The notes below the pieces were generated by a model, which was given only the letters and a program-made list of their open reading frames with translations, had not been told where the DNA came from and searched no databases. A program made the translations under genes and the position numbers. Positions 1-64,000 of a DNA stretch of 64,000 nt are shown one piece after another; positions within the stretch are counted from its first letter, which is position 1; every line of letters starts with the position of its first letter. This stretch comes from Boletus sp. NGJ (lineage: Eukaryota > Basidiomycota > Agaricomycetes > Boletales > Boletaceae). The DNA lies in assembly GCA_019096195.1 (NCBI GenBank), contig JAGTXK010000036.1, positions 43,127-107,126 of the forward strand, in the 5' to 3' direction.

Positions 1-151
1 ATGGATGGCTCCAAAGCAGCAAGTACTATCAGGTCACAGACTTGCCACACAAGGAATAAAGATTGGGGTATTGATCTCACATGAGTATTAGCTAATCTTA
101 CCTATTATGGTATTCCCTCATTGCACATATACTCTCTCTTTCGCCACCATC

Positions 152-1775
152 ATGCCCAGAGTGCTTACCATCCTCAGCTCTGATGAGGACTCAGAGGTCC
201 ATTTCTCTGAAGATGAATCCAGGGTTATGATTACTGGAAAAGAGGACCAGAAGAACAAGAGGAGTCATAATAGGATGAACAATAAGAAGAGCAGCAAGGA
301 TGACAAGGCTGACTTGTTGGACAAGAAGGGAAAGGAAAGCAAGGGAAAAAAATAAGTATTATACTTTTATTAATAATGGTACTTAATACTGAGATAGATT
401 AGGTCTGCTGAAGACTTAGGGTCTGTTAATGGAGAATTTATATCCATGGCATGTACCATTGCATGATGCATTGATCTCTGGTGCAAGATTGATAAGGTGA
501 TCAAGATCACACAAATGCTAGAACAGGAAGAGGCCAGCAAGGCTGGTGAGCTCAATGAAGATGAAGCCATCAAGAAGCTTCACACTGAGTGATTGCACAA
601 ATAGTAAGTTGTGCTCTGTGGTACCTGCAAAGCTAACCATCACCATAGTGACAAGGAAACACATGAACATTTCCTCAGCACTTATTGCAAGGTTCTGCAA
701 GTCGCACCTGACCTGTTGCAACTCTTCAAAGATCCCAAACATGCTAGTGAGCTGGCAAATGTTATGCAAAAGGTGCATTTCTTTAGATTATCTATGCATA
801 CATGCACATGTATGAATGCTAACATGGATAACAGATGAATGAGACCATCCATGGGACAAGATTCCATCAATGCAACCAAGCTAAGGACCTACATTGGGCA
901 GTATGTGGCACTGGATCCTCACAAGGCAGGACTTGATCTACTGATTGTCAACATAATTGGTTAGGAGGGAATGGGTTTGAAATACCCTATTCTTGCAAGC
1001 TTCATATGTCCTACAGATAAACTGAAGAACTTCATGCAGAATCCTGAGGAGTAAGTGAAATGCTGACCATATTTCATTGCTACTATAAGCTTGTTGAATA
1101 CACCACACTGGTCATACTAGGACATGAAAGCTGCTGGAATGCGGGAAGATACTCTTAAAGGCAAACGGCTTTCCCACCATATTTTGGAGTGGTGACAAGT
1201 ATCCTGGAGACAACTATGACACTGAGAACATGTGTAACAGACTTTTCTGTAACTATATGCTCATCCAGGTTCTATAATTCTGTTCATGACATGACTTGAA
1301 GGAGGTGGACAGATTGTGTGCCACATATTCATTGGGCCAATGTTTGCTCTCAATATCACTTTAATATGCAATGCAGTCCTGCATGATATGACCACTGTGG
1401 AACCAGAACACATCACATATATTTGTGTCCAAGTAAGTGTTTTATTTTGGTTGCATTTTAGATTTTTAACCCTCATTTTTCAGACATGTTTTGGGATTTT
1501 GTTGATGTCCTCTTGGAATGAGAAGAAAGGAGAATTTAGCTACCTTGAGCTGTACTGCCTTGTGGTCTCATTTATCCACACTATAATTGATATTGAATGG
1601 AAGGATGATCTCTTGAAGTGGTGGAATTTGTAAGTGTTCTACTTATTTGTGATTCTATAGTATACTCAGATTGATTTGTCATGTAGGCAGTTGTTTGGAA
1701 ATGAGAGGGGTCATGGATTCACTGAGAAAATGAAAAAGATGGTGGTGTCACATCCTCATTTTCTGAGCCTGTAGA
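152..1775 (+). pseudogene. DUF6698-like protein, decayed
   Basis: The forward strand holds exon-like blocks in the order I know from agaricomycete DUF6698 proteins, whose function is unknown. They are an acidic and basic N-terminus (152-355, with SSDEDSE and a lysine-rich tail), a helical block near 640-775 (LLQLFKDPKHASEL), a block near 1165-1265 (FWSGDKYPGDNYDTEN), and the core blocks EPEHITYICVQ (near 1400-1432) and SSWNEKKGEFSYLELY followed by DDLLKWWN (1505-1630). GT..AG introns separate the last blocks, for example after 1432 and after 1630. In-frame stops interrupt the reading frame (for example near 962, in a segment that should read through), so this is a relic. The family is lineage-expanded in mushrooms and often sits among transposons, as here. 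The block order is visible in the sequence; the family name comes from memory. Confidence 0.62.
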
Positions 1776-1776
1776 A

Positions 1777-2480
1777 ATGACTATGCTGAAAAGAATGCAA
1801 GCACAGATGGTGGCTTGTATGGCAGCAAAGTCAAAGGTTGTCAATGTCTCAGTGGCTGGCTCTTCTGGTACTCATACACACATTGAATCCACTAAGCAGA
1901 GACAGCTCACATCCCCTACACCTTCATCCAATGCAGACAGCATTCACAATTCTCACTCATCACCCATTCCTGGCCTATCCTATTGTCATGACACAATATC
2001 TCCTCCAGCTCATTCTGAGTTATCACATGCTTCACCACCTCCCACTACTCCATGACACTATCATGCCACACCCCCACATAGATCATCTCATTAGAATTCT
2101 GGCACGTGTTGCCAGATGCAGCCTTCCAATACTTCATTGCCAGTAATTCCCTGACATCTAGCCCCATGATCTGGTATCCCATCCCCAGTCATTCCCTGTT
2201 GTCTGGCCAAACATTTTCATAATCCAGTAGTTGTCACAGATGAAGAAGACAAGTAAAGGTCCAAGGGAGAAGATGAACAAATGTGCTTTGAATGAGAACT
2301 CTACTCCAATTGCAAGCAATGCAAAAGTTGATATGCCCACTCCAATCCCAGTAAAGGAAGGAGGAAGGAGTACAAAGGGTAGGGGCAAAAAATGTACTGT
2401 GGATGGACTTGAGGATGACAAGACTGCCAGTAATGAAGATTGTGCTCAGAAATTGAAACATCATCATGCTCACAAGTAGG
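1777..2480 (+). other. Ser/Pro-rich coding-like tail
   Basis: Two short open stretches follow the DUF6698-like blocks. The first, 1777-2055, is rich in Ser, Thr, His and Pro. The second, 2231-2479, is rich in Lys and charged residues (STKGRGKKC, ending HHHAHK). They may be the degenerate C-terminal tail of the same gene or a low-complexity spacer. No domain is recognisable. Confidence 0.25.
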
Positions 2481-3224
2481 CTAACTCAAGTATGTGCAGA
2501 TGTCTTGATTTCTTTGGTACACATTCAGTGTATCTTATTACAGGGCTTAGTTCAAATCATGTATTTTCATCCATACCTATAATGCCATAGTTTCCAATAC
2601 ATGTATCTCTCATCCGCACCTATATCCACATAAACCGCAATGCATCATTGTGTATGGCTAAATATGGTCCTGTGTGCGTGGGTGAGATTATACTAATAGG
2701 GTAGGTGTCTAATAGAACATTCCAGAGATAATATGGTTCAATTCCACCATTTGAGTTCCTAGCTATGGCTGTAAATCCTTGACCTGAGGCAAACTATGAA
2801 ACATTCAGATTATAGGCCTCATATAAGCAAGTATATATGTATATGGGTATATTCAAGTTTTACAAATTTTGTGATGCAGGTGTGCCATGGTGTGGTGCAG
2901 ACATTTGACTGTCATTAATACTATCACTGCACCGGTGTTGCAAAATATGAACATCAGCTGCAACTACAATAATGGATAACTTGAATGGAGTATGTAGGAT
3001 CCATGAGTGTTCTAAAATGAATAGGGTGGAAAGAAACTGCCATCGAAGTGTGTGGTATGATATACCATGCTTTTGAGCAGCAACACAAAGATTGGGAGAA
3101 TCTGAAGTACAAAGAAGTGAGCAGACATCTTATATTTTCTTCTCTTGCTTATTACTGAGTTTCTGGGTTCATGTTTTGTAGATGCAAGTGTACTGTGCCA
3201 GCATGCAACCAGAGGCATGCAGAT
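2481..3224. other. no gene recognised
   Basis: AT-rich, CpG-poor sequence. A coding-like shadow appears on the plus strand near 3180-3260 (Cys-rich, reading into DARSAYLIQ), continuous with the repeat that starts at 3225. No complete gene is seen. Confidence 0.3.
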
Positions 3225-3830
3225 TATGATGCTAGATCTGCATATTTAATCCAGTGTGTTTTTTTGACCTGTATGCTACACACTTTTTATTTTCACTGTA
3301 TTTCTTTGACCTGCCACAGTTTTTTTTGACCTATGCACTGCATACCTTTTATCCCTACCATGTTTTTTTCTTCAATCTCCCATATTACACAAGAGTCAGA
3401 CAATAGCTACCCCAATATGTCCATGATATTACATTGAAATAAGTGTTCCACTATAGAGGGGATTATATAGTGTGTGCTCTCAAATGCCAAAGGTTATACA
3501 CCAAGGAACTTGGAAATGACATCAAGAACATCCATGTTACAAATGACAGCTGTGTGGTAGTAGTACTAGACATTGTTGGTGAGCTGAAATATGTGGGGTG
3601 GCCCAGGCAGGAGTGTGGACTTGTTCTCATCAACAGTGTGGCATATTCTTGGGGAATTGAGTGAGGAATTGACAGCAACAAGGGTGGAAGATCTGGTGTG
3701 GTGTAGATGGTGCTCAACATGAAGTGCTTGTGGGAGGCAGGGCTGTATGCCTTGTGGTAGTAGGCATTGTTAGCAAGCTGAAATATGTGGGGCAGGAGTG
3801 GGCCACATTTTCAGCAATGTCCTGATAGTC
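3225..3830 (-). repeat. repeat R1, copy A (empty Tc1 site)
   Basis: Read on the reverse strand, this block matches 12,600-12,942 joined directly to 16,122-16,300. Shared stretches include the segment around CCAAGTTCCTTGGTGTA (3502-3520), the poly-pyrimidine-flanked stretch CAGACAATAGCTACCCCA (3397-3415), and GATCTAGCATCATAAT near 3225-3235. The junction reads ACACACTATATAATCCCC in this orientation, which is the other copy's insertion point without the transposon. A short coding-like match is shared in both copies (DARSAYLIQCVFLT here, DARSAHLIQHVFLT in copy B). Motifs containing CTGAAATATGTGGGG recur near 3585 and 3780, so the block has internal tandem structure. The repeat's own class is unknown to me. 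Confidence 0.8.
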
Positions 3831-4269
3831 TGCAGTGTGTTTTACTCACCATTTGAAGTGACATGTTTGTGGGGGTTAGCAGTGACAAGGGCCTATAATG
3901 GTCATCACATTGTCTGTGGTCATCAGGTAGGAGACTGAACCTAGTGCAAAGTGAGTGTGAATTCTGGATGAACAATGATGTTGGATCATACCAGTTGCAC
4001 CATGGCTGAAAGAGGTTAGCTGCATAGCTACCTATTCTTGTCTTGTTGGAGTTGTGCTCTAGTAACTATAAGCAAAAATTAGTGCATGTATTTCAGAACT
4101 CATGAACTTGACTCATACTCATTTATGACACTACTGAATGACTAGAAAATGTATGCACAGTGTGTATAGTGCCCATCATCAGTAAAAACAGGACTAACTG
4201 TCCAGTGCTGGACAGTACTGGACAGTAATATAGTGCTCATAGTGATGCCATAGTATACATAGTGCTTCC

Positions 4270-5065
4270 ATAGTGGCTTAGCAATCCTAATCCTAATCTA
4301 AGTTCAAGCCAATTCTAATTCCAAATTCTATTAAATATTAATTCTATTAATATTAATCCTAATTCTAATTCTAATCTCAGTCCCAGTCCCAGTCCCAGTT
4401 TCAATCTCAATATCCTAATCCTAATGATTTACAAAGTGAGATGTTGACTTCATGTAATGAGTAGAGAAGGATAAAATTGAGAAACAAGAGGGTGTGGGAA
4501 AGTTTTTGAAGTCTGGCTTGTTTATATAAGAATGGTGGCACAAACAATGTCCACTTTTTGAACACTGAGTGTGGGAAAATGGACTTGGATATTTTTTGAG
4601 TGTAGGTCTACATTTTTGATACACATTGTGACTACACTTTTACTACACTTTGGTGTGCATTTTTGATACACTTTTGATATACTTTGTTTGCTACACTATA
4701 CTACACTCTGCTACACTTTTGTTTGCTTTTTTTACTATACTTTGTTTGCTACACTTTTACTACATTTGGTGCGCATTTTTACTACACTGTACTATACTCT
4801 TTGTATACTTTTGACTTAGGATTAGAATTAGAATTAGGATTAGGATTGAGATTGGGATTAGTTTAAAATTACTACTATGACTATGACTACTATGAATGTA
4901 CTATAAATGCTATGGTACTATGACACTATGATACTATGAACACTATGAATATACTATAGATACTATGAATACACTTTCAATACTATGACACTATGAATAC
5001 TATGAGTTATCTATGAAACTACTATGATTACTATGAAACTACTATGGCACTATGAGCACTATGAT
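4270..5065. repeat. microsatellite / low-complexity tract
   Basis: Successive simple-sequence arrays lie here. CCTAAT/TCTAAT units are at 4285-4375, TCCCAG units at 4378-4400, TACAC/TTTGC-type units at 4625-4800, GGATTA units at 4815-4860, and a long TACTATGA-like array at 4868-5065. The units vary in length and sequence, so this is degenerate microsatellite DNA. I see no gene. Confidence 0.8.
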
Positions 5066-5089
5066 AAAATCCTGTATTTACTGATGCGT

Positions 5090-5352
5090 GAAGGGGATCA
5101 GAATTTGTCTGAAGTATTCCCTTGAAGTCTAATCAAGTTGTTGTCACTTTTGCCCTTAGGTCCAACTGTGATGCTCAAGTTGCTGTTGGAGGTGCTAGAG
5201 TGCAGGTTTGAGTCTAGAGAGAACATGCCCTGAAATGTGTATGCTATGAAATGGGGTAAGGTGAGGAAGTAAGACGACAAGAAGGCCCATCTGTAGAGAA
5301 AATTCAGTATGGTGATGGGTCTTTGAGCCACTGTTGTAGGCTCATGCAACAA
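5090..5352 (-). pseudogene. BTB/POZ fragment (second copy)
   Basis: The reverse strand encodes FQGMFSLDSNLHSS followed by KSDNNLIRLQGNTSDKF. This matches the stretch of mushroom BTB proteins that reads roughly F-F-x-D-M-F-S-L-P, then a variable loop, then D-N-P-I-R-L-x-G-I-T. Only this half-domain survives. It lies just downstream, in transcription sense, of a larger BTB relic at 5535-6480. The two carry different parts of the domain, so they could be one dispersed gene or two copies. BTB domains dimerise and recruit partners; nothing can be said about partners here. Confidence 0.5.
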
Positions 5353-5534
5353 TCTTCAGACTCTCCCAAATGGTCAGAAATCATGCATCAACTCGCTGCA
5401 GAAGGACAAGTGTGGAAAACATGACAGAAGGGTGGAACTTTGTCCTGTGTTTGAAGCACAGTAATATTACGATAAAAAAGTGCATAGTACATTACACCAT
5501 GACAATTGACTAGCTACTGTGTAACCATATCATC

Positions 5535-6480
5535 ATGAATGTGCATGTCCTTTACAAGGCCTTGGCAAACATCAATAATAAATGTTTTAGCATACTTAAA
5601 CCCAGCGCCATGATCAACAATCTAAAGTATGCATACTTGGCAATTGTCACTCATGTGTCCAAATTTCATCTTCTTAAAGCACTTGACAGCACCATGGTAG
5701 TGGTGTGGATTTCTGCCATTAAGTAGGAGGCAGTCCATACCATTTCACCAGGCTAAATGCCAATCATTGGCACACTCTTTCAGATTTTGGCAATCATCTA
5801 TATGAAACATCATGGTTGGCTCCTGCATAGCGATGATGCTCGAGAATGGCCTTGGAATAAACCAATGAGACAAAGATGTCATGGCCCATTATTGAGCTGT
5901 AATTGCCATAGATCTTGGTGAGTGGCATTGCAAGAAGCCTCCTGAAGCTCTATGTAAACAACTTCTTGAGTTTGTGTGCACAGCTTAGCTGGATAAGCTC
6001 AGCTGCATGATAGTTATATCATGCTACCCAAATTGAATCAATGAGAAACTCCTGCAGTTGTTGACAGCAATACTTGTCTGCAAACCACAGAAAATTTTGA
6101 AGTTCTTGATGGATATAGGGTGACATGCTCATGCACATACTACAGAATTACCAATAGATATTCAGACTTCACACTTAAATCAAGTTGGGCTACTTACTGG
6201 GAATAAATGTGGTCAAGAAATAGGTCAAACACCTCTGAATGTTCACACTCCAGGATAATTGGATATATATCACTTTGTCCTTCTCTGGGCCAATGTCAAT
6301 AGCAGAACGAGTGGATGAATCACAGGTTTCAAACATATCTTTAAAGAGGTTTGAGTGGGATAAGAGTATGTAGTCATGCAGTTTGTACAATATGTGTTTG
6401 ACCTAGTGAAAATAGAGTCATGATGAGTCAACATCACAGTCACAGGTGAAAACACAGATGCAAAAGATATGTGTTCCCTT
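5535..6480 (-). pseudogene. BTB/POZ domain protein, decayed
   Basis: On the reverse strand, 6190-6390 gives YKLHDYILLSHSNLFKDMF, the core BTB signature (V/L-F-x-V-H-K, then the F-x-x-M-F helix). It is followed near 6240-6300 by DKVIYIQLSW. Further downstream, from about 6020 to 5840, come CAHKLKKLF, SFRRLLAMPLTKIY and SLVYSKAILEHHR. These match the C-terminal helical half of agaricomycete single-BTB proteins (F-R-R-L-x, A-L-x-x-T-K-x-x-v-x-x-H-R). Stop codons interrupt the frame, for example directly before SFRRLL, so the gene is dead. Intron positions cannot be placed reliably. Family assignment is from memory of the motif order. Confidence 0.6.
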
Positions 6481-6779
6481 TGGATAATAGTACTTCTCAT
6501 GGCATACAATTTGGGGAGGTTGCATATCTGTCATTGGGTGTACAGTTATGATGATGTGACATGAAGAAAGATTACAGTACAGTGAGAATGCAGAGACAGT
6601 CTGTCAACATAGATGTAATATGGCCTGTGTGATGTTGGCCTATTTAGAATTGCTTCCAAGTTGCTTCCCACTATAGTAATTTTGTTTTCCTTCTCTCCAA
6701 GCTGCATTCAAGTCAGACCTATTGATGATTGATCATTGGTTGATGGTAGCCAGTATGATAGCCCAAACATTACTTCCAC
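6481..6779. other. no gene recognised
   Basis: AT-rich spacer between the BTB relic and the start of the integrase-core relic. Nothing specific is seen. Confidence 0.3.
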
Positions 6780-8751
6780 AGGCTACCAAGAACTTACCCA
6801 ACATTCTTAGGGTGCACAACACTCTAAGCAATATCTATTGCCATGCTGTCCAGTTGTTCAATTAAGAGGAGGCTGATATCCTTCAGCTTGTGTTCCACCT
6901 AAACACCATTAGAAACAATGCTATTCCACTCCTTCAAGCAATTGAATGCTCTGCATCAAGGCTGAATGGTTGGCTCACACAAGTCACTACTCAGCTTGGT
7001 CACCTATTCCATGCCCTCTCAAATTACTAAGATAGTATACAAAACCAGTAAGTCATTAGTCCACCATCACAAATAACTAATGACATATTCTTGACTATAG
7101 AATGGATCCTAATGTCATAATCCCACAGCCTATTGGGGACCTTCATACTGGGCAATGAGGCCATTCAAAGAAATATATTGACTTGGCTTTCCTTTGTGAA
7201 GCAACTTCAAATTCCCACCACATCAAGTTAATGGAGCTTGCTAATGTTTTGAGAGTACATCACAACAAACTTCACTTGTACATGAAGTGACATGGAATTG
7301 AGTGGAAATACTCATTATTGAGCAATAGTGAACTTAATCAGTTGGTTGCTCATTTCAAGGCCAAATGACCAGAATTGGGCCTGCATTACACAATGAATTT
7401 TTTGTGACAATGTGGTTACCATGTACAATATTCTAGGATGTCCCATTCTTTGCACTGGTTGGACAGCGTGGGCCAGATACTGCATAATTGGAAGGTAAAA
7501 AAATGGTGCAAGTACTATGTAAAGCACCTGAATGCCCTTTGGCACATTGATGGGCATCACAAACTGATCCAATGGGGTATCATCATCCATGGAATGATTG
7601 ACAAATTCTGTCAGATGGTGTGCAATTACAGTATTCTTACTTTATATTTCAAGCTAGCTAAACATTGTCCATTATGTAGATTACTGCACTCCATGCAAGT
7701 GACAACAACCATTCAACAACCATTTTAGACTTATTTAAGCATACAATTGCCATGTATGAAATACCATCGAGGGTAAGAGGTGATGGAGGTGGTGAAAACA
7801 TTGATGTAGCAACATATATGGTGATAAATAGAGGTGCTCAATTTGCTTCTTTCATGTGGGGCTCATGAGTATTGCTATTGAATATATCTCAGCTACTAAT
7901 TATTGTTGATCAGTTCAACACATAACTCACACATTGAATGCATGTGGGTTGAGGTTGGAACATAATTTGTGCAATGTTGGCATGCATTTTTCACTCAACT
8001 TGAAAGATGCCTCATGCTTGATCCTTGCAATCCAGCCCATCTGTGGCTGTTACATACACTTTCCCTTGACATGGTCAATGATAACTGTGATGACTTTCAA
8101 CTTGAGTGGAACTGCCATCTGATATGGGGACCAAACACCAATAACCAGAGCCCACAAGTATGTCATAATTAAATCCACCTGTTATTTTTTTTTTCACATT
8201 ACTTCAAGGATCTTCAGTTTCTAGAACAGGCACATTACAGTGTATATGATGATGACTATCAAAACACATTGCCTGATCTTATTAATCAATTCTATGGCAC
8301 ATATGGGGCATGTGTTCAGCAGAGAGAGCACCAGACAGGAGCAAGGCATGTAGCAGATGAAAATGATGAAAATGATGGCACTGGCAACAGTGATGGTGAT
8401 GTGCCTGATGGCCATGACTGCTCAGCAGAGATCTCAATTAATTACCAGTAGCAGCAACATGTTCACCATGAAGCAATTCATGTTTCAGCACATAGGAGCC
8501 CATTCAATTGTTCCAACAATAAGGCTGCATTTTTTACAACATTGCATGAAGTTAGCACACTTGACATCATTCTGGAAGGGTTTGAACTTATGGCAACTGA
8601 AGGAGGCAGTCTGGATCCCATGTTTGAAATGATCTCTGTTGGTCATCAGGAAAGTAAGCAGATTGACATCTCACTAGCAGAGCCAATTTGGTACAATTGG
8701 GCATGCCTTTGGTGCCAAGCATTATTGGTTTTACAATATTATTTGGACTAG
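6780..8751 (+). pseudogene. integrase-core (DDE) protein, nonsense-ridden
   Basis: Almost the whole layout of the basidiomycete 'integrase core domain' protein can be read in order. A helical N-terminus is at about 6860-7030 (LQAIECSASRLN). An HTH-like part at 7130-7290 reads KKYIDLAFL then VHHNKLHLYMK. Core block 1 at 7510-7617 reads HLNALWHIDGHHKLIQWGI, with the first Asp in HIDGHH. An intron runs from about 7619 to 7678. Core block 2 at 7680-7865 reads SRVRGDGGGENI, with the second Asp. THNSHIECMWVEVG, with the Glu, is near 7925-7960. The C-terminal part is at 8210-8751 (ISLAEPIW). All three presumed catalytic acids persist. Five nonsense codons break it: TGA at 7156, 7288, 7366 and 7405, and TAA at 7963. 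The family is a domesticated or transposon-borne DDE integrase relative of unknown role. Confidence 0.78.
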
Positions 8752-9790
8752 CAGGATTATCTACTATAAATTGTCCATTTTGAACTTTGTATCAGTGTTC
8801 TCTGGGCCTGTGAAACATTCACACATGATACCTATTATTTATCACTACCCTCACTACACTCTCACACTATCTATAGACAATACATCTACATCTACTACCA
8901 ACCAAGCTCCCTCCTTGCTATACATATACAAATACACAACCTAGTCCCCATATGATACCATATCCATATCATACACCATTCCACCATTTGTATCCTCGCA
9001 TTACCTATTGTATCCTCCCCCGTATGATACACCACACTATCACATGTATCCAAGTACACTTTTATTAGTCATACCCTAGTCATACCCATTACACCATACA
9101 ACACCAAATAAGCCTTACAGCTAAATCTGGCATTCATCACCACAAGCATAGGCCCGCATGCCTCTAAACTACACAAGATCTGTAGGCAGTACCTGACACA
9201 GTGCTCGGTACCCTACACCAAGTACTAATCAAGCCAATGCTAGATTAACCTATCTATTAGACCCATATGTAGATACATTAGACAAGATCCAATCCATCCC
9301 CTGATGTGATCCTATCTCAATACCGGATCTCACAATCAATCTATGCAATGCCCTAAGTGTTACCTTTTCATTTCCTTTTCATTTCATCTCTGTATTCCTA
9401 TCTTTGATATATCACAATGTAGCCATGTTCCAGAACACCATGGACTGCCTTTCACTTACATGCACATACCATATGCATCTCATTCTACCATTTCTCTCTT
9501 CTGCCATTGAACACTAACATTTCTTCATTCCTGTGATATCATACCCAGTACCCACAACATCATAGCATAGCACAGTCCATGTGCCACTATCAGTAATATA
9601 TAAGTAGCTAGTAGAGTACCATGTTTCCCTTAGTCTTGAAATTGCCTCTCACTTCCTTGCATATTGCTTTAGTTAGCAATGCTTGGAATATCAGGTATAG
9701 GTTTCTGCCTCCAGGTTGTTGGTTGTTCCTTTCAGCCTGGTGACCTCATGGCTTCATTGTCTGTTTGCTTATTTATTACAGTACTTTTTA
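8752..9790. other. no gene recognised
   Basis: Pyrimidine- and AT-rich sequence with many ATACCA/CATAC-like runs (8870-9130). A TATA-like element (ATATATAAG) lies near 9597. It might be a decayed LTR or promoter region, but I found no paired ends. Confidence 0.3.
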
Positions 9791-11110
9791 TCTACCCCAC
9801 TGGCAGTGCCAATGGACCCATCCACCATCTGCTGAGGTGCCAATGGTGCTTGTGACTGTGAAGAGTTCTTTCCCAGCAATGAGAACAGTCATATTTGCCT
9901 AGAGTGTAGCCATGGGATGAGCAAGCATTGTAATGCTGCTGGTGGTCCACTTGACCCACCCCCCTCAGTACCACCACCCAAACACCACCACCAGCATCTT
10001 TAGCAGTCAATATCTTCTATGAAATCACTGGACAACAACTGTTCTCAACAGACATGGATTGAAAGCCTGTACTATCATTTGCCAAAGCCAAGGCCAAAGC
10101 ACTTGCTGCATTTTTGTTAAAGAAGCAAGCAGACAATTTCAAGCTGGTGAGACAGCCTGCATCTCTTGCCGGCATTCCATACAAGGTGACAATGTTCGTT
10201 TATATTTGACTGACATACCTGCCTATAGGGTCACACATTGACCACTGGCACAATGGGATTTATTGTGCACACTACTACTAATACCTCCAGCATACATTCA
10301 AATGCATCAATATTTCACATTCATTCTATAGGTATTAATATTGGCAGAATCAATGTATGTATACACTTAGGCTGCCAGTAAGCTAACATGAATGATAACC
10401 CAACCATTTTTTTAGTGCAGCGGTAACCTTTAATGACCAAGAGCACCTCATGGGAAAGCAGCTCCAAGTGAAATACAGGCCTTGAAAAATCATGGTTGCT
10501 ATATCACAGCAAATTCCAACAAGGATACCTCCATTGACTCCACCTGGACATTTGCAGATGTTGACAAGAAGATGTGCAAGTGGTTTCCAAAGGACTTCCA
10601 GTATATTGAGTCAACAAAACCTCCCTTTTGCTCTCACTGTTAGAACCTGCCATTCACTCAGTCATCTGACTCCAAACCACCAGACTGGTGTGTTATTATC
10701 AAACAGGGGGTGACATTTACAATATTAGAAGTTGTTCAACCCAATGGATTGACACTAGTTGAGAACAAAGGTTGAAGTAAGGCAAGTATTGTGGACAGCC
10801 ATCTTTGGATTGGTGGATGAATGATTCTGCTATTGTTATTTCATTTTACCAACACAATTCTTGCTGTTTTCTAGCCACATGGAAAGCCATTGGCAATAAT
10901 ATTTACAAATTATGGAACACACAATCATTGATTGCCAGTTTGGACACCAAGAGCTACAATGGTTCTAATAATACTAAGCCACACGACAAGTATGCTCTAG
11001 TATCAGGATTCAATGACAACAGTAGTATTGATGACAAGCTCTCAAGCCCTATGCAAATACTGGACATTCAGATGACAATGACTGTGCAATATCACATCAT
11101 CTAAATGACA
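9791..11110 (+). pseudogene. unnamed mushroom Cys-motif protein, decayed
   Basis: Reading across frames gives a coherent but broken protein. Near 9835-9920 there is a compact Cys/His motif (CDCEEF, then CLECSHGMSKHC) that could bind zinc. Near 10,075-10,200 is a basic helix rich in Lys and Ala, followed by IPYKVTMF. Near 10,480-10,735 are HGCYITANS, STWTFADVDKKMCKWFPKD and DWCVIIKQG, a layout I associate with an abundant agaricomycete family without a name. Several stops interrupt it, for example in the segment following PPFCSHC near 10,640. Function unknown. The motifs are visible in the sequence; the family link is recollection. Confidence 0.42.
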
Positions 11111-12187
11111 AAGGAAAAGGGAAGCTGAAGAATGTGCATGCACCACCTCAATACCAAGATAAGTCTTTGACTACTGCACTCGCTGTATGCCATTTTTTTA
11201 ATTCATTATTAGGCAAGCAACCCCATGTTGTTCTTTCTCCAAAATCCCCCTCTGCAACAATTGCCAAGAGAATGAGAGATGGTATGTTTGAATTTCACTC
11301 CATGCCATGGGACCATATTTATATTTTTCAGCTTACAACAAAGCTATACCACCATTTCCCAAGCTTGTCACAGTGTCTGAGTCTCCTGAGCCCCAGCTTC
11401 CACTACCAGTAATCCATTCCAACATCTTTCAAGCTGACACAGCTGATATCCTCTGTGCCCATCGCATCTTGCTGATTCCAGCCTCTGGGAGATGCCCCAT
11501 GATTCTGGAGTTAATTCATACTCACTTTCATACTCACTTCTCAACTATACTACATGTTGCACCTGGTATTTGATTCCCATGTAGTCTTTACATGTAGTTA
11601 TGTTGATGCAATGAATATTTTTTTATTTGGAGTCAAGTTCAAATGTATTAGAATGCAATAATCTTGCCAATTGAGTCGTTGCAAAGAGAGATGTCCTACT
11701 CAGCACCACTGGATATGAGATTTCTATTGATCTTAGCAGTTTCACCTCACTCTCACTTTCACCCTTCAATCATTTCTGCCTGGCCTCACCCTCACCCTCA
11801 TTCTGTTCTCATTCTCACCCTCATTCTTGCCCCCACCCTCATATTCTCTTTCTTGCCAAGTCACCTTTGCCCTCATCTCCTTCACCCTCATTCTCACCTT
11901 CTCATCCTTGGTGAGTTGCTGACTCATCTTTGCACTCAGCATCTCACATATAAAATCTGGTTTTGCAGGCAGTTTTGGAAGTGCTTCATGACCTTGAAGT
12001 TGATAAATGGCCAGTTGAGATGTATATGATAGCTGTAAAACATACAGATTTTTGTTTATATTTTCTCAACACATAGGCAGAGTTATTGGCCAATGTCTAT
12101 GGCAGTTAACATTTTTCTCCCTTCACTTTATTATTCAATGGAGACCATACTGTGTGATTTCTAACTGCTTAGGGATATGGGGATACT
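11111..12187. other. no complete gene; CT-rich tract
   Basis: A pyrimidine-rich tract of CTCAYY units lies at 11,745-11,905. An exon-like piece at about 11,968-12,035, preceded by a TTTTGCAG acceptor, reads VLHDLEVDKWPVEMY. It is too short to name. The rest is AT-rich and CpG-poor. Confidence 0.3.
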
Positions 12188-12942
12188 AGTCAGATCACTG
12201 CCGAACAGGCAGTCTTGATTCTGAAAAAATATCCTACTGACTTTCGGGGTAACATTGCTAAGAGAACAAGGCCCCACTCTTGCCCCACACATTTCAGCTT
12301 GCTAACAATGACTGCCATGCAAGGTATATGGCCTGCCTCCATGAGCACTTTATCCCAGACACTACTATATACCAGCATTGGATCCCCCAGGCCCTCATCA
12401 CTGCCAACTTTCACAAACACATCGCTTCAAATGGTGAGTCGATCCTTCAAAAACATGCCACAGACTATTGAGACATTGCTGAAAATATGGCCCACTCTTA
12501 CCCCACATATTTCAGCTTGCTAACAACATCAGCAAATTCATGATTTTGCCACCATGGCACTGTCTACCACACAAGGCAGATGGCCCCGCCTCCTACAAGC
12601 ACTTCATGTTGAGCACCATCTACACCACACTGGATCTTCCACCCTCATCACCATCAATTCCTCATGAATATATTGCCTCAAATGCCCACTCAATCCCCCA
12701 AGAATATGTGACACTATTGATGAGAACAAGTCCACACTCCCACCTGGGCCACCCCACATATTTCAGCTCGCCAACAATGCCTACTACTATGATACATCAT
12801 CATTAGGTATGTCTTGTTTTTTAGTTCATGCTTAGTTTATGGATTTCATTGGATGCAGCTGTTATTTGTAATGTGGATGTTCTTGGTATCAATGCCAAGT
12901 TCCTTGGTGTACAACCTTTAGCATTCAAGAACACACACTATA
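12188..12942 (+). repeat. repeat R1, copy B, left part (tandem units)
   Basis: The motif CCCCACATATTTCAGC with small changes occurs near 12,284, 12,502 and 12,752, marking three divergent tandem units of roughly 200-250 bases. From about 12,600 to 12,942 the sequence matches the reverse strand of 3443-3720. It stops at the TA where the outer Tc1 element begins and resumes at 16,122. Short open frames here (for example 12,280-12,471 and 12,540-12,806) are probably remnants of the repeat's own coding part; I cannot name it. Confidence 0.7.
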
Positions 12943-12944
12943 TA

Positions 12945-13155
12945 CAGTGACTTCCAAAATTGAATTAATGTTTTGAGACTTTGGAGTATTAGCTATATAA
13001 CTTAGGAACATAAACAAATAGAGTCAATGTATAAGTGGGTGCCTAAACATGCCTGCCCCTGGCTATCTGTCAAAAAATATTTATATAAGTTGAGTATGTA
13101 TCCATGGAGATATTGTTAATTTAATTCAATATGTCATTGACTCAATTGTGCAACT
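12945..13155 (+). repeat. left terminal inverted repeat, outer Tc1
   Basis: The arm runs from CAGTGACTTCCAAAATTGA to about the GACTCAATTGTG segment. It is the imperfect inverted partner of 15,905-16,119. Confidence 0.85.
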
Positions 13156-13446
13156 ACCTATCAGATCTATCAAAGGTGGACAGCTGTCATATGTAACCCT
13201 TGATGGAAGTATGATAGATGGTTACCATAGTTACTATATCTTAGTAATCACTTCAACTGACACTATTTAAAGGCTGGTTTAATCTCTTATGCCTTTCAAA
13301 TTCACTATGCATTCTACTCCCTCTTCTCAAAAAGCAAACATCCTTTCTCTGGCCTCTAATGGTCATTCTACATCGTCATATTGCCTCCAAACTAGGTGTC
13401 AGCCAGTCTACTGTCTCCACGATACTCAGGAATCTTCTTCCCAATA

Positions 13447-13660
13447 CAGTGGCTCAAAAAAGTGTCCCAATGTTTGACTATTTTGCAAAGACTTGACATT
13501 TGCAAAAGAACCAAAAGGCATTAGCCCTAACCCTTGCTAAGCCATTGATAGCCCTACTCCTTGCCCTGAAGATGAGCCCTTAGTCATATAATTTGGTTGT
13601 CATGGCACTGAGATATAGCCATATTAAAGTGACATGTTATTGGGACACTTTTTTGAGCAA
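13447..13660 (+). repeat. left terminal inverted repeat, inner Tc1
   Basis: This arm pairs with 14,831-15,041. It contains an outer tip motif and an inward-facing inverted copy of the motif at 13,642-13,658, probably two transposase-binding sites. Confidence 0.85.
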
Positions 13661-13677
13661 CATTTCTATTCTTCAAT

Positions 13678-14694
13678 TTAGTACTTTGTATGCCCTCCCT
13701 TTGCTTTTATCACTGCCTCTAGTCTTCTAGGCATACTCTCTATCAATCCTTGACACTCCTCAACCTCTATCTTCCCCCACTCCACTTTAATTCTCTCCCA
13801 AAGCCCCCATACTCTTTTTGGTGGTGTTGTATAGCTATTGAGTTTTTTTTTGAGGATTTGCCAGAGATGTTCAATGGGATTAAGGTCTGGAGATTGTGCT
13901 GGCCAGTCAAGAAAATTGATCCCTTGAGATTCCAGCCACTCCTTAACTCTTTTAGAGGTGTGCTTGAGGTCATTAGCATGTTGAAAGATAATGCTCTCTT
14001 CAGGAATTCCAGAATTTTCCATGGAAGGAAGCAGATTATCCTCCAAAATGGAGACATACTGCTCAGCATTCATCCTCCCTTCAACCTCTGCAAGAATCCC
14101 CACTCCACTCCAACTCATGCATCTCCAAACCATCAAGGAACCTCCTCCAAACTTTACTGTTCCCTGAACTTCCTTGTCTTGCAAAGACTTTCCTGCCAAT
14201 TTCCATACATACTTCCTTCCATCTGACCCAATCCTGTTGATCTTGGTTTCATCTGACCATATAACCCTAGTCCAGTCCTCCACAGTCCAATGTTGATGCT
14301 TGAGAGCAAAGGCTAGCCTATATTGCCTATGCTTCACAGACAAGAGTGGCTTCTTTTTCTTGACTACAGCCTTGAGAGATGCAGACTTGAGAACATTCCT
14401 AACAGTTTGAGCAGAGACAGGAGAAGAGAGAGCAGAATTGATGAGATGGATAGCCTGGACAGCATTTTCAACTTTGCCAGAGGTAATACTAGAGACAATT
14501 CTCCTTTTATCAGTAGGAGAAAGTTTAGAAGGACATCCTAATTTGATGTTTTCCTTGCCTGGGTGGATCTCCTTGATAACCCTGGCCACAGTAGACTTCC
14601 CCAGACCAGTTTGGAATGATATTTGCCTAGTAGAAAGGCCAGATTCAGAGAGAAAAAGAATATTGGCTCTAGCAGAGGAGGGAGTGGATTTCAT
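13678..14694 (-). CDS. Tc1-type transposase (open, catalytic Asp lost)
   Basis: One uninterrupted 338-residue frame starts at an ATG. Residues 1-110 hold paired helix-turn-helix DNA-binding motifs (STRQISFQTGLGKSTVARVI). The DDE/RNase H-fold domain then shows the first Asp in VIWSDETKINR (about 147-156), GGGSLMVW (about 181-188), the region IIFQHANDLKHTS (about 236-248), and the Glu in SPDLNPIEHLW (about 269-279). In Tc1 enzymes the second region reads Q-x-D-N-D-P-K-H and the first Asp of DND is catalytic. Here that codon is GCT (Ala), and the Pro is also changed (Leu). The protein is therefore full length but predicted inactive for cleavage, although it may still bind its terminal repeats. 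The length (about 340) matches active relatives. Confidence 0.93.
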   Translation of the reverse strand: MKSTPSSARANILFLSESGLSTRQISFQTGLGKSTVARVIKEIHPGKENIKLGCPSKLSPTDKRRIVSSITSGKVENAVQAIHLINSALSSPVSAQTVRNVLKSASLKAVVKKKKPLLSVKHRQYRLAFALKHQHWTVEDWTRVIWSDETKINRIGSDGRKYVWKLAGKSLQDKEVQGTVKFGGGSLMVWRCMSWSGVGILAEVEGRMNAEQYVSILEDNLLPSMENSGIPEESIIFQHANDLKHTSKRVKEWLESQGINFLDWPAQSPDLNPIEHLWQILKKKLNSYTTPPKRVWGLWERIKVEWGKIEVEECQGLIESMPRRLEAVIKAKGGHTKY

Positions 14695-14830
14695 AATGAA
14701 GTAGGGTTGGCTGAACGGTATCTCTACTCTTTATACCATTTGGAGTTATGTAAGTGACATAATCAGACAGAGTTGAAGCACAGCATCCATCAGAACCTTA
14801 TGTTATTTACTAAATGATAGTTGATAATAT

Positions 14831-15041
14831 CAGGGTCAAATAAGTGTCTCAATGACATATCCTTTTAATATGGCTATAACTCAGTACCATGACAACCAAC
14901 TCACATGACTAAGGGCTCATCTTCAGGGCAAGGAGTAGGGCTATCAATGGCCTAGCAAGGGTTAGGGCTAATGCCTTTTGGTTCTTTTGCAAATGTCAAG
15001 TCTTTGCAAAATAGTCATTGGGACACTTTTTTGAGCCACTG
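14831..15041 (-). repeat. right terminal inverted repeat, inner Tc1
   Basis: Inverted partner of 13,447-13,660, ending GAGCCACTG next to the TA duplication. Confidence 0.85.
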
Positions 15042-15904
15042 TAGATCTATACCTCTTTCTGGCTGTCCCTTCAAGCTTTCAGCCACTTCTCGGCATGCTA
15101 TCATCACTCAAATCACCACAGGCAGAGCTGCCAATGCTGTCCAGGCTACCCATCATATCAATTCCATCATTCCTAGTCCAGTCTCCTCACAAACAGTAAG
15201 AAGAGTCCTCAAAAAACTTTCATTCAAGGCTGTAACAAAGAAGAAAAAGCCACTTCTTGCTGCAAGAAATAAGAAGAAGCATTTAGCCTTTGCTCTAAAG
15301 TATTAGGAATGGACTATTGAGGACTGGAAGAGGGTTATTTGGTCAGATGGAAAGGAATGGGTGTGGAAACAGGCAGGTGAGGGCCTTATTAACAGAGAGG
15401 TTCAGGGAACAGTGAAGTTTGGAGGAGGAAATATCATGGTATGGGGGTGTATGAGTTGGGAAGGTGTTGGGCACCTTGCAGAGATTGAGGGGAGGATGGA
15501 TGCCAATCAACATTTTGAAGGACAACTTGCTTCCAAGCTTGAAAGAATCTGGAATTTCAATTTCTCTAAAGGATGTGATTTTTCAATAGGACAATGATCC
15601 CAAGCATACCTCCAAAACAGCCAAAACACAGATGGAGGACAATGATATCAATCTCCTGGATTGGCCTCCACAATCTCCAGATCTTAATCCTATTGAATAC
15701 CTTTGGCATCACATCAAAAAGAAGCTTGCCAAGTATTCAAGACATACTAAGGAGTATGGGAGATTTGGGATAGAGTGGCAGAAGTATGGATCCAGAGATG
15801 TGTCAGAATTTGATTGAAAGCATGCCTAGGAGGATCCAAGCAGTGATCAAGGCCAAAGGAGGTCATACAAAGTACTAGAATTGGCTGATTCTATAGACTT
15901 GATA

Positions 15905-16119
15905 TATGGTTACAAAATTGAGTCAATGACTTGCCAATTTGAATTGACTATATCTCCATGGATACTTAATCAAATTATATAAGTCTTTTTTTAACAGATA
16001 GCCAAGAGCAGGCATATTTAGGCACCCACTTATATTCTGGCTCCATTTGTTCATGTTTTTGAGTTATATAGCTAATACTCCAAAATCTCAAAATATTGAT
16101 TCAATTTTGGAAGTCACTG
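15905..16119 (-). repeat. right terminal inverted repeat, outer Tc1
   Basis: Inverted partner of 12,945-13,155. It carries the inward tip-motif copy near 15,913-15,930 and ends GGAAGTCACTG beside the TA duplication. Confidence 0.85.
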
Positions 16120-16121
16120 TA

Positions 16122-16727
16122 ATCTCCCCTGTAGTGGAACACTTATTTCAATGTAGTATCATGGACATATTGGGGTAGCTATTGTCTGACTCTGAGTGTG
16201 TAGCATGGGAGATTGAAAAAAAAAAAAAAAAACACAGTAGAGATAAAAGGTATGCAGCGTGTGGGTCAAAAAAACATGCTGGATTAAATGTGCAGATCTA
16301 GCATCATAGCGGGTGTAGTAGTATCCACAGACTTGACACAATTTTTTCATGAGTCCTGCCATGTGCTGCTGCCATTGCCATTGGTGCCGAAATGCACTCC
16401 ACCAAGTCTGCTCAACAATGTCACACTTAATGCACAATGGAATTCAGGAATTGCACATGCTGTCACAACAATTGTTATGACCTTAAAAACATGACAAGCA
16501 GTTGGGCAACAATGTAGACAATTCCTTTGATTTTTTTTGCTGTGATCTATGTATTGCCCTGACACTTGTAACTGAATATGCCTGACCATAAGGTATGAAT
16601 GAGATGCTGGGGGATGAAGACACACTCTATTATGATTATTAAAAATACATAGAGATTGATCTATTATATCTTGTTCTAGATCCACCACCTTGGGCTGAAA
16701 GGTGTGGTGGTGTGTGAGCTAGACATG
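16122..16727 (+). repeat. repeat R1, copy B, right part
   Basis: From 16,122 to about 16,300 the sequence continues the match to the reverse strand of 3225-3443, including a 17-A run near 16,217-16,233 where copy A has a shorter A-rich run. Beyond 16,300 nucleotide similarity fades, but the reverse-strand reading YDARSAHLIQHVFLT still parallels copy A. Another short reverse-strand frame (16,347-16,688) is unnamed. Confidence 0.65.
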
Positions 16728-17132
16728 TTTTTTTTTTTGAACAAGTGGTAATATTATATAGCAACTGACTAGTCGAGCTCTATATAAACACTATAGCAGT
16801 AATCCTGGGGGGGAGACTGGTTCAAGGAAAAATGCACTTACACATGCTCTGCAGTCTATAGGGGATGTGAAACTCTAGATAGCTACTAGGGTGCCTTGTT
16901 CAGTCAGAGGGCCGTGGTAGTCTAATACCCACTAAAACCTCATTTGTGGGGTGTGCGTCTTCTGATGGGAGGTTTTTGATCTTTTTATATATTGGGTGGT
17001 GTAGAAGTCAATGAGTATTCTTTGGCTGATTTTGTAAGACCAGCAGGTTTTGATTGTTTGTGGTGATGAGAGTGTGCCACCGATGGTTCATTCACAGCAT
17101 AGGGCCCAGATTAGGTGGGGCGGCTTTAAATA

Positions 17133-18112
17133 TTAGAATGCATAAGAGGTGGGAGTTGCTGGTTTGAGTTTGGGTGGTCGTTCTTGGATCATTAAGAATA
17201 TGGAGCCACAGCCAAGGATTGTTCCAATTGTTATGTTGGGCCAGAGGATGGTGTTGGTGGGCCAGCATTCAGCTGCTAGTTTCCAGATGGCTGCATGTTC
17301 AGAGCTATTGCATTCTAGAAGGATATGTTCTAGTATTTCTTTGTCATCTCTGCAGGTGGAGTATCGGGTGCAGTGTTCATAGGTGGAAATGTTACTCCAG
17401 AAGTCACCAATTTTGAGCAAGTGGCATAGCACTTGATAGAGGAAGTTCTGTATGGGTTTTCTGATTTCTGCATTCCAGAGCTTTTTTCAAATCACACCAT
17501 CAGTTTCTAAGGTTTGGTTAGTGGCATGTATCACATGGCATGTAATGTCAAGGTTCATTAGGGTCCCTCAGATATATGGAAGGGGGGTTCATTTGTCTAG
17601 TATCACCTGATGTGTAAGGGATTGCATAAGAGTTTCTAGCTTTGTTCCAGAGAGTCAGAAATTCGGGGGTATATCTGTATTTATGGTGTTAGATTGGGGT
17701 TTATGGGCTCCAAGATGTGCTAAAGCATTGGCTTTTTCATTTCCTAGGGAGTCTGCATATCCTTTTATCCATTTAAAGGCTATTGGTGCAGAGTGTTTGT
17801 GTAGGTGGTAGGCTGTGGCTTAGAACCTATTTTTGTTTGTGGTTGTGATCCATCCTTTGTCTTTCCAGGATTGAAGGTGTGTGGTAAGGCCATCCATGAC
17901 ATATCTGGAGTTGGTGATGATTATGAGGGGAGTGGCTGGGTCTGTCTTTTGTATAGCAATTAGAATGGCTGCTATTTTGCCTGTTTGATTGAATTGTTCT
18001 TTGCTGGAGACTCAGATTGAGGTGTTGAGTGGGTGGTTTTCTCTAAAGTATATTCCACTACTGCATTGAGCATTTTGTTTCCCATTGTTGAGGCAAGAGC
18101 TGTCCATGAAGA
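17133..18112 (-). pseudogene. LINE RNase H and Cys-rich C-terminal domain
   Basis: RNase H-like blocks read MDSSCLNNGKQ (about 18,108), TNSRYVMDGLTTHLQSW (about 17,917) and FKWIKGYADSLGNEKANALA (about 17,775). The family's usual T-D-S-R-Y and G-H-x-G-x-x-G-N-E-x-A-D are altered to TNSRY and GYADSLGNEKAN, so catalytic acids are lost. Downstream, 17,432-17,133 gives YSTCRDDKEILEHILLEC and ILWPNITIGTILGCG, the Cys-rich C-terminal segment typical of fungal LINE polyproteins. In-frame stops confirm decay. Confidence 0.75.
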
Positions 18113-18577
18113 ATATAGTAGGTGGGCATGGTAGATTTCTGTTGAGTGGGGGGATTTTCATTCATAGTGCTGGTTCTTGGGGGAATACTAGGGGTTCTAT
18201 GAAGATTTGGAAACATTCTGAGAGTAATATGTGTGCTGTGATGGTGGAGTCAAATAGTAGTTTATCTCCTTTGTTGATTTTTGCTCTAATGTTCTTTTCT
18301 TTGTGGTGTTGTGTGAGAAAGAGGTCATCATTGGAGGATCTTTGGTGGGTGTTGAAGGTTGGCATGAGATTCTCTAGGATGAGGCAGGCTTTAGTGGCAC
18401 AGGCATGTGAGTTGTGGCACCCTTTTGATTGGTCTTTTATGCAGTGGCAGCATTCATAGTCCTGTCTGAGGTGATGGTCTAGGGAGAGGTCTCAGATTCT
18501 TTCAGTGGTGCAGACTAGGTTTTTGACAATCTTGATGTTGTGGATGTTTTTCAGGCAGGCATCTTTGGTGTTGTAGT

Positions 18578-19059
18578 TGTTATGAATCCCTTTTGGAAAA
18601 CAAATCACAAGGCTCGGAACTACTTCGCAGGCTACACAGGTCCTGGCTGAGCGAATCAGGTGGGGAGTCTTAGGCCTGACTATTCCTAACCCTACGACAA
18701 CTGATGGCCAAAGCTAATAGGTTATTGGAGGAAGAGACAAATGGATTAGACTGGGAATTCCAGTCGTCAAAGTACTACCTTATATACATGAGGAAAGTGT
18801 GCACGGACCAAGCAGTGCGTGTGATAAATTACTAAATATGGTAAGATGGAGATTAATAGGGCTGTGTGAGAAGAGCGGAAATTAAAGAGGCATAGATCAC
18901 ATGAGGTGTGACGTCATATGATGTCATAGGTTCTAGACCTATCATGTGATGTGTTCCCATGGTCACGTGCACAGTCATGTGACTTATGAAGAAAGGAGTT
19001 GAAGAAAATGAAAAGTAAGTAAGCGTTTGAAAAGTTTGAAAATTTCCTATATTATTACA
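18578..19059. mobile_element. solo LTR with 5-bp duplication
   Basis: The block begins TGTTATGAATCCC and ends TATTATTACA (TG..CA ends). It is flanked on both sides by GTAGT (18,573-18,577 and 19,060-19,064). Removing the block plus one GTAGT rejoins the LINE reverse-strand frame (GAPPKAYYN, then TKDACLKNIHN), which proves it is an insertion. Counting directly, it has 11 CpG dinucleotides in 482 bases, whereas 18,121-18,577 has none. A TATATAAG-type element occurs on its reverse strand near 18,780. The internal retrotransposon is gone, as expected after LTR-LTR recombination. Confidence 0.9.
18895..18969. promoter_or_regulatory. CRE-like, E-box and inverted repeat in LTR
   Basis: TGACGTCA (a perfect ATF/CREB-type palindrome) lies at 18,909-18,916 and CACGTG at 18,964-18,969. 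ATCACATGA near 18,896 is mirrored by TCATGTGAT near 18,942, a possible hairpin around a near-palindromic GGTTCTAGACC. These are plausible LTR enhancer sites; no function is shown. Confidence 0.4.
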
Positions 19060-19230
19060 GTAGTAGGCTTTCGGTGGTGCCCCTACATGTAGCCATGTGG
19101 GCATTTGGTGTTTGAGATGTTTTGAGAGTTTGAGGGGGGCAAAGGTGACATTGTGGCTTTGTGCTGATTTCAGAAGTGAGAGGACAGGGGTTTGGAGGTG
19201 GCATGCATGTTTTCCTTGTGTGGGAGGGGA

Positions 19231-20138
19231 TCAGGAGGCTAGAAAAGTGTTGAGATCTGGTGTTGACTTTATCTCTTCAGAGCGAAGGTGGTTGATTATC
19301 ATGTCCATTTGGAAGGCCCATCTAGAGCAGGAGGATGAGAGGTCAAGGTAGGTAGAGAGCCAGGTGGCATTAATGGCTGTGTTGCAGGCATGCATGTCAA
19401 GGAGGTTAATGCTGCCTTGGGCATGGGGTAGTTGAAGTCTGTCAAGTCTAATTGGGGGGTGTTTGTCATCCCAGATGAAGTTCCTGGTCATTTTGGTGAG
19501 CATGGTGGTGATGGGTTTTGGCATGCCTTGTGCTTTGGTGAGGAATTGGGTCATGCTGCTGACCGTCATTTGGGTAATCAGGGATTTTTCCATCTAGGGT
19601 AGAGTGCATAGTGGACCAGAGGGATAGGTGTTGTTTTATTTTGTCAAGGACTGTTTCCTAGAAGCTGGCATCATTGATGTCATTTCCAATTCAGGTGTCT
19701 AGGCAGTGGACTGCTTGGCCATCAGGTGCAATGCAGATGCCTTCATGTAAGGGGGTGTCATCAGGGTGGATTTTTCTTGATGTGACAATGCAGTCTCGAT
19801 GGGATTTGGTGCCTATGGGGATGACCTCTGTCTTTTCTAGATTGAATTTGGCACCTGAGGTGAGGCACCATTTGACGAGAATGATTTCTAGATCTGAGTA
19901 GCAGTCGTTAGCAGAGAGGTAAATGGTGGTATTGTCTGCATACATGTTAACTAGTGCCTTTTGAGAGACATTGGGGGTTGTGATACCTTGTAGGGCTTGG
20001 GAGTTTTGTAGAAGGCAGGCTAGGAGTTCAATTTCCAGGTCAAAGAGGAGACAGAAGAGGGGATCTCCTTGATGTACACCTCTCATTACATGGAAGGTGT
20101 CACTTAATACTCCATTGATTGCTATTGTCGTGCATTTC
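19231..20138 (-). pseudogene. LINE reverse transcriptase palm, truncated
   Basis: The reverse-strand frame reads AINGVLSDTFHVMRGVHQGD (fingers/palm motif with R-G-x-x-Q-G-D), then LFDLEIELLACLL, then VNMYADNTTIYLSAND at about 19,945-19,905. The active-site box of a LINE is normally F/Y-A-D-D; here it is YADN, so one catalytic Asp is gone. The thumb follows, with KFNLEKTEVIPIG and, after a break near 19,650, the segment at 19,593-19,231 (NFIWDDKHPPIRLDRLQLP). Stops and frame changes separate the blocks. This supplies the catalytic half of the LINE relic. Confidence 0.8.
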
Positions 20139-20350
20139 CTGGACCCGGAGGGGACAGGTTTGCGATCCAAGAATGCGTGGGAAGTGCCAAAAGTCGACGC
20201 CTGTGGGAAGTCTTGGCTTGACTTAACGGGAACCTAACCTTAACCTCAGTGTTGGGGCTCGCGTCGCCCAGGGCAGAGGGCTGGCGGTCATCACAATACT
20301 CCATCATCTGAACACTCCATTATCTACAACAACAGTACTACGATTTTATC

Positions 20351-21199
20351 ATGTCGAGCTTGGTCGTAAACGAATCGGACGTGCAAGTCGTTTTGGCCGT
20401 TTCAGAGGACGTTGAGTGTGATGTGGACGTAGCGAACGGCGTTGTCAGTTCGCGCAGACTTGGCGATGCGTTCGACTTTGTCGGTGTTCGTCACATGCCG
20501 CTCCCGACAGTGCGTTTGTGGCCAGCGGGCCCTTGTGTACTCGTTCAGTTTCAGTCGCTGACGCAACTGGTTCATTCCTTTCCGTACCTCACTGTCGCTG
20601 CATTGGAGAGTGTCGCTTCGATTCATCATGTTCCTTTTAGTCGACGCTGGCCTAAGAATCGGCTCGTGGAAGAACTGCGCCGTCATGAATGTAGTGCACC
20701 TTGCGAGTCTGATCTCGTGTTCGTCTTCGAGCAACGTCGCAAAAGTAGAAGGGTCAGTCGACGCAGGCACGCGAACGAGAATGATGCACGCATTGTGCAT
20801 GAATTTGTGCAGTCCCAAGAATGCACGATGTGGTCGCGCGATGGGATTCATTATGTCTCGTCACATCTTCTTAAAACACAATATCGGATAGCGCCTGATG
20901 ATGATGGGCTGTCGTCTCTTCTCGTAGACGTACCGTTACCTTTCATACTGTCGATGTATACGCTGACGTCCCAGGACACCGATTTTTTAATGAGTGCTCA
21001 TTCGGTTGCATGCGCGAGTACTGCTACTCACCAGGATAGGATTCAATTACTCCGAGTACATCATTGTTCCGCAACTTCATGTTGTTCCACTGTTGTTCCG
21101 TTCATGCGTATGCAATCATTAACGATTCTAGCGTACATCGCATATATTTCACCTCCATTGACACCGCGCGGAAAGCTCTCTCTGTCATCTTCGAGCTAA
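20351..21199 (+). pseudogene. Helitron-type N-terminal fragment
   Basis: An open frame of 282 residues starts at ATG. Its layout is acidic residues, then RRLGDAFDFVGVRHMPLP, then LWPAGPCVLVQFQSLTQLV, then FPYLTVAALESVASIHHVP and a basic Cys-containing motif (LRRHECSAPCESDLVFVFE). I recognise this as the N-terminus preceding the Rep-like domain in agaricomycete Helitron proteins. No Rep domain or helicase follows: after about residue 180 the match ends and the frame closes at 21,199. It has normal CpG content, unlike the DNA to its left, and starts about 210 bases after the LINE boundary. It may be a captured exon-sized Helitron piece. Family link from memory. Confidence 0.45.
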
Positions 21200-21562
21200 A
21201 TGGTATGAACTGACATTTGTTCTCTCATCCTTACAACATTCCTCAACACAGTAAATACGACGTAAAATTTATGCTATTCCCCCTTGTACTTTCGTTGTTG
21301 AATTACTCTCCATCCTTGGGGCCAGGGGTGCCCGGAGGGCAATGCTATATAGGTGTGCAACCGTTAGAACAATTTTGCAACTCCCGGTCATTTTGCAACA
21401 CTGGTCCAAAGATAGTATTGATCGTCTACAGAGCGAGCGCCACCATTGATTGAATATAGTAAAATTCAAACTCCGATATTACACCCCTCTCCATTACTCT
21501 ACAGCCCATATTCTACGCTTGTATAATCACTTCTTCGTCTTTCTGCTCCTGGGTACCACAGC

Positions 21563-24035
21563 ATGGATACTCTTGCGCTCAAGTGTTGGGTCTACGGTGA
21601 CGATTCTTACACGACCTTCCCTGTGGAGATCTCCAAGATGAAGACTGTCAGAGCCCTCAAAGGGGTCATAAAGGACAAGAACTCAGTCAGGTTCAACAGT
21701 GTGGATGCACGCTACCTCATTCTCTACTCCATCCCAATTCCTGATGATGATCACTTTGAGGCCACCCTCAAGCAGCGGACGTTCAAGGGACAAACACGCC
21801 TCATCAAACAATGCACATTATCTGTCCTTGACCTATCCGACAGCCTTTTCATCGTCCACGCACCCAATCTTGGTACACGTTTGTTGTGGTATCCTGTTGC
21901 CCTTCTGACGAATAACCAGATTCACGTACAGTTGGACCCTCTGTCGTCGCCCCCGATATGACCCTTAACTGATGGGTGCGCGGTGACACCACCGGTAGCG
22001 TCTTCCTCGTCGAAATTTCGAGCACCAACAATGTCGCCGCCCTCAAAGAAGCCATCAAGAACAAGAACCAGGTGGACTTTCGAGACATCGACGCAGACAC
22101 TCTTGCTCTTTACAAAGTTTCCCTCCCATACGGCGAAGCTGACTCCCTTAGAGGTCTCGGCGCTCTCACCATCTCCAGTCTGGGGAATCCTTTGTGGCAT
22201 TTGCAGAAGTTGTCAGCTATTTTCATGCCACTGCCTGCCGACGACCAACTCCACCTCATCGTTGGTGTGTAGCACTTTGAATTCAAACTTGACTTCAACG
22301 ACGATCATTCTTTGGATTTCAGACGGCTCGGCTTTGTCTTTCACATGTTGGATTCGAGGAGCAGAGCCTGCAAACTCCTTTGAAGTCCAAATAACAACGA
22401 AGGCCATGGTTGATGGCCTCAAAAATGCGATCAAGGCAGCATATGGTGATAAGCTATCCCCTGCTCGCTTGAAACTCTACAAGATTTCAGTAAATGAAGG
22501 GGCTGAGCTTCGCGAGCGTCTTAGTGCTCTAGGATCGGGTCGACTTCTGCAGGGGAATGAGTTGGTGCAGAGCGTCTTCGATGATGTTCCATTTTTTCAG
22601 AGGCCCCGTGTAGTCGTCGAGCCAGGCGCTGAACATCCTAGCTTAACCGGCTCCGCTACCAGTCACAAACGTGGACATTCCGAAGATCGTTTTGAAGCGA
22701 TGAAACGCATCCAATACCGCTTTTTGACACACCCGATACAAAGTCCATCGATGATCGAGAGGGAACTCCAGGGTCGACCGGACAAAAACCACATCTCTTT
22801 CCCACTCGTTCTCGTACATCGCATTTTCGCCACCTTTGTTTCCGATTGTGAAACCTACGAACCGAGTGATGAAGACCTCAAATTCAGTTACAAGCTGTCT
22901 CAGTGCACGTGCCAGTTCTCGGGCACGAAAGGGACCGGAGGACGCAGTTTCGGGTGTGTATGAGCGAGTACGGCATAAACCTGACGGAAGTAAAGATTGA
23001 ATTCACGACTGACGGAGACGCCCTCCCGTCCCTCGTTTGTGACTCCAAGGGGCATCCATACACAGAGGCTGTGTACCGTCTGGCTACCGTGCAATCACGG
23101 CTTCACGTGCACCTCGCCGATCTACGCCTCCTACCCTCCATTCACATCTTTTACCGCGGTACGCACGCTTTCCTATTATCCCACCTCAGCCCTTTGATCC
23201 GGTGTGTAGGACCTATTCTCGGATTTGCGAAATCCATGCTAGCAAATGAATCCGAGGTGGACGTTCTGGGACCCATCCTCCCAGTGTTTCATCACCGAAC
23301 GAATATCGACTTGCAGATCCGCTGTGCGAAGATGTTCGGAGCGTTGAAGAACTCTGCTACTGCCTTGGAGGAATATTACGAGCACACCCTGCCTCCGCCA
23401 CTCGCGGACACCCGCTTCCCGTGGATCACGCAGTACAATACAATTACCCCGCCAACCGAGACTCGCGAATACGAGTACCTTCGCCGCATGGGCGGCGATA
23501 ACGTTGTCTACATCTGCCAACACATCCACGACAAGAAGCGAATACTCGTGAAGTTCGTTCGAACATACTTCAGAAAGACGCTCATCTGGCGTCCGCAGCT
23601 AAGGAAGGAGCTCCCACGTTGCTTGGTCACCGTGATGTACTATCCTGTGGCTGGTCTGTCTTCGTGATGGAGTTGCTTGAGGAACCGGATTGGGTATCAG
23701 ACCTGAAGATCCGTGACAAGGCTGAGCAGCGCATAATTTGTGACAAGGTCAGGGACCATGTGTTGGCTCTCCATCGACAGTGTTTTGTCCACGGCGACAT
23801 TCGACCTCAGAATATTGTTGTGAAGCGTCCTGACGCTGAGCACGAATATACCTTGTCTGTCCGTCTAATTGACTTTGACTGGGCAGGGGAGACCAACAAG
23901 GCGAAATATCCGTTCTTCGTGAATCCGGATCTTGGCTACGGATACAAGAGGCCGAGCGGCGCCACAGGAGGAGGCATCATTACTACGGAACACGATCTTG
24001 CCATGGCAGGCTTGATGTACCCGTTCGCTGTTTAG
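21563..24035 (+). pseudogene. three-Crinkler-domain kinase, frameshifted
   Basis: Three successive Crinkler-type ubiquitin-like N-domains can be read: 21,563-21,961 (LKCWVYGDDSYTTFPVEI), about 21,965-22,272 (WVRGDTTGSVFLVEI ... VDFRDIDADTLALYKVSLP) and about 22,312-22,620 (FTCWIRGAEPANSFEVQI). The linker region to about 23,490 is typical of agaricomycete Crinkler kinases, followed by a kinase domain: VKFVRTY (beta3 Lys), VHGDIRPQNIVV at about 23,787 (catalytic loop HGD) and LIDFDWAG at about 23,865 (metal-binding D-F-D). It ends at 24,035. Breaks are a TGA where the second domain's conserved Cys should be (about 21,969), stops at 21,961 and 22,272, a frame change near 22,890-22,960 and another near 23,566-23,590. 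Crinkler proteins are secreted or host-signalling effectors in other lineages; the role in free-living fungi is unknown. Some breaks might be introns. Confidence 0.72.
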
Positions 24036-24862
24036 CCCACGTAGCTTATTGGTATCTTGTAACTTATTGAGATTCTGGTAAATCTACATGTTCTGTGTTC
24101 TCATGATAAGCACGTTGTTTGGTGCTACGCGAGCAATGTGGAGGTGCGAAACGCTTAGATCTCAGACTAGAATCGGCATTTCGACAAGGCCCTTGGTTTC
24201 CAGTCTATCGTTCTCGTTGTGTGCTTTCACCTCTGTTCGCTCCATCGTCGTCCATCAAATCTTTGACAGACCCTACTATGAGATTATACAGGAGCAGTAC
24301 TCACGAAAAGGATACCTGGCTAGGAAGCCAATGTCCTCTCGACGAGCGTTAAACCCAGGAAAGCCGTATAATAGAGTCTGGCCTCGGCAAGATGGCGCTG
24401 AACAACTCGACGAGTGTCGTCAAAGATCTACACATGCGATTCGGAATATGCGTCATTTTGTGTTGGTGTCTCAGCACCATTTCAAGCTTGCAAGTCCCGT
24501 GTTGATAAAGAACAAATGCGAGACCCTGGAACAAGACGTTACGCAAGTTCTGGGAGTTTTGAGACATGTCTAGTTGAATGGCCCGAGTATTGACAACGAA
24601 ATGCGAGGTCTTGAGAGAGCTTTTTCACATGTCAGCGCTTCAGCAACGAGTGATTGAAAAGGTAGAACTGTGGGACGGGCGAAGAGCTACAGAGGCCGAT
24701 TCATTGAAGGAACAAACGAAGCTAAAAGTTTTGAGACCGTGATTCACTGAGTGTTTTTTGTACACGAAAGGTTCCGGCCCAATCTTGTATACAAAACAAC
24801 GTTCACAACGTTCAGGTGGACTCCGTCCCCCCGCTCGAGACAACCCTCAAGACAGGATTCCA
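24036..24862. other. intergenic; unsupported ORF
   Basis: A 161-codon plus-strand frame (24,088-24,573) has no recognisable domain, no intron signals and no obvious relatives in memory. I treat it as chance. The 3' end probably holds the promoter of the thioesterase gene. Confidence 0.3.
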
Positions 24863-26425
24863 ATGCCACCACGCACACACAAGAATACCGTCGCTCTGCT
24901 CGCAAGGATACCTGCCATGTTAATACCCACGCGCCGGGGAGACCTCACGGAAATATATGCACGCCTCAAGGCTCTCTTGGACCGCTCACCGCACACCAAG
25001 TTGCTTTCCATCCTCAAATATGCTGCTTGCATCGTGCTTTTCATCAATTTCGGATCTCTGCCATTCGTATGGCACTGTGAGTCTCACCGCAACCCTTTTT
25101 TTCCCCTTTCGCTTGGGAGTCGGACATATGGTGGATATCCAGCTCAACACTCGTTTTCTCTGTAGTTCGTGTGCTCTGGCCAATACTCTTGTTTAGAGTA
25201 AAAAAATCAGTGCTCCGTTTGAAGCTCGTATTCGCCTGCGAGAAGGAACGAGCGCAGACGCTTTTCGCCTGGGGTGAAAGCCAATCGCCCGTGGGCGCTA
25301 ATCCATTCGAAACCACCACCGTGTACAGGCGATGGGCAGGTGCGTATTTCAAGTCGATGAGAAAAGACTCGTGTGGTTCAATGGTTTCTTCCAGGTATCG
25401 ACGATATCGACATGTTCGGGATACACCTGAGTAATTCGAGTTATGCCAAGGCCCATCTTTTTCCCCCTCATGTCGCCTAACGTAAACTGATCCGTCCCTC
25501 CAAGTAGGCATTCGATTCAGCCCGCTCAAAGTCGCTCGTCAAGTGGTTCCCCGCCTGGGGTCGTAGTGGTGGACAGATGGCCCTCGGTGGTGAGTCACCA
25601 CGTCATACCTACTGGTCCAGACAAATCCGACCGACGATCTCGACCCTTGTTCGCTTCTCCAGCAACTCATTACCACTTCCTTCGCGAGATCCCGCCTTTA
25701 GTGCGGTACGAAGTCCGGCTCACGATCGGCTCCTGGGACCATAAATGGGTAAGTTGGACGATGCTTCCAAGTTCTGATGAGTCTTTGATGCGCTAACGGA
25801 TTACTTTTTTCTACAGCTGTACGTTGTAGCGCGCTACGTCACACTTCCCAACCGTCGACACGCCACCCGCTCCACCCCCAATGACGGGCTCGCTCCTGCT
25901 AATAATGGGTCCGCCAACGTCGAACACGCCGTCGCCGACATCATCAACACAGATCACAACGGGACGGGCAATGCACGCCGAGCCCCCATTGTCGAACCGG
26001 ACGGGGCGATCTTGCATTGCGTCGCTGTATCTCAGATCTGTTTTAAAGGGGGTCGCATCACCATTCCACCGGCTATCGTCCTCGCATCGGAAGGGTTTAC
26101 GAAACCGTATGGCGACGGTGATGGCGACGGTGACAGCGTCGACAACGCGAGCACGCGCTCGTACTCGCATATCAACCCTCCGCCAAATTGGCTCAAGTCC
26201 CAATCGCTTCGGGTGCCCCCTCACGGCAGCATGGACAACTTTCGTGCTTTCCACCGTGGTAAATGGCGTGATGTCCCCGAAGGAGAACGATGGTGGGAAG
26301 ATGCCCTTGGTGGATCGATCGAGACGAAGCGTCAGGCGAATTTGGTGATATTAGAATCGCTCAAGCTGGGGATGGAGCGGACTCAAACATTGCATCGTTC
26401 GAAAGGTGTGACGTTGGGGGTCTAA
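24863..26425 (+). CDS. THEM6-like hotdog thioesterase family protein
   Basis: Six exons: 24,863-25,076; 25,166-25,339; 25,395-25,450; 25,508-25,589; 25,663-25,748; 25,817-26,425 (406 residues, phases agree). Residues about 45-85 form a hydrophobic N-terminal anchor (LKYAACIVLFINFGSLP) followed by HFRVLWPILLFRVK. The 4HBT-type hotdog core shows IDMFGIHLSNSSYAKAFD (family: D-x-D-x-N-x-H-x-N-N), THYHFLREIPP, LTIGSWDHKWLYVV and, after an insert, ILHCVAVSQICFKGGRI. The usual second Asn before Y is Ser here. The C-terminal part (RWWEDALGG) is typical of the fungal members. It probably acts at an organelle membrane; substrate unknown. Intron 3 (25,451-25,507) appears to use a GC donor (AAG|GCCCAT). 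A 36-nt GT intron inside it is also in frame but improbably short. Confidence 0.85.
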
Positions 26426-27735
26426 GTTTGGCCACATCCTTTATTTATATATCGACAATTGACTTATCTCGAGCGTCTAGTTATATTAGAGTTTAACATC
26501 TCGGAGTTAAGCCAAAGAGATAACGTGTGTGAATGAGGTGTACGACATGCCACGATACGAGTGCTTGGACCAAAAGCGCCACATTCAGAAACAGGAGGTT
26601 GTGTTGACTTGTGTGTAACTCACCCGAAACGGAGAGTCACGCGAGGTCAGCCTAAACAGTGCTAAACACCCGACACGACCGTTCCATTTCGAGCCCCGGA
26701 TTATCCGACATCACACCCAGTTATTTCATCCACGGTACGCTCTACTCGACCCGGCGTCAAGCATTCTGACGTTGCGCCTCTTCCTAGGTATGTATTTCCA
26801 TCCTGGGTACGTTGCATGCGCTAGTACGTCCGCGATCTGTCAACTCATCCGACGTCGGACGGCTCCGCCACCTCCACATCGGGTACGTACAATCTTTTTT
26901 TTTTTTTTTTGTGCGTACACGGTTTCCAAAAAGGCTCCGTCACGGTAGGGTACGATAGACGCACGTTGGAAAGTAAGTTGGTCTGGTATTCTTGGCCTCT
27001 CTGCTCGACGAGCACTTTTTTTTTCTTTTCGCTGTGTGAAACTCGCCCATCCAAGTCGTACTTCAAGTTGGACCTCAATACTCAGTATCCGCCCCCCTTG
27101 CCCAACTCTCGTCACCTCCCTCCGGCTCTCCCTGACCGCACCTCCAGGGCCAACTTGGGCAGTGTAACGCTCCAGCGGTCGCCACCCGCTCCCGGGGCAC
27201 GCGATCGCCATCATCACGCCTGCCAAACTAGCGTGCGCCATGACAACAAAACAGCTCAAACTCTCGAGGGCCAGCCGCCACCTATTCATTCCATACCTCA
27301 TAAAAACAAAAACAAAAACGACACAGCCGATTGAATAGCAAGCGTCGATCTGGTCTGGAGTAACTCGGATCCTGGGAGTCGGCGTGGATGTGTTCTCAGG
27401 TCAGTCTATGAAATTGTCTCACTTCCGGTCGAGTGACAGCATTTGCAAATCCGGGGTCAAGTACTGTACATTGTAATGGAGCTGATGGTAAAGAACAGGT
27501 GTATCGACAGCAATCCTCCTTAAATATACACATAGCTATGCGAGCCGACATAGACATCAAAAGACGAAAAATAAACCAAAGAACGAAAAGTGAGTGGATA
27601 ACCTCTAGGCGGGGCAAGTGTGCTCGGAGGTGGGGACTATTGTGTATATGTCAATGAGGTGTCTTGCGCATGGATCGACTCGGTTCAAAACAGGGCGTCA
27701 CGTCTTCTCTCCATTTTCATATTCATCTCGTCCTG
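26426..27735. other. intergenic, no gene recognised
   Basis: Contains homopolymer runs (T-run near 26,896-26,911) and a CA/AAC-rich stretch (27,300-27,320). Open frames here lack domains and splice structure. Nothing is supported. Confidence 0.3.
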
Positions 27736-29247
27736 TCATGCTTTAACATTGCCGATGACGCTCGATGGTTTAGAACCGTACAGCCCAAGCTCGATCACGT
27801 CGACGTTGCTGTCTCCGTGCTCCGCCCTGCCACCGCCGACCGTACTCCACGACGTATTCCGACTCTCACTCAGATGAACACCGTCCACGCTACCAAACTT
27901 GGCCTCGACGCGGGTGGGCGGAGAGCAAAAGCTGAACCTCCCAATGCTGCTCGCAGGGTTTTGGTCCGGCACCGTGCAATTATCTTCGCTCAAACTCTTG
28001 CCTTTATTCCAAGCCTTGCCGCGAGCGATCCACAAGATGATCAAGAGGGGTGCAATGGCCTACAAGGGGACATTTCGTCAATTCAGATCTACACATCGGG
28101 TGCATCTCTGCACCATGTGACGGCTCACCTGAACGTGGGGCATCGTCGCCAAGATGACCGTCTGTCCTGGGGATTGTAGGATGTACAAAACGAAAAACAC
28201 GATCGACCATACGGCATAGACTGACGCAGATTCGATCAACACTGTCGCAATACTCATGTAGGGCGTGTCCATTTTTCGACCTTGGCAATGTATAACGTAC
28301 GTGACGTGAACAGCATCGAGGAAGAAACGATATCACGTTAGCGGATACAGCCCGTCGTTCAGGATCGCGGTGCTTACCAAACACGCGTTGTAGTCGGACC
28401 TTGTGCCAGTACAGCCGCGCAGTAATCAACATTGTTGCGATAACGCACAGCGAGAACGAGAGCACGTAATAAGAGAGCAGCAACTTCTCTGAGAAGAGGT
28501 ATATCTCCCCCAAGCCGGCTTCTGCCTGTAAGAGAAGGGCACTCAACACTATAGCGAACCCACGTTAGTCCTGGACCATCCATGATAGACGTTGTTTCAC
28601 CCACCTATGACACCGAGGTACATCGCAAATAGTACAAGGATCATCCATCCCGCATACGCAACATCACGATAAAACACGATGAATCTACCGAGCTACAGAC
28701 ACTGACATCAGCTTTGTCCAACACGTGCACAAGAACCGAGACTGACGATCAGGCCATCCGTCATCCAAAGTATTATCAGGGAAGAGAGGTCGGTCATAAC
28801 CATGACCTTTTCACCAGCCATGTACGAGATGTAAAACTGATAGGGACCTCCGGGGTACAATCTATTATCGACGTAGGCCACGATCGTGTTCTGAGAATTG
28901 CCGGCGGTGTACAACGTCGCCAGGACGAACAAGACGGAGGTGTAGGTGATGTAAAAAACCGTCCTGCATCGCATCGTCCGGGAGCTCGAAAACGACCGTG
29001 GTTGTGATCCCGCTCGCGAATTGTGTCGATAAAGCCTCTTGATGAGAAAATAGGTGACCAGGCCGTAGAGGCAGAATATGACACCGTAGGAAAACCCAAC
29101 GAGTGTCGTGGCCGATATCAAATCGAGGCGATCATTGAGGAGGTCTATGCTGGTCTCACCGCTCCCCGTCGTGGTTGAGTTCGCAGCGGTCACATTGGCC
29201 GTCGTGGTCGTCGCAGCCACGAGGGCCGTACGTAGCGCCAAAGGCAT
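27736..29247 (-). CDS. seven-helix membrane protein, uncharacterised
   Basis: Five exons on the reverse strand: 29,247-28,747; 28,692-28,605; 28,548-28,378; 28,280-28,129; 28,059-27,736 (411 residues). The first ATG opens a Thr-rich N-terminus (MPLALRTALVAATTTTANVT). Seven hydrophobic segments follow: LVGFSYGVIFCLYGLVTYFL, TVFYITYTSVLFVLATLY, a stretch ending IILWMTDGLI, GWMILVLFAMYLGVI, LLSYYVLSFSLCVIATMLI, SIATVLIESASVYAVWSIV and APLLIILWIARG. The tail is a Ser-rich cytoplasmic-like 100 residues. The layout matches a large unnamed family of mushroom 7-TM proteins, where the motif before helix 7 usually reads I-A-P-L-L-I. A receptor or sensor role is possible but unproven. Frames that begin upstream (29,298) use TTG, not ATG. 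Confidence 0.82.
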
Positions 29248-30360
29248 AAGAAGGAGACTCTTGAGTCGGGAAGTGCACGCTGGCAGGCAGGCGATCAAAA
29301 TGATAGTTGAACCCTGGCCAAGCCATTATGAATGAGATATAAATGAGCGTGCGCAAGGGGCGACACGTTAATACGGAGATGCGTTTCAAAGGTGGCAGTC
29401 AATTTCAGCGTGGGATGATTGAACTCTGATAAGCGTGATCCGAGTAGCGATCGGTCCATTTCACTCGCTTGTCAGAGCGGTCAGGGTCACGGTTTTGGAA
29501 ATGGGAAATCGCAGCTTCAAGTTGGGGGATGGGTTAGGTAACGTCAGGAAAGGGAGAGTGGTGTGCTGTCCTGTGCAGTCCAAGTGAGGTACTTCTGGTT
29601 ATCGCCAATAATTAATGGGACGGTATTGCTGATTCATGAAGACAAGAAGAAAAAACATTGTTGGAGCGAAAACTGCTGCGGACGAAGAAAGTAGATGTGA
29701 CGTACCACGTAGAAGATAGAGCCGAGCAACTGAAATAGTACTAGCACAAGGTATAAGCGCTCAGACGACGTATGACACGCTACGGTAAAAGCGGCATGTT
29801 TGACAAGAGAATGCTCATCGAAAAATACTCGTACGCACGCGTGCAATTGCTCGACGTCCTACGGTGTGTGGCGCAGAGTCACAAGAAACGTTACTGTAGG
29901 GCATGTTCGCGGGTGGTGTATAACGGTGGTCGTCTGCTGAGACTTTGAACTGACACTTAAGTTGGTGTTTCTATCAAATGCTATAGCTCTTCTTAAGACA
30001 CGCCAAGGGTCACGAAGCGAGTCGGTGTGGTATCGGTGAAAAGAAGCTGCAGACGCTAGAACCGTCGCTCGCCTGACGGGAGTTGCCGCAAGCGTCCTCT
30101 AGTACTATGTCGGATGGAGTTGTCTCAGAGGTGTGGTTCAGTGGCTGTTGTCAGTGATCTGGCTTCAGAGTGTTTGCCTCAGTTCCTCGTTCTCGTCGCT
30201 AGCTGGTGTGTAGTTTACGGTAATAGCTCGCTTGAAACGCCTCGTGCCTCCTTATCAGTGTCACTTGGACGGTCAGAAAGGTTGGAACCACATGTCTCAT
30301 GCCTTCCCACCGCTGGCAGTCACGATCCCACCACACCCGTCTCTCTCCCAACCCACCACG
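29248..30360. other. divergent promoter region
   Basis: Lies between the divergent 7-TM gene and ATG101. Short frames (for example 29,634-29,846 reverse) have no support. Nothing specific is recognised. Confidence 0.35.
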
Positions 30361-31420
30361 ATGAGCACTACCTTCCCGACCGTGTCCATCGACGTGGTAT
30401 GTCCCTCGCCAGATACCGAGTTCTCCCAGCTTGCCCTCACGCTCGATGTGTTCTCCACCGTCATATTCCGGGAGCTCAGATTCTCGAACGACAAACCGCT
30501 AAAGAAGTCCTCCATGCGATCCTGCACGCTATCCTCTTCCATCGTCTCTTTGGAACGGTCAAACCTCAGACGTTTGACGTGCTCGACGTGACCATGGTCA
30601 GCTCTTTCACCCCAAACCATCCCCTCCCAGACTTTTTATATGATGTCCCTGCTTCACCCCATTCCTCTGGTTAGAGCTCTGGTTCGGGACTGTGCTTGCT
30701 GACGTCGATGTTCTGCTTCCTTCTTTTTTTTCGGACGACACACCACCATGGCCCAACAACTACATATCGAACTTAACACAGCCCGGCGTTGCAGATCCCG
30801 AAATGGAACAGCTCGTCAACGAGAAAGTAGACGTGTTTTGGAAAGGGATCGAAAGCGGGACGAACAAACGTGGACAGGTAAGGTCTCGCTTTTTTTTTCT
30901 TTCTTCGTATCCTAAACCCCCTCGTGTGCAACCACTTTTTTTATATCCCAGATCTTGGTCACCTTTTCGGAAAAGAAACCGAAAAAATCGTGGTTCCAGG
31001 TGTATGTCGGAGAAGAAGATGTTCCATGGGAGCAATGGTGAGTTTTGCCCCCTCCCCTCTTTTGTTCCTCGTTTCTACGATTTCCCCTCGCGCCCAGGAT
31101 CGTCAACGCGGAACTGAGACAGCCAAAATCAGATCGAGGTACACCTTCGCCTATGCGTCCCATGTCATTCGTGCTTACATCTTGTTTGCGTTCGGACGTC
31201 TATCGCATGATACATGACCGCCTTTCCTCTGTAATACACAGACCGTCACGAATTCAGCGCTACCCTTGCCACCACCCTCACCAAAGCCCTCCATGTCATG
31301 CTCACCCATACCTCGTCCGAAACGGGTCGTACGGCTGTTCCGCTCATCACCAATGCTACCGGCATCTCGCCGTTTCCTATTCGCATCACAGTCAAAGTGG
31401 ACGGAATCGAGATCGGGTGA
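30361..31420 (+). CDS. ATG101: autophagy protein ATG101
   Basis: Six exons: 30,361-30,396; 30,480-30,596; 30,782-30,877; 30,952-31,037; 31,098-31,138; 31,242-31,420 (184 residues, all phases agree). ATG101 is a HORMA-fold partner of ATG13 in the Atg1/ULK1 initiation complex. It replaces the Atg29-Atg31 arrangement of budding yeast and stabilises ATG13 at the phagophore assembly site. Diagnostic parts are VLHAILHAILFHRLFGTVKP near the N-terminus, LVNEKVDVFWKGIES, KKSWFQVYVGEEDVPWEQW (the W-x-x-E-x-W-x-V/I segment containing the WF finger region), and the C-terminal SPFPIRITV. It is shorter than the roughly 218-residue human protein, mostly at the ends and loops. Intron 2 (30,597-30,781) is unusually long for this window. 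Confidence 0.93.
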
Positions 31421-31524
31421 GGGGTCTTTGGATCGTTGCTGATCATTATCGAGGTGCTCGTACCCTATAATCGCGAAATCTCTAGTAATACAGACGTCAA
31501 CTGACCCATGTTACAGTAAAGTCC

Positions 31525-31595
31525 AAATGCAGAGTACTATAGCTACACGCATAATGATGTCTAGTACTGCGAAGAAATACATCAGAACACGAGAG
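31525..31595 (+). repeat. 60-bp direct repeat, copy 1
   Basis: Shares AAATGCAGAGTACTATAGCT and the following GATGTCTAGTACTGC..AGAA..ACATCAGAA segment with 32,685-32,748. It has six extra bases (CATAAT) between the two halves. Confidence 0.85.
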
Positions 31596-32684
31596 CCAGC
31601 GAGACAGTGAAGTGAAGAAGCGCCTACCAGTACCTTCATTTTTTTGCGGGGAAAATGAGAATCCGTGGTGGAGGCAACACATTCCGGACGACAGCAGTTT
31701 CTCGCAGACCAGCAACTCCAGTGAGAAGGAATTGTTATGCAAAGGTACGTCCAGATACCGCATGTGTAGCAGACACTGGGTAGGGCAGGATATGACTGAA
31801 GACTCATTTCATAGGGAGAATTCTTTATAATGTATGCAACATCACAAAATACTTGTGGCGGGTACCACTAGTTATTTTACTAGGCGTATCAAGGCGTTGA
31901 AGCTTAAAGGTTTCGAATCGGGACGTTAATTGCTTTCATTTGCACTGATGGGATGCATTCTTGTACTACAACGAATGCTCGTGATGATGGTGACAACCGT
32001 GACGCAGCCCAGAACCACGAATGACCATGTCCGCGACGCGCTATCGGAACTGCTCAACACTCTGCACCGCCTCGGTCGTTTCTTCCGAGGTACCCAATGG
32101 CCGTTTGGTCATGGTCGTTTTCACGACGGCTCTCCGATGGCGATGTCAATGCTGTTATCTGTCTCGCCATCTTACAAGGAGGTCGATTCGAGCTCTTCGC
32201 TGGGAGAACTGATCGAGTTGAGTGGGATATGCATAGTCACTAGATGAGCAGAGGAGGGACAGACTCCCCTGCGGCACCGCTGGTGTCGTACGGCTCTGAG
32301 GATACAATCGGGTTTGCCGGCGGTATTACAGCCCCCGAAGGCGACAGAGCGGTAAGCAAAGATTGGACATCGACATCGTTCAATGAGAACGTCGGGTAAG
32401 GGGGATGAACGCAGCAGGGGGGTGGTTGGGTGCACACAGTGATTGAGCCAGAAACGGTCTCACGTCGTGAGCATTCACAAGTAGTGGGAGAAGTTGGAGA
32501 GTTTCAATGGGATCGATGTGGCACTGTGTCGCGCGATGAGGGACATACTGAACCTCTTCTTCACCAACCTTGCTAGGGCGGGGCCGAAACTCATGTAACT
32601 CGACGAACCGGAGAAGGTCCCCATTCCTAGACCTGATAACGAAGGAGCGGTAGGTACGAGTGCATGCATCGTGAGTTATATTGA

Positions 32685-32748
32685 AAATGCAGAGTACTAT
32701 AGCTACACGGATGTCTAGTACTGCAAAGAATTACATCAGAATCGAGAG
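32685..32748 (+). repeat. 60-bp direct repeat, copy 2
   Basis: Direct copy of the 31,525 repeat, lying within the predicted 3' untranslated region of MAU2 (reverse strand). Sequences outside the repeat are unrelated. Confidence 0.85.
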
Positions 32749-32782
32749 CGTCGCTACATCTATCCGTCCATCTGTTAAACGC

Positions 32783-35583
32783 TCACCAAAGCCGAGCGCG
32801 ATGCGTTCCAAAGTCGTCCACAGCTGCCTGGTAAACCGCATTGAACGCCTCCTGTTTGCGCACTCGACTCTCTTTTCCACTGCGCTTAAACAATTCTGTA
32901 CAGCCACGTCCTCAGTTATCTACTCACCCTCAAGTTGTCAGGGGAAACACGTACCGAGGAAGCGTTCGCCAACCCACAATCGCAACGGCGCGTTCCCAAC
33001 GCCGTCTTTGGTTTGCGTCTCGTTAGAGAGCGACGCAACTCCAGATCCCTCCTCTGCCTTCTTTGGCTTGGCGCCCATACCCGCACCGAGCGTCTCACAT
33101 ACGGCGAGGACCTCCATCGCATGTGCCGGGGCAGTATATACGTATTGTGCACCGACGACAGCCAATACCAACGCACGTAGATAATTATCCCCCGCGGCGC
33201 TGAGCAGCTCGAGGGCGTGCTTCAAAAGCGATTTGGATCGGATGATGTGCGAACGCGCCAACGCGGCCGAAATGAGCTCCCCGAGAGCGGGTAGTGGCGC
33301 GGACGCGCCCGATGAACACCGCGCGAGCGCGTCCTTGACGAGGGACGTGGTGGAGGCGTCAAGCTGCAGGCTAGCTTGTTCAACGGGAGGAACGGAGGAA
33401 GGTGGTGGCGATTGGATAACAGAGAGTCCAATATGGAGAAGGGCTTCGCCAGCACGGGCTGCCGCAGCTATGAACCCCCCTCCGAGTACTACGCCAGACC
33501 CAACGGGACCCGCGCCATCAAGGTGGGCAGCGACACGATAGCATGTTCCTGCACGCTCCGTATCGCCCAGAGCATGTGCAAGGTGTGCATGAAGAAGTGA
33601 AATGCGAGCAGCATAAACAGGGAAGAAGTCGTGCGTGCGAGTGTGGGCAATCAACGTAGCGAGATGCTAACGAGGATAATTGATTACCGTGATACATTAG
33701 ACATGGAATAAACTCACGCTCTCTGCAGCTTCAAAGTCACTCCTTTGGATTGACACCTAGAAAGTGCAAGTGTAAAAACAGAGATATACTTCACGACGGT
33801 GAAACTCGCTTACGGTAACAAGTTCACAAAGCAAGTCCGCCTCAATTCTGAGGGCGCGTTGCTCGACAGCAGTTACATCACCGTAAGACGCCCACAGGGG
33901 AACTGAAGGAATGAGCAAATGGTTGAGTCGCATGGGAACTGAGACATTTACCATTTATTCTGATAGAACCTTCTTCACCCAGACGACCTTCCTTACACTG
34001 CAACACTCCACACTCTGCAAATACTCGTTTCTTAGGGCGACGTGACACTGGGTCCCGTTTCGCGACAGCAGAGACAAGAAAAGTGAGTAGAAACATGATG
34101 TGTGGATGAGTTGTTTGTAGGAAAATGGAATCGTGTCCTGGAAGGGGGATCTGGTGGAAAGTCAGTGCAGGTAATCAAGACGACAAAAGATGAGGCATAC
34201 TTCCACCAGTCCATCTGAGTTAGCACCGCCCACCAGCGCGCCTCCATCCATGAGAGCATGTAAGGCGGCCAGTCGAGTGTCAGCAGCGCGCGCACGGCCC
34301 GCGTGTGTATGAAAAATAACACCCAGAATGAGGACATGCGCAGTAAGCGTAAGTGTAAGGCTATCCGTGGCTTTTGGACCAGGGACGGACGGTGATTCTT
34401 CCGCGGGAGAGGGGTTAGGGGCAGGGTTACTATTTGATTGGGACTGGGATTGAGAGGAAGCACTGCTGTGCACATCCTGCGCCGTTATTGAGTATGATCT
34501 TATTAGGGCCTCCGCAGTGTCTTGTTTTGCCTTTCCCACTCCCTGACCCTGTCCTTTCACGGGTGTCTCCTCCCCTGTGTGGAAATCCAGTTGCATGGCC
34601 TTTTCTGCTGCAGAAAGTGCATCGCCGACCAAATCCCACAAGCCAGCGCCAACTAAGACCCTAGCACGCAAGACTGCTGCCAAATCTTCAATGGCCAAGT
34701 GTCCTTTTTGGGTAGCGAGACTAGACAGTGCTGTGATAGTTATGAGGGCGGCTTGTAGTTCGGGGGCTGAAGGAGCACCAGAATTCGATGCGCCATGCAC
34801 AGGGGGTGGCGCCAATGTCAGGTGCGTGATCAGGGCCAAGTGGGCCATATACACGATAGAAGGAGGATCAGAGGACATGAAAGATGCCATGAGCCTTCGC
34901 AGCAATGCACGTGCATATTTCGTGTTGTTACTTTGAAATGCGAACTCTGCGTTGAGCAACGACAGGCGGTGGCGGAGTGGGCGAAGGGAAGGATGCTAAA
35001 ACGTATCCATCAGCAATCTGTCGACACAAATCTGGCTATATGCACGAAATTCGCACCTTTTGCGCCATGAGGAGCTAAAATAATACATTTTATCATCTCT
35101 TCTACAAGGGAAAGGACATGAGATTCAACGTACCCCTTTTCCGATCGCTTTCTCGACCTTGCAGAGTACAGCGTATGAGAATAGAGAACATTTGCTCGAT
35201 GAACGACTCACTTCCGCCTCAATTCCATTTGCCCAAGCGTGCTCCCCACTGGTCGTGAAGCCGCTATAAACGACTCTGAGTCCTACCTCAGCTAGACCAG
35301 TCCACGCCCGACACTCCACGTCCGGAGTAAGTGTCTTTAGTTCAAGACACCTCCTCAGCGCTCTCAGAGATAAAAAGAGCGATAGGGGGTAATGTTCGTG
35401 ACTGGGTGGATGGGCTAACAGCGCTGGGAGCGCGAGGAGGAGTACTGGAGGAGGCAGGGGTCGGAGAGTGGACAAAGGTGGGGACGACGTCGACGATAGC
35501 TTTGGCGGCGCGGTTGATTTCGCGCTGTCCGCGAGATCGTCCATACGCTGTCGTTTCTGTGGGCGAGGGCTGTGGTCGTCCAT
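32783..35583 (-). CDS. MAU2: cohesin loading factor MAU2/SCC4/Ssl3
   Basis: Nine exons on the reverse strand: 35,583-35,212; 35,157-35,134; 35,074-35,057; 34,995-34,201; 34,150-33,952; 33,902-33,814; 33,756-33,718; 33,666-32,955; 32,895-32,783 (786 residues, phases agree). The product pairs with Scc2/NIPBL to load cohesin on chromatin and is built of TPR-like helical repeats. Typical parts are an N-terminal EKAIGKGLLMAQKHPSLRP, RLSLLNAEFAFQSNN, HTRTHDFFPVYAARISLLHA, the C-terminal SAAGDNYLRALVLAVVGAQY, and GNAPLRLWVGERFLELFKRS. Exons 2 and 3 are microexons of 24 and 18 nt. A disordered Ser/Gln/Asn/Pro insert (SSASSQSQSQSNSNPAPNPS) sits near residue 350. The upstream in-frame extension begins with TTG, so the ATG at 35,583 is chosen. 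Confidence 0.9.
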
Positions 35584-36269
35584 CGCGATGAAAGAGTGGG
35601 AGGGCGTGACATTCAATAGCGCGTGTCACGCGTAAATGGGTCTGTGACAGACCGCGTCGACGTACGTCGTGTCTGCTTCGAATGGCGAGCTCCACCGTCC
35701 AACTGTCCAACATAGCTTAGCTGGCATCGCAACAACTTGTGTAGGTCAACCACTTGAAACCACCCTCAATTCGTTTTACAGTTTTGCTATACCGATGCCT
35801 TCCCCTCACGTGAACGAGAACCAACAAGAAGTGGTGCGTAATTCAAAGAGTCGCCGATACCTGAGTTATGCCGGTGATATTGGTTTGCACAAGTACCAAC
35901 GAACGGTGACCGAGTTTATAGTCGTTCGATCTGGACGATACGGCGCAGTCCACGTCTGAGCGCATTCTAAGGAGGGCGTTTACGAAGCGAGCCGTACTAT
36001 GGTACTATGGGAAGGTGTGTCGCAGCGAAGCTCTCCTGGTTCGATGGGTACCATTGAATCCACAGTCCCAACGGCTGACAACGCCAACGGTCAAAATCGT
36101 TCAACACTGATCACGAAACATGGTCTACGATGGAACAAATATAACACCAAGAACGGTTGCAAAATCCAAGAGAGTTACTGGATCTCGGTGAATTAGGTCG
36201 CGTACAAGAGACCGTCATGGGTAAATAGATAGATCAGCAAAACAATGTATGTATATGGTCAATAGATCA
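35584..36269. other. intergenic (MAU2 5', IML2 3')
   Basis: Promoter side of MAU2 and 3' side of IML2... the two genes are not divergent: IML2 ends here and MAU2 starts here, both on the reverse strand. No feature is recognised. Confidence 0.35.
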
Positions 36270-38897
36270 TCAGAGAGGTCGATTCTGCTCTAGGGCACCT
36301 ATGGCGCCATGCGTGCGAATGTGCAAGGCATTCTGTGGTGAGCGCGTCAAGGAATGAGAGTATTTGCAATTAACTGAGGGAACGCACCTCGAGACTGTAT
36401 TTGCCTTTGCGTCCAGCGGCGTTGACTTCGAGCGGTTTCCCACTCAGCACCATGTCAAATTGCGCTTTGGCACCCTCTTTGTCGCCGGAACGCGCGAGGA
36501 GACGTCCATACTCGAAATCTGCTCACGTGTGTAGCCCATTGGATGCAGAGGTAAAAGAAAGGTGGCTTACGGGCATAGTAAACGATATAATGGTCTAGCT
36601 CTATCCTGGGTCCGTTTTCAAACACCTCCTCGAAAGCAGATTCGGCCTTGTGTTGAGCTTCCTCAACAGAAACGAACACCTTGTCGTGTGCGTCCAGTTC
36701 GGCGTCGGGATCCTGAAGATAGAGTGTATCAGTCTCATGAGACAGCGTATGGCACAAAGCGGATCTTGTCGACGGTCGACAAAATAAATGGACATACTGG
36801 ATAAGCAACGAAGCGCCAACAAACGCCCTCCAAGAACCGTGCCAAACACAGATCATCCCAATATCCCTCCTTCCCTTCCGCCCTGCTTCTTGCTTTTCTA
36901 CGATTCTTCTCCACCATCTTGTTTTTTCCCCCATTTGGATTCGCGACTCCATTGACACTGTTCACTTCTAACACGCCGAGTTCTTCAAGTGCTTGACGAA
37001 CATGAGGAATCATGCGCTCGAGCACGACCTGGCGGGGAGCATGAGCAAGGGCAGCGAATACATAGGCAAGCTCGAGTGCTGGTAGGATGAGCCGGTTCTG
37101 TTGACCCAAGTACTTGCGCGCCTTTCGAGCGGCGAATTTCTGTTGACACGAACCATCGATACATGATCAAAACACAAGAAGTCAGTGAACAGATTTAAAA
37201 AGAATGGTCTCACGTCCTACCTCAAGGGGTATGCTCTTCCCGGCGATCCGTTGCCTGAGTGCAGATACTTTGTCCATCAGCTTCGCAGCGCCATCATGGT
37301 CACCAACCGTCGCGAGACAAGCCGCTTCTCCGTATGCGTAGGTCGCTTTGGACCACTATTCACAGGGTCCGCTGAGTCCATATGCACCCAAGTAGCAAGA
37401 TGAGACTTGCCGTGGCCTCGCGACGCAGGCGGCCCCACCAATCTTTGCTGCCATCAACGTTCCACAGTGCTAGATTGGCAATGGCACTCTCCCACCAACT
37501 GACATGATGCATGTTACGGTATTGAGTTTGCGCTTGCGCTGCTCGAGCATAGTATTCGAGAGCCCGTTGAGGTTGCGAACGCGCGAGCGCAAGGCGACCA
37601 GCACCGAAGAGAAAAAACACACCTAGAACAGAGGTTAGCAGTCCTGCAGGGGTGTCCCGAAGACTGGATGCACCGTTGGGGTACCTTTCCAAATTCCATT
37701 CTACGATTCTCCGAGCCAAGTTCACATCGACACCTTCAAAGGTATACGAGGATAGTACAAGATGGAATACGAGTAGTGTCATGTCGCAAATCGCACGGCG
37801 GACGCCTTCAGACTCTGGACGATTATTAGCCTCGTTGAATGACGGCACGAAAACAATGCAACTTGTGGCCTGCCTTGAGAGATAACACTCCTCTCACCGT
37901 GGGCGTCCCAGCCACCTGCTCGATTCAGCATTCTCAAGGCCTCCTTGCGGTCGCCTCGGTAGCCGAATAACTCGACGATAGCCAACAGCCGCCCAGGCAT
38001 TAAGGACAGGATGAGGTGAGACAGACCAACACCCAGATACACGCCTGAACGGAAATGTACGTCGATAGATGGGTCTTCGAGTGGTCCACCCGATGCGTCA
38101 TTATTCGCATGGGCAGCAACATACGCTGCGTCGGCTGCTTCGAGGTATCGTCCAAGTTGTCGATATATTGACATTGTGGTACGCATGTTCAATCTGCAAA
38201 ACGAGGATATCGGCACCTGAGCCGTTATCACACCTGGAGAGAGGGAATACTCACACTTCCTTGATGAATGCAAGCCAGTCCCCGGAGTACACGATACCAA
38301 GCAAACTCTACCGGTGGTCGCATGAATGTCTGGATAAGTAGGAGGGGGCAACGCAGACACCTTTTCATACAAGCTCTCAGCAAATACAAGCTCTGCGTGT
38401 CTCTCAATCGGCGTCATTTGTGAAATCCATTCTATACCCGAACTGCTCATCCCAGGAACGATATAGCCAGCCAGGCGGCCTGCCAATGATGGCGCAGGCT
38501 TACGGTGAGCAGAAGCGATGGAGTTGCCGTGTCTTGTGTGGTTTATAGCTGAAAGTAGGTCCTACTCGCAACGTACATGTCACCGCCCATGACACGCGAG
38601 AGGGAGGTCCGACATGCACGTACCTTGTCCTCGAATGACATGAGACCCTTGACACACTGGATGAGCCCATAACCGGTCGCAAAATACATCCTCTCCCTGG
38701 GGGGGAACTTTAAAATTTGACGCTCAAACGCCTGCTGTAGCGACGCACTTGTTTGGGTCGACACGATGACAGTACTCCTCAGACTCGAGCATGCGAGAAT
38801 GAAGGAACTCATGGAGTGCCCAGTGAATGCCCGGGATGTCGTCCAAAGCGTTCCTGGAGTCGTAATCCTCCGGAACGAATGGCGGTGGGCGGTTCAT
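36270..38897 (-). CDS. IML2: IML2/TTC39-family TPR protein
   Basis: Twelve exons on the reverse strand: 38,897-38,749; 38,696-38,624; 38,561-38,361; 38,307-38,255; 38,193-37,898; 37,814-37,674; 37,622-37,411; 37,355-37,221; 37,139-36,798; 36,712-36,571; 36,518-36,388; 36,332-36,270 (645 residues, every phase agrees). Yeast Iml2 is a lipid-droplet/mitochondrial-outer-membrane associated inclusion-clearance factor; animals have TTC39. Signature parts are NALDDIPGIHWALHEF, MYFATGYGLIQCVKGLMSF, INHTRHGNSIA, RSGVYLGVGLSHLILSLMPG, VFFLFGAGRLALARSQPQRA, NRLILPALELAYVF and ELDHYIVYYAHFEYGRLL. A basic KNKMVEKNRRKARSR stretch near residue 490 is an insert. The intron at 37,356-37,410 uses a canonical GC donor (ACG|GCAAGT). 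Confidence 0.9.
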
Positions 38898-40240
38898 GGT
38901 CGTGGGGGACGGGAGAATGCTGAGGTGGAGGTGTGTGTCAGCCAGGCCGCGCTTCGGACCGTTTCCGAGTCGCGGTAAGCCGTATTATTTTAGCACCGCC
39001 GTTGTGGTGTTGATACGCGCGCAACGTTGGTGGTGATGACGAGCAGATTTGTGTGCTTGGAAAGACAGCTGAGAGCTTATCAAGCCGCTCGGTTCAGTAT
39101 GTCCATTGACAGGGTCAGTGTCATCGTGATGACCAACCGTCCGATTCTACGGCGATGGCGGCTCGCCAAACCGAACAGTGCGAACACAGGCCGTGTTAGC
39201 TTCTTCCAATGACCATGGCACGCCTCAGTGCATCCAGAGCAGGTCGTGTCCAGTCCATATCACGCTCGTGGCGTTTCCAGACAGCTGCGATGTCCACAAA
39301 TTTTGTAAATCGTGTCTCCAGTTCCTGGACGCCGCAACCTAGTCTAGTCTGGCGATTGCAGCTAGCACTATCCGCGGATCGTGGTCGTTTGTGTTTGGCC
39401 TGCGCTAGTGGCTTAGGAACATTCGGCCTCTTCCCTTGATTCACATCCTTCAATCCTGCGACATGCCTTGTCTGCACTCTCCTGGTTCATCCGAAAAGAA
39501 TCAGGTAGTATGACGATTGCGTTGGCACCTCTGGAGCAGGTCCGTGGGATACATTACAGAGCCACTCAATCGGCATCGCGCAATCATTTCCCCCTGCCTG
39601 TCATCACAGCGCGCCAGCGAGACTGCTCCACCAGCTTAGCTGTTGCTGCCGAGAAAACAAGCGCTCCAAACAGGATATTCGTGGCTCGGACCTAGTATCC
39701 CCAAGAGAGCAGGCACGAAATAGAACTTGATACGTTCCTATCAGTTGCACCTCCAGTGTGCAGGACCGAGGTCGGTGACGCGTATCTTCCGGGGCATGGA
39801 TAGGCACCATCTGTTCGATAAATTGCCACATTTCCTTTACCCTCCCTATAATGATGCGTTCAAGCCCTTCGAAAACTGATACGGTGTGACACTGACAGCG
39901 GAAGGGACTAGTGTCGCACTATCTCTCCATTCCCCGTGATTATCTCGGGTTCTGTGGGCTTAGAGGGCATGAAGTGCGTGCTTTTGACACGTTTTTCGGC
40001 GAAATCTGATCCAAGTAAGGTGGTGAAAAGTTTGGACTCACTGAAGATGGTGAGGCTTTAGGTAGCATAATACCACCACGCCCCACATTTCGGTCCCTCA
40101 ATTTATCAAAGAAAACTTGACAGAGATCGTTGAGTGATGTGCTTCGAGCAAGTATTGGGTCCGAGACCAACAACACCATGTCTATATGTCGGACAGGATG
40201 ACTCGCATCTCACAATATACATTCGTTGGGATCTTATCTC
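38898..40240. other. no gene model; exon-like reverse blocks
   Basis: The reverse strand has coherent-looking pieces: 40,179-40,045 (LVSDPILARSTSLNDLCQVFFDKLRDR, then a GTGAGT donor), about 39,880-39,815 (IIIGRVKEMWQFIEQM) and 39,340-39,205 (FTKFVDIAAVWKRHERDMDW). The phases do not join under any splice set I tried, so this is either a decayed gene or one I cannot model. No family is recognised. Confidence 0.3.
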
Positions 40241-41034
40241 TTATTTTATTGCCGTCAATTGTCTGCTTTCGGTGGCTCTAGCCCCATTGCATGCGGTGTG
40301 AAGCTTACAACCAGAACCTGCACAGTTTCACCATGCTGTTGCGCCACTATGGGGCAAGTAAATCCAATTTTCCGTAAGGATTGGCGCTCGAGAAATGGTT
40401 CCCGCGTGGCTTTGATTGAGCGTGGAGTTTAGTAGCTCCAAATAACAGCTGTGCCGAAAGATACGGAAACTCACCGCCACTCGATCGCATGTCCTCCTTC
40501 CTGCGGAATGCGTCCGGACTGATCTTTCGGCGTAACCACCCATTCAGTTTTGCCAGGTAATCATCTTCCGACACCCCTGTGATGTTGATTTAAATCACAT
40601 ATTCATATTTTACATAAAATAGAACATACGAGGCAAAAGTTACACCCCGTTCGGTGAGGACCGGAGCAGCGCAGAACTGTCGCCTAGTCACTTGATTTGA
40701 TGGACTTGCAGCACTCGTTCACCGACACATTCGGTCCGATCGATTCCAGGGGCTCTTGAGCTCGGTCCGCCCACAACTCCGATTTATTCTTCCTCTTGGA
40801 ACGGAACGAAAGTCGCTCCATCTCGCCTCCTCGCTCCAACGACGAGTCCGCTCGGTTGACCGTAGCAGCTACCGTCCGCTCGTGATTGAAGTTGCTTAGA
40901 ATAACGTATAATCCCTGCTCGACTTTTCCTTGCTCCATCAAATGTCACATATGCTGTTCCGCGTCACATCGCGATTCTGAAGTGTTTCTCACCTCGTGCT
41001 TGTGACGTCGGCATATTTCGGATTGCTCGAGCAT
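40241..41034 (-). CDS. uncharacterised small protein (tentative)
   Basis: A four-exon model on the reverse strand keeps frame. ATG at 41,034 (MLEQSEICRRHKHE) is spliced after 40,993 to QGKVEQGLYVILSNFNHER, with an acidic/basic middle (RSKRKNKSELWADRA). It is then spliced before about 40,680 to VSEDDYLAKLNGWLRRKISP, and after a GTGAGT donor near 40,472 to ATREPFLERQSLRKIGF ... VQVLVVSFTPHGARATESRQ and a TAA at 40,241. About 165 residues, mostly helical and charged. I do not recognise the family. Support is phase agreement and normal splice sites only. Internal starts or additional exons are possible. Confidence 0.42.
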
Positions 41035-41627
41035 GGTTGCGTTATCTGCACTTTGAACTAGCGCTGAATGAATAAGGCACCTCTTGTAACTCTAAGAAAC
41101 ACTATCAGCTGCACATGGACAGCCATGTGAGTTCCTGGAAGTTGGTGGGAAAAATGGTCGCTCTTGTGAACTTTTTCCCTCGCGCAGCATAGCTGTAGAG
41201 GGGTTCTGGCGAAGTGCTGCTGTCAGATGGATGTTTATTTTGGTGACTGGGGTTGCACATGAAATCTGATAAGAGAGGGTAACCAAAGTTATTTCTGGCA
41301 GGCACCGAGCGACCAAATGGACAAAAAGGACTTCGAAGTATGGTGTGGTCCTTCAGCGCGAGAATTGCCAGCTGATAGATTCCGTAGCCGTTCTCAGGTT
41401 CGTGGAGCGATGATCGATCGCTCACTTAAAGGATCTGCACATGTCAACACGAGACCACTGTCCCATGCATCTGAGGGATGTCAAAGTCAAACAAAATCGT
41501 GACCTGGCGTGTTTATGCAATGATGACTGTAGAGTGTGGTAAAGGGTATGGTTACACGAAATGCGGATATGTTGAACCGTCGGGATATATACAATATTGC
41601 GAGGCTTGCAGTCTATAATGGAGGGCA
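41035..41627. other. intergenic, no gene recognised
   Basis: Upstream of the small tentative gene and downstream of SYM1, both on the reverse strand. Short frames here show no domain. Confidence 0.35.
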
Positions 41628-42612
41628 TCAATCTGTGCCCTTGTCCTTGTTTTCTTGGTGTGTTCGGGCATTCACAGCGCTGAGATAGGTATCTATCAAG
41701 ACGCGATGAGAAAGTCGTTCCTAAACTGCAGGGATACCTACTCCAAAACAAGCTCACAACACTAACGACACCAAAACGGAGATGGTGAGGTACTATCGCA
41801 AAATTGATGATCTGGGTCGGAATGAAGACAGCCCTGAGAATTTTGGAGTGAGACAGGGTAGTGACATAGGGATCCCATTTCTCACCAGTTACGGATCAAT
41901 GTTGACTGGTAGTTCTGGAGACGACATGAACGATGCAAGATGGGCAGAGGTGTATCACGGTATAGCTTACCTCATTGATACGTTCCACCGCACCGGATAT
42001 TCCTTTACCTTCCATGATACTCATTGTACCAAAGAAAAATCCCACGGCAACTGACGACGGTGAAAAAAATTGCCAAAAACGTGACTATAATAGGTCGTAC
42101 CCGGAGTCAGGAGAGCTTGATCGAGCCACACCTGATCCCGTGTTCGTTAGCTCCATGAATCAGGACGATATCAAGCGAGGCGTACACGGTACATTACACC
42201 CCTTGTCGGGCTTGCGAACTTGATACGGTTGAGAAGCTGGTACCATTTTGTGAGCGCAGGACCAAAGAGAGCACCTGTGGAGCATTCGGTATTAATAATC
42301 TCCATCGGCGCAACGGTGCAAGTAGCCACCTCCGTAACAGGTCAGTCGAATTGTCCGCATGAACTAAGTTGGTTGCTCGCGTCAAGCTCGTCCGAGTCAC
42401 AGTGATAGCTGCTAACGTACATCATGGTTTTTCCCTTGACGCTCAATGGCTTGCTGCGCGATTATATCACCTGTCCCAAATAGAAAAGCAGCTGTTGCGG
42501 ACTGTGCAATCATAGGCCGCTGAATTAATGCCGCACTATAACAGCATGAGTGAGCATACAACGAGTGGTGAGAGCCTTTGACAAACTTGTAAATCCGAAA
42601 GAAAGAGGCCAT
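41628..42612 (-). CDS. SYM1: Mpv17/PMP22-family protein SYM1
   Basis: Nine small exons on the reverse strand: 42,612-42,587; 42,535-42,421; 42,363-42,330; 42,274-42,186; 42,131-42,101; 42,050-41,971; 41,914-41,886; 41,833-41,738; 41,679-41,628 (183 residues). SYM1/MPV17 is a four-helix inner mitochondrial membrane channel-like protein needed for mtDNA and metabolite homeostasis under stress. The family signature is clear: ALIQRPMIAQSATAAFLFGT, DIIAQQAIE, RTIRLTCYGG, GPALTKWYQLLNRI, WLDQALLTPVAVGFFFGTM, the C-terminal RNWAVFIPTQIINFAIVP and HLRFGVVSVVSLFWSSAVNA. Length equals the family norm. The Pro of the usual W-P-x-x-Q-x-x-N-F motif is kept as I-P-T-Q-I-I-N-F. Confidence 0.93.
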
Positions 42613-43641
42613 AGAGAGTAGAACTTCCTGCTAACTCTAACTTGACGTTACCCCTCGTTCGGAAGAATGTGGGATGTGTTCAACCTGGTTCCGTTTTCAA
42701 ATGAGGAAGGAAGGAAACGTAATCATTTGTTGGCCGCGTTACATGTACCATTCAATGTCTTCAAATCCGAGTAGAAACGATATCTTGAAACCAAGGTACG
42801 AAGAACACTATCAGATATGCAAGGAAATGTGAAACTTCTCATGTGAGGTTCATTACAGTCCGAGCCGACCCTTATGACTCGTATCCGGGTCGTCGAGATC
42901 GCTCAACATTGAAATTTCCCAGCACCCTTCCTGCAGTGGTAAGGTTCTTCCATTGCTGGGAAAGAGGGGCAGGGGAAAATTTTACTCAAGACGTCGTCGT
43001 TGCTTTAGCTAGGATGCTCTTTTCTCCGTGTCCGGTCCTCGTGACGATGGACGTTCTAGCTAAGACCAAATTCTACCAGTACTTGAGAAGCACCCTCAGA
43101 AGATACGACAACCCTTCTTTCCACGAGGTGAGTGCTATCCCTGGACTGCATACTATCTTACTTTTCGAGGATGTGCGTGAGTAAGTCAATACGGCAACTT
43201 CATCCGTGTGGTTTTCATACTACTTCAGGGCAATAGCATGCGTTACACGTCTCAATCAAGCCTGATATCCTCGCGCTACAGGAATAAAGATCACTGATTG
43301 CGTGCACTACAACGGTAACTTTTGTGGGCAGTGCTTGCCTTCTTCAGCATTTTCAGCGCACGATGTCGCCAACAATGTCACAACACTCCAGCGACTCAAG
43401 CATCAGAGAGTACCACATCAATCAAGCTTGCCGAGTTGATCACGCCGCTTGACGCATGTAATCTCGCGCGGGTAAGTCAACAAGCTGTCATTCATCAATG
43501 GAGTAAAAGGCTCTTGCTTGGTCTTTTTTTGGTTCGTATGCTTCGCGGAACCTCTGTAGAGTCAGACGGGCCAATTTAATGCGATACCTGTGCCTGATCG
43601 CTATACACTATCTCAGCTATCTTTTTATGACCATGAAGCTT
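42613..43641. other. intergenic, unsupported ORFs
   Basis: A plus-strand 113-codon frame (alternative start at 42,843) and another at 43,322-43,579 have no recognisable domain. Nothing is supported. Confidence 0.3.
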
Positions 43642-43769
43642 GTCATTACAATGGATGTGGCTCATAATGCATGATGATAATGCATTTCGGGTTCATCTCG
43701 GTAGCCACTTTGTAGGTTGGCCCTTCGGGCTCTCATGGTGCTGAGGGACCCTCAGGCTATTGTAATGAC
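43642..43769. repeat. hairpin-rich 128-bp block with 11-bp inverted ends
   Basis: Starts GTCATTACAAT and ends ATTGTAATGAC, a perfect 11-base inverted repeat. Inside are GCCCTTCGGGC (near 43,717) and CTGAGGGACCCTCAG (43,741-43,755), both perfect palindromic stems. No target duplication was found. It could be a MITE-like remnant or a structured 3' end of the adjacent transposase relic. Confidence 0.45.
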
Positions 43770-43789
43770 CATCAAATCTCTTGAGCAAG

Positions 43790-44134
43790 CAGTAATGCAC
43801 TGATCGAGACTCAAAATCCGAAGTGCTCTGTCCGAAGGGGCTCCCTCAACTAAAAATGTAGATGCATTACACCACGAGATGGCTGTGGCGAGGAGCGAGG
43901 CCATCGAGATCGACTCGGACGAAGAGGATAAGCCGGAGCTGTGCATAACAAGGGTTCAAGCGCTGGCGTCATGCGAACAACTTACATAGGCAGTATTGGG
44001 AGTATGGTGAAGCTGACGATATCTTCCAGTTGTCGAACTGGCTGTGTCGTTTTCGCGCACACTGGCGGCGACAGGAGTTTGCTAATGCAAAACAGACGAG
44101 TTTGGATAAGTACATATATAGGCGAAGCTTGAAG
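43790..44134 (+). pseudogene. pogo-like transposase C-terminal relic
   Basis: Two plus-strand blocks in different frames: SRLKIRSALSEG ... MAVARSEAIEIDSDEEDKPEL ... ITRVQALASCEQL (43,790-43,985) and DDIFQLSNWLCRFRAHWRRQ ... NAKQTSLDKYI (44,010-44,134). This acidic stretch followed by F-R-A-H-x-R-R-x-E and T-T/S-L-D-x-Y/F matches the tail of pogo/Tigger-type DDE transposases that I know from fungi. Stops (near 43,800, 43,986) and a frame change show decay. The DDE core is missing. Confidence 0.45.
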
Positions 44135-45497
44135 CTTTGAAGGGCTAGTCGACCGCGAAGGCCTGGGTTAAGTTGGGATAGTGTGTCGCCCAAAGTTTGT
44201 CACACACTGGCATCGTCGTCTTGAATAACCGTGGAAATGCCATCAGTAGGTTCTTGCCGACGACAAGCATATCGACTGTAGTCAAAACGTGAGTGTGTGA
44301 TACGTACGGAGTGGGTTCATCCCACGTCCTAATTATTTATGTTCGTTGCAGGGACAGGTGGCAACATGGCAGCATATGCTATTCTGATCCGAGGATTTTG
44401 GAACAGACGGACCCGGACTCGCCGGCACTGCTGACTTCCCGTTGATAGTGGGTTACTCGCCGAAAGTGCCAGTGGGCCAAGACTCGGCAAGGGATGGACT
44501 ACCAAGTTACGTTCCGGTTGCGGGACCACCGGGTATGGAGTGCGAATGTAGAAGTGGGAATAGCCGTCACGTGCGTCTGTCGGACTCTCAATATTGGTCG
44601 ATAGGTCTTGCCACCGGGTTGGCGATGCAGCCCTTGCTATGGCGATTGTCAGTTACCCGGTCTCGAGCCCCAAGGTTTTTGTCGCCATCAGAAGATATGT
44701 CCCTGGCGACCCAAGACGGATGCTTGGTGTAAAATCGCCACACAAGAGGGAATGGAAACGGTGAGATTGCATGAGAAACAAACACATGGGGCAAACCGGA
44801 ACAGATGTCGAGTATTTTCCCGAGGTATTTCAGCATGGTCATGGGATGGAAAAAAATCCATACCAGTTTAGCAATGGCAGGTTTTACTGCATCGAGGAGA
44901 TGGATGGCAGCGGAAATACCACGTCAACCAAACTTTCCATTTGGTTTTCAGTGGAATGGAACCTCGATATCCAAGTCGCGACATGAGTGGTCGAAACAGC
45001 AACCGACCTCGAACTTGGTGCCTGGACTGGAAGACGACAAATGCTCGCGTTTCTGATCGCCCGGGTGCTAAATCGTCCGGAAAGAAGCAGCCTGAGGTAC
45101 AGAACATGGGCAGTGCGCTGGGTTCTCGAGTTGGGTCATCAATGCCACAAGCAATTGTGCTGCGATGATTTTCTTCTTCTTCACACATAAACCCCCACGG
45201 TGGTCTTGCAGATAAACGGTATCTATACCGCTAATTGGGGGCGGTAACCTCCACAATCCAGTGCCTAGCATAGATTCGTCTTTGTGCTGCAGTGACATCC
45301 AAGCATGCAAACAAAGAACACACGATTTTCCAGTTGCTTCCATTCAATCGGTTCCCCTCTACCCAAATGGGCCACGGACGTGCAGTCTACTAATCTGGAA
45401 GATGAATATAAAGCTCGGTGAAGGGGAAGCACCAGACTAACCCCCGTTCCCCCCCCGTGACATCGTCTTCCCTCCTTCACCCGGTAGCTTACCCACG
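44135..45497. other. intergenic, promoter of transporter at 3' end
   Basis: No gene is supported. The 3' portion, with a CCCCC-rich stretch (45,430-45,458), probably contains the transporter promoter and 5' untranslated region. Confidence 0.35.
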
Positions 45498-46658
45498 ATG
45501 TCCGCCAACTCAGTCGAGAAGGAAGCTAGGGACAACTACTACGTGCAGACCGTCCACATGGACACTGCACATGCACCTGCACCTGCACCACAGATGGCAC
45601 CGTACCAGAGGACGTACGGCAACCCTGTGTGTGGCGTTTACCGAGTGGATATCTTTGCCTGATTCTCAAACGATTGATCTTGTAGACACCTGCGGGCTTC
45701 CTTGCCTACGGAACAGTTATCTTGTGCTCGTCGGTCCTGACTCTCCACGCTGGAAATGTCTACACACCCAACTTGGTTCTCGTCTTCGCGACGTTGTATG
45801 TATTGGTTAAGTTTTTCCCGTTCAATCAGCCGCTTATTTCTTGACAGCTACGGGGGTATCGTCCAAACGCTCGTCGGCATGTGGGAAGTGTTCCTTGGGT
45901 AAGTATGCTTCGAAGTCGTCGCCAAGGACTGCTCTGACGTTTGTCAACCAGTGACACCTTCAGCGCGTAAGTTAACAGTCCGGGAACTTGCCTCAGCTCA
46001 CGTCTGATAATTCACCTCCAGTACTGTCTTCCTTACCTACGGCGGCTTCAACTTCAGTTATGGTGCCCTGTACCTGCCACAGATCGGTATAGCGTGCGTA
46101 TTTGTGTTGTATAGCGGTTGTACTCCTCGCTGATGATGGCCACAGTGCAGCGTACAGTGTCAACGGCATCCCAACGAAAGAGTTTTACAGCGCGATTGGT
46201 ATTTACCTCGCGATCTGGTGGTAAGTGTACCTTGTATCACAACAAAGAAAATTATTCACCTTTGATTATAGTCTGGTTACTTTCTGTTTTACGTGAGTAC
46301 AAATGTTCGCAGAGTCCGTGCCTCCGTTCAACGCTGGCAATGTTTACAGCATTGGTGCTTTGCGCACCACAGCTCCGATCGTCTGCACGCTCGGCTTTAC
46401 CGTTGTTTCTCTTGCTTTCCTCGCCGCCAACTCTTTCACTGGTAAGGGTTCATGTTCTAGTTTTGTCGGACGAAATGTCTGATACAACGGTCCAAATAAA
46501 AAATAGGTAACACACACCTCGCAACAGCTGGTGGTGCCTTTGGTGTCATCGCTGCATTCGGCGCATACTACGGCACTATGTCCCAGCTCTGGACCCAGAC
46601 CACGACCTTCTCCTTCATTCGTTTGCCACCCATTGTCATGGCGCCTTCGAATGTCTAA
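45498..46658 (+). CDS. AceTr (GPR1/FUN34/YaaH) acetate/ammonium transporter
   Basis: Nine exons: 45,498-45,626; 45,686-45,795; 45,848-45,898; 45,952-45,966; 46,022-46,093; 46,146-46,220; 46,272-46,292; 46,350-46,441; 46,507-46,658 (238 residues). It is a six-helix plasma-membrane protein that exports ammonium or imports acetate in yeasts. Family marks are YGNPTPAGFLAYGTVIL (normally N-P-A-P-L-G-L), YGGIVQTLVGMWEVFLGDTF, FLTYGGFNFSYGALYLP, KEFYSAIGIYLAIW, and a hydrophobic C-terminal pair ending in PPIVMAPSNV. The N-terminus is hydrophilic with APAPAP repeats. Exons 4 and 7 are only 15 and 21 nt. Transport substrate is not deducible. Confidence 0.9.
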
Positions 46659-47567
46659 GGAGAGAAGTACACGCTTCAACGCACTTATGCCTTTTATACC
46701 TTCTACCATTCTTGTTTTCTCGGCGAAAGGTCTGACATTACATCTGCGACGTAACCACCCGTTCATGCAATTTCTGGAAGCGTTGGCTCCTCGCTGAGCG
46801 AAGGATTGAACGTCGGGGTTTTGTGCTGTAGGGCTTGTGCCTCTTTCGACATGTAACGAGGGTTACGCGAATACTGTACGTGTGATGCACAACCTTTTGC
46901 TGCGAGTTCAGCATGGGAATGATAATGCACTGTCCGTTAGCCAAGATATAATGATACTCTCCACTGCGTCTCCAGTCGTTCCACCTGTGAGCCCCGGAAA
47001 TAAGAGTGCATCCTATGAAATAAATTGTACGAGAATTTGAGTCCCTAGGCTGAAGCAGAGCAAACAAGAGGACAACAATTAGCTCTTGCAGATTCAAGGC
47101 AGAGTAAGATGACAACCCGAACGAGAGACCCAACATCCCGATTCCCCTGGGCCGGCATTGAGACGCATCGACTCATACTCTTGCCGTTTGTTGGAGTGGT
47201 CATCTTCACAGAGGGTCCGTACGCGTTCGTCATGTATTTGGGGGAGTCTGAAGTCAAGAGGGTGGATTGTGGACCATGGAACCACACGGGGGTCGGAATT
47301 AACCTGTGATGATTTATGGCTTTAGCGCCAAGACGACGGGCACGTGTGCACTAATTGATCGGCTACGAAAAAGGCAGGTGACAATGAAAGTTTCTCTTTG
47401 AGAGCTCCAGTTTCTGCGGAGGACAGCGACAGAGTGGACGACGAGAAATTCTGCAGCTCTTCCGTCGACACCGTGAAGCTGGTCTTCTTTGCTGCATGCT
47501 CGACCTTCCACACCGTCCCCTTTCCTTACTCTGATTCTGGAGTTTTCTCGGCCGTTTCAGTTCCAAC
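46659..47567. other. intergenic, no gene recognised
   Basis: Short frames on both strands without domains. The 3' end is likely promoter for the following gene. Confidence 0.35.
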
Positions 47568-50503
47568 ATGGCCGAACACTCCATCCAACGTCTAACGTCC
47601 CAGTCGTCCATACCGGTCGTCACGCCCCGCCCTTCTCGTTCCTCCATCTCCTCCACTTTTCCACTTTCTCAAACGTCTCTTGTGTCCCAGTTCCGTCGCG
47701 CCTCAGAGAGTACCACCCAACTTCGCCCAGCTGCTACCTCCGTCACTTTGGCCTTGCCACAGACCCCCGTTTCGTCCATCCCATCTTTTCGTTCAATTCG
47801 CAACTTGCTCCCTTTTGCACCAGCCAAAACTTCGAATCCACCACCCAGTCCTGCCCATACACCGAAACCATCTTTTGTCAGTTTCGGGTCTCTGCGACGG
47901 ATAGCGCATGATAGAAAGAATCCCGACACTCACGCCCGTCCACAAGAGGCGGATCGAGCCCCGGTCATCGCCATCGCGAGACCTAGTCAATCTTTTGAGG
48001 AGGAAATGATAGCCCGCAAACGAAGTCGCGACATCAACAGGTCCACCTCTGACTTGAGCCCTTCATCACGAAGGAGCGAAGAACGTTACGGTATTTCCTC
48101 TCGACTTTTTGACGGGCTCGGTTTTCTAACTGGAGCGTAGTGCTGCCTTTGCCCTCTTCCGGACCACCATTGGGGGCTGATCTCTCTACCATCATCGAAG
48201 CTGAGAACTCGGGTATCTCTAAGCACATACCCTGTCTTGGGGATACGATGCATGGAGATCGCGACGATGGCTCCCTTGCGTCGCCATTCAATCTCGAACG
48301 GAATGACAAGAGTCAACTCCCATCTCCTGATTCGAGAACAGCGTCAGTTCTCGACTTGTCGACCTCCAGGCTGGCCGCCGAGGTGATGCACGCGTTAAAG
48401 GTCGAGGACGCTACCACCGGGAGTGAATGGCTGAGGGGCGTGAACGGAATCGTGGTGGAAGAAAGTCCAGATGACTCCCGTACTCCAGTATATGCAGCAT
48501 GTGACGACGGGGATCTTGATGCTGCCTTTGACTTTGGCGCACTAGATCCAGACCTCGCTGAGCTTCTCAGCCCAAACAAGCTGAACGGCAAACCCCAAAC
48601 CCCAAATCCTGGCGCCAGCCGTATCCCATCCCGAACCCATTCGCGAAATCCTGTCTCTACGCCCTCTCCCCGCCCACTGAACGGGGACGGCGTCTCCCCG
48701 CGAAGCTCCCCTCGTCTAGGTATTATTGTCCCTCCGTCAGCATCTCGCACTATTGTACAGTCATCGCCCACTAGGCGTTCCGCCTCCTTGTCCCACGCAA
48801 ACGCTACACGAGGCCCATTTTCCTCACTCCCGCGTCTCATGCGTTCAGTGACGAGTGCGCCACCTAGCGCGGCTGACCCGTCAGACGGGACTGCGACACC
48901 GTCGGCGTTGCGGGGTCCACCTAAAAAGCGACATCAACCGCCGTCACCCCTGTCATCTCAAACACACTCTTCCCAGGCACCCTCACCCGCAAGCTCCCAT
49001 GGATCGACGGATATGCCGCCCCGACGACTTGGTGGCCCCCACCTCGCCACACCGACGCGACATGTGTCATCCTATACCCCGGGGGGTTTTTCGCCATCTA
49101 CGAGCGAGAAGGCATCGTCATCCCAATTCTTGCCTCGTTCCGCCTCAGACCCTGCACGCCAGCCCAGCTCGCGTCGCAGTGTCGAGTTCAGTGGCGCATT
49201 GGAGGTCAACAAACGGCGACGGCCACACCTCTTCCTTAGCCGGAGACGAAGCATGAGCGTTGAGGATGCACGGCTGCCCCCCGAATCGGGTTCAACGTCT
49301 CCGATACGGCCTTCGTCCTCCCTATCCAACCGGCCCCCTGCTATGGAGTGGCTTGGACCAAGGACAGTGAGAGCATTCGCTGCGGCTGGACTCCTAGACG
49401 GTGACAGAGACGGATCTAACACACATGCACCGGGATCCAGCAGATACGGCTCTCTCCGGGCTCATAGTGAACGAGAGGACCGTTTCGTGCCTTCCAGGAT
49501 GGCCTTTTCCGAGGCTGCGTCGACGTCCTCTTGGGGACGCAGCGGTAGCGTGTCTCGTGGAATGACACCCTCAGAAGGCGGCCTCACATGGGGTAGCCCA
49601 ACATTTTCTGCCCCTCGTACGACCTTCTCGGGATCGACTGCACCAACGTCGATATCCGCCACGTCCTCTTCTCAACAAGCCGCGCTCCAGCTGATGAAGG
49701 AGAAGCACGACCTCGAAACTGAGGCGCTGCTCTCTGCACTCTCCGATTCACAGAGGACGACCAAGACGCTTCGGGAGGAGAATCTCCAGCTTCGGGATCG
49801 CATCCGAGAGCTTGAGGACGAACTGGACGAGACGCGCACCCAAATACACCGGTTTGCTTCTGGTGTATTACCACCACGTGCGCCGCCTCCAGGGACGTTT
49901 CCCAGGTCCCCTCATGATCGGCCAGTGCGTTTGCCTTCCCCATTGGCAGTCCCACGTCGACCGCCGATCCAGCACTCGTTCTCACATGCACATACGAATG
50001 GGCTTACGACGTCCGCTGCCGACCGGAGTGCCCAATCGTCGCGCGCGGCGTCACCTTCCCGTGGCGATTCGCCGGCGCCAGTAGCTGTAGCGGCACCACG
50101 TCCTCGTCGACGGCGCGCGAGCACGACGTCGTCTGTGTTTCCGAGCGTACCACAGAACATGTCGTTGCTCATGCTTGAAGAAACCATGCACGATCGTACA
50201 GGAGCCTTGTCTGCGCCTCCGTCCCCACCCTCGCCGACCCGCGGTATTCCACAGCGTTCGAGTCTCTGCAACGTGAGCCGCAACAGCTGCATCGTCGGGT
50301 CCGGACACGCTGCCCACAATACCCACGCCCACCATTCGTCCTCCCTCTCTTCTGGAACCCACATCTCGCCCACGATCGCTAGTTTCTCCATGACGGAAAT
50401 CCCAGGATCACCGTCGAGTCTCCAACTCCGACCCGAACACGAGTTGCATCTCGGCGATATGGCCAACCTAAGTATCTATGCTATGAGCGATGAAGAGCTA
50501 TGA
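47568..50503 (+). CDS. large disordered coiled-coil protein, uncharacterised
   Basis: Two exons: 47,568-48,090 and 48,141-50,503, joined by a 50-nt intron (GTATTT donor, CTAAC branch, GCGTAG acceptor), giving 961 residues. The protein is mostly Ser/Pro/Arg-rich and probably disordered, with phosphorylation-prone SP motifs throughout. One convincing coiled coil lies near residues 680-745 (LQLMKEKHDLETEALLSALS, then LREENLQLRDRIRELEDELD). The C-terminus is acidic and ends ANLSIYAMSDEEL. Codon usage is GC-rich, in keeping with the host compartment. A cytoskeletal or polarity scaffold is conceivable, but no domain supports it. The antisense strand is open over long stretches only because of this composition. 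Confidence 0.83.
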
Positions 50504-51025
50504 TCTCTATGCTATTCTTTCTTTCTTTCCACCCCCCGCGCGTTGTCGTTTCTCCCCGCTTTCGCTTTCGGTTTTTCTTTTTCTTTTCCTTTCTTTTGGG
50601 GCGTTTTCTTTTCTGTGCGCTCGTTGTCAGTCGATGCGTTCTATGCCGCATCTCTTTCGTTCGTCCCTCTCGGGAGGTTTTGACGTGACCCCTTTCATTC
50701 AGTACATATTAATCTTTCAGGTTTCGTTTACCATCTTGCTCTATGTTATTCATATCCTATGTAAATAGCGGTAGATGTACAATACGCCTATTTCAAGATT
50801 GAGAGCCATACGGTACATACCCCCTTCGTCAATCCTGCCCCCCCTGTTGGGATGAGCCAACGTCGAGTACATGTGATTTTACGTTACGTAGTTCATGTAA
50901 GAAAAAAAATCAAGTCTGGAGTCTAACTCTATGACCCTCCGAGCTGCTCGAGCTGGAGGTCCGTTGGGCGGGAATTCTACATACGCCCAGGAGAACATCG
51001 CCCACCGCAACATACCGTTCAACCC
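50504..51025. other. convergent 3' region, T/C-rich
   Basis: Strong pyrimidine runs at 50,510-50,620 follow the stop codon of the upstream gene, consistent with a 3' untranslated region. No gene. Confidence 0.4.
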
Positions 51026-53262
51026 TCAATGGACCGCAAACTTGGATTTCATCCGCAATCGCTCGCCGATACGATAAAAGACGAAACTAGGAATAGACGG
51101 GGGGTTGAGTCAGGCGTGGCGTCCTCACGGACATAGAAAAAAGGAAAGAAAAAAAGCAACACATCCAGACACTCACGGTAACGGTGCCATGATCGTCGTG
51201 AGACCTGCTAACAACGCCGTCGCTCCCACCGTCCCTAAACGGTCGTACATCGCAGTTGCAAACAGGGGAAACACGGCTGCAAAGGTGGATCGCAATGCAC
51301 TGTTGCTCGCCATGGCCGACGCTGCGATTGGACGGTATGCGGTCACCAGATACGTGAACGTCGATGTGAACACGAAATAAATACCGGACCCAAACGGGAT
51401 GGAGGCGATGATGGGCGCAATCCAGTGGACTTGTGGGTAGGTGGTAAATGCGAGCCAGAAGAGGCCTAAAAACAGGGCGTGAGTGCGTACCAAAGTCGAC
51501 GGGGGGTGATGGACGTACTGATTGGGACAAGAATGGCGCCAAGTTGACCCATGATGAGTCGGGCTTCCGGCGGCGGGTTACCAGAACATCTGACGGCTTC
51601 CCGGGCGACGAGTCTGAGGCTTCGTGAGCAATTTCCACAGCGTCTGGGCGATAAAGGCCAACTTATTCCAAACTGGCTGTGTAGAGATACCAGCGAACAT
51701 GCCCACTCCGATTCCAAGGAAGGTGAGACCAGTCATTTGGTCATTGAAGTGGTGGACACTCTGAAATATAATTGGATATGCCTGAAATGCGAGATAGAGG
51801 ATACCCAGAAGCAATGCATTCCTTGGCAAAATGGTTTCAACGCATATTGCACATCGATCAGGTCCAGTTGCATACCATATATCCAATAGGAGAACCATTC
51901 GATCAAAAAGCAGCAGCTCTGTGCTTAGTGAGCTCAACGATACGAAGAGGCAATCGCTCAAAACATACGGAATGGCCGGTAGCAGCTAACCATGACGGAC
52001 CTGGCTAAGCTGCCTTGAACCTTGTCCAGAGGAGCATAATAACTGTCCCCAGTAGCCTTGCGTAGCCTAAGATGACCTGAGCATACGGACATTCCGACGG
52101 TTTAGACGGCTACCTGGCTGCCTTCTTCTTCAATATGACAGGGACATATGTTTCTGGAACAAACTAAAGCATTGCCCAGTCGTCAACAATCATAACGGAT
52201 GTAGAATGGTATGACTACGCTTTACCAGAAAGAGCAGAACAATTTCGGCAAAGATCCAGCATAACATGACCCAGTACACCCATCTCCAGTACACATTCTG
52301 AGCGGAGTAGAGATCAAATACGATAAGACACCAAGAATCCACACATAGGCTCACTTGAACGACGAATCTGTTTAAAAGGGGGGTGAGGAAACGTGCGAGA
52401 CACTAGAACGTGCGTGAGTCGTGATCCATACCCTGCAATCAAGGGACCAGCCACGGGACCAATGAAAGGCGACCTCGTGTCACCACTGAGCACGACATCT
52501 TGAACAAGTCTATCACACTTACATGGTATAGACCGCCATTGGACTAGAAATTAGCGCGGGCGACGCGTGAAATACAAGACTCACTTTGCTACAGTGGTGT
52601 CAGGAAACATGTCACTGACACTACCTCCAGCGACGCTCAGGAATGCAGCACCACAGAAACCAGTGAGCAACCTGAAGAAGAGAAATACACCTGTATTTTC
52701 CTTAGATGGATTCCGGCGTCAAGGTGACTTTCACCTACCAATATTTGGAGCGAATGCTACTGGGAACGTGAAGATGAAGAAAAAAAAATATGAAACCCGA
52801 TATATGATATTTCGACCTCGACACAACTGAGTCAGCCGCAAGCTTTCGAGTATGACACTGTTGGCGTACCATACATCTCAGACAGTGGACCAACGAGGAG
52901 AGGACCAGCACCAAGCCCCAAAACAAACAGACTGATACCAAGGACTGTAACTTCGCGCGATACATGGAACGTTTGGGAAGTCCCTGCTTCTGTAAAAGCG
53001 GCCTAATAGACTCGGTATTGACACGAGAGGCTGGACGAGTGCGCGAAACACGAACCATGGAGGACGCACAGGTGACACAGAGAGAAGCCGAACTGATGAC
53101 AAGGACAGCAACCCAGCGCCTGAGAGTAGACATGCATTGTGGATTGTCTTCGACCTCCAGAGTGACGAGGAACGAATCGATGGCCTCCTTGCTGGGGGAC
53201 TGCTTCACCTCCGCCAAACCCTCGACAGTAGGGTCAAGCGTTGAGGTTCTGGTAGACATCAT
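51026..53262 (-). CDS. MFS drug:H+ antiporter-type exporter, apparent frameshift
   Basis: The reverse strand gives about 14 exons from ATG at 53,262 to TGA at 51,026-51,028. Motifs typical of fungal DHA1/polyamine-type exporters are NPQCMSTLRRWVAVLVISSA (TM1), VTVLGISLFVLGLGAGPLL and GPLSEMY (motif A region), SPFIGPVAGPLIAG (motif C), VPETYVPVILKKKAARLRK (central loop), and TGLTFLGIGVGMFAGISTQP in the second half. The C-terminal half ends IPFGSGIYFVFTSTFTYLV ... FVFYRIGERLRMKSKFAVH. Between VWNK and NPPPEARLIMGQLG (about 51,570-51,670) the frame must shift by one, and no GT donor explains it. The gene is therefore either recently broken or carries a sequence error. It probably acts at the plasma membrane; substrate unknown. 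Confidence 0.72.
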
Positions 53263-54741
53263 CAGTAGCGGCTAGGCGGGTACTGACAAGGATAGTATGA
53301 AGGTGAGCGGCAAGGTGCGGAGCGAGGCAGGCATGCACGAGTCAAAGGAATAATAATAACATCGAGCCTGTGAGTAACGGCTCCAGGTTGATGCGCTGGC
53401 GGAATATCTTTGACGAGGCTCATGGTTCGGAGTCTTTTCAAGTATACTATACAGTTGCCGCACTATGGTACTAGCCGCCACGAGACTCGGGTCGAGTTGC
53501 GCAGAGCTCACGAGAGCGGTCTGTTTCAACAAGTTGCTCGGTCAGCCAATTATCGGCCCGGAATGACAGGCAGGCTTACTGATGGCATGACATTGATAAT
53601 GCCAAGTTTCGGTGCCAACCATTATTAATTGATCACTCATCCTCATGAAGGGTTGTCAAGTCGAGCTGTCATGAACGCAAGGATGACCGAGCCCGCAGCA
53701 AGGATAGAGCTTGAATTCAATTGCGAGGGCAAATGGGCGGTCGCATTGTCACTGAAGCCACTGTACTGAACATTCCCAAGCGGGCTGCGGAAAGCACAAG
53801 TTGCATGAAATCATCATCCATCGAAATTCACAAGACCCATACTTTATTAGCACAATGGATGCGCGTACTGTGAGCCAGCGCTGTGCGTTGAAATTCGGGT
53901 CCAACTCTTGTGCTGGTTTCGTCCAACATCAAGACCATCTACTATCGCCTTGGAGTTAGTATGTACAGACGACCGAGTGACTCGGGCTATGGGTCAAAGA
54001 GACAAAATAGAAAATTAGTAATCAAAATTAAAACCTCCCTGGCTATGTCGGGCCGCACCGGACCGCTGTAGGTTGGCTTTTCAAACTCCGGTTAGGATGA
54101 CATTAGTGAGCAACTACCATCATGATAAGGACACGTGGATGGACACCAACGAACTATTCGCCGACTCGAGCAACTAGTCGGATCTTGCCAGGTATGTCTA
54201 GTCAGTGCAACTCATCCGGATCTTCTTTTGTATTTGCTCCGCGGCATCATATAGGGAAAACCTGTCCTCCCGGTAAACAAGGGCACAAGGGCATTGCCCA
54301 AACGATCTACAGCCACATGGGTCTCTCGCAGCCAGTCACTTAATCAACGTCCACGTTACCCTGCGATGGCCTCAGTCTGCCGTGCGATGTCTTGAGCCCG
54401 GTTATCAGACCGATAGCCTACTCGCATCGGGTCGTCCCTGTCAGTGGTTTGTCGGATTTGCCGGTGGCGCGAATATCTAGTCTCAGTCTGAATTCAACGG
54501 ACCATCCCTTTTCGATTGATATGACGATACGTCGTAACCACTCGCTGTCTTATATGGTCCCCGACGAAGCACCACATCCCACGAATACCTTGTTATCAGG
54601 CACACGAAGCGGCTCAAGGGACGCGCATCGGGGAGCGACGTGTCTCAACTGAGCGCCATTAGTGCGTCCCACGCGCGATGAAAGCGCATCAGAGCACGGT
54701 CATATTTTCTGATTCTGATAGATACTGATACACTTGATGCG
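53263..54741. other. intergenic 1.5 kb, no gene recognised
   Basis: Short frames on both strands lack domains and splice logic. Nothing supported. Confidence 0.3.
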
Positions 54742-55592
54742 TCAGACCCTCCAACACTCGATGCTATTGGCGGCTTTATCGAATGGAAATTCTCCGCCCC
54801 AAATCTCGACATCTCTGGAACTTTCTTCAACGCCCGCCCATAGTATCCGTATCGTCTCCCGTGCTGCGGAAATGTCGTTCACACGTCCCCCATCGAGCTC
54901 TTCTTTGCAACTCTGGTAACGTCGATGAGCATTTTAGCACCCCACATCGCGTTCTGAACCCCACCTGGATGGCTTGGCAAATGTCTGTATCGACGACTGC
55001 CAAGATATCTGCCATAGACCCTTCTTGTTCCCATCTCAACCCAGCTGTCGTCTTCACCACTGATGAGAGCAAACTGAGACTGGCGAACCCCATACCAGCG
55101 CCGTAGAGCGAACGAGCGCGGGCAAGAACACTTTCTAGTTCAGAAGTAGGAACGGCATGGATGCCATCCAGCCCAGTAGCAAATAAACCGTTGGTAGTTG
55201 CTATCCGCTTTGCATTCGTATGACGGAGCCGAGAGCGAGCTGCTGCTGTGAATGAAGCAGCAAGGCTGGGAGTGCCAGTTGCGAGCAGAGTCCTGGTGAT
55301 GGCGCGGAGACTGTGCGTGTTGAGGATGTAAGTGCATGCGTCATTGTTCGGATGTCAACAAGATACTTGCTCCTCGATGGTAGCATTAGCTATCAGAGTG
55401 TCGACCTGTAGCAGTGTGGCGAAACGAACGAGACAGAGAAGGGTGAAGACAGACATACCATCAGGTTGCTGCAGAAGCGTCATGGCAGGTGCCTGGTGAG
55501 CTTCAATGTGTATAGGAGAGAGTAGCCACGCACACATGTCCCAAGGTTTTACCATTGGTATCTTGTGGGTGAGAAGTTACCTGGGCGGGCAT
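54742..55592 (-). CDS. uncharacterised protein, C-terminal half clear
   Basis: The C-terminal part is convincing: a long frame (about 55,305-54,960) reading ITRTLLATGTPSLAASFTAA ... ELESVLARARSLYGAGMGFA ... MADILAVVDTDICQAIQ. A GTGGGG..ACCAG intron (about 54,909-54,959) joins it in phase to SCKEELDGGRVNDISAARET ... VEIWGGEFPFDKAANSIEC and a stop at 54,742-54,744. The N-terminus is uncertain. An ATG at 55,592 (MPAQ, then a GTAACT donor) and pieces reading PAMTLLQQPD and NATIEEQ lie upstream, but their phases do not all agree. Mostly helical; no domain recognised. It runs divergently from the aldo/keto reductase. Confidence 0.5.
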
Positions 55593-56081
55593 CTTGGAAA
55601 ACCTGTGGAAAAGAATGCTTGGAGGGCGGGTTATAAGAAGGACCGGACTCGTGGCTTGATTTATTTAACGCCTGGTTGCAGTGCAACTTCGGGTTCGGAT
55701 ATCAGCTGGTTGACGCCTCTAAATGGCTTCTTCCTGCCAGGAGAACAAAGCTATTTCGAGGTAAGCGTGATGATCGTCAGATCAATCCACTTGATGAAGA
55801 ACAGCCTAACCGGCAAGAAACGTCGACACAGACACCCCATTTACAAATGCACCTGTCACTCGGTCAGCTCCTTAATCACCGTTGTGGATAACAGCCGGTA
55901 CACAATTGCCTTCCCCTAGATCCACATTCAGTCTGGGCCTGACTCCGAGGACCCATGAACCAGCATAGGCGGCCTCAGCTGCACATAACTTTTGGGACGG
56001 AGTTTGATCAAGATCCATTAAAAGGGCCTCCTTCAGGAGGCTGTTATATCTCCTGCATTCCAGGACTCCTTTGTCTTCTCC

Positions 56082-57734
56082 ATGATGTCGCCGTCAAGGT
56101 CATCTGTCTCTTCGAGGGAAACATGTATTCTTGGCCCGTTTGTTGTTCCGAGAATATGGGTTGGTCTTTGGCAGCTCTCCAGTAATGCATGGGGTAGCGC
56201 GCCCGCTGCCAGAATTCGTCAGGGGATGGTGCGGCACGCCGAACTCGGTTACAATGCATTTGGTGCGAGCGCTGCTTCCAGGGTCTCTCCACTATGTCTA
56301 ATCGCTACCACTCAGACATGGTGCGGAATGCCAATTCTCCCATACAGGTTTTATTCTCACAACACATGTCATTTGTCTGTTTGCCGTCACCGATATCCTA
56401 AAGGGTAAAATATGAATGGATCTCGTGCATTTCTTACCGCTGAATTTTCTTGCAGCCGATCACTATGGGAGTGCGGAAATTCTCTTCGTGCGTAATCCCT
56501 CATTGGGCTTGGTTCATCTGGTTTTGAACGACAATCCAGGGGCAATTCAGAGGATCACTCCTGTCAAGCATGCCTGTTATTGGCGCTACCAAGTGGTGCG
56601 TTTTTAGATCCACCACTCCGACGCGCGCGGTCGTGGAATCCGCAGTGCGCGACCGCATGAAGCGTATGCGTAGTCAATCTGTCGATTTACTCCAGGTGCG
56701 TGGCCTTCTTCCCCCCAATATGAACTGATCGTCTCTATCGCTACGGTGTCAGTTTCATTGGCAAGATTACACCGATAAAGGCTATCTCACAGCTCTCCAA
56801 ATCCTTCAAGATCTCCAACATGAAGCATTGATCTCCGCAGTGGGGTTATGTAATTTCGACGCGATACATACGGATGAGATCTGTACACAGCTTGGTCCAG
56901 GGTTCATAGTGTCAAATCAGGTGCAGGTAAAAACGTTACCTCCCTAAGCCCCTGACGCGCGAGACTCATCACTCCGATAGTTCTCCTTGATTGATACGAG
57001 ACCCTTGCACGGCATGGCAGATGTATGTGAGCGACACAACGTGAAGCTGCTAACATACGGCACGCTCGTGGGTTCTATCTGATGTGATGTCGGATCTACT
57101 ATTGCTCATTGCCTCCATTGCAGTGTGGGGGATTCTTGGCAGACAAGTGGCTTGATCAGCCGGAACCAGATCTCTATGCTTGCAACTTGACGCCCTCGCA
57201 ACGAAAGGCAAGTCAAACAACCACACCGATCCCGGAATGCCTCATTTACCTCCTTTTCCCCCCTTCCTTTTCTATATTATATATATAATATCTTTAAAAT
57301 CACGCTCCCCATGCGGTCCTCGTTCCTTGGCTTAGTATCTCGATGTGATCTTGAAAGCGTGGGGAAACTGGGCGCTCTTCCAGACCCTCTTGGCAGTGCT
57401 CCGCGACGTAGGTGATCGTCACGGTGGAATCAGCATAGCCAACATCGCCACTCGTTGGATCCTTGATCACCCCTTCGTGGGCGCCGTGATCATAGGTGCG
57501 AACGCTATCACGATCTTCCTCGAGGCGGAGACTTATTCTAGTCCGGTCTTTTCTTTCCTCCCTTTTTTTCCAGGTACTCGATTGGGTGTTTCCGAGCATC
57601 CAGACGACAATCAACATGTCTTTGGCTTCACGTTGACAGAGGAGGACAGGAATACGATCGAAGCGGTGCTGGCTCAGTCCAACGGCCGCCGCATGATCAG
57701 TATGATTGGTGACTGTGGCGCTGAGTATCGCTGA
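56082..57734 (+). CDS. aldo/keto reductase family protein
   Basis: A multi-exon AKR-type TIM-barrel oxidoreductase (NAD(P)H-dependent). Readable in order are WVGLWQLSSNAWG (56,150s), GYNAFDM (split by introns), ADHYGSAEILFGQF (family D-x-A-x-x-Y-G, with the catalytic Tyr), KWCVF, VRDRMKRMRSQSVDLLQ, FHWQDYTDKGYLTALQIL (replacing the usual H-x-x-D stretch), LISAVGLCNFD, FIVSNQVQFSLID, VKLLTYGTL then CGGFLADKW, IANIATRWILDHPFVGAVIIG, TRLGVSEHPDDN and the C-terminal MISMIGDCGAEYR. Confirmed junctions include the intron at about 57,495-57,571. The exon pair around DM|ADHYG (about 56,305-56,455) loses one base of phase in my model, so this start region is unresolved. Substrate unknown. Confidence 0.75.
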
Positions 57735-58135
57735 AAGTGAAAAATGCGCTTTTGCTTGGAATAGGACAGTTACACCCCAACTTACATTTTTCATGTATCG
57801 CACATTATTGGACACATGGTCTGACCATCAAGAATGGCATTTGTGCCAGGCTTCTGGTTCAAGGGCCTGAATGTGTATACTTGGATGTGATCAAGAGATT
57901 CAGTCCTCCCATAGGCAGAAATAGAAGTTCCCGTCTTCAAGTGATTATCAACGTCGTAGGATAGACAAGCGAATCAAGTACAGCTCGTGTGATGGATGGA
58001 TGTACACATCATTGAAAGTCGAGCGCGCAAAATATTCGCCAAATGAACGAATGATGGTGGTATGATATATGTATGTGTGAATGCATGGTCCGATATAATG
58101 ACGAATGGTGTCTAGAGAAGCATCATCGTAGGGTT
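57735..58135. other. convergent 3' region
   Basis: Between the stops of the aldo/keto reductase and the hydrolase. No feature is recognised. Confidence 0.4.
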
Positions 58136-61100
58136 TCAAAGTCTACTGATGTTGGAATGGATTAAGTTAGAGGACAGACGCTGAATTGGCTGTAGTTTTC
58201 TCTTAACATCTCGTAGGATGGTCGTCTTTGGATGCCAATCTCGGAAGGCATCTCGTAACGCGACGATTTCGTCGGAGAAAAGCCCAGCTACCCTATCATC
58301 TGCGATCAGATCGCGGAGCGCCCATGGGATCTGTGAATACAGGTGTACGGATCACGTTGAGTCAAGCGAGCCACCACCGAGTAATACGGAACGAAGGCGC
58401 ACTTCGTAATCATTCCGCTCCGCCAAAGCATTAAATGATTCCTCAACAAGTTCAGCCTGTGTTCCTGAACCGCTGTCGGTGAGGAACAGGTACTTTATTG
58501 CCAAGCTATAGCCACATGTGAAGGGGCCGGATCACGGAAAGGTTTGGAAATAACTTACGAGTACGTTGCAAGTTCCTCGTATGGTGTTGAGTGCCCGATG
58601 CCATTCAACGATCCTGCGGTGACTTCCGATAAGTGGGTAAGGAGCCCGCCATCAGAGAGCCCTGCATTTCGGATGCGAAGAAGTAGGACGAGCAAGTTGG
58701 AGAGAAAATCAGAGGGGCTGTGACTAGATTAGCTAATCCTGATCTTCGGACATCACAGCTTTTACGCACTGGTATGCGTCTCCGTCAATGTACAGCGCAC
58801 GTAAAATCAAGGGATGGGATACGGATGTGAACAGTCCGGAGTACAGCCCTACGACCTGGTCGTTGAGCGACGCGATGTAGACCATTTTAATCTAGGTGAT
58901 AGATTAATGTTGTGGGCGGCGCATTCGGCACAGCTGAATCACATACCCCGTTATCCAGGACATTTCGAAGAGCCCTTACATAGTCCCGGGATATAGCACT
59001 TCCCATGTTCTGATACCACAAGATGTTCAGATGAAAAGGGACACATGTACCTGAACCGAACCTGGAATTCAAATAATTCTCTCGCGGCCGTGGACTCAAA
59101 ATACTGGAGTTACCATGAGTCGGAACAGTCATGGCAAGGGAAACATGTGACGTGCCTGAATGTACGGTTGTAGCAACGAACTCGTACTCAAGTATCGCAA
59201 TGGTCCTAGATGGATCCCGCAAAGTGCCAGACAGCATATTCGTTGCGGAGGCCTCACTGAGGCAACCGGACCAGCGGCAATGACACTTGCGGGAATAGAC
59301 GCATCGGCGTTGAGCGCCGTGTGGATATGACGATCAACGATAAGACGGTCTAGAAGATGTGTTGACACCACTGATCCTTGAGAATGTGTTGCGACAAAAA
59401 TAGCATCGGCGTCATGAAGATCATCAATCCATTCTTTATTCCCGATCAAGTTTTGGTACAATCTGTTTAGGTCGACTCATTATGGTGCCCTGACGCACAC
59501 AAACCATGTGATAACATACCTTTCAACTCGGCGATTGATGGTTCCTTCTCCTTCCAAAGGTATTTTGGTGACTTTATCGAGCTTCACCTTATGCTCCCCT
59601 TGGAAGATATCCAGCGCATCCGCGATCCCGTTTACAAACCTGGTACTTGTCCCCGTAGGCTGAGCAACAAATTTGGTCAAGTATCTATATGCGACATATT
59701 ACGGCGCACTAACCTCACCAGCCAATGTGCGCAAAACGGTACCTTCAGGCGGTTCTCATGAGCGTAACTTCATTACACATACAGGGCGGTGACCCACCTG
59801 GAAACCATCCATGGACGCCAATGATGACCACTCTCTTGCACCCTCTTAGTACATCCACGGCTTCCCCTCCACCAAGCACATCCCACGTTCGTGGGAGAGC
59901 CATATCGTGCGGTGAATAAGCAGTTTCCTTTCCTTTACCTTTACCCTTGCTCGAAGGAGTTTCATTACGAGAAAATAAAACCCCGCTGACATATTGTAGC
60001 GTTTTTGATAAGGCGGATGGAGGCTCGCAAGGCACTGCTGATCGTGGCAATGTATGGAATGTATCGTGCCAGGTGGGAAGGACAAGATTTGGCGGAGGCG
60101 GTGAGGTTGGTGTTTTTACGCCTGATTGTTTGGATGGCGAAGGCGACGGCTGCCGCTTCAATGTGTCATTCACAACGGTTTCTGGGTAAGTTACCGCGTG
60201 AGTTACAGGGGACCGCTTATCATCTAATGTCTTGGGTGGCGGAGATGAAGCATCCGATGAGTGGGGTTGTGCCCGAATGGGTGGCTTTGTGACTTGAGTC
60301 GGCGATGGGTGGGTCGCCATAGGTGGTGCTGAAGACGCAGAACTTGGCCCAGGAGCCATCTCGTCGTCTATTTCCATGACTTCCATCTTTCCATCTTCTT
60401 TCTCGTAGGTTATGGATTTCATTGCGATTGCCTTTGCGGTAAAGAATGACATCCACCCTGTCGGATTCGCTGAGATAGCGGACTGAATGGGATTGTTATA
60501 GTCGACATATCTGGCAGTGGACAGATCCTGTGGAGAGGGAGATGCCTGATCTGGAGCGGAGTGAGCCTCATGGTCTCCTGTGTACTGTGTCTCCTCAGTC
60601 TTTGGCCCCATCTCAGAGTGTTCTGGCGGATCTTGTTGAGGGCCCGAATCCATATTCGGAGCGACGGCAGTGGTGACTGATGATGATGGCTGGTACCAAG
60701 ACCAGGGTGTGTACCATGTGGAACCCCGTCTTGCGGTATCCACGTCGTGGACGGAAGGTGGTTTCTTGTCATCAAGTGGCGAACGTTCCATGGCACTGAC
60801 ATCAGAACTCAGACCCACCCCAGCCTTAATCCCGCATTCTGGCTGCGAGCTTTCAAGGGGATCGAAGGTAGGTGGCTGGTCGGGAGCTGGCGAAGAGGCA
60901 TGAGTACCAACAGACTGCGACTGTGCTCCATTTTCCGCCTGAGCGGCGGAGGAGCTCCCATTCAACCCCAGATATGTCCACCAGGCATTCGTGCGAACTT
61001 CGGTTACTGCGGTTGGCTGGCTAAGAGATTGATCACCAGATTCTGAAACCTGTATGCTGGAGTCGGAGGCTACACAAGTTGGTTCGGCTACATTCACCAT

Positions 61101-62026
61101 AGCTACATTTCCGGGATCTGTCCAGCGTGCAGTGATGAAATCCAAGATCTGTAATAATATCACACGAACGTCCGTACCTGGCGTAGCAATGGAGGGTTCA
61201 CAAGATCGCTCGACAGATGGATCCCGTAGAGGAGGTCTGGACTTTGCTAACATGGGAAAGTTGAATGCAAAAATGCTTGTCGCCGTGTTAGGAGCAACGG
61301 GAGGACCAGTGTCTTCCTGAGATTGGGCTACTGGAGCATGATGTGGTAAAGGACTGAACGAGGGCTCGGAAACCGGTTGTTCCTTGCGTGCAGAGGGGGT
61401 ATCGACCTTGTTGAGCGTTGGCTCTGAGATCGATGCGGAATGTGGGGAAACTGACACAGTGGCTTTCGGTAAAGGCTGAAAGTCTATACCAATATTAGAA
61501 TCGCCAACTGCGCCAGTTGAGTCTGCCGCTATTATGGTTTCAAAGGAGACTCTTTCCCCAGACGATTCTGTACAAACATGAACAGTATCCGGGGCTTCTG
61601 GTGCAGAATCCAATTCAACCTTTACTTCTGCGATGGACGTCCCCTTGTCGGCTGACCAGGAGAAGACGCTGAACCATAAAGGCTTATTAGACAAGGGTGG
61701 GGCTGGAGCAGGATCTTGCGAAAGAGCCGCTGGAGGGTTTGAAGGGTCAACGGGAGGTGAGGCCTGTGTGGGCTGGTCGGCGCAAGGATACACAGGGACA
61801 CGGACAGGCGGAGTGGTTGGTGTGGGACCTTGATGAAGTTGACAATAAATCAGTTGAACGCATGCTTGTAGAGAAGCGTGACCGAGACCGCACCTAACGC
61901 CGATTGGTCAGACTCATGGACAGGGTTTATGGCAGGTGATTCGGGGGGGTCGTTGGTGGTGGATGATTGGTGGTGATTCTCGATGGTTATCAGAGTAGTA
62001 TTTGACTGAGAAGAATCAGGTGGCAT
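58136..62026 (-). CDS. YML020W-like alpha/beta hydrolase
   Basis: Reverse strand. First exons are 62,026-61,894; 61,828-59,798; 59,742-59,714; 59,659-59,520; 59,462-59,156; 59,103-59,062, then several more to the stop at 58,136-58,138 (ending NLIHSNISRL). The long second exon encodes about 650 residues of Ser/Pro-rich low complexity, with short hydrophobic islands such as GWMSFFTAKAIAM. The hydrolase part follows: RVVIIGVHGWFPGTVLRTLAGEP (HG oxyanion loop), VTKIPLEGEGTINRRVE, DAIFVATHSQGSVVSTHLLDR (nucleophile Ser in T-H-S-Q-G), CLALCGIHLGPLRYL, MVYIASLNDQVVGLYSGLF and a late YH (candidate catalytic His). This is the fungal YML020W-type family, of unknown substrate. The intron at 59,104-59,155 uses a GC donor (CAG|GCACGT). 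Confidence 0.85.
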
Positions 62027-62472
62027 GGCTCTACGTAGAATGTTGGGTAGATTGTCGGCTGCAGAGGCTAGTGAACGTGTCTGTTGAGGCTCTGCAACAA
62101 CAAATGAGACGAAAGGTGGGAGTGAGTTGTTGTGTATGGCGATGTGGCGTTTCCAACGAATCTGATGAGAAGAAGGGAGCATCAATATCAGCGATAGAGT
62201 CGTCAGACAGACTTTGCCATCGACTTGGTGGGAGTACACACGCAGCAGCTACACGACCTGTACTACGTCAAACGGCAGCATGATCACGTGATATGGGACA
62301 CGTGCGTGCTAGCTGTGCATGTGGGCAGATTGGTCACTGGGGAGTGCCGACTGCGTCGGCAGATACCTTGCTTGGTATAGGATGTAACTGAGAGGATGTA
62401 CCTAGGCATTCACCGTTACATTTTACTGTAATCATGTACAACGCTTGATTATAAGCCACGACCTTCGATCCC
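62027..62472. other. intergenic, E-box-like sites
   Basis: GATCACGTGATA and GACACGTGCG lie near 62,283-62,305. Probably the hydrolase promoter. No gene. Confidence 0.35.
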
Positions 62473-63309
62473 GTGACACAGGGGCGAAGCCAAAAATTAG
62501 TGATGTGCAAAGTAACAAATTCCCAGATATTCGTTATTCCAGCCGAACATCGGACCGCTCGACGATCGTTGAATGCTGCTGAAGTGCATGCAATGCATGT
62601 TCGCAGTTGTTCCTCAGATCCAGATCATATTGAACTTCCAGAAATACTAGAACTCGCCATAGGCATGCCAGTCCTCATCACTCAAAACATCCACACGGAG
62701 CTAGACATAACGAACGGAGCCCGCGGTACTGTCGTCGATATCGTCTTAAATCAAGCGGAACCGCCACCTTCTCGGACGCACAGAGTCGTTGACCTACTTC
62801 ATCCTCCCGCTTTCGTCCTTGTCAAACTACAACACTCGCTTGCACCTCGTTTCGGTGTGGAACCTGAGACAATCATTCCAATCCGTCCTATCAAGAAAAC
62901 CATCCGTCTCAATCTGCACGAAAACTCAAAAAAGATAATACGAACAATCACGCAAACGCAATTGCCAATAACCGCCGCGTACGCCCTCACAGACTATCGC
63001 ACTCAAGGTCAAACGATCCCGGCTGTCATTCTCGATCTCGCACCTCCACCCACCGGTAAATTAAGTTTGTTCAACCTATACGTTGCTCTCTCCAGAAGTT
63101 CCGGACGAGAGACAATACGACTTCTGCGCGATTTCGATGAAAAAGCTTTAACATCACCTCATCTTCCCAAATTGACAGCCGAGGATGACCGATTGTCGCG
63201 AATGAACGAAACGACTTTTTCATGGTGGCAGACGCTGAAAGACGCAGGCATCAATTCACACTCGCAAACATGTATGACAAGTGCAGTCGAACGAAACAGA
63301 GAATATTGA
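62473..63309 (+). pseudogene. Helitron PIF1-like helicase, C-terminal fragment
   Basis: An open frame of 278 codons begins with GTG, not ATG, and lacks the Walker A and B part, so it is 5'-truncated. Visible SF1 helicase elements are GMPVLITQNIHTELDITNGA (the G-M-P-V-x-x-x-x-N ... N-G-x-R-G segment), TQLPITAAYALTDYRTQGQT (motif V, normally P-x-x-x-A-x-A-x-T-x-x-K-x-Q-G-Q-T) and LFNLYVALSRSSG (motif VI V-A-L-S-R). Helitron helicases of mushrooms end this way. Motif V has Y-R where K is usual. No 3' Helitron hairpin followed by CTRR was found downstream. CpG content is normal, so the copy is not in the decayed compartment. Confidence 0.8.
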
Positions 63310-63712
63310 TCACTTGAGTGCGTTCTATCGACCAGCCTAAAGATCACGTGTGAACATTATTTGTCCATATTTTTTCGATCACGTGTGCGATGGGATGGTC
63401 GTGCAAGCAAAGACCTTGCAAGCAAGGTAATTCCCTGTGAGAACTGGTTCTCCGCTGGTATGGTCAGGTAGGGTGAGATCTCAGCCCAGCGGATTTCGGA
63501 TGCTCAGATCTTACATTTCTGAGACGTTCTGAACTGTAACGCTGTGCGACGCGATGTAACCTAGTGTACGGACGTTGACTTTACATAAATTGTTGCAATA
63601 TGCATGGTGGAAGCCTATCATTACAAGACATCTGCCAGTGTATCGTCTACACGACCGGAACGAATACTACCCCATACGATAAGTGCCAGGCCTACCTTGG
63701 GTAACCTCTACC

Positions 63713-63949
63713 ATGGATCCAGAAGCATCTGGTTCAGCCGGAGCACTGAAACGATGCCTCTGTCTATGTCAAAATCACTGTAATGGTCAACCTCGTACCG
63801 TTTCTGAAGCTACTTTCTACCGGCACCTAAGCGAGGTCGACGAGGACTCAGACGAGTATCACAAGATCGTGGTATTCAAGACACTATCTATCGATGCTGC
63901 TAACAAATTGCTGGCAAGAAATATCATGCTGGAAAGAGTCGAACATTAA
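63713..63949 (+). pseudogene. transposon-type Cys-motif N-terminal fragment
   Basis: From ATG at 63,713, 78 residues read CLCLCQNHCNGQPRTVSEAT followed by FYRHLSEVDEDSDEYH. This C-x-C-x..C-N-G..V-S-x-x-T-x-x-R-H pattern is what I know from the N-termini of basidiomycete CACTA/tnp2-like and related transposon proteins. The frame stops at 63,949, and the window ends 51 bases later. A longer protein may continue through an intron beyond the window. Confidence 0.45.
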
Positions 63950-64000
63950 TCCGAACAAGCTGGTCCAAGTAGTACGGCACTCGGAGTGTCTCAATATTTT

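Follow-up and report, generated by a model that had tools for sequence, protein, structure and literature searches.

What killed the integrase gene whose remains lie in this stretch of the Boletus sp. NGJ genome, and was it cytosine decay or frameshifting indels that did so? The window, by which we mean the whole 64,000-nucleotide stretch analysed (C121:43127-107126 of the 32.8-Mb genome), had been read from its letters alone as holding an integrase-core relic at 7156-7965, with five nonsense codons, all ascribed to one C-to-T process that turned four Arg codons into TGA and a Gln codon into TAA. The relic is indeed a dead integrase-core gene, of the rva_4 kind (PF24764), from a TIR transposon: three stretches of the window match the rva_4 profile at 43.5, 56.3 and 43 bits (cut-off 26), at profile positions 2-38, 36-107 and 98-176 of 194, and represent pieces of exons B-D. 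The span given there crosses three exons and two introns, one of them with a dead donor at 7865-7866. Exon limits were set manually, with copy C124 as the guide, and give the following layout.

6743 to 7047, plus strand: exon A, open across in copy C31 (limits by hand; 6743 is as far as examined)
7101 to 7617, plus strand: exon B, the N-terminal part with the first Asp (tblastn, codon table and rva_4; limits by hand)
7618 to 7679, plus strand: intron, GTGTGC ... GTAG, placed by the frame change and a position in common with C124
7680 to 7864, plus strand: exon C, with the second Asp and RGDGGGEN (alignment and rva_4)
7865 to 7913, plus strand: intron with a destroyed donor, AT at 7865-7866 instead of GT
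7914 to 8157, plus strand: exon D, with the Glu of the motif and a TAA at 7963 (alignment, codon table and rva_4)
8209 to 8751, plus strand: exon E, the C-terminal part, with a TAG at 8449 and its end stop TAG at 8749

The changes of reading frame along the relic are thus due to introns, and not to frameshifts. Exon A carries in-frame TAA codons at 6863 and 7028 and is followed by a GTAAGT donor at 7048, whilst exon B found a tblastn match in 13 of the 13 other loci searched. At the donor junction of exon C, C124 reads TC/GTAAGT, the closest copy C42 TT/GTGAAT and the window TC/ATGAGT; a single CpG at this junction has become CA in the window and TG in C42, and the donor of the C/D intron was lost because of the CG-to-CA change in the window. 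The three acids said to be intact are present, in H-I-D-G-H-H (exon B), R-G-D-G-G-G-E-N (exon C) and H-I-E-C-M-W (exon D), and we take these D, D and E residues to be the catalytic triad. Each of exons B-E aligns with its relatives in a single frame, with in-frame gaps in exon E, and no frameshifting indel was found in these compared exons of the window. In the sister copies, exon B lacks one base in C42 and ten in C31 and C37.

These relatives differ widely in their distance from the window and in their state of decay. C42 is the closest, over a stretch whose alignment is broken by insertions of ~900 bp in either the window or C42, with overlaps of 5-6 bases at three joins.

3658 to 11707, no strand assigned: stretch common to the window and C42, about 86-91% identical

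One such insertion, at 8811-9734, is of solo-LTR-like size and has a 5-base overlap at its join relative to C42; a related stretch is present, inverted, in C31 and C37. The latter two copies share 70-78% identity with the window and 99% with each other. C124, C35, C25 and C114 form a more distant, CpG-rich group, 94-98% alike, in which the observed/expected ratio of CpG (o/e) within the match is near 1 for the first three and about 0.5 for C114, a copy split in two, with about 7 kb between the parts, that we treated as one. The element in C35 (L034 2606-8240) measures 5.6 kb, with inverted ends of ~146 bp and AAAGGC on both sides, a possible 6-bp target duplication. On the opposite strand of the C124 copy there is a BTB-like ORF (BTB E 0.0034, below cut-off).

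All five nonsense codons reported earlier are present and in frame, but they are not the full set: eight premature in-frame stops were found (6863, 7028, 7156, 7288, 7366, 7405, 7963 and 8449), the TAAs at 6863 and 7028 and the TAG at 8449 falling outside 7156-7965. Since any stop codon can formally arise by C-to-T change, such a fit alone proves nothing; it is the codons of the relatives at these positions, together with the substitution spectrum, that support C-to-T decay. At both 6863 and 7028, C42, C31 and C37 have CAA. The TGA at 7156 is shared by these three copies and stands against CAT in C35, C124 and C25, CGT in C114 and CGA in C102; that at 7405 is likewise shared by all three, with CGA in C35, C124 and C25 and CGG in C102. 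Arg is seen in some relatives at these two positions, but no relative has it at the other two TGAs: at 7288 we find TGA in C42, CAA in C31 and C37, AAA in C35, C124, C25 and C114, and GAA in C102, and at 7366 TGG in C42, TGA in C31 and C37, CAT in C35, C124 and C25, TAT in C114 and AAG in C102. The Gln expected at 7963 is there as CAA in C42, C31, C37 and C102, but C35, C124, C25 and C114 have CGG. At 8449, C42 and C114 have CAG, and C124 and C25 have CCA, where the alignment looks shifted.

The exact unmutated codon is thus seen in some relative at six of the eight stops (CAA three times, CGA twice, CAG once), and of the remaining two, 7288 has CAA in relatives, the mirror product to be expected facing a TGA where a CGA has been lost, and 7366 has TGG. 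As far as these codons go, the TGAs fit CpG decay, directly through CGA at 7156 and 7405 and by mirror evidence at 7288, with 7366 ambiguous. On the same comparison the stops form two classes: CpG-type TGAs, mostly shared with the sisters, and CpA-type TAA and TAG codons private to the window copy. The idea of a single process behind all stops holds in that C-to-T change runs throughout, but gives way to two processes, with the CpA-type class the slower.

The sequence-only reading had also proposed scoring every substitution for C-to-T change and CpG context, and doing so against C42 bore it out: 6167 aligned sites hold 629 transitions and 70 transversions, so that 90% of the differences are transitions and transversions stand near 1%. 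TG in one copy faces CA in the other at 130 dinucleotides, as against 3 for GT/AC, 40 for CG/other and 0 for CG kept in both. Each TG/CA pair represents one CG deaminated on opposite strands, from which it follows that the parent was still CpG-rich when the window copy and C42 split. With C35 as reference, none of 55 within-codon CGs aligned to the window remains CG and 39 have become CA or TG; the 37 aligned CGN Arg codons now read CA (21), TG (7) or something else (9), and none has kept its CG. The ratio of CA to TG at the CG positions of C35 is 31:8 in the window exons, 21:14 in C42 and 25:10 in C31, and at 23 of 32 such sites the window has the same reading as C42, above the prediction of independent decay on random strands. 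This agreement and the CA excess imply that some changes are older than the split or have passed through selection. Outside the TG/CA and CG sites, C-to-T changes still outnumber T-to-C by 138 to 60, with the per-site maximum at CpA and CpC. We kept these two kinds of site apart since C31, already depleted like the other two, could not serve as an outgroup to polarise the CpG sites of the window and C42; the spectrum of the window against C42 was taken without the three-copy alignment that includes C124, whose tail is seemingly not homologous and inflates transversions.

Is the same decay still under way in the young copies? Compared with the other copies, C114 has changed at 115 of 448 CpG cytosines but at only 36 of 1900 other cytosines, with 25 A/T transitions in 2594 sites and 4 transversions in 4942; its CpG transition rate is 317 times its transversion rate (95% range 124-1164, from transversion counts). 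Among the codons aligned in exons B-E, three carry stops in young copies, five in all, and every one is a TGA against a CGA in a sister. In C124 (L033), 74 of 91 changes fall within three of twelve 500-bp bins, in the 3' part of the element, probably through recombination with another copy. Taken with the unshifted frames of exons B-E, the near-total loss of CpG and the preponderance of transitions, these fresh CGA/TGA differences uphold the central claim that the gene decayed by C-to-T change and not by frameshifting indels.

The relic lies inside a part of the window that is depleted in CpG as a whole, and the depletion stops abruptly.

1 to 20250, no strand assigned: domain poor in CpG (o/e of 0.02-0.19 in 2-kb steps), bounded by a sharp edge near 20.25 kb

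Beyond this edge the o/e is about 1 (0.78-1.17 in the 20-64 kb part). Matches to C5-methylases amount to five pieces in the genome, on C45, C22 and C102, with a BAH domain over the cut-off at C45 and a weak one, below cut-off, at C22; for the C102 piece the match is PDB 7r76, an entry under the label DNA repair protein Rad8 (E 1.5e-40) and presumably DNMT5. A Masc2-like (Dnmt1 class IIA) gene, which CpG-type methyl-deamination of fungal transposons would call for, may be among these pieces. The genome also holds 23 Tet/JBP matches, three of which, on examination, had a CpG o/e of 0.18-0.37 in the match.

We consider that the rva_4 copy very probably died through loss of CpG by C-to-T change, accompanied by slower C-to-T change elsewhere, in a manner that suggests CpG methylation followed by deamination. 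The host would have silenced the repeat, its CpGs being methylated at that time, and deamination of 5-methylcytosine would then have produced C-to-T changes on either strand. What the alignments show is that the window copy and its nearest sister have lost nearly all their CpG, largely independently and on either strand, whilst transversions stayed near 1%; this loss accounts for the TGA stops (7366 being ambiguous), many Arg to His, Gln, Cys or Trp changes and the dead splice donor, and the TAA and TAG stops private to the window copy came from the slower non-CpG process. In favour of CpG decay we count the TG/CA scars, the CpG rate of C114, the low ratio of 14 transitions to 4 transversions between the CpG-depleted C31 and C37, the sharp edge at 20.25 kb and the methylase genes; C-to-T change is concentrated at CpG in repeats, as CpG-type methyl-deamination would have it. 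Against a simple CpG-methylation picture stands the raised non-CpG C-to-T change (138 vs 60), for which CpG methylation by itself does not account, as do the CA excess, the agreement between the window and C42, the clustering in C124 and the want of Arg at 7288 and 7366 among the relatives.

Could the last step have been an active one? A RIP-like, CpG-preferring hypermutation active during the sexual cycle, in place of gradual deamination, is a variant of that step whose chances overlap with those of the main explanation; we think it rather unlikely. The 317-fold ratio of C114 is about ten times that of human germline CpG, and the copies differ strongly in their state of decay. On the other hand, strand-coherent mutated tracts are a trait of RIP, and here the order of strands is random both in C114 (58 runs vs 54.0 expected) and between the window and C42 (76 vs 64.9); nor is there a CpA signature across 1-20 kb, where TpA/ApT is 0.60-0.92 and (CpA+TpG)/(ApC+GpT) 1.34-1.81, as these indices are commonly read. 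With neither CpA preference and index values nor strand tracts in its favour, classical RIP was rejected as the main cause. The TpCpG type (Pucciniomycotina) was also rejected, as four pooled copies show no excess at TCG per majority-sequence site (TCG 47/157, ACG 51/139, CCG 30/95, GCG 22/111).

That another lesion killed the gene first, C-to-T decay coming only later, is improbable: it gains from surroundings rich in insertions and from a sequence that does not tell which lesion came first, but the window exons B-E are free of frameshifting indels and near-intact young copies already differ by CGA/TGA. Plain neutral decay under an ordinary bias towards transitions might find comfort in the non-CpG origin of the TAA and TAG stops and in the CpG-depleted pair C31 and C37, which differ by only 14 transitions to 4 transversions; it is nevertheless very improbable, and as main cause was rejected for the CpG part by the dinucleotide control (TG/CA 130 vs GT/AC 3, with no shared CG) and by the gulf in C114 between CpG changes and transversions. 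Read-through of the TGAs in a living gene, for which the conserved remainder of the frame might speak, is scarcely credible beside the TAA and TAG stops, the dead donor, the many Arg losses and the frameshifted sisters.

If CpG decay is what destroys transposons here, how does an intact one persist within the same CpG-depleted 20 kb, ~5 kb from the relic?

13445 to 15043, minus strand: Tc1/mariner element with terminal inverted repeats (DDE_3, HTH_Tnp_Tc3_2, TA at its ends)
13678 to 14694, minus strand: intact Tc1 transposase ORF, 338 aa, 1017 nt (DDE_3, HTH_Tnp_Tc3_2), with 0 CpG and every Arg codon AGR

The 1599-bp element contains one CpG against 69 expected from base composition, and its ORF none, where 2000 versions with randomly chosen synonymous codons average 44.4 (sd 5.2, lowest 28). 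Beside it, 15044-15817 is a degenerate Tc1-like stretch with a CpG o/e of 0.03. Genome-wide, 119 Tc1 matches were scored (655 first-look candidates), 64 of them stop-free, and by hand count 52 of these 64 span at least residues 9-337 of 338. In the twelve copies examined (that of the window and eleven others) the ORF region holds 0-1 CpG each; Arg codons, tabulated in five of the twelve, are all AGR in four, with one CGG in the fifth. Between L056 and each of five intact copies there are 1-5 differences in 1149 sites, and between the window copy and these six there are 18-22. CpG is lacking from both of two subfamilies that diverge by about 31%. TG and CA stand at o/e 1.15 and 1.20 in the window Tc1 ORF, vs 1.63 and 1.85 in the rva_4 relic; the ORF is thus without the excess that raw decay leaves, which favours a purging of CpG. 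TGA makes up 17 of 83 stops in all 119 Tc1 matches, 99 of 140 in the first 50 of 120 RVT_2 matches and 20 of 22 in the first 50 of 150 RVT_1 matches. Five RVT_2 match pieces have a CpG o/e of 0.03 to 0.59, and three stop-free RVT_1 copies, short pieces among the 150 listed, have 0.94, 1.64 and 1.63, which means that intact transposons here need not be CpG-free.

Perhaps, then, a Tc1/mariner lineage has rid almost all of its sequence of CpG and would thereby be immune to the CpG-directed mutation by which other transposons of the genome are destroyed, a resistance evolved by codon choice; we offer this tentatively, inclining slightly to doubt, from sequence comparison. Its CpG poverty could also have been inherited from a CpG-poor source, or stem from a chance founder. 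In the mostly opening portions of abstracts that made up our literature search, no report of a wholly CpG-free fungal transposon was noticed.

The decay of the integrase is an ordinary example of the already published basidiomycete CpG decay. C-to-T decay of basidiomycete transposons with a CpG signature, with methylation and then deamination as the proposed cause, is described by Amselem et al. 2015 (PMC4352252); C-to-T change at CpG in repeats is common to both, and what differs here is that copies are set directly against one another, which shows CpG to be almost entirely lost, and that strand and context are tested. Rhizoctonia solani AG8 shares the CpG-to-TpG bias, its CpG-biased hypermutation having TGA as the main nonsense product, but there genes as well as repeats are hit (Hane et al. 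2014, PMC4014442), whereas the 20-64 kb part of our window keeps its CpG. Ascomycete repeat-induced point mutation has in common the destruction of repeats by C-to-T change, but its CpA target and strand tracts were not found here. The nearest parallel to the Tc1 element that we can name is ONSEN of Arabidopsis, which has a CG-free part proposed to sidestep maintenance methylation (Cavrak et al. 2014, PMC3907296); in ONSEN only the LTR promoter is CG-free, as opposed to almost all of the Tc1 element, the ORF with it, and the danger here would be mutation instead of maintenance methylation.

To conclude, the relic offers a clean worked case of this decay, with Arg codons turned into TGA, a ruined splice donor and countable TG/CA scars. 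The Tc1 element, which may be protected by its avoidance of CpG, is a lead worth following: intact, high in copy number and almost CpG-free within the same 20 kb, it makes testable whether transposons escape a mutational defence by losing the dinucleotide that it targets.
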